Source: Bacteroidota bacterium | GTDB lineage: Bacteria > Bacteroidota > Bacteroidia > Chitinophagales > LD1 | DNA: 42,035 nt | NCBI GenBank assembly: GCA_025963485.1 | Contig: JAOQAO010000230.1 | Location: forward strand, 1-42,035 | Reading direction: 5' to 3' | Shown here: one piece after another, positions 1-42,035 of the stretch | How the letters are laid out: the number at the start of each line of letters is the position of its first letter | How positions within the stretch are numbered: position 1 is the first letter of the stretch | Notes under the pieces: model-generated | What the model was told of the DNA's origin: nothing | Seen by the model: the letters and a program-made list of their open reading frames with translations, nothing else | Database searches by the model: none | Program-made: the position numbers and the translations under genes

Positions 1-185
1 ATAATGTTGTGTTATCCTGTATTCATGAATTAATGATATCCTCTTTTTTTCTACATTACTATGTCGAGTTTTATTTAACTAAGATTTCATTCCTTTTCGT
101 TCCTCAGCCATTCTAATAGAATAAAAGCAATACACCTTGACGCAAATTTTTCGGGGAATCCAAAGGGCCTCCCTTTGGCAAGATA

Positions 186-239
186 GCATTGGAAAAGGTT
201 CATCAATATTTCAATATTGAAGTAGAACCGTTCCAATGC
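186..239. repeat. Nested inverted repeat / extended hairpin, oriT candidate
   Basis: GCATTGGAA-aa-GGTTC-at-CAATATT-tc-AATATTG-aagta-GAACC-g-TTCCAATGC; three successive paired arms. Confidence 0.7.
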
Positions 240-354
240 AATCTTGCTATGAGGCCCGTGAAGCCTGTATATTGGCTGTTATGCCTTTGGGCGCAGCCCT
301 TAAATAGCGCGCAAGGGTGTGTGCAAGCGGAACGAATCAGCATTTTGAAGGTGG

Positions 355-419
355 CCCGCCGCGAAGGCGTTAGGGCATAGTCGAAGCCTGCGAGACTATG
401 ACCGTCCTTTTGCGGCGGG
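355..419. repeat. Second nested inverted repeat (structured non-coding region)
   Basis: Outer arms CCCGCCGC/GCGGCGGG (355-362/412-419), inner arms CATAGTC/GACTATG (376-382/394-400). Confidence 0.65.
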
Positions 420-862
420 TCGAAGGTCGGCAAAGGCTGGTTCGTGTAGCGGTACATACTCTTGCTCCACTTCCCCGCTTTCAGAGGCCTTGCGGAATGA
501 AGCGGAGTGTATGCGCAGCTAACGAAGCGGAATGAGTAAGGTTTCTGAAAGCGGTCCGCATTGATGTATTGCATTTTTGCATTGGCTGTTACCTCCGCAG
601 GAAAAGCGTCCCGATAGACAGCGTAAGGGTGGGCACATGTGATTTGACCTGGCTTTATCACTCGGTCATCATATACGGAAAAAGCAGAGTATAATTCCCG
701 AAGGGCACTCTGCTTTTTCTGCATATGATACTAACAGGAAGGCGGATTAAATCCGTGTGCCTCCCTTGCTCCTTGCCGCAGCGCGGGCTGTGGGAATGAG
801 CGAATAGAGCGCAGCGCATGAGCGGAATGACACAGCGCTCGCGGCGGTGGGACGCCCCCGGG

Positions 863-1831
863 CTATAGGTCTATATCATAATCGGGTTCCACTTTTGTGT
901 CCTCGATTTCAGGTTCTTCTTCTACTTGTTCTTGGGTTACTTCGGATTTGTAGCGATCAACTTCTATATCTGAAAGTGATTCGGATCGATCTTCGATTTC
1001 GCGAGCGAGTTCCTTATTCTCTCGCTGTTCTCTAAAAGCCTGTAAGTCCTTAGCCGCCGCTTCGCGAACGTCCAAATCTTTTAAGTTAGGCTCATAGCCA
1101 ATTGTAGTAAAACGATATTTTCTATTATCACTCTCTACTCCCTGCATTTTACCGTTGCGTGAATACATGACTAATCCGGCGTCGGACAACTGTCGTATAA
1201 AATCCTCTTTGCCTAAGGACTTGGAGTAGCACAATTTGACCGCCTGTGCGATCCGTTCTTTGTCTGATGTTGTTCTAGTCCGCTTTGTCAATTGATATTC
1301 TCTTTCGCGCACCATACTTCTTTCTTTTTGTTTTTTGCCATGCGCGACGCTGCTTTGCATCAGTACTGGATATTTTGCCCTTTCATACTCCTGCATCTGT
1401 ACCTTTACAGAAGCAAAGGCCTCGCGTGAGATTCGAGTAGATCGGCCGGTTTCAATTTCAACCCCGCTAATCATAAAGTGTATATGAGGGTTTTGAGTGT
1501 TTAGGTGGGCTATGGCAATGCCCATACTCGAAGGTGCCCGCAGCTCGAAAAATTTTATAGAGAGGTCTTCGAGCATTTTCTCCGTTACCTGCGTTGGATG
1601 GATCCGGAGGCTTAGGACTTCATGATAGGCGCGAATAGCGTCATGTCTTTTAATACGTCTATTTTCCTCATTTGCTTCAAATGCTCGTATGCATTGATCA
1701 ATAGTGCCTTTTACGTTATGGCGGACAATAAGGCTTTGAGCTTTAGCATTGCTTTTTTGCCCCCTAAGCATATAGTCCGCAAGCTGTCTAAAGCTACTTG
1801 TTTTTCTCGTCATGCTCTTGATTACCGACAT
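863..1831 (-). CDS. Relaxase/mobilization nuclease
   Basis: AIAHLNTQNPHIHFMISG matches the relaxase histidine motif (HxxxxNPHxHxxxxG); charged C-terminus; overlaps the MobC-like gene. Confidence 0.85.
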   Translation of the reverse strand: MSVIKSMTRKTSSFRQLADYMLRGQKSNAKAQSLIVRHNVKGTIDQCIRAFEANEENRRIKRHDAIRAYHEVLSLRIHPTQVTEKMLEDLSIKFFELRAPSSMGIAIAHLNTQNPHIHFMISGVEIETGRSTRISREAFASVKVQMQEYERAKYPVLMQSSVAHGKKQKERSMVREREYQLTKRTRTTSDKERIAQAVKLCYSKSLGKEDFIRQLSDAGLVMYSRNGKMQGVESDNRKYRFTTIGYEPNLKDLDVREAAAKDLQAFREQRENKELAREIEDRSESLSDIEVDRYKSEVTQEQVEEEPEIEDTKVEPDYDIDL

Positions 1832-2381
1832 GTTCTTTGAGAATTGATCTTAATAATATGATTGCATCTGGATTGCGCTTGATACTCTCCTGAATAAGTT
1901 CACGGAGGCCTATCGGACTCTCTAGTACGGTTCTAATATGCTGCTCGGTTTGCTTCAATACGGTTTCTACATTTTCATAGGTTCGGTTAGTGGCAAAAAA
2001 TCCTTTTCCCTCTTTTCCTTTAATTGCATCTAACTTGTTGAAACATAGCCGAAGCACTTGCAGTATATCTGCTACAACTTCGCTATGAGGCAGGACAACA
2101 AGATTTTTCACGTCGGCTAAAGTGCAGGCACGTATATAGGCCTGTATGCTTTTATAGCTCTTTGCCTTCATTGTAGCTCTTATGCGCGTAATCTCGTCTG
2201 AAGGAAATGACATTGAAAATTGCCGTTTTTGTGCTTTTCTGGTACGTTGCATTCTCTGTCTACTGTATTCGTTCCAATATGCCTTCCGGGCAGCTTTAAT
2301 TTCTTCGTCTGTGCCGTTGGGCAATACACCGGCATCAAACAAATATTGAGACAGCCTTGAGTTTCTTTTTGAATGACGCAT
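1794..2381 (-). CDS. MobC-like relaxosome accessory protein
   Basis: Basic N-terminus, IRATMKAKSYKSIQAYIRACTL segment typical of mobilization accessory proteins, directly upstream of the relaxase. Confidence 0.65.
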   Translation of the reverse strand: MRHSKRNSRLSQYLFDAGVLPNGTDEEIKAARKAYWNEYSRQRMQRTRKAQKRQFSMSFPSDEITRIRATMKAKSYKSIQAYIRACTLADVKNLVVLPHSEVVADILQVLRLCFNKLDAIKGKEGKGFFATNRTYENVETVLKQTEQHIRTVLESPIGLRELIQESIKRNPDAIILLRSILKEHVGNQEHDEKNK

Positions 2382-2384
2382 TGC

Positions 2385-3983
2385 TTAAACGGTAAAGTGT
2401 ATAACAGTATTTGTAGGAATGCCTGGCGATGTAGCTATGGGTGTCTGCATGCGTCTCTTAAAATAAGGATGCTTGTATGCGGGTGTCAGTGTGAGCAAAG
2501 TCGGCTTATAGTTTCCGCAAATAAAAATTCCTTTGTCGGATGGCAAAGTTCTGATCTGATCGGGAGTGAGCAACTCTCGTACTCTATGGCCATGCTCGCT
2601 ATCAAATTCGTATTTTCCGAGCTCGGCTGCAACTTGTGTTGCGGTGCCATGCGCGACCCCTCCAAAGTATAAGCGACTATATGAATTGGCGATTATTGTT
2701 TGAGCTTCGCTTTGAGAATAGCAGCTATATAACTGACTCAGCGATTGGATATGCATCTGCGCACCAGAAAGAAATTTCCTACAGTTACTTATGAACAAGC
2801 CGAAATCAGGTATTGCATGAAGCGATGCAAATTCATCCAAAATCAGAAAAATGTAGTTGTCTGTTTTGGAGTTTGGTATTGCGCTCATAATAAAGCGGCT
2901 TAACTGTAGGAAGAATAAACTTATAAGCGGACTAAGAAACTTGGAATCTGCCGTAAAGCAGTTCAAAAAGATTGCAACTTTACGCGCACGGAGTTCTTGC
3001 CATTTGATTTCATCATTGCTCGTCACGAGCGCAACTGATGGCGAAGCAAAAGGTAATAGCGCAGTAAGTGCACTGGCTTGTATATTCATACGTACCTTTT
3101 CCTCGTATTTTAGGAATGATTTGTAGTCGATTATGATCTGTGGATTTCCACTGCTTGCAATTATACGGTCAACCGATTGAGGCGAAGTACTCAGAAGCTG
3201 GATTACCCTACGTACATTGGCAAAGTGGGCATACCGCTTATCACCATGCATCAGTGCGCAGGCGACTAAGCCAATTAGGCTTATCGCTGACTGTACCCAA
3301 AAGCTTTCACTGCTCTGGGGTGTCGTGGTTCGTATTAGCGTATCGGCAATTTTGTAACAGTCGTTAACGTCACAATGCGCAAGCGGATTATAAAAACTGC
3401 TTATTGACGGATCTGAAAAATTGATCCGAATGATTTTATAGCCCCTCGAAGCTAAATCGCCTGCCGTATAGGCAAAAAGCTCCCCCGAACTGTCCGAAAC
3501 ACAGAAACTAGCCTTTGCTTGAAGCAGTGACGGGATCGCCACCACTTGGCTTTTTCCTCCACCTGTCGGACTGACACAAAGCATTGACCTCGTACTGTCT
3601 TTACGACTGATCTGTTCCCTTCCTATGCAAAAGCCGTGATTAGACGTACTCAAAACAGCAGTTGCGGGTTCAAACGAAGCATGGTATGAATGGTCCGTTG
3701 ATTTTACGGATTCTATAAATGCTGTAATCGCCACTTTCAGGAAATTCATGGATTCTTCTAAAGCAGGCAGCCCCGTTTTTAGAAAAAACGTTTTTGTGAA
3801 AAGGTAGAATATTACTAATGATCGTTCGAGTTCAATAACCGCTCTATTCCAGAGTTTATTAAATTCAAGATTGAACTTAGTATTTTGCCTAGCATCAGCA
3901 ATAGAAGAAGCGTCAAATTTCCGATGGCTTTCAGAAATTGCGCCAGGACTTTCCCAATGATTGTTGCGAGATTCATTTTTCAT
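2385..3983 (-). CDS. VirD4/TraG-family type IV coupling protein
   Basis: Walker A VSPTGGGKSQ, Walker-B-like FLILDEFASL, conserved QSLSQLYSCYSQSEAQTIIANSYSRLYFGG segment. Confidence 0.9.
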   Translation of the reverse strand: MKNESRNNHWESPGAISESHRKFDASSIADARQNTKFNLEFNKLWNRAVIELERSLVIFYLFTKTFFLKTGLPALEESMNFLKVAITAFIESVKSTDHSYHASFEPATAVLSTSNHGFCIGREQISRKDSTRSMLCVSPTGGGKSQVVAIPSLLQAKASFCVSDSSGELFAYTAGDLASRGYKIIRINFSDPSISSFYNPLAHCDVNDCYKIADTLIRTTTPQSSESFWVQSAISLIGLVACALMHGDKRYAHFANVRRVIQLLSTSPQSVDRIIASSGNPQIIIDYKSFLKYEEKVRMNIQASALTALLPFASPSVALVTSNDEIKWQELRARKVAIFLNCFTADSKFLSPLISLFFLQLSRFIMSAIPNSKTDNYIFLILDEFASLHAIPDFGLFISNCRKFLSGAQMHIQSLSQLYSCYSQSEAQTIIANSYSRLYFGGVAHGTATQVAAELGKYEFDSEHGHRVRELLTPDQIRTLPSDKGIFICGNYKPTLLTLTPAYKHPYFKRRMQTPIATSPGIPTNTVIHFTV

Positions 3984-3986
3984 GTT

Positions 3987-4709
3987 TTAATCGGTTGAGT
4001 AATTAGTTAATATTTCGACTTGGGCATGATGCGCCGTGAGGATGGCTTCGAGCACCTTTGCAATTAGTAAATGCTTGCGTTCGTCTTCCCTGTTTTTAGC
4101 CTGATAGATAAAGAAGACTGTAATACCCTGTAGATTGCCTGGCATGGCTTCATTTTCGAGTTTAGAACTGACTTTGACCGGGTCTTTTTCAATTAGAGAT
4201 AAGTCATTAGCTCGATACATGGAGAACGAATCGGTATTGAGAAGAAGATCACTATAGACGTATAGCTTTTTGACCTTAGCATGACTGCTACTAAGGATAT
4301 TTAACGAACGTACAAGCGGAACGTAGATCGAAGATTGACTGCGACCTAAATCGGCTAGATATACTTTTGAAATGGCGTCTTTAAAATCACTTGTAAACTG
4401 CGCTATACTTTTTTGTCTGTTATCAGGATTTCCTAACGGTATAAATGAGGCATGAAGTGAAGCGGTCTGCACACTGTTGTAATCGAAGTCAGTGAGCGTA
4501 CTTACATGTATTTCTGCACTCCCCCATGTATGAATTTCTGCAATAGCATCGGAGAATATGGCCGAACTGTCTATCTGTTGTATGGAAGGATCGGTGATGT
4601 CTATGAGCACGTATGCTTCATATTGCGAGCTCTTATAGAAATACCATAAGCCGATTGAGAGGGCAGCACTTATTATAAGCACTGCTATAATGTATAGTGT
4701 GGTTTTCAT
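3987..4709 (-). CDS. Hypothetical membrane-anchored protein of the mobile element
   Basis: N-terminal TM helix (LYIIAVLIISAALSIGLWYFY); immediately upstream of the coupling-protein gene on the same strand. Confidence 0.6.
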   Translation of the reverse strand: MKTTLYIIAVLIISAALSIGLWYFYKSSQYEAYVLIDITDPSIQQIDSSAIFSDAIAEIHTWGSAEIHVSTLTDFDYNSVQTASLHASFIPLGNPDNRQKSIAQFTSDFKDAISKVYLADLGRSQSSIYVPLVRSLNILSSSHAKVKKLYVYSDLLLNTDSFSMYRANDLSLIEKDPVKVSSKLENEAMPGNLQGITVFFIYQAKNREDERKHLLIAKVLEAILTAHHAQVEILTNYSTD

Positions 4710-5806
4710 TTTTCAACGTTTTGATTGTTATCTGAAGGGATTTGAAATTGTCCTCGTTCGGACATTGTGAAGTGCTGATGAAAGGCATCGGGTACAATTC
4801 CGTCGGTTCTCTTGTGAACATTATGTATCCTGAACACTCCGGTCGCTTCTTCAAAGCAGGTACGCACGCGGTCAAGTAGCGTATGTTCTGCTTGCATTAT
4901 TCGTGTCTTGTTTACTGCAATAGCAGCGCGTTTTCCCTTTAGAGCACTCGCTTCAGCTTCAAGTTCGCGTATGGCAGCTTCTTGATCCTTAATCTCTTTT
5001 CGCTTTGCGTCAATTTCGAGCTGAGCCTTTTGATCAACTTCGCTTGGGTAACTCGCTAATGTAAAGAAGGCGGTGTAGCCCATAATGACTAACGTTATGA
5101 CCATAAAGAGTAATAGGAAAATGATCGGGCGATGGCCGTTAATCTCCGGCACGGAATAAAATCGCAGAGTTCCTATTGAAAGGACAATGAGCGCAAAGAG
5201 CAATACCAATAGCCGGATTGTTATCTTTGATAATGGCTTTTTTAGCTTATCACGCAGAAATACAATGACATGATGCAAACAATAGGTCTGTGCTAATGCA
5301 AGTGCAACGCCGCTTGCGATTCCCGCTAAGTATGAATCCCCTACTTGAATAAATGAGGTCGAGAAGATGAAAACCTCAATCACGAAAAGGATCGTAAGAA
5401 TGCGGCGATGCTTTTTAAGATCGTCGGTATGGATAACGTCCTTAAGCTCCCCGACTTCTATCCTGTGGATGCCTAAATCCCTTTGCATAGCAGCGCTACG
5501 CTCTCGGATTTCATTCAACTTAGTTTCTATGCCGTCTACCTCAAATGCACCAAGCATTCGCTGAATGTCGGCTTGAAATCTGCTTGTCACGTCTGTTCTT
5601 AGCTTTTGGTAAAACGCGGAGATAAAGGAGATGAAGTATTCTATTTTCTCCCCCTTTGCCGGTCTATTTGTGACTGCTAGAATTGCCGCCTGCGGCTTAA
5701 CCTTCTGTTCGATAAAATTTTCGCTTTCAGCGTCAATGTGCTTAATGGTTTCTTTAATACGGTCGTCGAGAGATGTCGAAAAACCGGTGCTTAATTGAGT
5801 ACTCAT
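4706..5806 (-). CDS. Hypothetical multi-TM protein with coiled coil
   Basis: Three to four predicted TM segments plus coiled coil (KAQLEIDAKRKEIKDQEAAIRELEAEASALKGKRAAI); start codon region overlaps the next gene by 4 nt. Confidence 0.6.
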   Translation of the reverse strand: MSTQLSTGFSTSLDDRIKETIKHIDAESENFIEQKVKPQAAILAVTNRPAKGEKIEYFISFISAFYQKLRTDVTSRFQADIQRMLGAFEVDGIETKLNEIRERSAAMQRDLGIHRIEVGELKDVIHTDDLKKHRRILTILFVIEVFIFSTSFIQVGDSYLAGIASGVALALAQTYCLHHVIVFLRDKLKKPLSKITIRLLVLLFALIVLSIGTLRFYSVPEINGHRPIIFLLLFMVITLVIMGYTAFFTLASYPSEVDQKAQLEIDAKRKEIKDQEAAIRELEAEASALKGKRAAIAVNKTRIMQAEHTLLDRVRTCFEEATGVFRIHNVHKRTDGIVPDAFHQHFTMSERGQFQIPSDNNQNVEK

Positions 5807-6024
5807 GATTGTTTTTTATTGTTTTTTAAATGAGCTCAGATTCAAAGGACGAGAATTAGACAAAGCAGTAGCTATTGGTCTACTATTGTATTAGTTTACC
5901 ATCCTATCTTTTTCTTTCAAGTGAATGAGATTTTGGGATAGTGTCTATCCAGGATCAAATCGGGATGCATATATGCTTACTACCGATTTAGGGAACTTAC
6001 GTGAGTATGATATATTGTACATTA

Positions 6025-6303
6025 CTAATATTGGGGTTTGATGTTTTTCTTTATATAGTCTTCAACTGATAGTCTTGAGTACAGGATGGTTTTTGAGTTA
6101 ATACGGCTTATAGTCAATTGCCCTGTGTCACGAAGCGTCTGAATCGTGCTTTTACTTGAGACCTTCAACAGCTGCATTACCTCCTGTATATCTATCCATT
6201 CTTCGCGCCTAAGAGCAATCCTTTTCTCAATATGGTTGATGATCATATCAGCCAAAACCTCCATTTGCAGTTGATCTAAGTATAATATTTGTTTAGATTC
6301 CAT
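6025..6303 (-). CDS. Helix-turn-helix DNA-binding protein (excisionase/MerR-like)
   Basis: WIDIQEVMQLLKVSSKSTIQTLRDTGQLTISRINSKTILYSRLSVEDYIKK resembles HTH_17-type domains. Confidence 0.75.
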   Translation of the reverse strand: MESKQILYLDQLQMEVLADMIINHIEKRIALRREEWIDIQEVMQLLKVSSKSTIQTLRDTGQLTISRINSKTILYSRLSVEDYIKKNIKPQY

Positions 6304-6307
6304 ATAG

Positions 6308-6508
6308 TTATTTATCTAGGGTTGTATCATAAGCGGTATCCTTTTCGGATTCGATCTCATATAAATAGGCCAACAAGTGCCGTTGCTGTTCTCGTAATAC
6401 TATTTCTGCAAGACTTTGCTCTTTGGCGGGGTGATTCAGATTATCCTCAAGCAGAGTTATCTGATCTTGCGCACTGATTTGAACTTCGGGAGTAGGTGGG
6501 TGTATCAT
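6308..6508 (-). CDS. Small hypothetical protein
   Basis: 66-aa ORF directly upstream of the HTH gene on the same strand, short spacing. Confidence 0.4.
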   Translation of the reverse strand: MIHPPTPEVQISAQDQITLLEDNLNHPAKEQSLAEIVLREQQRHLLAYLYEIESEKDTAYDTTLDK

Positions 6509-6679
6509 TGCTTAATCATTTTGCCTTTAATGAATAAGTCAACGACCGATAGGATACACTTGTTGAATATTAATTTATCATATATAATACTCTCGAAGGT
6601 TATCGTTCTTTACCATTAAGAGGGGCAGTTTGGCGACTGTTTTTTTAACCCCTAATATGGCACCAGTCATTAACCTTTC

Positions 6680-6706
6680 CCCTAAGCTTTCGCTTAGGGT
6701 GTTTTC
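6680..6706. terminator. Hairpin terminator-like element
   Basis: CCCTAAGC-tttc-GCTTAGGG followed by TGTTTT. Confidence 0.6.
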
Positions 6707-6888
6707 ATTGGGTAATAGTTCCATCTCTTGATGTACAAAATTATACTTAATTTTTCTTTAAAATTTAAAAATTAACAGATTATTTTTATTGTTAAGGTAA
6801 AAATTAAGTTAATAATTAAGCTGTTCGTTGTTTTCTAATCTAATGATTGGTACTTTTACAAGTCCGAAAAGCATAATGTGGAAGATAA

Positions 6889-7809
6889 ATGAAAGGTAAT
6901 CTCACCTTAGACGTCAAGGAGCTTAGGAATTTGAGGGAGGCAGTGATAGCATCATATTGTACTAGTAAAAGAGTGCCCCCCGATAAAGCGCTTAAAGGCT
7001 TTAATTCCAATTTGAAAAACTATGTTCCTCTCATTGAAGATATACAAAAGCATGTTGGCTATATAGGCTCCAAGCCGCTGGCGGTTCTTTTACATTTTTC
7101 AAAATATGGTGATATACAACCTTACGCCTTTCGGAAAAGCATAGTTGATACTTTAACTAAATATGCTTACGGGATTTCCGCTGATGATTTTTTAGCTCGG
7201 GAACAAGCACAAGTTGACAGGGCCTCCGCTCAGGCGCTAGCGAATATTGTAGGTTATTGGGAGTGTTATTATGACAAAGACGGGACTTTTCAGGAAATGC
7301 TTAAAAGAACCGGCCAAGCCCAAATTAGTGTTTTGGCTTTAACTATCCGGATGACGAATTCAGGACAGGCTGAGGCAAAATTTTATCATCCAAAAAGCGT
7401 CGGCGTTGGTTCGTTTGAGATACAGGGAGGTAATATTATTTTACATTTAAGAAACGAAAGAAACTTAGAACCGACTTTCATGATAATGAATTGTGGGAGG
7501 GCCATAGATGATTTTCTTGATCACGTTCCATTTTTAGTGGGTTATTTTTTGCATATTAACCGTTTCGCTAATCCAAAGGCGGCAAAATGTCTGATGATTT
7601 ACGACGAACAAAAAAAAGATGTTGATTTTGCAGATCCACAATTCCGTGAGGCATTTAGGAACAAAAGAATACTGAAAATGGAAAATGATAAGGTAGCATT
7701 AAATCGAATAAAAGACTTTTTTGCATCCGGCTTAAACACACTAACGATGAACGTAAATGATTTTATTGGTAAAGAAGATAAATATAAAAATGACACAAGC
7801 AGCAAATAA
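6889..7809 (+). CDS. Hypothetical protein (306 aa), first gene of the cargo operon
   Basis: Long ORF with coding character; overlaps the next short ORF by 20 nt. Confidence 0.75.
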   Translation: MKGNLTLDVKELRNLREAVIASYCTSKRVPPDKALKGFNSNLKNYVPLIEDIQKHVGYIGSKPLAVLLHFSKYGDIQPYAFRKSIVDTLTKYAYGISADDFLAREQAQVDRASAQALANIVGYWECYYDKDGTFQEMLKRTGQAQISVLALTIRMTNSGQAEAKFYHPKSVGVGSFEIQGGNIILHLRNERNLEPTFMIMNCGRAIDDFLDHVPFLVGYFLHINRFANPKAAKCLMIYDEQKKDVDFADPQFREAFRNKRILKMENDKVALNRIKDFFASGLNTLTMNVNDFIGKEDKYKNDTSSK

Positions 7810-7915
7810 CATTCAGCAAGAAAAAGAGTTGTTATCTAAGGAGATTGTTGAAATTTCATTCACTCCTATTCTTTTTGTTATAAGAAGCATGGAGACGTAT
7901 GAAGGAGAAGTATAA
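7790..7915 (+). CDS. Candidate 41-aa small protein or peptide (possible modification substrate)
   Basis: My translation: MTQAANNIQQEKELLSKEIVEISFTPILFVIRSMETYEGEV*. Overlaps the upstream ORF end (20 nt) and the downstream ORF start (17 nt). Not in the supplied ORF track. Confidence 0.4.
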   Translation: MTQAANNIQQEKELLSKEIVEISFTPILFVIRSMETYEGEV

Positions 7916-8903
7916 TGTCAATGAGACTCCTTTTTTAGATAGCAGTCTTTTTACGGCATTGCCCGCAGGTGACAATGCCGAAATTTTATTTTTTGAATAC
8001 CGCAAGCTCGTGTTATTAAATATGCTTGGTTATTTGAAAAGCATTCAGAATGCACTGGATATTGACATATCTTTCATAATTAATAAGTACGAGATACTTG
8101 ACCCTCGCAAAAAATTTTCACCAGCCTTGTTTGAATTATTTTCCAAGTTGCCTATCGTCGCGAAACAAGGCGCTGTACCCGCAATCATAGATGTACTCCA
8201 TCGTTTAAATTGCCTAACAGAGCATGATATTTTTGATGCACAATGTAGGGTTTCGACAATTCTGACTGAAAATTGGGAAACAGAGTTTGTTTACAAGTTG
8301 CGTAATGAAGATATTCCATCAAAGAGTGGTAGCAAGATTCTAATATTGCCTATACTTACCCCGAACATAAGTACTTATTCGGAAATGCTCTCAGACTTAA
8401 AAGACGAGATAGCTGCCGTCGATAGTGGGTTTAACTCAGAGATAAGTGCATTTGTTACTCGATTGAAAATGTTTAACGGCAGAGCGCTCAAAGCATCCAC
8501 TTCTGCTTCAGTATTTGGAGCTATTTATTTAAATACCCCACCCCAAGATGAAAATGCACAGGCCTATTTTGCAGACCACATTATTCACGAAACTTCGCAT
8601 TTATGCTTGGATATATTGCTCGCATTTGACCGACTTATTCTGAATGATGAATCAGAAAAATTCGAAGCTCCTATACGAATAGATCCACGCCCTATGTTTG
8701 GCATCTTTCATGCAACTTTTGTACTCAGTAGAATGATACGATTATTCCAAAAAATAGCTAACAATAGAACTGAATATTTGGACAGGCTTGAGTTATTTAA
8801 GGCGCAATTTGATAAGGGTATCGACACTATTGAAAAGCACGCCCGGCTTACTGAAAATGGAGAAAGGGTAAAGGACTCATTTGCTAAAGTAATTAAGGCG
8901 TAA
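7899..8903 (+). CDS. HExxH-motif protein, putative 2-oxoglutarate-type peptide beta-hydroxylase (mod_HExxH-like)
   Basis: HIIHETSHLCLDILLAFDRL followed by EAPIRIDPRPMFGIFHATFVLSRMIRLF, the arrangement I associate with HEXXH-motif peptide-modification proteins. Confidence 0.65.
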   Translation: MKEKYNVNETPFLDSSLFTALPAGDNAEILFFEYRKLVLLNMLGYLKSIQNALDIDISFIINKYEILDPRKKFSPALFELFSKLPIVAKQGAVPAIIDVLHRLNCLTEHDIFDAQCRVSTILTENWETEFVYKLRNEDIPSKSGSKILILPILTPNISTYSEMLSDLKDEIAAVDSGFNSEISAFVTRLKMFNGRALKASTSASVFGAIYLNTPPQDENAQAYFADHIIHETSHLCLDILLAFDRLILNDESEKFEAPIRIDPRPMFGIFHATFVLSRMIRLFQKIANNRTEYLDRLELFKAQFDKGIDTIEKHARLTENGERVKDSFAKVIKA

Positions 8904-9075
8904 AGCGCGTTTCTTCATTGCGTGTTTTTAGTTTATTTCATTTTCCTGCCTATTGTACTCAGCGCATTATCTTCTGTACTTTTAATAAGCTGCAATCACT
9001 ATGGTAGATTTCTTATCTTTATGTTCATTCATTCACAACACCAAGTTTGCTTGTGCAATGCTTGTGCAAATAGAA

Positions 9076-9106
9076 AAGCGACTAGATAGAAAATGTCTAA
9101 TCGCTT
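9076..9106 (-). terminator. Hairpin downstream of tRNA-Gly
   Basis: AAGCGACTAGA / TCTAATCGCTT arms (10 of 11 pair); on the minus strand it is followed by a TTTTC tract. Confidence 0.6.
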
Positions 9107-9117
9107 GATAATCTGAG

Positions 9118-9189
9118 AGCGGGAAACGGGTATCGAACCCGCGGCCTTCAGTTTGGGAAACTGATGCTCTACCACTGAGCTACTCCCGC
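9118..9189 (-). tRNA. tRNA-Gly (anticodon CCC)
   Basis: Minus strand GCGGGAGTAGCTCAGTGGTAGAGCATCAGTTTCCCAAACTGAAGGCCGCGGGTTCGATACCCGTTTCCCGC; canonical D arm, TTCCCAA anticodon loop, GGTTCGATACC T arm. Confidence 0.95.
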
Positions 9190-9203
9190 TTGTAGTTTAT
9201 TGT

Positions 9204-9770
9204 CTATTGTGTATTATACGTGGCACCGACTGAAATCTCAAGGAAATTGGTGAAAAAATAAATGCTGTCGGCCTGCCAGCTGCCCTGAGGTGGAAAGTAG
9301 ACCGCATTGACGACGGCTATGCCTGTAGTATCGCTTTGCACGACGAAAGTCAGCGGTTCATCAGCATGGTAACTGGTGATATTGGGATCAAAAGGTACGG
9401 ACTGAGCGGAGAATGTACTGATTGATGCCTCACGAAAAGCCAGTGTGTCCTTTAAATTATTGTCGTGAAAGAGGGTATTGAATCCGGAAGAGACCAACGC
9501 GTCTTCATAAGGGCAGACATGGCCAATGCCGATATTCAAATACATAGTACTCCTGCTGCTATTGGTAGCATAGCCAGAGACCTTAGTGATATCGCCGAAG
9601 TGCCGCGGAGTGAGGTAGTAAACAAATGAATCCGCATTGTTTATGTCAAATATGGCAACCCGGTTACTGCTATCATTGCAGCTTTTGCTTGTTTTGTTAT
9701 TTTCTTTGGAGCAGGATGCCATACAAAGAATAATAACTATGGTTGCGGTAATACAAGCGGCACTTTTCAT
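9204..9770 (-). CDS. Putative lipoprotein
   Basis: Signal peptide with lipobox-like MASC (IILCMASCSKE). Confidence 0.65.
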   Translation of the reverse strand: MKSAACITATIVIILCMASCSKENNKTSKSCNDSSNRVAIFDINNADSFVYYLTPRHFGDITKVSGYATNSSRSTMYLNIGIGHVCPYEDALVSSGFNTLFHDNNLKDTLAFREASISTFSAQSVPFDPNITSYHADEPLTFVVQSDTTGIAVVNAVYFPPQGSWQADSIYFFTNFLEISVGATYNTQ

Positions 9771-9822
9771 AACTTTTGGTTTGGGTTACTTAAAGGTAAA
9801 ACTTGTTCTTAATCTGAGAAAA

Positions 9823-10362
9823 TTATTTTGGAGTACCGGCTTTTTGTGCTTTGATCGTATCGCCGAGGGCCTTTACCGCTTTGGCGAAATTCTTGGCAAT
9901 GAGTGTACCAGCGAGTGCTTCGATCCCTCTGATGACAAAGCCGGTCATGAACATCGACGATTTAGCTGTCTTTGCGATGGTGAATACGCCGCTATAAGTG
10001 ATCTTCGTATTTTTGCCTTTTGCTGCGTCTTCAAATTCTATGGTGCCGACGCAGGTGATATCTTCGACCTTGTAGTGTGTGATGATATTGAAGTGGCAGA
10101 CATGGTTTTCATTGTCCCAGGTAGCATCGTCGGTCCAAATGAGCATTTCGGGTTTGATAACGCCCTTGAGAAAAGAGGGGAGTGGCGGGTCAGACTTCCA
10201 GGTGCTGACCACGTGCAGGGATTTAGCTTTTTTGGTCCGCCTTTCTATCCTGACAAACTCGATGTCATCCTGCAGCATAGCTATATCCGGCAGGTAGTCA
10301 CGCATGGTCTCCCATGTGAGTGCCAGGGGGTATTTCAAGGTTTCAGAACACTTAAAGTCCAT
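9823..10362 (-). CDS. SRPBCC-family (START-like) protein
   Basis: MDFKCSETLKYPLALTWETMRDYLPDIAML...ITHYKVEDITCVGTIEFEDAAKGKNTKITYSGVFTI pattern. Confidence 0.5.
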   Translation of the reverse strand: MDFKCSETLKYPLALTWETMRDYLPDIAMLQDDIEFVRIERRTKKAKSLHVVSTWKSDPPLPSFLKGVIKPEMLIWTDDATWDNENHVCHFNIITHYKVEDITCVGTIEFEDAAKGKNTKITYSGVFTIAKTAKSSMFMTGFVIRGIEALAGTLIAKNFAKAVKALGDTIKAQKAGTPK

Positions 10363-10438
10363 TATTTATTTTTTGTCAGGATTGTTTTCTCCCTGCATAA
10401 ATAATAAAATAAATGACGGACGTGTGGTGAAAAGGATA

Positions 10439-11079
10439 TTACAATAACTGCAGGCGGGATAAGACCGCATTTACGATGCGGTCACAGCGTGTCAGGTGGA
10501 ATCCATAAACCTGGTCTTTCATATATCCATTGAGGTTGTCGCGCAGCATCACCTTAGCCCTGTTGAGCCGTACTTTTACATTGGGTTCCTCGAGGCTTAG
10601 TGCTTCGGAGGTTTCCTTTACGGACATTTCTTCGATCTCCCTCATGACAAAAACAAGCCGGTATTTTTCCGGCAATTGCGCTACTGCTTTTTCCAAAACA
10701 GCATTTAATTCCTTATTTACCAATTCCTGCGCGGGCGTAGACATACTTTTGTGATTTTCAAGTTGTGTTTCAGTTTCTGTTTTAAGCGTTGTTTTTTCTT
10801 TGCCTGTGCCATGCACTCATTGAGCATTATTTTTGTAAGCCAGGTCCCGAAGGATGCCCGGTTTTGAAATTTATCCAGGTGCTCATATGCATTTATGTAT
10901 GCTGTCTGCATAGCATCTTCTGTCTCAGCATCACTGTTGAGTATAGACATACCGATGCGAAACAGCCTCTGGTTGTACCTGCGCATGAGCAGCTCAAAGA
11001 GCTTCTTTTCGCCCGCAAGTATTCTTTCGAGAATCGCCAGATCGGTTATCTCCCCGGGGTTTAAAGTCGTTGCATCCAT
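10439..11079 (-). pseudogene. ECF-like RNA polymerase sigma factor split by an apparent frameshift
   Basis: ORF 10717-11079 carries sigma region 2; ORF 10439-10816 in another frame carries region 4 (LPEKYRLVFVMREIEEMSVKETSEALSLEEPNVKVRLNRAKVMLR). Adding one A in the A6 run near 10796 would join them. Confidence 0.75.
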
Positions 11080-11108
11080 TCGTATACAGTATTAGATAAA
11101 TAAATGCA

Positions 11109-11153
11109 GGAAAGGTTACAGAATTCACTGAAAGTTTTTTTGTAACCTTTTCC
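11109..11153. promoter_or_regulatory. Inverted repeat in a divergent promoter region
   Basis: AAAGGTTACA-N20-TGTAACCTTT, perfect 10-bp arms between the divergent sigma-factor and DoxX-like genes. Confidence 0.5.
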
Positions 11154-11168
11154 AAAAGGTGAACTCTA

Positions 11169-11564
11169 ATGTATATAAACCAAATAATCATGGCAACCAT
11201 AAAACAACTGCAAACAACTCTCAGGATCACCTATGGCGTAGTGCCGATCGTGGCGGGGCTGGACAAATTTACCAACCTGCTGGCTAACTGGCCTGACTAC
11301 CTGGGCAACATGAAAGGGATGCTGCCCCTGGATGCATTGCTCTTTATGAAAATAGTCGGAGTGATCGAGATCGTGGCGGGTATTATCGTCTTGGCCCGGC
11401 CGCTGATCGGGGCATACATAGTGATGGCGTGGCTCACACTGATAGCTTTGCAGCTGCTGATCTTTACCCACTACTATGATGTGGCGGTACGCGACCTGGT
11501 CATGGCAGTAGGTGCATTCACCCTGGCGCAACTGACGCGCATCAACTCTGAAAACCACGCTTGA
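11169..11564 (+). CDS. DoxX-like small membrane protein
   Basis: Four hydrophobic segments; GVVPIVAGLDKFTNLLANWPDYL; start may be 11190 (MATIKQ). Confidence 0.6.
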   Translation: MYINQIIMATIKQLQTTLRITYGVVPIVAGLDKFTNLLANWPDYLGNMKGMLPLDALLFMKIVGVIEIVAGIIVLARPLIGAYIVMAWLTLIALQLLIFTHYYDVAVRDLVMAVGAFTLAQLTRINSENHA

Positions 11565-11699
11565 TGCCGAAATACGATTGTACAGACAGAGAGGCAGTCA
11601 GACCGGAGGAAATATTATCCGGCAGGTTTCTCAAAAAGGCAGCTCTACCTGCCGGGGAGCAGATTCGCATCATAGAACATCATTTCAGTCCGGAGTCTG

Positions 11700-11912
11700 T
11701 TGTTTTTGAAAAATAAAGTCACGCTTAATACAGGTAACCTTATGATAAACCCAGATCTGATGCGCGATGAAAATAAATTTCTGAAGGGGAATCCCCTCAT
11801 ACACAGACTTGTGGCCATGTCATTCGTCATAGTGACAATGGCTGGCATAGCCTATCTGGTGATATGTATAGCGGTGGTCATAGTCAGGATGATCATCCAT
11901 TGGCTGACCTGA
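11700..11912 (+). CDS. Small membrane protein
   Basis: 70-aa ORF with a C-terminal TM segment; start may be internal. Confidence 0.35.
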   Translation: MFLKNKVTLNTGNLMINPDLMRDENKFLKGNPLIHRLVAMSFVIVTMAGIAYLVICIAVVIVRMIIHWLT

Positions 11913-11918
11913 GAACTT

Positions 11919-13478
11919 CTATTTACTGCTAAGCTTGACGACCGGCACGATCATCTCCTCGAGGGAGATACCTCCATGCTGGAAAGTATTCTTGAAGTAT
12001 GCTACAAAGTGATTGTAGTTATTGGGGTAGACGAGGTATTTATCTGTCTTGGCAAATATGTATGTGGAAGTCAGGTTTGATTTAGGCAGCATGATCTCCT
12101 CGGGATTGCGCACGGCGAAAACATCTTTCTCATCATACTGGAGATTGCGGCCTGTCTTGTACCTGATATTGGTCGTGGTCTGGCGATCACCGATACACTT
12201 GGATGGGTCTTTGACATTGACGGTGCCGTGGTCCGTAGTGATGAGTAGGTTGATGTCCTTGCCTGCAAGCTTTTTCAGCGCGGCGAAAAGCGGTGAGTGC
12301 TCAAACCATGACACCGACAATGAGCGATAAGCAGCTTCATCATTGGCCAGCTCTTTCAGCACTTCCATCTCTGTGCGGGCATGCGAGAGCATATCGACAA
12401 AGTTATATACGATCACGTTGAGGCGGTTATTCATATAGTTGAGGATATTCTCCTCGAGTAGCAGGCCGTCGCGGTGGTTGGTGATCTTGGTGTATTGCGT
12501 TTTGATCGGTTCGCGGAATGTTTTTTTGATCATGGCATCAAGAAATTCTGCCTCATACATATTCTTGCCGCCTTCATCATCATCATTGAGCCATTTGTCG
12601 GGGAAGTTCTTCTGTATATCGGCCGGCATCATCCCGCTGAATATCGCATTGCGACTATACTGTGTGGCAGTAGGGAGGATGGCGTAAAAGGTGTCCTCCT
12701 CGTCTACCCTGAAAAATGGTGTGATAAGGCTCTGGATGCTCCTCCATTGGTCGAAGCGGAGATTGTCAATGAGTATGACGAATGTAGGTTTAGGCTGCTT
12801 GATGAGGTCAAACACTTTGCTTTTGAAAAGTGTGTGGGACATGATGGGAGCATCTTTGCCGGGTTCGCTTTTGAGCCAGTTCCTGTAGTTCTTGATCACA
12901 AATTTATTGAACTCATTATTGGCTTCGCTTTTCTGCATTTCAAATACTTCGCTCATCTCAGCAGTCTTGGAGCGGTCGAGTTCGATCTCCCAATAGATAA
13001 GGTCTTTGTACAGATCGGCCCATTCCTGAAAGCTGAGATTGTCCTGTATACGGGTGAATAGCTGCTGGAATTTGCTGCGATAGTCGGAGACGGTCTTCTC
13101 GCTGACGAGTTCGGTCTTATTGATGATCTTTTTCAGCGTGGAGAGTATCTGCTGAGGCTTGACGGGCTTGATGAGGTAGTCGGCTATCTGCGATCCTATG
13201 GCGTCCTCCATGAGATTTTCTTCCTCATTTTTGGTGATCATCACGACGGGTATATTGCTGTTGTATTCCTTGATCATGGTGAGTGTCTGCAGGCCACTGA
13301 GGCCGGGCATAGACTCATCGAGAAAGACTACGTCTACAGCATTCTTATGCACGGTGTCGAGCGCGTCTTTGCCATTGGTGACGGTGATCACGTCGTATCC
13401 CTTGTCCTGGAGGAAGAGTATTTGCGGTTTCAAAAGGTCTATCTCGTCGTCGGCCCAGAGGATGGTAGTTTTAGCCAT
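11919..13478 (-). CDS. porX: Response regulator with PglZ/alkaline-phosphatase-like domain, PorX
   Basis: Receiver domain (ILWADDEIDLLKPQILFLQDKGYDV...VVFLDESMPGLSG) fused to a PglZ-type domain (FVILIDNLRFDQW, TTDHGTVNV). Confidence 0.9.
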   Translation of the reverse strand: MAKTTILWADDEIDLLKPQILFLQDKGYDVITVTNGKDALDTVHKNAVDVVFLDESMPGLSGLQTLTMIKEYNSNIPVVMITKNEEENLMEDAIGSQIADYLIKPVKPQQILSTLKKIINKTELVSEKTVSDYRSKFQQLFTRIQDNLSFQEWADLYKDLIYWEIELDRSKTAEMSEVFEMQKSEANNEFNKFVIKNYRNWLKSEPGKDAPIMSHTLFKSKVFDLIKQPKPTFVILIDNLRFDQWRSIQSLITPFFRVDEEDTFYAILPTATQYSRNAIFSGMMPADIQKNFPDKWLNDDDEGGKNMYEAEFLDAMIKKTFREPIKTQYTKITNHRDGLLLEENILNYMNNRLNVIVYNFVDMLSHARTEMEVLKELANDEAAYRSLSVSWFEHSPLFAALKKLAGKDINLLITTDHGTVNVKDPSKCIGDRQTTTNIRYKTGRNLQYDEKDVFAVRNPEEIMLPKSNLTSTYIFAKTDKYLVYPNNYNHFVAYFKNTFQHGGISLEEMIVPVVKLSSK

Positions 13479-13701
13479 GTGTAGTATTTAGTTAATGGCC
13501 CCTAAATCCCCGAAGGGGACTAACAGCCGGGTTATTGGTTGAAAATTTCGTGCCACACCGGTACAGGTATGTCCATACAGAACTGAAAAGTACGCAAAGT
13601 TATTATGGATGGGGGAAGAAATTAACAAATATTGAAGTTGTAATTGACAATGGATAATTGACAATTGATAATGCGAGGTCCCGGCTATTTCTACTATGGA
13701 C

Positions 13702-14112
13702 TTACTTTTTGATATAGAGTACTTTCTCCTGGGCTTCGAGATCGACGGATAGTTTGAGACCTGCGTCGTTGGTTTTGACGGCGATCTTCATCTGGCCGCC
13801 GGGGAGGAACTCACCTTTGGCGCTCCAATATTGAGTAGGCTGGCCATCGAGTTGCTGGGCAAAGGCGCTCTTGGTGCCAAAATGAGTGGAGTCTTTCATG
13901 ACGACGTAGAACATGAAATCCACATCCTTATTATGATAGAAGGCGATCTTGTTTGAATCTTTGGCAAGTGGTTTCAGGGTCCACTCTTTGATATCAGGTT
14001 TGTCGGCTTTGGCATATGCGCCGAAGTATTCGGGTTTTGGTTTCTGGACAGGTTTGTCTTTGCTGGCGTAGATTAATGACAGGGATAAGAGTGCAAGGAG
14101 GATGGACTTCAT
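13702..14112 (-). CDS. Hypothetical secreted protein
   Basis: N-terminal signal-like segment MKSILLALLSLSLIYA; 136 aa. Confidence 0.5.
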   Translation of the reverse strand: MKSILLALLSLSLIYASKDKPVQKPKPEYFGAYAKADKPDIKEWTLKPLAKDSNKIAFYHNKDVDFMFYVVMKDSTHFGTKSAFAQQLDGQPTQYWSAKGEFLPGGQMKIAVKTNDAGLKLSVDLEAQEKVLYIKK

Positions 14113-14366
14113 GGTGTGGTTTTATCTTGTGTCGAAATTATTAATCTTTTTTGCGATAGGGAAAAAAGTTTTGAGTCAGCACAATAAGATCTACGTAAAT
14201 GCTACAACATTCAAAAGTGGCTATCTATGCTGCTGCGTGGCCCCCAAACCCCCTGAAGGGGGCTTTAATACATTGCTTCTGTCTCAGAAGATAGTGGTGG
14301 AAAAATAAAAGGAACTTCGTTTAGTTTTCATTTTTGAGGCTGGTTTGCTTTGTATATTTTCAGGGT

Positions 14367-14957
14367 ATGAAAAAAGTAACTGCTGTGAAGGATAATAAGG
14401 TGCGGTGTGCATGGTGTACATCGGATGAGGTATATATAGAGTACCACGACAAAGAGTGGGGTGTGTCGGTGCATGATGATCAGAAGCTGTTTGAGTTTAT
14501 CGTGCTGGAGAGTTTCCAGGCGGGGCTGAGCTGGCTGACGATCCTGAAAAAGCGGGAGAACTTCCGCAAGGCTTTTGCGGGGTTTGATATAAAGAAGGTG
14601 GCAAAATTTGATGAGAAGAAGGTGGCGTCGCTGATGCAGGATGAGGGGATCATACGCAATAGCCTGAAAATAAATGCGGCCATTAATAATGCGAAGCGGG
14701 TGCTGGAGGTACAGAAGGAGTTTGGTTCGTTTAATAAATATATATGGAGCTTCACGGGAGGGAAACCACTGGTCAATCATCCGAAGACGATGAGGGACCT
14801 GACACCGACCACCGATATATCCAAAGCGATGACGAAAGACCTGCTGAAGAGAGGTTTTAAATTTGTGGGTGGAACGATCTGCTATGCCTTCATGCAGGCT
14901 GTGGGGATAGTGGATGACCATACGATGGACTGCTGGAAGAAGAGCCGCAAGTCGTGA
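14367..14957 (+). CDS. tag: DNA-3-methyladenine glycosylase I
   Basis: CAWCTSDEVYIEYHDKEWGV, FEFIVLESFQAGLSWLTILKKRENFRKAF; start chosen at MKKVTAV within ORF 14334-14957. Confidence 0.9.
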   Translation: MKKVTAVKDNKVRCAWCTSDEVYIEYHDKEWGVSVHDDQKLFEFIVLESFQAGLSWLTILKKRENFRKAFAGFDIKKVAKFDEKKVASLMQDEGIIRNSLKINAAINNAKRVLEVQKEFGSFNKYIWSFTGGKPLVNHPKTMRDLTPTTDISKAMTKDLLKRGFKFVGGTICYAFMQAVGIVDDHTMDCWKKSRKS

Positions 14958-14991
14958 GCTGTGAGTCGCAAGTACAAAATCAATAGCTAAA

Positions 14992-15372
14992 TCATCTATC
15001 CGCCAGCTCCCATAAATAATGGGCGTACCGTTCATTGAGATCGGGGTTTTGCATGAGCATAAGTTTGAAGCCTTTCTTGCTCATGAGCCAGTCGGAGTGG
15101 ACAGCGCCCGTTTCTGTGTCAAAGACAAATATCTGCCTGAAGTGATCATCGAACCTGATGCCTGCATACCGGCACACCTCCATGCTTCGCTTGAGCATCA
15201 GGTCGAAACTATCTTCTGAGGTAACTCCTGCCAACGCCAGATGCCGCATGGAATAACAAAGCATAGAATGCCGTATTACTTCTTCAAACTCTGCAATGAC
15301 ATATGGACTCTGATCGACGGAGTAGGATACTATGTTTATTGTTGCCATAAAATGAGTTTTCAGTGACCTCAC
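14992..15372 (-). CDS. Conserved hypothetical protein
   Basis: ORF with coding character; likely start at MATINIV (15348). Confidence 0.5.
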   Translation of the reverse strand: MRSLKTHFMATINIVSYSVDQSPYVIAEFEEVIRHSMLCYSMRHLALAGVTSEDSFDLMLKRSMEVCRYAGIRFDDHFRQIFVFDTETGAVHSDWLMSKKGFKLMLMQNPDLNERYAHYLWELADR

Positions 15373-15461
15373 CCATCTGCCTTCGGCATCTTCCCTCTCC
15401 GAAGGAGAGGGAAGAACCTCCTGGGTTAGTTTTTTATGTTATACTTTTTTGCTTCTATATT

Positions 15462-16364
15462 CTATGAACTTTTTAGTTGTTCGAATAGTTTTCTCTGTTC
15501 ATCGGTTAGTTTCTCTGGTATCTGTACTTGTATCTGCACATACAGGTCACCGTGCTGATCTGCTTTACCATAGACGGGCATTCCTTTGCCTTTGATGCGA
15601 ATGCTTTTGCCGTTTTGGGTGCCTTCGGCGATCTTTACTTTGATCTGGGTGAATAGCGTTTTGATAATCGTTTCGCCGCCTAGGACTGCTGTATAGAGAT
15701 CAATGGTATGCGTGGTGTACAGATCGTCTCCTTTTCTTTGAAAAGCAGGATGTGGCCTGATGCGGATGCGCACGAAAAGATCGCCATTATGCGCTGCGGT
15801 GCTTCCTTTGTCGCCTTTGCCTTTGATACGCAGCAAGAGGCCGTCGTATGCTCCGGGTTTGGTGGTGATCTTTAGCTTTTCACCTGGCAGCTGGATAATG
15901 CGGTCTGTGCCCTGAGCGGCTTCCTCGAGTGTGATCTCCATCTCGGTCTCATAGTCGCCACCTTTGAAATTCCGGTTTGATGACCGTCTCTGACCACCAC
16001 CTGCGTTGCTGAAAAACTGCTCGAAGAAATCCGAGAAGTCGGATTCATTGCCCTGGCCGAACGGATTACTGCCGTTTCCTTCGTAGTGGAAGTTCTCACT
16101 CCGGGCGCCGGCACCGGGCTGCCTGCCTGCCTGCTCATATTGCTGCCAGTTCTCTCCGAGTTCGTCGTATTTTTTGCGTTTGTCCGGGTCGCTTAGTACT
16201 TCATTGGCCTCGCTGATGAGTTTAAACTTTTCTTCCACGACCTTGCTGTCCTTGTTCTTGTCGGGGTGCCACTTCATGGCGAGCTTGCGGTAGGACTTTT
16301 TGATTTCCTCCTGTGAAGCTTTTTTGTCAACTTCTAATATCTTGTAATAGTCCTTGTAGTCCAT
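15462..16364 (-). CDS. DnaJ-family co-chaperone without zinc finger (CbpA-type)
   Basis: J domain with HPDKN; GF-rich linker; DnaJ C-terminal domain; no CxxCxGxG repeats. Confidence 0.9.
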
Positions 16365-16729
16365 GTGGGGGTTAGTTGGGGCAAATAATCCGGCTCTGGG
16401 GTCCGGCTAAATGATATGCAAAATTAATACCAAGTGACTAATAAACTATTACCGCGATCATAGGTTTGGATGTTTTTAGTCATGTTTTTCGACGAGAGGG
16501 GAATAGTTTTTCTTAATAACGGTTATTTGATCAATATCTGATCAGTCGAAAAACCTGGTACGCAGCGGACCCCCAAACCCCGGCTTTAACAGCCAGCGAT
16601 ATTTATCTGAACGGAGTCGTGGACCTCTAATGCCAAGCCAATATTAGCCCATTGTTCTGTAGTCGAAAAAACCTGGGACGGGCCCTACAGGTCAGATATA
16701 GAAAGTGCTCTACAGTCGGAAAACCCGGT

Positions 16730-18028
16730 TTACCTGCTGACGACTACCCTCTTAACGATGTGTTGTGTGCCTTTAGTGATGTCGATGGTATAGATACCCA
16801 TAGGGAGGCTGCTCATATTGAGCCTGACTGCGCCGGAGGCGGCAGACTGGCTGAGGCTGATATTCTCTCCGAGCATATTGGATACCTGAATGGATGTGTA
16901 TGGATTGGTGTTCTCTGAGTATGGTATGAATACTATACCTGTAGCAGGGTTTGGGTAGATGGTCAGAGCGGATGGACTGATTTGTTTGATCGCAGTGGCT
17001 GTCTTTGTAGCGAGCAGTGGCCGGCTGTGATCGAGTGTACCCTGCATGAGTTCTGCCTGGCCCTTCGTGAAAAGGTTCATGCAGGTCTCGGCCGAGTAGT
17101 CCATATAGTTCTGCACCATGTCCGGAGCATCGGCGCCATAGTATGTCTCAACGCCTGTACAGCTGTTTCTGGTAGTGTCACAGTCAAAGTTCGATTGGGT
17201 ATTGGCAAAAGGCGTGTCGTCTATGCCATCGCTTTGGTGGCAGTCATTGGCGCCGAGGGTAGCGCCATCGCCCCATATATGGCGGAGCCCGAGGTAGTGA
17301 CCGACCTCATGTGTGCCCGTCCTGCCGCGCTCGATGAGATTCATTCCGCCGAAGTTCAGGGGATTCGGATTATTGGCACCTACCGTCCGGTAGTCGAGTA
17401 CGACACCATCGTATGGTTTCTGTGTGGCGGCGGAGCCCAAAGGCCAGTTGGCCATGCTATCAGGCGGATATGAATATCCGAGCAACTGCCCAAAGAAAGA
17501 AGCCTGTATATTGACGATCCAGATATTGAGGTAGTGATCAGGGTCTACGGCATCATCGCCACCGGCAGCAGTAAATTTGATAAGTGAATCCGGAAGGCCG
17601 AAAAAGCTGAATGAGAAGGAATTGACAGTAGATACCCTTTGGATCCCTTGCAATACAAAGCGTATATGTGTGTCAGCGGCCACACTGTCGAAGTACGAAA
17701 TGGTATTGCTCGTATCAGCGTTGAGCCTGCTATAATCGTCGTTGAGCACCTGTAGCTGAGACATGATGATGCTGTCGTCGAGGTTTTCGGCAGGACTGCC
17801 GTACACTACGTGGAATACGATGGGTATGGTATAGGTATAACCCGCTTGCCTCTGTGGGCTATGCTGTTTAGCCTGGTCGAAGGAATGCCTGACGGCTGCC
17901 TTATAGCCGGGGATGCGCTGCTCCATTATATCCGGCAGGAACTCATTGCCGCATAAAATACGGGGTTGGCTTTGCGCGATGGCGCTCAGGCTGATAGCCA
18001 GCAGCGACAGGGTAATGAGTCTTTTCAT
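16730..18028 (-). CDS. Secreted M43 (pappalysin/cytophagalysin-like) metalloprotease with T9SS sorting domain
   Basis: GTHEVGHYLGLRHIWGDG (HExxHxxGxxH), NYMDYS Met-turn, C-terminal LTIYPNPATGIVFI...VKRVVVSR sorting domain. Confidence 0.9.
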   Translation of the reverse strand: MKRLITLSLLAISLSAIAQSQPRILCGNEFLPDIMEQRIPGYKAAVRHSFDQAKQHSPQRQAGYTYTIPIVFHVVYGSPAENLDDSIIMSQLQVLNDDYSRLNADTSNTISYFDSVAADTHIRFVLQGIQRVSTVNSFSFSFFGLPDSLIKFTAAGGDDAVDPDHYLNIWIVNIQASFFGQLLGYSYPPDSMANWPLGSAATQKPYDGVVLDYRTVGANNPNPLNFGGMNLIERGRTGTHEVGHYLGLRHIWGDGATLGANDCHQSDGIDDTPFANTQSNFDCDTTRNSCTGVETYYGADAPDMVQNYMDYSAETCMNLFTKGQAELMQGTLDHSRPLLATKTATAIKQISPSALTIYPNPATGIVFIPYSENTNPYTSIQVSNMLGENISLSQSAASGAVRLNMSSLPMGIYTIDITKGTQHIVKRVVVSR

Positions 18029-18233
18029 CTGTAGGTCTGGGATTAATGTCTACCAAAAATGTGATATTTCCTTTGATTTTAAAACAAATAGAGTGTAGAA
18101 CCAACGAACGGCTGATAATGCAGAATATGAGGACAGCAGGTGCTATCAGGAATGAGCCAATTATGCGACTTTGCTAAAAAATCCTATAAAAGAGGCTTTT
18201 AACCATTCGCAGATGGGTTATGCCTCTGCAACC

Positions 18234-18263
18234 TTTGAGTACCCGCCAAATTGGCTATATTTG
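18234..18263 (+). promoter_or_regulatory. Bacteroidota-type promoter upstream of uppS
   Basis: TTTG-N18-TATATTTG; matches TTTG/N19/TAnnTTTG except for one base of spacing. Confidence 0.55.
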
Positions 18264-18348
18264 CCCACTTTCGTACAATTGTTAAATTAAAATATAGCTG
18301 GAGCCGGATGAAATATTTTGCCCGTTCAGCGTTTAATGCACAGCCCAA

Positions 18349-19101
18349 ATGAGCTTAAAAGACTCTATCGACCTGAATAACCTGCCCAAGCACATAGCCA
18401 TCATCATGGATGGCAACGGGCGTTGGGCCAAGTCGCAGGGCAAGAACAGGCTTTTTGGACATACGAATGGTGTCACCGCAGTACGTGAAACGGCGGAAGG
18501 ATGTGCGGAGCTGGGGGTTAAATACCTGACACTGTATGCTTTCTCCACAGAGAACTGGAACAGGCCGATACTGGAGGTGACAGGATTGATGGACCTGCTG
18601 CTGAAGACTATTAAGATAGAGGTGAAAACCCTACAGAAGAACAACATACGCCTCAAGGCGATAGGAGATATAGATGCGCTGCCGGGCAATACCGCAAGGG
18701 AACTCAGGCAGGCCAAGGAGGAGACGGCGGGCAATACAAGGATGGACCTCATACTCGCGCTCAACTATAGCGGCAAGGCGGAGATCATGAAGTCTGTAAA
18801 GCAGATAGCCGAGGATGTGAAGCAGGGCAAGATAAATGTAGCCGATATCAATGAAGAGATGATGACCAGCCATCTCTACACAGCCGGTATACCTGACCCG
18901 GAGCTGATGGTGAGAACGAGCGGAGAGCAGCGTATCAGCAACTTCCTGCTATGGCAACTGGCCTATGCGGAGTTCTATTTTACGGAGAAGTTCTGGCCTG
19001 ACTTTGACAGGGAAGAGCTGTACAATGCCATACTGACCTATCAGAACAGAGAACGGAGATTTGGCAAGACGACGGAGCAGATCAAGGGAGAAGCAAAATA
19101 A
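18349..19101 (+). CDS. uppS: Isoprenyl transferase (undecaprenyl diphosphate synthase family)
   Basis: HIAIIMDGNGRWAK, FGHTNGV, LYAFSTENW, MVRTSGEQRISNFLLWQLAYAEFYF. Confidence 0.95.
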   Translation: MSLKDSIDLNNLPKHIAIIMDGNGRWAKSQGKNRLFGHTNGVTAVRETAEGCAELGVKYLTLYAFSTENWNRPILEVTGLMDLLLKTIKIEVKTLQKNNIRLKAIGDIDALPGNTARELRQAKEETAGNTRMDLILALNYSGKAEIMKSVKQIAEDVKQGKINVADINEEMMTSHLYTAGIPDPELMVRTSGEQRISNFLLWQLAYAEFYFTEKFWPDFDREELYNAILTYQNRERRFGKTTEQIKGEAK

Positions 19102-19133
19102 CATTACACGAAGACCACAAGTAAAGAAGACAA

Positions 19134-21854
19134 GTGAAGCAAGCTAAAGCAGTACAATATATATCAGGTTCTTTCGGGAGGTCTATTCACTTCTTATTTG
19201 CAGGGTTGATGCTTTTGGTCTCTTTCTACGCAGGTGCCCAGGATACAACTTTCACGGTCAACTATGGCACCCCCGGCGAATACAATATAGCCCATATCAG
19301 TGTCAGGGGGACTGAAAGCCTGGACAAAAACATCCTCATCTCCCTCTCCGGCCTCAGGCAGGGAGAGAAGATCAAGATCCCTGGTGAAGAGATATCCAAG
19401 GCGATCAAAAACCTCTGGAAGCAGAAGCTCTTTACCAATGTATCTGTAGACGTAGAGAAAGTGGTCGGTAATGAAGTGTTCCTCCTGATCACCGTAGAGG
19501 ACAGGCCACGGATCAAATCGTGGGGATTTAGCGGGATCAAAAACGCAGACCGCGATGAACTCAACAAGAAGATGGATATCAGGGCGGGTATCATTTTCAG
19601 TGATAACGTGAGGAAAAAAGCCGTGGAGGTCATCCGCAACTTCTACATAGAAAAGGGATACCTCAATGTAGCTGTACAGGTCAAAGAAGTGCCTGATACT
19701 ACCAGGACCAATGTACTGGGCAGCAGGAATGTCATCACATTTTTCGTAGACAAAAAGCAACTCGTCAAGATACGCTCCATCAACTTCGAAGGGATACAGG
19801 CATTCTCTGAGCCGATGCTCAAGCATAAAATGAAAGAGACCAAGGAGCGTGTCAAGTTTCAGATGGACAGCATCCTGCGCTTCAAGAGCAATTTCAAGAA
19901 GTTTGGCATCCATCCTAAATGGTATGAGGTGCCCGGCAATATTTCTCCTGTCAGCTGGTACTATTATCTTGAGCACTTTGTCAACCTCAATATCTTCAAG
20001 GCGTCTAAGTTCCGCCGCAAGGAATATGAAGAAGACAAGAAGAAGGTCATAGAGTTTTACAATAGCAAAGGATACCGCGACGCACGTATCGTCTCAGACA
20101 AGGTAGATACACTGGACGCCAATAATCTGGTGATCAATGTCAGAATAGAAGAAGGCCATAAGTACTATTTCCGCAATATCTACTTCAACGGCAATACCAA
20201 ATACCCTGATTCTACACTCTCTAAGATCATCAATATCCATAGGGGAGAGGTATACAATGCCAAGGCACTTGAGGAAAAGCTTTTCTCCAATCCCAATGGA
20301 GGCGATGTGAGTTCACTCTATATGGATGATGGCTACCTCTTTTTCTCCATCACACCTGCTGAGGTCAAAGTAGACGGAGACTCCATAGACGTCGAGCTGC
20401 GTATCAGCGAAGGGCCACAAGCCACCATCAATGAGATCCGTATTTACGGCAATACCAAAACAAATGAGAAGGTCATCAGGCGTGAACTGTATACACTGCC
20501 GGGCAGCAAGTTTAGCCGCACCGATCTGATACGCTCACAGCGGCAGATCGTCAATCTCGGCTACTTCGACCCCCAGCAGCTCGATGTCATACCGATACCT
20601 AATGCGGAGAATGGAACAGTCGATATAGAATACCACGTCACTGAGAAGCCCTCCGATCAGCTCGAGCTATCTGCCGGATACGGCGGAGCCAACTATGGCC
20701 TCACAGGTACACTGGGTGTGACCTTTACCAACTTCTCCCTGCGTAATATCATCAATAAAAAAGCATGGAACCCACTGCCGAGTGGTGACGGACAGAGGCT
20801 CAGCCTCCGTGTACAGTCCGGCGGCAAGACCAGCCAGTTCTATACAGTCTCATTTACAGAGCCATGGCTCGGTGGCAAGAAGCCAAACTCACTCACCTTT
20901 GCTTTCAACAGGACCAACATCTACTCATATGACAATGGCCTCACCTATGCTTCCACGGGCCACTACTTCTCTACCGGAGGTACCGTGTCATGGGCTACCC
21001 GTCTCAAGAAGCCGGATGACTACTTCACCTTTGAGACGGCCCTGACCTACCAATACTACCAGATAGTCAACTCGTCTTACCTGCCTATATTCTCTTCTTC
21101 GAATGGTACGGGCGCCGGCAATGCACATAACCTCAACCTCTCACTGATACTCAGTCGTAACTCTCTGGATCAGGTACTCTATCCTAAGCACGGCTCCAGC
21201 TTCATGTTCTCAGTCACAGGTACGCTGCCATACTCACTCATGTTTGAGAGCCGCAAGAAGATCAACTATGGCAGTGACAGCCTCCCTCCGGAGAGCAGGT
21301 ACCAGTACATAGAGTTCTTCAAGGTTAAGTTCTTTGCCGAGTGGTACGCCACCCTCTACAAGAACCTCGTCTTCAAGGCAGCTGCTAAGTTCGGCTTCCT
21401 CGGTACGTACAACTCGAAGCTGGGTCTGTCGCCGTTTGAGCGCTTTGAGGTCGGTGGTGACGGTATCAGTACCTACTCCATCCTGGGCAAGGAGATCGTA
21501 CGTCTCCGTGGCTACGATGTCATCAGTCCTACGTCGCCTCCAGCTACGATAGCAGGAGCAGCTATCTTCAATAAGTTCACTGCCGAGCTGCGCTACCCTA
21601 TCTCACTGAATCCATCTGCCACCATATTCGCCCTTGTCTTCCTGGAGGGTGGCAATACCTGGCAGAACATCAGCGACTATCGTCCATACGACCTCAATAA
21701 GTCTGTAGGCCTCGGTGTCCGCGTGTTCCTCCCTATGTTTGGCCTCCTCGGTCTGGACTATGGCTTCCCGCTGGACAAGTTAATCTACAGCAACGGCACC
21801 CGTGCCAATCCTAACGGCCGTATCAACATCATTCTCGGCCAGGAGCCAGAGTAG
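19134..21854 (+). CDS. bamA: Outer membrane protein assembly factor BamA
   Basis: Repeated POTRA domains, C-terminal beta-barrel with VRLRGYD and terminal GLDYGFPLD...INIILGQEPE; GTG start. Confidence 0.9.
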   Translation: MKQAKAVQYISGSFGRSIHFLFAGLMLLVSFYAGAQDTTFTVNYGTPGEYNIAHISVRGTESLDKNILISLSGLRQGEKIKIPGEEISKAIKNLWKQKLFTNVSVDVEKVVGNEVFLLITVEDRPRIKSWGFSGIKNADRDELNKKMDIRAGIIFSDNVRKKAVEVIRNFYIEKGYLNVAVQVKEVPDTTRTNVLGSRNVITFFVDKKQLVKIRSINFEGIQAFSEPMLKHKMKETKERVKFQMDSILRFKSNFKKFGIHPKWYEVPGNISPVSWYYYLEHFVNLNIFKASKFRRKEYEEDKKKVIEFYNSKGYRDARIVSDKVDTLDANNLVINVRIEEGHKYYFRNIYFNGNTKYPDSTLSKIINIHRGEVYNAKALEEKLFSNPNGGDVSSLYMDDGYLFFSITPAEVKVDGDSIDVELRISEGPQATINEIRIYGNTKTNEKVIRRELYTLPGSKFSRTDLIRSQRQIVNLGYFDPQQLDVIPIPNAENGTVDIEYHVTEKPSDQLELSAGYGGANYGLTGTLGVTFTNFSLRNIINKKAWNPLPSGDGQRLSLRVQSGGKTSQFYTVSFTEPWLGGKKPNSLTFAFNRTNIYSYDNGLTYASTGHYFSTGGTVSWATRLKKPDDYFTFETALTYQYYQIVNSSYLPIFSSSNGTGAGNAHNLNLSLILSRNSLDQVLYPKHGSSFMFSVTGTLPYSLMFESRKKINYGSDSLPPESRYQYIEFFKVKFFAEWYATLYKNLVFKAAAKFGFLGTYNSKLGLSPFERFEVGGDGISTYSILGKEIVRLRGYDVISPTSPPATIAGAAIFNKFTAELRYPISLNPSATIFALVFLEGGNTWQNISDYRPYDLNKSVGLGVRVFLPMFGLLGLDYGFPLDKLIYSNGTRANPNGRINIILGQEPE

Positions 21855-21885
21855 GATAAATAATATATATCGATTCTTGCCATTC

Positions 21886-21920
21886 ACAGCCCATGATTTA
21901 GGTCATGGGCTGTAATTTTT
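21886..21920. terminator. Terminator downstream of bamA
   Basis: CAGCCCATGA-tttagg-TCATGGGCTG then taattttt. Confidence 0.75.
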
Positions 21921-22002
21921 ATGAAACATTCCACACAAACAATCCATTCCTTTCACTATTTTCGGGAAACTAATCACTAATCAAAAAAACACAAAACAGA
22001 CA

Positions 22003-22797
22003 ATGAAAAAAGCATTACTTGTATTTGCCCTGTTTGCAGGTGTGGCATTTAGCGCCTCAGCACAGTGTACTCCTGACACTACCCATTTCACATCTACCAA
22101 GCATGTATATCCGGACTCACTGCCATGCGCCGTTTACGGACAGTCATTCGCGGGTGTGGTCAGCATCCAGATACCAGATTCTGTCGATGCCCATGAATTT
22201 GTAGGTATTATCCCGGCCGGCTCGCTTCAGGCGACCATAGACTCAGTACAGATCACCGGCATTAGTGGTTATCCTACAGGTATCAGCAGCGTTAGCAATC
22301 CGGCTCTCGGACCTACATGGTTGAAGCCAGGCGACGTATCATGTGCCAACTTCACAGGTACTAGCACAGCCAATGATGGCCGTTATAACCTCACTATTAC
22401 AGGCACAGGTTGCGGACACTTCACACTGCCTCAGGCGGCAGGTGGCGGCACATACGATAGCTGCATCGCAAACTTCCCACTCTCCAGGTTATATCCATAT
22501 CACCTTTGCTCTACTGGCCATCCGGCTGGCATCTCTGAAGTGCTCAATGGTGTAAACCTCGGCATATTCCCTAATCCAAATCAGGGAGCATTCACTGTCA
22601 ATATCTCTGCTGATGACCGTATCGCAGGCGATATGATGGTAATGGACGCACTCGGCAGGACCATCCACACACAGAGCCTCGATGTCACTGGTACTAAGCA
22701 GATAGCTCTCGACCTCGGGCATATTTCATCAGGAGTATATTTGCTCGTGATCAACACAGCTAATGGCAAAGCAGTAAAACAGTTCTCAGTAAAGTAA
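22003..22797 (+). CDS. Secreted protein with T9SS type A sorting domain
   Basis: Signal peptide MKKALLVFALFAGVAFSASAQ; C-terminal LGIFPNPNQGAFTVNIS...GVYLLVINTANGKAVKQFSVK. Confidence 0.8.
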   Translation: MKKALLVFALFAGVAFSASAQCTPDTTHFTSTKHVYPDSLPCAVYGQSFAGVVSIQIPDSVDAHEFVGIIPAGSLQATIDSVQITGISGYPTGISSVSNPALGPTWLKPGDVSCANFTGTSTANDGRYNLTITGTGCGHFTLPQAAGGGTYDSCIANFPLSRLYPYHLCSTGHPAGISEVLNGVNLGIFPNPNQGAFTVNISADDRIAGDMMVMDALGRTIHTQSLDVTGTKQIALDLGHISSGVYLLVINTANGKAVKQFSVK

Positions 22798-22817
22798 TAA
22801 GCTGAATAAACCATACT

Positions 22818-22846
22818 AAAAAGGGCTGAGAGATCAGCCCTTTTTT
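22818..22846. terminator. Rho-independent terminator
   Basis: AAAAAGGGCTGA-gaga-TCAGCCCTTTTTT. Confidence 0.85.
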
Positions 22847-22984
22847 AATATCTAAAATGTTGTATTTAAGTCCTCTCCAGGGGAGAGGATTTAGGTGAGG
22901 ATTGTATTGGCTGTTAAGCCCTCTCCTTCGGAGAAGGTTGGGAGAGGTTGTATTGGCTGTTAAAGTCCCCTTCGGGGATTTCCA

Positions 22985-24670
22985 CTATTTATATATCCTC
23001 CTCCTCAGTATCGTATACATCAGTATCACAAAGAGCCCACCTGCTATACAATACCCGATGAAGCTCCATTTATTGATCCCGTAATAGAATTTCATCTCCT
23101 CAGGATAGTTTGCCAGCAGAGCGATAGACGAAGCGATCATCAGCGCGCAAATGATATATGTGATCGACATGCGATTGGCGATGCTGTCCCACTTCTTCAG
23201 CGCATAGCCATAGCCTTGCAGCTCTACTTCGAAGTGCAGTTTACCACGCGATGTCTTCTGCATGATGCCCCTCATCTCACCCGGTAGCGAACTGAGAAAC
23301 GACGAAAATGCTGAGAACTTATTATTAGCCTCTTCAGCGAGGTTCTCCGGCTTCAGCTGCTCGGTCACCAGCCTCAGGCCATATGGCTTGATGAAGTCAT
23401 AGGTCTTAAATTCCGGGTGCATCTTCTTGCCGATCCCCTCCAGTATCGCAAATGCACGGAATACGATAAAGATACCGCCCGGCACCGTGATACGGTATTC
23501 GTACATGATCTTCTGCAGGCGCTGTATCACATCCTGTATGCTCGACTCGCTCACATCCAGGTACGCATAATCCTCTATCAGGTCATTCAGGTCATAGACG
23601 AACTGCCGCATGTCTGTGATGTTATGCTCCACCGCCAGCTTGATCAGGTTGTTCGCCATCTCCTTGGCATCATTGCGCGCCATAGAGATGAATATGCCTG
23701 CAAAAGCATACTTGTCCTTCTTCATCAGCTGGCCTATCATGCCGAAGTCCAGCAAGATGATCACGCCATCTTCCCTCACCAGTATATTGCCCGGATGCGG
23801 ATCCCCGTGGAAGTACCCGAACTCAAATATCATCGTCAGGTAGATATCCATACCGCGCTCTACTACTACCTTAGGGTCTATGCCCCATTTGCGCAGCTGG
23901 TCCATGTCCGTGATCTTGCAGCCCTCTACGAACTCCATGATCAGTATCTTATCTGTCGAGAACTCCCTATACACCATCGGTATATAAAAGTCCGTTCTAA
24001 ACTTATACGTCGTGCGGAAGCGCTCTATGTTCCGCGCTTCATTCCTGTAGTCCAGCTCTTTCAGTATGCTCCGCTCAAAAGTCCTCACCACCTCATCCGC
24101 CTGCAGTATGCCTTGCTTCTTGAGGTAGCGGTCCGCGCGGTGCACCACATCCTTGATGATCTGCATGTCGCGATCGATCGTGTCAGCCACATCGGGACGC
24201 TGTACTTTCACCACCACCAGTTCACCCGTCTTGAGTTTCGCTTTATGTACCTGCCCGATAGATGCTGATGCCAGCGGCTTCTCATCCAGCCATTCGAATA
24301 CATCCTCCAGCTTCTGATTGATCTCTTTCTCTATGATCCGCTTAGCCAGCTCATATTCGAACGGCGGCACACGGTCCTGTAGTTTCTCGAATTCCTTCAC
24401 CAGCCCCTCCGGAATGATATCCGGCCTGTTGCTCAGTATCTGAGCCAGCTTCACGAATGTCGGGCCCAGCTCCGCCGCCGCCATGCGTATACGCTCATAG
24501 CGCGTGTACTCCATCACAGGCTTCTCATCACGTATCCATTTGATACGGGTAGACTCAGGCACCAGGTTCCTCAGCGTGGAGTTGATGATCAGGTCTTCAA
24601 ACCCCCACTTGATGAGTACACCCAGTATCTCCCTGGTACGGCCTATATTGCGAAACGCGAGATCAAGCAT
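22985..24670 (-). CDS. AarF/ABC1/UbiB-family kinase-like protein
   Basis: GPTFVKLAQILSNRPDIIP, KPLASASIGQVHKAKL, HGDPHPGNILVREDGVIILLDFGMIG; two C-terminal TM helices. Confidence 0.93.
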   Translation of the reverse strand: MLDLAFRNIGRTREILGVLIKWGFEDLIINSTLRNLVPESTRIKWIRDEKPVMEYTRYERIRMAAAELGPTFVKLAQILSNRPDIIPEGLVKEFEKLQDRVPPFEYELAKRIIEKEINQKLEDVFEWLDEKPLASASIGQVHKAKLKTGELVVVKVQRPDVADTIDRDMQIIKDVVHRADRYLKKQGILQADEVVRTFERSILKELDYRNEARNIERFRTTYKFRTDFYIPMVYREFSTDKILIMEFVEGCKITDMDQLRKWGIDPKVVVERGMDIYLTMIFEFGYFHGDPHPGNILVREDGVIILLDFGMIGQLMKKDKYAFAGIFISMARNDAKEMANNLIKLAVEHNITDMRQFVYDLNDLIEDYAYLDVSESSIQDVIQRLQKIMYEYRITVPGGIFIVFRAFAILEGIGKKMHPEFKTYDFIKPYGLRLVTEQLKPENLAEEANNKFSAFSSFLSSLPGEMRGIMQKTSRGKLHFEVELQGYGYALKKWDSIANRMSITYIICALMIASSIALLANYPEEMKFYYGINKWSFIGYCIAGGLFVILMYTILRRRIYK

Positions 24671-24844
24671 ATGTGATAAAAGTAATAATTATCAGATTAA
24701 AATCAAGTACTTCTATCAGAACCCAATGATAATGGACGTCCGGGCGGGCTATGCATGGCTTCGCTTCGCTCCGGTGCTCCGCATTTTGGCTTTGTATCTC
24801 GCGCACTTGTAGCTCGTATCCTCTCAACAAGCAAAAATCAATCA

Positions 24845-25000
24845 GTCCGCTCCGATGGAGCTAAAACAACTTTTAATACATCGATCTACAAACAGTTCAC
24901 CCGCTACGAGGTTTCCGAAATTTAATCCCGTTAGGGATGTCCTGCTTGTAGAATATAATATAAGGTAATAAACAGCCCCGAAGGGGCGACCTGCTATTCC
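24845..25000. repeat. REP-like dispersed intergenic repeat element
   Basis: CTACAAACAG...CTGCTTGTAG arms with internal AATCCCGTTAGGGAT and GCCCCGAAGGGGC palindromes; form recalled from other Bacteroidota intergenic repeats. Confidence 0.5.
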
Positions 25001-25065
25001 CATTATTTTATTACGACCGTCACTTGTATTGTCTCACATCTCAAGTTTGTAGTCTCATGTCTAAC

Positions 25066-25332
25066 TCAACCCCAATCAAACCACTCCCCAAAATCCCCAT
25101 AGCACTTTTCACAAACCCAACGATCACCAGCCTCCGTCACATACCCCTGCTGCATCGTATTCTCCACCACAGCCACATCAAATTTCTTCGCACAAAACTC
25201 ACACTGCTCCCTATCCCAATGACCACAATGATTATAAGGCTTAAAGACAAGACGCGCATTATACAGGTATTGCAATTGATTCAACAGTCGCCAATCCTCC
25301 GACATATCATTCATGACAGCTCTGGTTTGCAT
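25066..25332 (-). CDS. Small zinc-ribbon-like protein
   Basis: Two CxxC pairs: CEFCAKKF ... WVCEKCYGDF. Confidence 0.55.
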   Translation of the reverse strand: MQTRAVMNDMSEDWRLLNQLQYLYNARLVFKPYNHCGHWDREQCEFCAKKFDVAVVENTMQQGYVTEAGDRWVCEKCYGDFGEWFDWG

Positions 25333-25455
25333 AATAGACTAAAGGTAATATTCAATTGCTCTAAACCTTAAAAGCGACCCTCAATTAATTTCTGATTAAA
25401 ATGAGATACTCCAATTTTTCATTTTACTTTTGCCCCACACTTTAGAAAACTAGAA

Positions 25456-26874
25456 ATGAAAACGTTACTACCGGTTATATTCGCTTTATTCTTTGCTATC
25501 GCAGCGCGTGCTCAGGTGCCACAGGTCTTTGCCAATTCTACAGAGATCGTCTACCAGGGATTTTGGGCTACATCGGATTCCAATACTTTCAGCTATGTTG
25601 GACTGCGTGGAGGCCTTGATCCGAATACCCGTACAGCTATCGGCTATGATCACGGTTTACGCACCATGCGTAGGTCATTGCTTGTGTGGTTTGATACCAC
25701 CAGGGTTGCTGTCACCTACGATCAGTCGGATCGCTTTTTATATTCCATCAAAGAACGCCGGGCCGACTCTGTATGGGTCAATAGCGTGAAGCATTATATA
25801 AATTATGATGCAGCGGGTCGCATCACAGAGGAGGGCGACCTTTATTGGGATCAGGTCAATCAGGCCTGGGGTCTAAGGGAATATTACGCAACCTATGATT
25901 TTGATGCGCAGGGCCACTTGCTTGACGCCGACTATCATCTGGTGACCAATACCTCCAGGGATAGTTTCATATACAATAGTGCCGGCATGGCCGATTCCAA
26001 TTTTCACTACCAGTATTATCAGAATGCCTATCACCTGTCTCATCTTTATCTCTATGACTATGCGCCATCAGGCCAGATTGCAAAAAAGACCACATACTTT
26101 GATGGTGGCTCCGGACTTTTGCCTGCCCTTCTCGATAGCATGATCTACGAGAGCCATGACAGCCTCCTCACGCATGTACAGTTGCAATGGAGTTATAACC
26201 ACTGGATCACGGGTAGTTATGATGCTCATGAGTATAGTATAGCGGGAGATGATACCCTGACGCGAACATACGGTCACGATTCCACTTACACATCATATGT
26301 ACAGGGTTCGGTTTACTACAAAAAATATGATGGTGATCATAATTTGCTATTGTCCAGCAACGTTTCACCGGACAGTACCCATACTGTCTACTCCCAGACA
26401 GAAGCCACCTACAATGCCTTCCATGCCAAAACTTCGAATATCTTTCGCCAACTCATCACTGGGGTTCTTACAGATAAATATATTACACTGGACTCTTTCA
26501 CCGCAGATGGCTACCTGATACGGGAGACATATATGGACAAGGAATATCCCACCACGGTCTATGACCACAGGTTTACCAACTACTACACCGCTCCTGCTAC
26601 AGCTGTTACAGAGGTGAATCAACAGATACAGTCCATAGCATATCCCAATCCGGCAGCAGATATGGTCTATATTTCCTATAGGAGCGATGCTGGCGGTGCT
26701 ATCATATTAAAAATGTATGATCTATCCGGGCACCTTGTCACGACCACCACAGGCAAGAGCTCGCCCGGTGATGATCACATCAGTTATGACGCTTCCCGGT
26801 TAGCGCCCGGCATCTATTCGTATGAACTGGCTATCCCCGGCGGCATGAGCAAAGGGAAAATAGCGATCAAATAG
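25456..26874 (+). CDS. Secreted protein with T9SS type A sorting domain
   Basis: Signal peptide MKTLLPVIFALFFAIAARAQ; C-terminal SIAYPNPAADMVYISY...APGIYSYELAIPGGMSKGKIAIK. Confidence 0.8.
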   Translation: MKTLLPVIFALFFAIAARAQVPQVFANSTEIVYQGFWATSDSNTFSYVGLRGGLDPNTRTAIGYDHGLRTMRRSLLVWFDTTRVAVTYDQSDRFLYSIKERRADSVWVNSVKHYINYDAAGRITEEGDLYWDQVNQAWGLREYYATYDFDAQGHLLDADYHLVTNTSRDSFIYNSAGMADSNFHYQYYQNAYHLSHLYLYDYAPSGQIAKKTTYFDGGSGLLPALLDSMIYESHDSLLTHVQLQWSYNHWITGSYDAHEYSIAGDDTLTRTYGHDSTYTSYVQGSVYYKKYDGDHNLLLSSNVSPDSTHTVYSQTEATYNAFHAKTSNIFRQLITGVLTDKYITLDSFTADGYLIRETYMDKEYPTTVYDHRFTNYYTAPATAVTEVNQQIQSIAYPNPAADMVYISYRSDAGGAIILKMYDLSGHLVTTTTGKSSPGDDHISYDASRLAPGIYSYELAIPGGMSKGKIAIK

Positions 26875-27067
26875 GTCTACGGTCATTTCGCTCAGGTTCT
26901 CCGGGATGAATCAGTATGAACATCCCTTAGGCTTATTCATTATCCATGACTATATGCTCCCACTCATGCCTGGCTATTTTTAAGAAACAAAAAAGGCGCA
27001 GACCAAATCTGCACCTCTATAATTATTTGTATTGTCTAATGTCTCAAGTCTAACGTCTCTTGTCTGA

Positions 27068-27676
27068 TTACGACGCTTTGCGCGGGGTCACAGTCTTCCT
27101 CGCACCGCCACCTGCTGCCTTAGAGGTAGCTTTTGCCGGTTTCTCAGCAGTGCGTGGTTTAGCTTCCTTTACTGGCTTTGTAGATTTCTCGCCTTTGTCA
27201 GCTTTAGCCTTTTTAGCAGGCGCTTTTTCTGCATCGCCTTCTGCGCCTTCGGCAGCCTTGTCAGCAGTATCTGCCTTTACCTCGTCAGAGGTCAGTTCTT
27301 CGATCAGGCCTTTGCCATTGAGTATATTATACCAGCCCACCAGTTTCTTCATATGGCTGGTGTAGAATTTTTCCTTGTCATAGTCAGGTATCACTACCGA
27401 GAAGTAAGCCTTCAGCCCGTCATCACCTTTGATATCTGTGGTAGGGTTGGTCTTCTCACTCTTCTTCATAGCTGCCAGGACTTCCTTCAGTTCCTTGCTG
27501 CCCTCCTGTGTATAGATAGTGATGTTATCCAGTGTACTGAACAGATGCGTCCTGCCCGCGATAAATTTGGTAGTGCCATCCACGAGAGATGTCGCTATGA
27601 GTCCGTCCGTCCTTTTGCCCGATGTTTTGTACAATCCCGGCATTCCTGTCACTGATACGATGTCTGATAAAGTCAT
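27068..27676 (-). CDS. DUF5606-like protein with low-complexity Lys/Ala-rich tail
   Basis: N-terminus LSDIVSVTGMPGLYKTSGKRTDGLIATSLVDGTTKF as recalled for this family; KAPAKKAKADKGEKSTKP tail. Confidence 0.65.
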   Translation of the reverse strand: MTLSDIVSVTGMPGLYKTSGKRTDGLIATSLVDGTTKFIAGRTHLFSTLDNITIYTQEGSKELKEVLAAMKKSEKTNPTTDIKGDDGLKAYFSVVIPDYDKEKFYTSHMKKLVGWYNILNGKGLIEELTSDEVKADTADKAAEGAEGDAEKAPAKKAKADKGEKSTKPVKEAKPRTAEKPAKATSKAAGGGARKTVTPRKAS

Positions 27677-27990
27677 GTGTACGATAATGTTTAGTAAGCG
27701 AATTTATAAAAACTGCGCGATGTAACAAGAACAATCGCCACAGATAGGATATAAGTCATATCTAAAACTGTACCAAATTACAAAAATCATCCGAAGCACC
27801 ACTCCGTGATTATGAAAGGATTCTCCGTATTTCTACAAAATTCTTCCGCTGTTCTTTAAATCTTTGCGAGAAATGTATTTGTATTAAACCCTTTGTGACC
27901 TTGATTGCACTCCCTTAATTCTTCGTGATCTTAGTGTGAAAACGGCTGTTCGTACTGGATTACGGTCGTCCGTGGTCTGTCGTCCGTGGT

Positions 27991-28845
27991 CTATTCGTAA
28001 GAGTAAAACCCCCGCCCGGACTTCTTTCCCAGATGCCCCGCGTCCACTTTCTGCTGCTGTATCCGCGACGGGCGGAACTTCGGATCCTGATGAAAGGCAT
28101 TAAAAAGGGAAGAGGTCACGGCAAAGTTGACATCATTGCCCAGCGCATCCATTAGTTTAAATGGCCCCATTTTAAATCCCGCCGACTCCATCAGTGCATC
28201 TGCATTCTCCATCGTCGTAGCCCGCTCCTCGAGTATACGCAGGCTTTCTACATAATAGTGCCTCGCCACCCGATTCACGATAAATCCCGGTGAATCCTTA
28301 GCGACGACGAGCGTTTTCCCGATCTTAGTCGTCAGCGACTTCATCGTTTCGAGTACTTCTGCGGATGTTTCTGCACCAGAGATGACCTCCACCAGCTGCA
28401 TGATATGCGCCGGATTGAAGAAGTGCATACCCACCACTCGCTCAGGATGCGGTATACCTGATGCTATCTGTGTGATAGGAAGCGATGAAGTATTAGAAGC
28501 CAGGATCGTAGTATCCCCATTGATCGCGGCCAGTTTCGTGAAAAGCTCACGTTTGATCTCTATTTTCTCCACGATAGCCTCGACTATCAGATCAGCTTTG
28601 AGCGTATTGACATCACTGGTATACCGGATCAGTGCAAAGGCGTTGTCCTTATCTTTCTCTGGGAGTTTGTTTTTGGCTACAGCCTTTTGCAGATTGTCAG
28701 CTATGCCGGCTTTCGCTTTATCGAGTTGCGCAGCATTCACATCATATAGCTTCACCTCATATCCCGCCTGCGCGAAAACCTGTGCGATCCCCGCACCCAT
28801 CGCTCCAGCACCTGCCACGGCTATCGTTTTGATTTGATCGATCAT
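27991..28845 (-). CDS. 3-hydroxyacyl/3-hydroxybutyryl-CoA dehydrogenase
   Basis: IAVAGAGAMGAGIAQVFAQAGYEVKLYD Rossmann motif; HFFNPAHIMQLVEVI; KDSPGFIVNRV. Confidence 0.92.
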   Translation of the reverse strand: MIDQIKTIAVAGAGAMGAGIAQVFAQAGYEVKLYDVNAAQLDKAKAGIADNLQKAVAKNKLPEKDKDNAFALIRYTSDVNTLKADLIVEAIVEKIEIKRELFTKLAAINGDTTILASNTSSLPITQIASGIPHPERVVGMHFFNPAHIMQLVEVISGAETSAEVLETMKSLTTKIGKTLVVAKDSPGFIVNRVARHYYVESLRILEERATTMENADALMESAGFKMGPFKLMDALGNDVNFAVTSSLFNAFHQDPKFRPSRIQQQKVDAGHLGKKSGRGFYSYE

Positions 28846-29055
28846 GTCTTTATTTGCTATTGTTTTGGATAAAAAGTATAAAAAGATGAGAAACTTTGCT
28901 CATCAGGTTCTTCCCCTCTCTCTTTAGGAGAGGGAAGATACCGAAGGCAGATAGGAGAGGCGACAGCCTTGCGCAAAAATCTCTATATCACAGCCCCGGA
29001 AAAAATTAAAACCAACATCGCACTCTCCCTATGCGATACTCCTTTGCCAGTTATT

Positions 29056-30420
29056 TTACTGCCCAAAGAACTTATGCATGATAAACTTATACAGGTCATT
29101 GCCATTGGCAAAGACCATCAGGAATATGATAATGAGGAAGCCGACGCGCTGCAGGTTTTCCAGTACCCTCTCATTTAGCGGACGGCCTATCGCCATCTCT
29201 ACGAGCAGGATGATCACATAGCCACCATCCAGCATAGGGATAGGCAGGAGGTTCATCACAGCCAGTACGACAGATATAAATGCCGTCACCGCCCAGAACT
29301 TAGGCCAGCTCCATCCATCCTCGCTGCTGCCGCTGTACATCGACGCCATAGATCCTACACCTCCGAGCTGTTTCCAGCCTTTGATCGTCGGGCTGAAGAT
29401 CAGCTTAAACTGCTTCAGGTAATCGCGTGCAGTTTTATACACCTTCACGAAGCCGACTGCAAATGACTGAAAGAAACCGTAGTTGATGTCCTGATAAACG
29501 ATTGCTGAGTCTTTATTCGCGCCAAATCCCAGCGTGCCTTTATCTGAAACCTTAGCCTTGAGGACGGACGTATCCGTTCCTCTTAGGTAGGTCACATTGA
29601 CCTCTTTGTTCTTGCGGTTTTGCAGCAGGTCTATGATCTCGTGGAAATAATAGGCAGATGAATCATCTACTTTCAATATCCTGTCACCCTTTTGCAGCTT
29701 GCCCACCACAGCGCCACCCGGCTTCAGCGAGTCCACTATATTAGGCGAACGGTAATCCATAAATCCGTGGGACTTGCCCATCTCCACCGCGCGCTTTTTG
29801 AAATCCTCAGGCACCTTGAATGTCGTCACTTGTCCATTGCGCCTGACACTGATCTCCGCGATATTGTCGAGTAGCATTTCCCTGGGTATAGATCTGAAGC
29901 TCTCAAACTGCTGGCCGCCGTCATGGCTCAGCACCACATCACCCTCCTGGAATCCTGCTATCAGTCCTATCGAGTCGCAGTGTATACCATATTTAGTACC
30001 GTCGACGTTGACATGCTCCTCGCCATTCTGCCAGAGCATCATGGAGTAGATGAGCCATGCCACCAGCACATTCATGATGATGCCCCCGAGCATGATGATC
30101 AGCTTCTGCCAGTTCTTCTTGGAGCGGTATTCATCCGGTTTAGGTGGGAGCTTCATCTGCTCCTCGTCCATGCTCTCGTCCATCATACCGGCTATTTTGA
30201 CATAGCCACCCAGTGGGAACCAGCCCAAACCATACTCTGTATCGCCTATCTTCTTTTTGAAGAGCGCAAAATTCAGCAAGCCGGGGAAAGGAAAAAGGAA
30301 GTCAAAAAACAGGTAAAACTTCTCGACTCTCGTTTTGAAAGCCCGCGCTGCGAGAAAGTGCCCCAGCTCGTGCAGTACCACCAATATGGAAAGGCCGAGT
30401 AGTAATTGTAATCCAGACAT
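29056..30420 (-). CDS. rseP: RIP (site-2) zinc metalloprotease RseP
   Basis: VVLHELGHFLAAR (HExxH), PDZ region, NLLPIPMLDGG motif. Confidence 0.93.
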   Translation of the reverse strand: MSGLQLLLGLSILVVLHELGHFLAARAFKTRVEKFYLFFDFLFPFPGLLNFALFKKKIGDTEYGLGWFPLGGYVKIAGMMDESMDEEQMKLPPKPDEYRSKKNWQKLIIMLGGIIMNVLVAWLIYSMMLWQNGEEHVNVDGTKYGIHCDSIGLIAGFQEGDVVLSHDGGQQFESFRSIPREMLLDNIAEISVRRNGQVTTFKVPEDFKKRAVEMGKSHGFMDYRSPNIVDSLKPGGAVVGKLQKGDRILKVDDSSAYYFHEIIDLLQNRKNKEVNVTYLRGTDTSVLKAKVSDKGTLGFGANKDSAIVYQDINYGFFQSFAVGFVKVYKTARDYLKQFKLIFSPTIKGWKQLGGVGSMASMYSGSSEDGWSWPKFWAVTAFISVVLAVMNLLPIPMLDGGYVIILLVEMAIGRPLNERVLENLQRVGFLIIIFLMVFANGNDLYKFIMHKFFGQ

Positions 30421-30577
30421 TAATTGATTTCTATAAATATGAGCGGCAAATGTAGGAAAAAACCTTCAAGCGTCTAAAATGCCTTAAATACATGACGGAT
30501 AGGTCCGTGGATTCACTGAATAAAATCGGTCTATTGTCTAAAATTAACAAAGACAAATGCCCGTGCCTGATAGACGA

Positions 30578-31336
30578 TTATTTGCCTGGCGCCTTGGCCG
30601 GAGGGGTAGTTTTTGGTGCTGTCTGGCCACCACCCTTGGCAGCTGCTGCAGTTTGAGCGTCCTGCTGGTCCATGATACCGAGGTTAGCCTTAGCCGCTTC
30701 GAAATCAGGGAATATTTTGATCGCCTGGTTGAAAAATTCCCTTGCATTGGCAGGCTGGTTGAGCTCAAGTGTGATGATGCCTTTGAGATTGAGGCATGCC
30801 GCCTTCATGGGCACATTCTGGCTGGTATTATTGCCGTTGCGCAGGTTTACTTGCTGTTTGGTAGCAGCCTCATCAGCCAGTATCTGATCGAGGGAGGCGA
30901 GGCACTCACCCATGCGCTTCAGCTGATGTTGGAGTGATGCTATCTGGTAGAGATAATATACCTGCTTTGAGTCTTTGTATAGGGTCTCATAGTCAGCCAG
31001 TGCTTCTTTGGCAAAGCCCAGGGACTGTTTTGACACAGCCACTATCGCCAGCATATCCATTCTTTTCGGATCTTCTTTCAGTATCTCCTCGCCGAGGGTA
31101 AATGCCTGTCCATAGCGCTCTCCCATGAAGTAGAGATTGGCCAGTGAGTCACGCAGGTCCTTGCGCTCAGGCTTGAGGGCCATAGCGTTGTAGAGAGCTG
31201 AGGTAGCTACCTGTATATCATAGTATTTCAGGGCTGAAGAATACACCTTCATCTGAGTCGCAAAAGCATCCTGTGCATGCACACTGGAAGTGAGCAATAT
31301 GACAGCAAAAAGGACCGTAAGAATTGATCTTTTCAT
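30578..31336 (-). CDS. Tetratricopeptide-repeat periplasmic protein
   Basis: Signal peptide MKRSILTVLFAVILLTSSVHAQ; TPR-like helices (LNQPANAREFFNQAIKIFPDFEAAKANLGI). Start set at the internal Met. Confidence 0.7.
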   Translation of the reverse strand: MKRSILTVLFAVILLTSSVHAQDAFATQMKVYSSALKYYDIQVATSALYNAMALKPERKDLRDSLANLYFMGERYGQAFTLGEEILKEDPKRMDMLAIVAVSKQSLGFAKEALADYETLYKDSKQVYYLYQIASLQHQLKRMGECLASLDQILADEAATKQQVNLRNGNNTSQNVPMKAACLNLKGIITLELNQPANAREFFNQAIKIFPDFEAAKANLGIMDQQDAQTAAAAKGGGQTAPKTTPPAKAPGK

Positions 31337-31396
31337 GATTGTAGTAAGTTTATTGGGGAAACGAAGATATATTTTTTTGTCAAAAACCAATATGCC

Positions 31397-32206
31397 TTAT
31401 AAAAAGGCCTTCATGGGCTCGCAGGTGCTGATCGCCACCTCTCTTGCCTTCTCCGCAAAATCTGTCCCTCCTGAAGCATATATGATTTGACGCGCGGAAT
31501 TGATCAATAGACCTCCTCTTGAGTTGACACCAGCTTCGCATATCTCCTTGACATCCCCACCTTGCGCACCGACCCCCGGCACGAGGAAGAAATGATCCGG
31601 AGCCAGTTTCCTGATCTCCCGTAGTTCGGCAGGGTGCGTAGCGCCGACTACATACATCAGCCTGTCCGGACCACACCATTGCTGTGCTTTGGTGATCACT
31701 TTCTCGTAAAGGCGTGTACCCTCACTTTCTGTGAACTGGAAATCCTTAGAGCCTTTATTAGAAGTGAGCCCTAGCAGGATCACCCATTTATCTTTGTACT
31801 CCAAGAAAGGCATCACCGAGTCCTCCCCCATATATGGCGCTACGGTCACAGAATCGAAGTCCAGCCATTCGAAGAAAGACTTAGCATACATCTTGGATGT
31901 ATTGCCGATATCACCGCGCTTGGCATCTGCGATAGTGAAAGCCTCGTCCTTAAACTGATTGAGGTAGTTGATAGTTTTCTCCAGGCTCTGCCACCCCTTT
32001 ATACCCATGGCTTCATAGAAAGCGATATTAGGTTTATAGGCGACCGCTATATCTATAGTAGCATCGATGATCGTCTTATTGAAAGAGAAAATCGGGTCTT
32101 CCTCAGTAAGGAGATGTTTTGGTATCAGGTTGATGTCCGTATCGAGGCCTACGCAAAGCATAGATCTTTTGCGGCGTATGAGGGCGGTGAGTTGTTCTAA
32201 CGTCAT
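31397..32206 (-). CDS. pyrF: Orotidine-5'-phosphate decarboxylase
   Basis: [44 protein letters not shown]. Confidence 0.95.
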
Positions 32207-32278
32207 TTACTTATTTTTTCTTCACTGCCCCTGCACACTCCGGCAGATGGCGTAAGTACTAGTCATAAAAAAGATTAG

Positions 32279-32548
32279 TTAAACGGCGGGTTCCAGATTG
32301 ATAGCGATGACACCTTTGATCTCAGGTACGGCTTGTTTGACAGCAGTCTCTATCCCTGCCTTCATGGTCATATAGCTAGCTGGGCAGGTCTTGCAAGCAC
32401 CTACGAGGCGCAGGCGCACGACCATATCATCCGTTATATCCACTATTTCCACATTCCCACCATCACTCACGAGATAAGGGCGCATAGTGTCGAGCGAGGC
32501 CTCGATCTTAGAGATTAGTTCTGTATTATCCATTGTTTCGGCCTGCAA
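32279..32548 (-). CDS. NifU C-terminal-domain protein
   Basis: IEASLDTMRPYLVSDGGNVEIVDI...VGACKTCPASYMTMKAGIE (CxxC). Confidence 0.92.
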   Translation of the reverse strand: MQAETMDNTELISKIEASLDTMRPYLVSDGGNVEIVDITDDMVVRLRLVGACKTCPASYMTMKAGIETAVKQAVPEIKGVIAINLEPAV

Positions 32549-32660
32549 GTTAGGGCTTATTCATCAAAGAGGCAAAATGATTGTAAACCTGTGTGAGTAT
32601 CACATCCACCTACCCATTTACAGGTATGGAAAATTATAATTTAAAATGTAATTGAATATA

Positions 32661-32735
32661 ATAAAATCGCCGTTCACTGAAGAGGCATCCCTGTATATCG
32701 GTATTTACTAAGGCTTTATACAGATAATGCGAAGG
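32661..32735 (+). promoter_or_regulatory. Upstream repeat P, copy A
   Basis: Aligns to copy B at 35294-35372: ATAAAATC-C-CGTTCACTGAA...GGTAT-TT--TAAGG--TTAT-C-GATAATG-CGA. Confidence 0.6.
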
Positions 32736-32757
32736 CGAGGTGCAAACTTTACTCACG

Positions 32758-32833
32758 AAATCAAAAACAGCGCACACCGAAAAGCTGCGAATCAGAGTAG
32801 GTACCGGGAAGCCGAAAACGGATCAGAGTAGGC
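32758..32833 (+). repeat. Leader repeat R1
   Basis: 76 nt nearly identical to R2 (one substitution, one 1-nt indel); ends 15 nt before the collar-like gene start. Confidence 0.9.
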
Positions 32834-32848
32834 GAAAAAAATACAACT

Positions 32849-33355
32849 ATGTCTTACACAAAAGGAAGTATGCCAATAGGCACTATCGTTTCGTCTTTTT
32901 TGAATTCAGACCAGTTCAAACGCGCGGTGAGGGTCACAGGTGACTGGGATGATCAGAGCGAATGGAATCCATGTGATGGCCGCTTGGCTGGCAATTCAGA
33001 ATATAAAAAACTATCAGATCGAGTCAATGTGCCTGATTTGAGAGGGGTGTTTTTAAGGTGTGTAAACACCATAGACCCATCCAATCAGACGCACATACCT
33101 GATGGCCAGAAAAATGATGAGGAACCAGCCTTTGGGGTTTTACAGAAGGACGCATTTCAGATACATGCCCATGCCTACACAGGACGCCACCTGGAGGCCG
33201 ATGGCGGTGGCGGATTCAATGGTTCCGGGTTTGATTCAAATTCCAATCACAATGGTGCATGGGAGGGTGGATACACATCTTCCAATAGTGGTCAGAGCAA
33301 ATTTGAAACGAGACCGAAAAATCTCTCTGTGTTTTACTACATCAAGATCAATTGA
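32849..33355 (+). CDS. Phage tail collar/fiber-like protein
   Basis: MPIGTIVSSFLN...WNPCDGRLAGNSEYKKLSDRVNVPDLRGVFLRCVN collar-like segment; C-terminal RPKNLSVFYYIKIN. Confidence 0.75.
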   Translation: MSYTKGSMPIGTIVSSFLNSDQFKRAVRVTGDWDDQSEWNPCDGRLAGNSEYKKLSDRVNVPDLRGVFLRCVNTIDPSNQTHIPDGQKNDEEPAFGVLQKDAFQIHAHAYTGRHLEADGGGGFNGSGFDSNSNHNGAWEGGYTSSNSGQSKFETRPKNLSVFYYIKIN

Positions 33356-33397
33356 TCGGGCAAAAACTGCATTAAAACGAACACGTCTTTACCCGTT

Positions 33398-33472
33398 AAA
33401 TCAAAACAGCGCACACCGAAAAGCTGCAAATCAGAGTAGGTACCGGGAAGCCGAAAACGGATCAGAGTAGGC
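33398..33472 (+). repeat. Leader repeat R2
   Basis: Near-identical copy of R1; ends 23 nt before the 79-aa gene start. Confidence 0.9.
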
Positions 33473-33495
33473 ATAAAATAGTTAATTATATAATT

Positions 33496-33735
33496 ATGGG
33501 AATCTCAGGAGGAATTTCGATCACGATTAGAAATGTTGAACTTTTGCCAACATCGGAAGTAGATTTAAGGTCTTTGATCACAACTAATATCAGCGAAGCA
33601 ATATTAGAGAGAGTTCAGCAGTTGCAGGCATTAAATGCTAAAGGTGCAGCAGCTATACCAGCCTCAAAAGCTGCTGATGTTGTTTTGAACGACAGAGGTG
33701 TCGAGGTAGGAATAAGTGTAGGAGTACATTTCTAA
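33496..33735 (+). CDS. Small protein (79 aa)
   Basis: ORF preceded by R2 and followed by a hairpin terminator. Confidence 0.6.
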   Translation: MGISGGISITIRNVELLPTSEVDLRSLITTNISEAILERVQQLQALNAKGAAAIPASKAADVVLNDRGVEVGISVGVHF

Positions 33736-33747
33736 GACTAACCCTGT

Positions 33748-33788
33748 AACCAGTCAGTCGTGCCATAAGGTATTGCTGACTGGTTTTA
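33748..33788 (+). terminator. Hairpin (terminator or attenuator) between the 79-aa gene and the caspase gene
   Basis: AACCAGTCAG-N18-CTGACTGGTT, perfect 10-bp stem, followed by TTT. Confidence 0.6.
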
Positions 33789-33801
33789 AAAAAAATATAT
33801 T

Positions 33802-34584
33802 ATGAAGAAAGCCTTATTGGTGGGGATTAATAAATATCAGAATCCCAATTTTGCGCTTAGAGGATGTTTGAATGATGTAGCGAGTTTTAAATCTCTTCTT
33901 ACAGACGTTTACTCCTTTCAGAATGACAACATAAAAATCCTGCAGGACGGAGATGCGACCAAAGCGAATATTCTGTGGGAGCTGGATAAACTTATTGCAG
34001 AAGCTGCCGTCGGGGATACTTTGATCTTCGGCTACAGCGGCCACGGAACGCAATATGGCACCGACCCATCCCAACCCAATGGGAAAAATGATGCTATCGT
34101 CACTTATAGTTCAGATCTCGCCGGACTTATCCAGGACAAAGAACTGTATGCTCACATTACAGTACGTGGTGATGATTTTTTACAAAAAGTAAGTTTTACT
34201 GGTGTTTATGATTGTTGTCACTCGGGTACTATGATCAAAGATTTTCGGCTAGATGCTTCCGGGAAGTTTATTTTGGACCCAACTTTGAATAGGTGTGTTT
34301 TTTTACCGGAAATAGCAAATAAATTGGGAACTAGGGAGGTACTCATGGGGCCATATAATACTTTCTCCGCTTGTTTAGATGAACAAACTGCTGCGGACTT
34401 GTCTGTCGGAGGTACTTTCAGAGGAGCATTTAGTTATGTACTACATGACTTGCTCAGAGCCAATCCTAATGCTAGAATAAATGATCTTGACAATTTGATT
34501 TTACCTGGTATCCAAAGGATCACCAGCCATTTGCAAGTGCCCAATTACTATGCTGTAGACATAACGAAAAGTGTATTTCAATAA
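33802..34584 (+). CDS. Caspase-family (peptidase C14-like) protease
   Basis: ALLVGINKYQNPNFALRGCLNDV; His motif LIFGYSGHGTQ; Cys motif GVYDCCHSGT. Confidence 0.9.
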   Translation: MKKALLVGINKYQNPNFALRGCLNDVASFKSLLTDVYSFQNDNIKILQDGDATKANILWELDKLIAEAAVGDTLIFGYSGHGTQYGTDPSQPNGKNDAIVTYSSDLAGLIQDKELYAHITVRGDDFLQKVSFTGVYDCCHSGTMIKDFRLDASGKFILDPTLNRCVFLPEIANKLGTREVLMGPYNTFSACLDEQTAADLSVGGTFRGAFSYVLHDLLRANPNARINDLDNLILPGIQRITSHLQVPNYYAVDITKSVFQ

Positions 34585-34602
34585 TTATTTAAAAATGAAA
34601 AA

Positions 34603-34824
34603 ATGCCAAACAACAAATTCATCGTGGACTTTGGTCCATTCCAATTGACTGAGGAGCAACGCAACAAAATTGATTCTGAAATTCAAAAAACGGTTACCAC
34701 AGTGATCACAGAATTCAAATTTCAAAAGAAAATTAAATTTTCTGGTATAAGTGAATTTGAAAAAGGACCTGATGGAGGCTTCACTGGAGGGTTTAGAGCG
34801 GCAGAAATCGAACATGCCGATTAA
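34603..34824 (+). CDS. Small protein (73 aa) downstream of the caspase
   Basis: Same strand, 18-nt gap after the caspase gene; strand-helix-like sequence. Confidence 0.6.
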   Translation: MPNNKFIVDFGPFQLTEEQRNKIDSEIQKTVTTVITEFKFQKKIKFSGISEFEKGPDGGFTGGFRAAEIEHAD

Positions 34825-34874
34825 CCTGCCCGTTTTTCATTGCTAATCTTATTGATTACTTCAAGATTTACAAT

Positions 34875-35291
34875 ATGAATTTGACAGACGAAGATATTTT
34901 ACTGTGTCCATCTCATACGTATATACCTGGCGTAAAATTGATAGGGATACGCAATGATGACGGAACGGTTTCCATTCTACCTGAGGCATTGGAGGTCCCC
35001 TCCGACTTTTATCAAAAATGTGAATCAAATGGTTTTAAACCGGAAGAGCGTTTTCGTTTTACGGATGTATGCAAGGAATCAGGTTGTAAAAATTGGAATA
35101 AAGGGAGATGTGGAGTGTCAGATACAATATTAGAGTTTAAGGATAGCACCGGAGTCGATAGAAACTCCACTCACTGTTCAATCAGGTCTCAATGCCGGTG
35201 GTTCAGTCAAAATGGATTTGATGCTTGTAGAATGTGTAAGTATATTATCACATATGTAAGTGAATCGGATGCTACAGCGCTATCTCCATAA
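34875..35291 (+). CDS. Cys-rich protein (putative Zn or Fe-S binding)
   Basis: VCKESGCKNWNKGRCG ... HCSIRSQCRWFSQNGFDACRMC. Confidence 0.65.
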   Translation: MNLTDEDILLCPSHTYIPGVKLIGIRNDDGTVSILPEALEVPSDFYQKCESNGFKPEERFRFTDVCKESGCKNWNKGRCGVSDTILEFKDSTGVDRNSTHCSIRSQCRWFSQNGFDACRMCKYIITYVSESDATALSP

Positions 35292-35293
35292 TG

Positions 35294-35372
35294 TATAAAA
35301 ATCCAGCGTTCACTGAAACCATATACCTATAAAAGGGTATATTTTAAGGGGTTATGCTGATAATGTGCGAGG
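35294..35372 (+). promoter_or_regulatory. Upstream repeat P, copy B
   Basis: See copy A; lies upstream of the LuxR-type HTH gene. Confidence 0.6.
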
Positions 35373-35412
35373 ATCTGCTAAGATTTAGTGAAGATCATCA
35401 AACCTATACCTT

Positions 35413-35640
35413 ATGAATGAACCCAAAACCCTCCAAGACATTCTTACTCAACGGGAAACAGAGATCCTGATTCTAATTGCTCAAGGGTTGGGATCGAAAC
35501 AAATTGCTGCCCAATTGGAAATTAGTGAAAATACAGTAGCCAATCACCGCAAAAACATGCTATCAAAAGCGCAAGCTAGTAGCAGTGCTGAACTTATATA
35601 TCTATATAACAATAATTATTATATAAAAAATAGCCATTAA
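35413..35640 (+). CDS. Stand-alone LuxR/GerE-type HTH regulator
   Basis: LTQRETEILILIAQGLGSKQIAAQLEISENTVANHRKNMLSK. Confidence 0.9.
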   Translation: MNEPKTLQDILTQRETEILILIAQGLGSKQIAAQLEISENTVANHRKNMLSKAQASSSAELIYLYNNNYYIKNSH

Positions 35641-35692
35641 AAGCCATTTTTTATATGTTGTCAAAAGACAAATTTTACGTTTAAAGCAGCGA

Positions 35693-35720
35693 ATGCCGAA
35701 AAGCTGAAAAAGAGTAGGTA
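35693..35720 (+). repeat. Leader repeat R3 (shorter, diverged)
   Basis: AAAGCAGCGAATGCCGAAAAGCTGAAAAAGAGTAGG; keeps the CAGC...GCTG stem and AGAGTAGG of R1/R2; ends 17 nt before the next gene. Confidence 0.7.
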
Positions 35721-35737
35721 GAAAAAAAATATAAATT

Positions 35738-37057
35738 ATGATACAACAATTCTTAAAACCATTAATAGGGTCTTATCTTTTTTTACTACTATTTTTAACT
35801 AAGGCAATAGCACAAGATTGTGACAAGGTGTTGAGTGATGGTGTTTTCAATACCACATCCATCAATTCAAGTACAGATATATCAAAAGCTTTTAATGAAT
35901 ATATCTACAGTTCAGATTTTTCGAGCCATCAGCAAGCAATTGATGCAGGACTATCCGTTGGGACTGTTGTATATGGCGTACCTCTACAAATTGGGGGCAC
36001 ATTTAGTAAGCAGCAAAAAGATCAATGGAGGAGTACGCACCAACAGTATAAGAATGAAACATTAAATAGTTCTCAAAAATATAGTGCCTTATTTAAGTAT
36101 GCTTCTTCAGATATTTTAGATGCTTGGACAACATGTCAATTTAATGCCAGCGCATCAAAAGTGGGTCTATATGGGTGGCTACAGGAGGTTAGTCCATCCG
36201 CCTCCATTTTGCACTTAACATGGTTGCCAATGGCGGGTGATGGCGGAGCGCCTCCCAAAGTGACCAACAGTTCTATCTCTGGGGGGTATAGATCCGACAA
36301 TATAAACAGCCCTGTATTGCCTAACGGCTATATTTTATTGCAAGGTGCAAATGGTAATCTTGTAGGTATAACAAGAAAACCCAATGAAGATTTGGTTGTA
36401 ATAGTCAACACCTCAAGAGGAGATATTCCATGCTATTTAAAAGCTTATCCGAAGCCATCCATTATAAATTTCTCTTCTACCTCTGCCAATATAAATTTTG
36501 GAGAATCAGCAACATTGTCGTGGACTACCAATAGAGCAACTCAAGTGTCTATAAACAATAATATTGGAAATGTTCAACCCAATGGAAGTACAGTTGTTTC
36601 ACCACAATTAACAACAACGTACAAAATTACAGCCACAAACACTAGCGGTACAATTAATGGATTCACCACAATAAATGTCATACCTCTTCCGCCTACACTG
36701 ACTAGTGGGAGCGTTTCATTTCGTACTACCGATAACGATAAAGATGATAACACAAATGTATCTGTTTTTATTAAGTCTGGAGGCAATACAGTAGCCAACT
36801 GGTCAGGAAGTGATGGGCATTGGAATGATAATTCGGATCATGGTCCATATGGATTATCCATAATCAATCATATTAGGAAAGATCAATTAATAGGACCAGG
36901 CCAGGCAGTATTAGTTGAGGCACCCACAGGTCATGACGAGTGGCATTTCAATTGGTCTGTAACTTTAAATTTCTCGGATGGCTCGTCAAAAAGATATGAT
37001 TGGGGCGGTGGCAATGTCGATCACGATAGAACTACTATCACCCAGCCGCTACCATAG
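35738..37057 (+). CDS. Secreted protein with Ig-like domain and a His/Asp-rich C-terminal domain
   Basis: Signal peptide ending KAIAQ; PSIINFSSTSANINFGESATLSWTTNRATQVSINNNIG...TYKITATNTSGT Ig-like segment. No T9SS domain recognised. Confidence 0.65.
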   Translation: MIQQFLKPLIGSYLFLLLFLTKAIAQDCDKVLSDGVFNTTSINSSTDISKAFNEYIYSSDFSSHQQAIDAGLSVGTVVYGVPLQIGGTFSKQQKDQWRSTHQQYKNETLNSSQKYSALFKYASSDILDAWTTCQFNASASKVGLYGWLQEVSPSASILHLTWLPMAGDGGAPPKVTNSSISGGYRSDNINSPVLPNGYILLQGANGNLVGITRKPNEDLVVIVNTSRGDIPCYLKAYPKPSIINFSSTSANINFGESATLSWTTNRATQVSINNNIGNVQPNGSTVVSPQLTTTYKITATNTSGTINGFTTINVIPLPPTLTSGSVSFRTTDNDKDDNTNVSVFIKSGGNTVANWSGSDGHWNDNSDHGPYGLSIINHIRKDQLIGPGQAVLVEAPTGHDEWHFNWSVTLNFSDGSSKRYDWGGGNVDHDRTTITQPLP

Positions 37058-37087
37058 TAATTGTGTAAATATTAATTGCAAGAACTC

Positions 37088-37102
37088 TGACGAAATTCGT
37101 CA
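37088..37102. promoter_or_regulatory. Perfect palindrome upstream of the metzincin gene
   Basis: TGACGAA-a-TTCGTCA. Confidence 0.4.
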
Positions 37103-37132
37103 ATTATATGTAATGTGATATATATAATCAAC

Positions 37133-38131
37133 ATGAAAAATATTCTAATAATATTTTTAACTACTTGTCTTTTTGGAGTAGTTAATGCACAGGTCAATAA
37201 TCGAGTTATCGATACTTGTACGAATATTCTAAATCCTAAGGACCCAAAACAGATAAAACATTTTCCGTGGCGTCTTCCAGATTGGATTTGGAATAATGGT
37301 CAACTTAATCCATATATAACTGAAGATCAAAAGGCGGAGGAGATAAAAAAAATAGAAATCTTGCGAAAATGGAATCAAGAAAGCTACCCATCAGCTGATT
37401 CACTTGAGGATGTCATTGCTCATGATTTGGGTAGCAAATTTTCGTTGATAGACTTATCGCGACAAGGCAAAAACTATATGAATGTTGGGAATGGCTTTAA
37501 TTTAAGCCTACTTTTAGATCCAGCGTTTGAAGTGGATTTCTCTCAAACTATAAATAAAGCTGCCTCCGCCTTTCTTGAAATCGCATTAAGTGAGAGAGTC
37601 TTGCAAGAAGCGTTTGATAGTGCAATTTTGGAACTCACCCCTAAAACAGAGATGTATGAGATTGCAACTACTAGTCATAAGCAAAAATATACCAAAGCTT
37701 ATCTAAACGAAATAAGATGGCGGATTAAGCCTTCATCTATTGAGGGATTTAAACAACAGATTAAAAACGCCTTAAGTACAGAAAATGGCGATCCTGCTTT
37801 ACTGATTATTACATCTGGTAATATGCCTCCATGGTGGGGTTGGTCATATTTGAATTACTTCTATGACCCAAACCAAAGTCTAAAGCGATTGGCGCCTCCT
37901 CATAACTATATATATATAGAGTTTAATACAGATAGTTTTTCAACCAATAAAAGTGTAGCTTTCTGGACGTCAAAAATAGCACATGAACTTTTACATAATT
38001 TGGGCTATTTGCACCCTGTTTATAAATGTCCCCATGAAAGAGACATTAATAATATTGGCAAAAATAAAGCTTTCATTATAGCTTATGAACGGGCAATATG
38101 GAAGAGAGCAAAAGAATTAAATTTGGAATAG
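37133..38131 (+). CDS. Secreted metzincin-type zinc metalloprotease
   Basis: Signal peptide MKNILIIFLTTCLFGVVNAQ; IAHELLHNLGYLHP (HExxHxxGxxH). ORF track starts at 37115 (GTG); ATG at 37133 preferred. Confidence 0.75.
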   Translation: MKNILIIFLTTCLFGVVNAQVNNRVIDTCTNILNPKDPKQIKHFPWRLPDWIWNNGQLNPYITEDQKAEEIKKIEILRKWNQESYPSADSLEDVIAHDLGSKFSLIDLSRQGKNYMNVGNGFNLSLLLDPAFEVDFSQTINKAASAFLEIALSERVLQEAFDSAILELTPKTEMYEIATTSHKQKYTKAYLNEIRWRIKPSSIEGFKQQIKNALSTENGDPALLIITSGNMPPWWGWSYLNYFYDPNQSLKRLAPPHNYIYIEFNTDSFSTNKSVAFWTSKIAHELLHNLGYLHPVYKCPHERDINNIGKNKAFIIAYERAIWKRAKELNLE

Positions 38132-38350
38132 TCTATCCCATTTCTATATTTTTAGTCACTTCCCTTATAGCCAAAAGATTACATAGTATACCTCTATAAC
38201 ACAACCCTTTTTGCACCGGGACACCCCCCTATTTCCCCACATTTTACCCCCAAACCAAAATTCCTCTTTTAAATCTTGCCAAAAACCCTATTTTCGCACC
38301 CGAATTAGGCGGTAGCTGATTCAGATTCAAAAAAAATAAATCAATCATAG

Positions 38351-39865
<1,515 letters not shown>

Positions 39866-39868
<3 letters not shown>

Positions 39869-39942
39869 GACACTAGATGCTAGACGCTAGATACTAGAGA
39901 ATGCAAAATGCATTTGTCTAACGTCTAATGTCTAACGTCTTA
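39866..39942 (+). repeat. Long imperfect hairpin between atpD and atpC
   Basis: TAAGACACTAGATGCTAGACGCTAGATACTAGAGAATGCA / TGCATTTGTCTAACGTCTAATGTCTAACGTCTTA with an AAA loop; begins at the atpD stop codon. Confidence 0.7.
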
Positions 39943-39953
39943 AATCTAAAACA

Positions 39954-40196
39954 ATGATACTAGAAATATTGACCCCCGAGAAAAAGCTATATAGCGGCGA
40001 AGCCAGTAGTGTCACACTGCCGGGCGTAGATGGCAGCTTCCAGATATTGAACAGGCACGCGCCTATCATCTCTGCACTCGGCAAAGGCACTATCAAGTAC
40101 AAAACAGGCAGTGAAACTAAAACGCTTACCATTAGCGGTGGTTTTGCTGAATGCCTAAAAAATAAAGTGATCGTGCTCGTCGAAGGCGCTAACTAA
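39954..40196 (+). CDS. atpC: F0F1 ATP synthase subunit epsilon
   Basis: MILEILTPEKKLYSGEASSVTLPGVDGSFQILNRHAPIISAL. Confidence 0.92.
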   Translation: MILEILTPEKKLYSGEASSVTLPGVDGSFQILNRHAPIISALGKGTIKYKTGSETKTLTISGGFAECLKNKVIVLVEGAN

Positions 40197-40217
40197 TAGC
40201 CCTGACATACTCATATT

Positions 40218-40250
40218 AAAAGCCCATGAATATCTCATGGGCTTTGTTTT
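40218..40250. terminator. Terminator downstream of atpC
   Basis: AAAGCCCATGA-atatc-TCATGGGCTTTgttttt. Confidence 0.8.
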
Positions 40251-40286
40251 TATATATATGCATCTAAAATAAGTACATTAGCTATC

Positions 40287-41807
40287 ATGGGATGGAAAGC
40301 CACCATAGCCCGATGGGCAGCCAATATCATAGTGCCGCGCATATACCGCGAGCATCGGGATGCCATAGCTATCCAGGAGAGAATATTGGCACAGCTGATA
40401 TCCAAAGCCACAGGCACTCAGTTCGGCAGGGAGCATGACTTCAAAGGGATAAAGTCATACAAAGATTTTCGCGTAGCAGTACCTATACGCGACTATGAGG
40501 GCATCAGGCACTACATAGAGATGATCGCCAAGGGGAAAGAAGATGTCCTCTGGCCAGGCCTGCCACTCTATTTTTGCAAATCATCCGGCACTACGTCAGG
40601 TGTCAAATATATTCCTCTTACCAAAATCTCTATCAACTCCCAGATCACAGCAGCACGAAATTCGCTGCTCATGTATGTGCATGAGACTGGCATCTCTGAT
40701 TTCTTTGACCTTAAAATGATCTTCCTGCAGGGCTCACCTGTACTCGATAAGCATGGTGTGATACCGAGCGGCCGCCTCAGCGGTATCGTCTATCATCATG
40801 TGCCTGCTTATCTGACTAAGAACCGCATGCCATCCTATGATACCAACTGTATAGAGGATTGGGAAGAAAAAGTAGAAGCGATCGCAAAAGAAACACTGAA
40901 AGAGAAGATGTCCCTTATCAGTGGTATTCCACCCTGGGTCGTGATGTACTTTGAGAAGCTGATCGAGCTGACAGGCAAGAAACATATAAAAGATATATTC
41001 CCTGATTTCTCGGTATTCGCCTATGGCGGGGTCAACTACGAGCCATATCGTGCTAAGATCGAAAACCTGATAGGTCGCAAGGTGGCAAGTATAGAAACAT
41101 ATCCGGCTAGTGAAGGCTTCATAGCCTATCAGGATTCGCAGCGGGAGAAAGGGCTACTGCTGAATGTAAACGGAGGAATCTTCTATGAGTTCATCAAGCC
41201 AGAAGATATAGGGAGCGGTCCATCTAAACGCATCTCCATTGCCGATGTGGAGATAGGGGTCAACTATGCCCTCATTCTAAATACAGATGCTGGCCTTTGG
41301 GCATATAACATAGGAGATACCATCCGCTTCGTGTCAAAGGCTCCTTATCGCATCATAGTGACCGGTCGTATATCACATTATATATCCGCCTTCGGCGAAC
41401 ATGTGATAGGAGAGGAGGTAGAATATGCGCTCATGCGCGCTGCATCGGAGAATGATGTATCTGTGAGCGAATTTACCGTAGCGCCGCAAGTAGATACCGC
41501 TGAGGGTATACTGCCATATCATGAGTGGTTCGTCGAGTTCGCGAAAGCCCCATCAGATATCAGGTCATTTGAAGCAAAGGTCGATCAGTATATGCAGGAG
41601 AAAAATGTCTACTACAAAGACCTCCGCGATGGCAATATCCTCCAGCAGCTAAGGATCCGCTCATTAGCACAAGGCAGCTTCGTCAGTTACATGAAAAGCC
41701 TCGGCAAGCTCGGCGGACAAAACAAAGTTCCTCGCCTTAGCAATGACAGAAAAGTAGCGACAGCATTGATAGAAATACAAGGACGGATATTTACTGACGA
41801 AAACTAA
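40287..41807 (+). CDS. GH3 auxin-responsive promoter family protein (acyl-acid-amido synthetase-like)
   Basis: FCKSSGTTSGVKYIPLT adenylate-binding motif; YPASEGFIAYQ; ALILNTDAGLWAYNIGDTIRFVS. Confidence 0.88.
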   Translation: MGWKATIARWAANIIVPRIYREHRDAIAIQERILAQLISKATGTQFGREHDFKGIKSYKDFRVAVPIRDYEGIRHYIEMIAKGKEDVLWPGLPLYFCKSSGTTSGVKYIPLTKISINSQITAARNSLLMYVHETGISDFFDLKMIFLQGSPVLDKHGVIPSGRLSGIVYHHVPAYLTKNRMPSYDTNCIEDWEEKVEAIAKETLKEKMSLISGIPPWVVMYFEKLIELTGKKHIKDIFPDFSVFAYGGVNYEPYRAKIENLIGRKVASIETYPASEGFIAYQDSQREKGLLLNVNGGIFYEFIKPEDIGSGPSKRISIADVEIGVNYALILNTDAGLWAYNIGDTIRFVSKAPYRIIVTGRISHYISAFGEHVIGEEVEYALMRAASENDVSVSEFTVAPQVDTAEGILPYHEWFVEFAKAPSDIRSFEAKVDQYMQEKNVYYKDLRDGNILQQLRIRSLAQGSFVSYMKSLGKLGGQNKVPRLSNDRKVATALIEIQGRIFTDEN

Positions 41808-41815
41808 CCAGGGAA

Positions 41816-42035
41816 ATGAAGTCAATGAAAAAACAATTGCTCTTTTTATTAGGCGTGGTGATAACACTGACCGCTATGTCGCAGGATCAGAAGGCTGCTG
41901 AAGCCTTCAATGCAAAAGCAAAACAGATCGACAGTATTTTCGCTAAACCTATTATCGTACCTGCTTCGCAGAAATTCTCAACGGCTCCCACGGGCAGAGT
42001 GTACTATCGGTACAAAATAGAGAAACTGAACTCTG
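41816..42035 (+). CDS. Secreted hypothetical protein, truncated by the window end
   Basis: My translation MKSMKKQLLFLLGVVITLTAMSQDQKAAEAFNAKAKQIDSIFAKPIIVP... open to the window end; signal peptide. Confidence 0.65.
   Translation, partial: MKSMKKQLLFLLGVVITLTAMSQDQKAAEAFNAKAKQIDSIFAKPIIVPASQKFSTAPTGRVYYRYKIEKLNS

What the first reader, a model, noticed from the sequence alone, without database searches (positions are those of the whole stretch)
32661..38131. Accessory island pairing a caspase-like protease with a collar-like protein, small proteins, a Cys-rich protein, a LuxR-HTH regulator and two secreted proteins
Seen: seven or eight same-strand genes between the nifU-like gene and atpD, AT-richer than the flanks, with shared non-coding repeats upstream of several of them. 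Established: C14 proteases with the His/Cys dyad cut proteins; collar domains are found in phage tail fibres; HExxHxxGxxH marks metzincins. Inference: a co-regulated system in which the caspase may process the adjacent small proteins or the collar-like protein, with secreted effectors downstream. Function is unknown to me; defence, toxin or phage-derived roles are all open.
Basis: partly seen in the sequence, partly recalled or inferred. Interest (0 to 1): 0.8.

Follow-up and report, generated by a model that had tools for sequence, protein, structure and literature searches.

The report
Hairpin-led accessory gene hotspot with caspase
Between two housekeeping genes this bacterium carries a swap-in gene block, headed by copies of one small RNA hairpin and a tiny regulator, that includes a caspase-like protease and an undescribed pair of small proteins also found near peptide-antibiotic genes in other bacteria.

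Summary
The block is real: eight same-strand ORFs at 32849-38131, 38% G+C against 48-49% in the flanks. The 'shared non-coding repeats' are the known Rfam family RF02914 (DUF805b RNA): three good copies, two followed by a degenerate tandem copy. In related genomes, 95 such sites show a covarying stem and mostly lie about 20 nt before a start codon, usually of an exported protein. The nifU-like/atpD interval is a hotspot: congeners carry different cargo there (lysozyme plus astacin; LuxR solo plus ATP-grasp peptide cassette), often again with DUF805b hairpins. A short LuxR-HTH 'solo' sits beside DUF805b-led genes at 5 of the 6 places where its subfamily occurs. The pair itself is conserved (12 of 12 loci in the order, once DUF805b-led). 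Cys-rich homologues elsewhere lie beside NHLP, PatA or FxsB-type RiPP genes and match no Pfam or NCBIfam model tested. Most likely this is a co-regulated accessory locus with cargo that turns over; what the caspase cuts is unknown.

The parts
32671..32729 (+). 59-nt repeat (copy 1), upstream of the collar unit; possible promoter/operator region, function unknown
   Evidence: 71% identical to 35307-35365; only two places in the own assembly match its ends
32767..32803 (+). DUF805b RNA hairpin (first of a tandem pair), leader of the collar gene
   Evidence: RF02914, 34.2 bits, E=6.6e-7, gathering score 35.6
32804..32834 (+). degenerate second DUF805b hairpin of the tandem pair
   Evidence: RF02914, 18.5 bits, E=0.13; same tandem arrangement at L063, L244 and others
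32849..33355 (+). tail-collar-like protein, 168 aa, no signal peptide
   Evidence: phrog_523 E=6.9e-10; Pfam Collar E=0.021 only
33406..33442 (+). DUF805b RNA hairpin (first of a tandem pair), leader of the four-gene unit
   Evidence: RF02914, 34.2 bits, E=6.6e-7; 91% identical to the first copy over 87 nt
33443..33473 (+). second DUF805b hairpin of the tandem pair
   Evidence: RF02914, 20.9 bits, E=0.021
33496..33735 (+). 79-aa small protein (s79), orphan
   Evidence: no family; only a stop-interrupted E=0.007 match in 299 genomes
33802..34584 (+). C14 caspase/metacaspase-like protease, 260 aa, stand-alone domain
   Evidence: PF00656 2.1e-18; nearest solved structures are metacaspases, 6.5e-19
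34603..34824 (+). 73-aa small protein (s73), first gene of a conserved pair
   Evidence: s73-like ORF 5' of the Cys-rich gene in 12 of 12 loci of the order
34875..35291 (+). Cys-rich protein, 138 aa (Cys138), second gene of the pair; seven invariant cysteines
   Evidence: alignments A1 and A5; 12 of 399 order genomes and plasmids of other phyla
35307..35365 (+). 59-nt repeat (copy 2), upstream of the LuxR-solo gene
35413..35640 (+). LuxR-type HTH solo, 75 aa, DNA-binding domain only
   Evidence: GerE 3.8e-19; subfamily next to DUF805b at 5 of 6 loci
35686..35720 (+). DUF805b RNA hairpin, best copy, leader of the exported-protein unit
   Evidence: RF02914, 44.8 bits, E=1.7e-10, above gathering score
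35738..37057 (+). exported 439-aa protein with an Ig-like segment
   Evidence: signal-peptide-like N-terminus; phrog_2155 over residues 217-314, 1.6e-14
37115..38131 (+). exported metzincin-like HExxHxxGxxH protein (ATG at 37133 preferred)
   Evidence: motif at residue 290 of the 37115 frame; no Pfam match

Best explanation
The nifU-like/atpD interval is a genus-wide hotspot whose accessory genes turn over. In this genome the cargo is four units: collar; s79-caspase-s73-Cys138; LuxR solo; and two exported proteins. Three of the four begin with the DUF805b hairpin leader close before the start codon. Shown: the hotspot, the RNA family, its covarying stem and fixed position, the recurring LuxR-solo neighbour, and the conserved s73-Cys138 pair. 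Inferred mechanism: the LuxR solo controls transcription of the locus, and the hairpin in the 5' UTR is read by a trans-acting factor (protein or small RNA, unknown) that gates translation or stability of every leader-bearing mRNA, so the units act as one regulon with other, mostly exported, DUF805b-led proteins of the cell. The products most likely work in envelope-facing interaction or antagonism. The caspase, a metacaspase-type enzyme (so probably cutting after Arg/Lys), would act within its own operon by processing or switching a small partner (s79 or s73/Cys138). This last step is the weakest.
For: Rfam hits. DUF805b in 28 of 30 family genomes and 0 of 14 controls. 76 of 95 sites have an ATG ORF within 30 nt, against 2 of 95 reading the other way and 12% at random positions. 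Stem 85% paired against 47% in shuffles, covariation score 0.80 against 0.19, and lower in every slid register. DUF805b-led proteins signal-like 53/69 against 186/497 neighbours; 16 of 76 carry a T9SS sorting tail. Same interval with different cargo in G002-G006, with DUF805b in G003 and G004 and a tandem pair in G005. LuxR solo beside DUF805b-led genes at window, C48, G002, G005, G025. DUF805b directly before s73-Cys138 in another family, 41.1 bits. DUF805b directly before a caspase in G011.
Against: No expression data; co-regulation is inferred from a shared leader. The two tandem leaders in the window score just under the Rfam gathering cut-off. The tandem leader's minimum-energy fold is not two clean hairpins, and neither leader is more stable than shuffles. 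The next LuxR-solo relatives (74 bits and below) have no DUF805b nearby, and most DUF805b sites have no solo nearby. In G005 the tandem hairpins were seen by eye and did not pass cmscan at E 0.05. The sites counted for covariation were found with a model that already contains the stem. No cleavage of s79, s73 or Cys138 could be tested.
Confidence: 0.6

Rival explanations
1. A caspase-based antiphage/abortive-infection system: infection activates the C14 protease, which cuts a neighbour or cell proteins and stops growth; the other genes are sensors or regulators.
For: PADLOC 'caspase' model E=1.3e-20. Another DUF805b-led caspase in the family heads a caspase / Endonuclease_NS / papain operon, similar to published caspase-nuclease (canu) loci (PMC12799240). 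Patchy distribution and hotspot location.
Against: No nuclease, NTPase, TIR or STAND gene recognised in the window block. EACC1-type caspase model scores 42.9 against a cut-off of 140. Other hotspot cargo is not defence-like (lysozyme, astacin, exported proteins).
Confidence: 0.2
2. s73-Cys138 is part of a peptide (RiPP-like) production or handling system, and the caspase is the processing protease.
For: Cys138 homologues sit by NHLP export genes (Spirosoma), an NHLP/Nif11/SagB cluster (Nostoc), a YhhB/FxsB-like radical SAM maturase (Polymorphobacter) and a PatA maturation protease with several small ORFs (G214). The same hotspot in G005 holds a 68-aa Cys-tailed peptide plus an MvdD/RimK ATP-grasp.
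Against: No maturase or exporter recognised in the window. The s73 C-terminus is not more variable than its N-terminus (27.5% against 28.9% mean pairwise identity), unlike a leader/core peptide. Most chromosomal pairs in the order have no obvious RiPP gene beside them.
Confidence: 0.2
3. The hairpin is a DNA element: the binding site of the LuxR solo, or a cassette recombination site that shuffles hairpin-plus-gene units, and not an RNA regulator.
For: Near-identical 87-nt copies before unrelated genes. Array of near-identical hairpins before different genes in G007. LuxR solo as neighbour.
Against: Covarying stem with free sequence, fixed strand and distance to the start codon, no recombinase gene recognised in the block. 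Most DUF805b sites lack a solo nearby.
Confidence: 0.12
4. Remnant of a phage or contractile injection device (collar-like fibre plus secreted effectors).
For: Tail-collar fold of gene 1.
Against: No baseplate, sheath or integrase gene was recognised among the eight; one weak phage match (E=6e-4). The collar in the related G025 cluster is only distantly similar.
Confidence: 0.04

Closest known systems
DUF805b RNA (Rfam RF02914, cis-reg, clan CL00115)
   Same: Sequence, hairpin and position 5' of genes; one copy above and two just under the curated cut-off.
   Different: Here it leads a collar gene, a caspase operon and an exported-protein unit next to a LuxR solo, and two leaders are tandem pairs. 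No paper held mentions DUF805b, so whether these links are described elsewhere is open.
Caspase-nuclease (canu) antiphage loci (PMC12799240)
   Same: C14 protease in a variable accessory locus; the G011 relative has caspase plus Endonuclease_NS.
   Different: No nuclease in the window, and the window caspase is a bare 260-aa domain without the Ig-like fold described for the prototype.
EACC1-caspase two-gene system (PMC7159879; NF047832)
   Same: Small-protein gene 5' of a caspase gene; weak domain similarity (42.9 bits).
   Different: Far below the 140-bit cut-off; the paper gives EACC1 a TM helix and the caspase variable C-terminal domains, whereas s79 has no evident TM segment and the window caspase no extension.
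Metacaspases (PDB 4f6o, 9n3d and others)
   Same: Best solved relatives (6.5e-19); SGHG and DCCHSG motifs.
   Different: Shorter than these chains; Ca dependence and Arg/Lys preference not tested.
Accessory proteins of RiPP clusters (NHLP, PatA, FxsB/YhhB neighbourhoods)
   Same: Cys138 homologues lie in such neighbourhoods in Spirosoma, Nostoc, Polymorphobacter and G214.
   Different: No maturase or exporter in the window; Cys138 matched no NCBIfam model and no Pfam model in the three members tested.

Membership tests
DUF805b RNA RF02914 | Covariance-model score above 35.6 bits | tested here: met
   35686-35720 at 44.8 bits; the two tandem leaders 34.2, slightly under
DUF805b RNA RF02914 | Covarying short stem around a conserved loop, 5' of a coding gene | tested here: met
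DUF805b RNA RF02914 | Acts as RNA in cis | not testable with these tools
   needs reporter or RNA-seq
Caspase superfamily, C14 | PF00656 above cut-off with His/Cys motifs | tested here: met
   67.3 bits against 21.4; SGHG and DCCHSG
EACC1-caspase system | NF047832 above cut-off | tested here: not met
   42.9 against 140
Canu (caspase-nuclease) | Gated nuclease gene downstream of the caspase | tested here: not met
   no nuclease among the eight ORFs by Pfam; present in the G011 relative
Phage tail collar (PF07484) | Above Pfam cut-off | tested here: not met
   15.2 against 24; phrog_523 6.9e-10, so collar-like only
Metzincin metalloprotease | HExxHxxGxxH plus Met-turn and a metzincin profile | tested here: inconclusive
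   motif present; no Pfam match; AlphaFold model too poor, pLDDT 35
LuxR-type solo | GerE HTH without receiver or ligand domain | tested here: met
   75 aa, GerE residues 9-63
RiPP cluster | Precursor plus maturase or dedicated exporter in the locus | tested here: not met
   none in the window by Pfam/NCBIfam; present around some Cys138 homologues
Known defence system (PADLOC) | Complete set of components | tested here: not met
   only the single caspase component matches

The most novel reading that the evidence does not exclude
A two-part switch (short LuxR solo plus DUF805b hairpin leader) is a general entry module for a hotspot of interaction genes, and s73-Cys138 is an undescribed protein module, with Cys138 spread over at least four phyla, that works with proteases or peptide maturases, here with a caspase: a bacterial peptide-handling system gated by an orphan RNA motif.
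Probability: 0.15. Interest if true: 0.8.

Novelty: new variant of a known kind. Interest (0 to 1): 0.5.

Why it matters
DUF805b is an orphan RNA motif. A recurring regulator gene beside it, its consistent place just before start codons and its bias to exported proteins make its role directly testable. The hotspot offers natural replacements of cargo behind the same leader. The s73-Cys138 pair is a conserved module without a family model in the libraries searched, and the appearance of Cys138 in RiPP neighbourhoods of several phyla gives a concrete lead for a missing part of such pathways.

Tried and rejected
Prophage or injection device: only the collar gene looks phage-like. EACC1 system: below cut-off. 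s79 as a paralogue of s73: no profile match. s73 as a classical leader/core RiPP precursor: no conservation contrast. The 59-nt repeat as a general element: only two copies in this assembly, and not seen before the other LuxR solos. DUF805b before other caspases of the order: none in 16 loci searched, so the caspase link rests on the window and G011. Structure prediction of Cys138 and the HExxH protein from single sequences: useless (pLDDT 37 and 35), so no fold search was run. Weak PDB profile hits of Cys138 (interleukin-17, glycoprotein D; E 0.04 or worse) taken as chance. Cys138 in viral contigs: none. The paper that I recall as describing the DUF805 motifs is not in the library.
Full report
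Observation. Eight + strand ORFs fill the interval between a nifU-like gene and atpD. The block has 38.3% G+C against 47.7% and 48.9% on its sides. Gaps between genes fall into two classes: 18-66 nt inside s79-caspase-s73-Cys138 and between the two exported genes, and 97-140 nt at the unit borders. Every unit border holds a hairpin, a 59-nt repeat, or both.

What the repeats are. cmscan identifies them as RF02914, DUF805b RNA. The copy before the exported-protein unit scores 44.8 bits, above the curated 35.6. The leaders of the collar gene and of s79 score 34.2, and each is followed by a degenerate second copy. The two tandem leaders are 91% identical over 87 nt.

How general this is. In 30 genomes of the family the motif occurs in 28, and in none of 14 control genomes. 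I collected 95 sites with flanks. An ATG ORF begins within 30 nt of 76 of them; reading the other way this is true for 2, and at random positions for 12%. In 40 distinct hairpins all four stem pairs change on both sides, 85% of cells pair (47% in shuffles), and sliding the register destroys the signal. The sites were found with a model that contains the stem, so this confirms more than it discovers. Energy folding of the window leaders is unremarkable. Proteins behind the hairpin are signal-like in 53 of 69 cases against 186 of 497 neighbours (a crude rule, and related sequences are not corrected for), and 16 of 76 carry a T9SS sorting tail.

Hotspot. atpD of six congeners is 89-96% identical to the window's. 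Upstream of it G004 has a GH25 lysozyme, an astacin and a DUF805b-led exported protein; G005 has a LuxR solo, a tandem-hairpin leader, a 68-aa Cys-tailed peptide and an ATP-grasp enzyme; G003 has a DUF805b-led 381-aa protein; G006 and G002 have other genes. The G002 and G003 contigs end near or inside the interval, so their content is partial. The caspase, s79, s73 and Cys138 were not found in any congener; some of these assemblies are incomplete.

LuxR solo. A profile of five solos finds six places above 112 bits in the family and nothing else above 74. Five of the six lie beside DUF805b-led genes (window, C48, G002, G005, G025); G020 does not. The profile was built from those five, so the score gap is partly by construction; the link was first seen as physical adjacency in loci that had been chosen for DUF805b, and the independent part of the evidence is that the search found few members elsewhere.

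The caspase. It is a bare C14 domain closest to metacaspases. Another DUF805b-led caspase, in G011, heads a caspase / Endonuclease_NS / papain operon, which resembles published caspase-nuclease loci (PMC12799240) and the multi-peptidase NucA theme (PMC7159879). The window has no nuclease, so this is a resemblance of the relative only. Sixteen other caspase loci of the order had no DUF805b.

The conserved pair. Cys138 occurs in 12 of 399 genomes of the order, and in each an s73-like ORF lies just 5' of it; in L221 and L222 it was read from the DNA, and in L222 its start lies in a run of N. In G074, another family, the pair is led by a 41.1-bit DUF805b hairpin. Neighbours vary: thermolysin plus emfourin in G074, a HExxH exported protein in G052, a PatA protease with several small ORFs in G214. 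Plasmid homologues of Cys138 lie by NHLP export genes, an NHLP/Nif11/SagB cluster, a YhhB/FxsB-like maturase, a C1 peptidase and CHAT/M28/M20 genes. None of these 17 loci encodes a caspase relative in the stretch read. Seven cysteines are invariant in 16 sequences. NCBIfam gives no family for any of the 16, and Pfam none for the three tested. The contexts suggest peptide handling; s73 itself does not show a leader/core pattern.

Conclusion. Shown: the anatomy, the RNA family, the hotspot and the conserved pair. Supported by association only: the LuxR solo as partner of DUF805b, and the export bias. Inferred: translation-level gating, and caspase action inside its operon.

Noticed in passing
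L131 (G011:C11:156400-166400), 2251-4969: DUF805b-led operon of caspase, DNA/RNA non-specific endonuclease and papain-like protease; looks like a caspase-nuclease defence locus.
   Followed up: partly
L124 (G025:C49), 14-9067: LuxR solo followed by four DUF805b-led units: 105-aa membrane protein, calcineurin-like phosphoesterase, tail-collar protein, DUF4347-like protein; then a PLD protein.
   Followed up: partly
L224 (G214:C51), 3275-8079: PatA-family cyanobactin maturation protease (685 bits), several 76-96 aa MKLP-type small ORFs, then the s73-Cys138 pair.
   Followed up: no
L149 (G007:C7:17300-36900): Array of six DUF805b hairpins, nearly identical, each before a different gene.
   Followed up: no
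L120, L123, L135, L169, L170 (and L128, L133, L148): In the first five, the DUF805b hairpin follows a terminator-like stem-loop plus T-run by only about 20 nt, leaving little room for an ordinary promoter; in the last three it follows a TAnnTTTG-like -7 element directly (seen by eye).
   Followed up: no
L063 (G000:C48), 3118-5647: Second LuxR solo plus tandem DUF805b leader before a 718-aa protein in the same genome.
   Followed up: partly
window 40287-41807: GH3-like (auxin-responsive promoter family) ORF after the ATP synthase epsilon gene; named from memory of the family, not searched.
   Followed up: no
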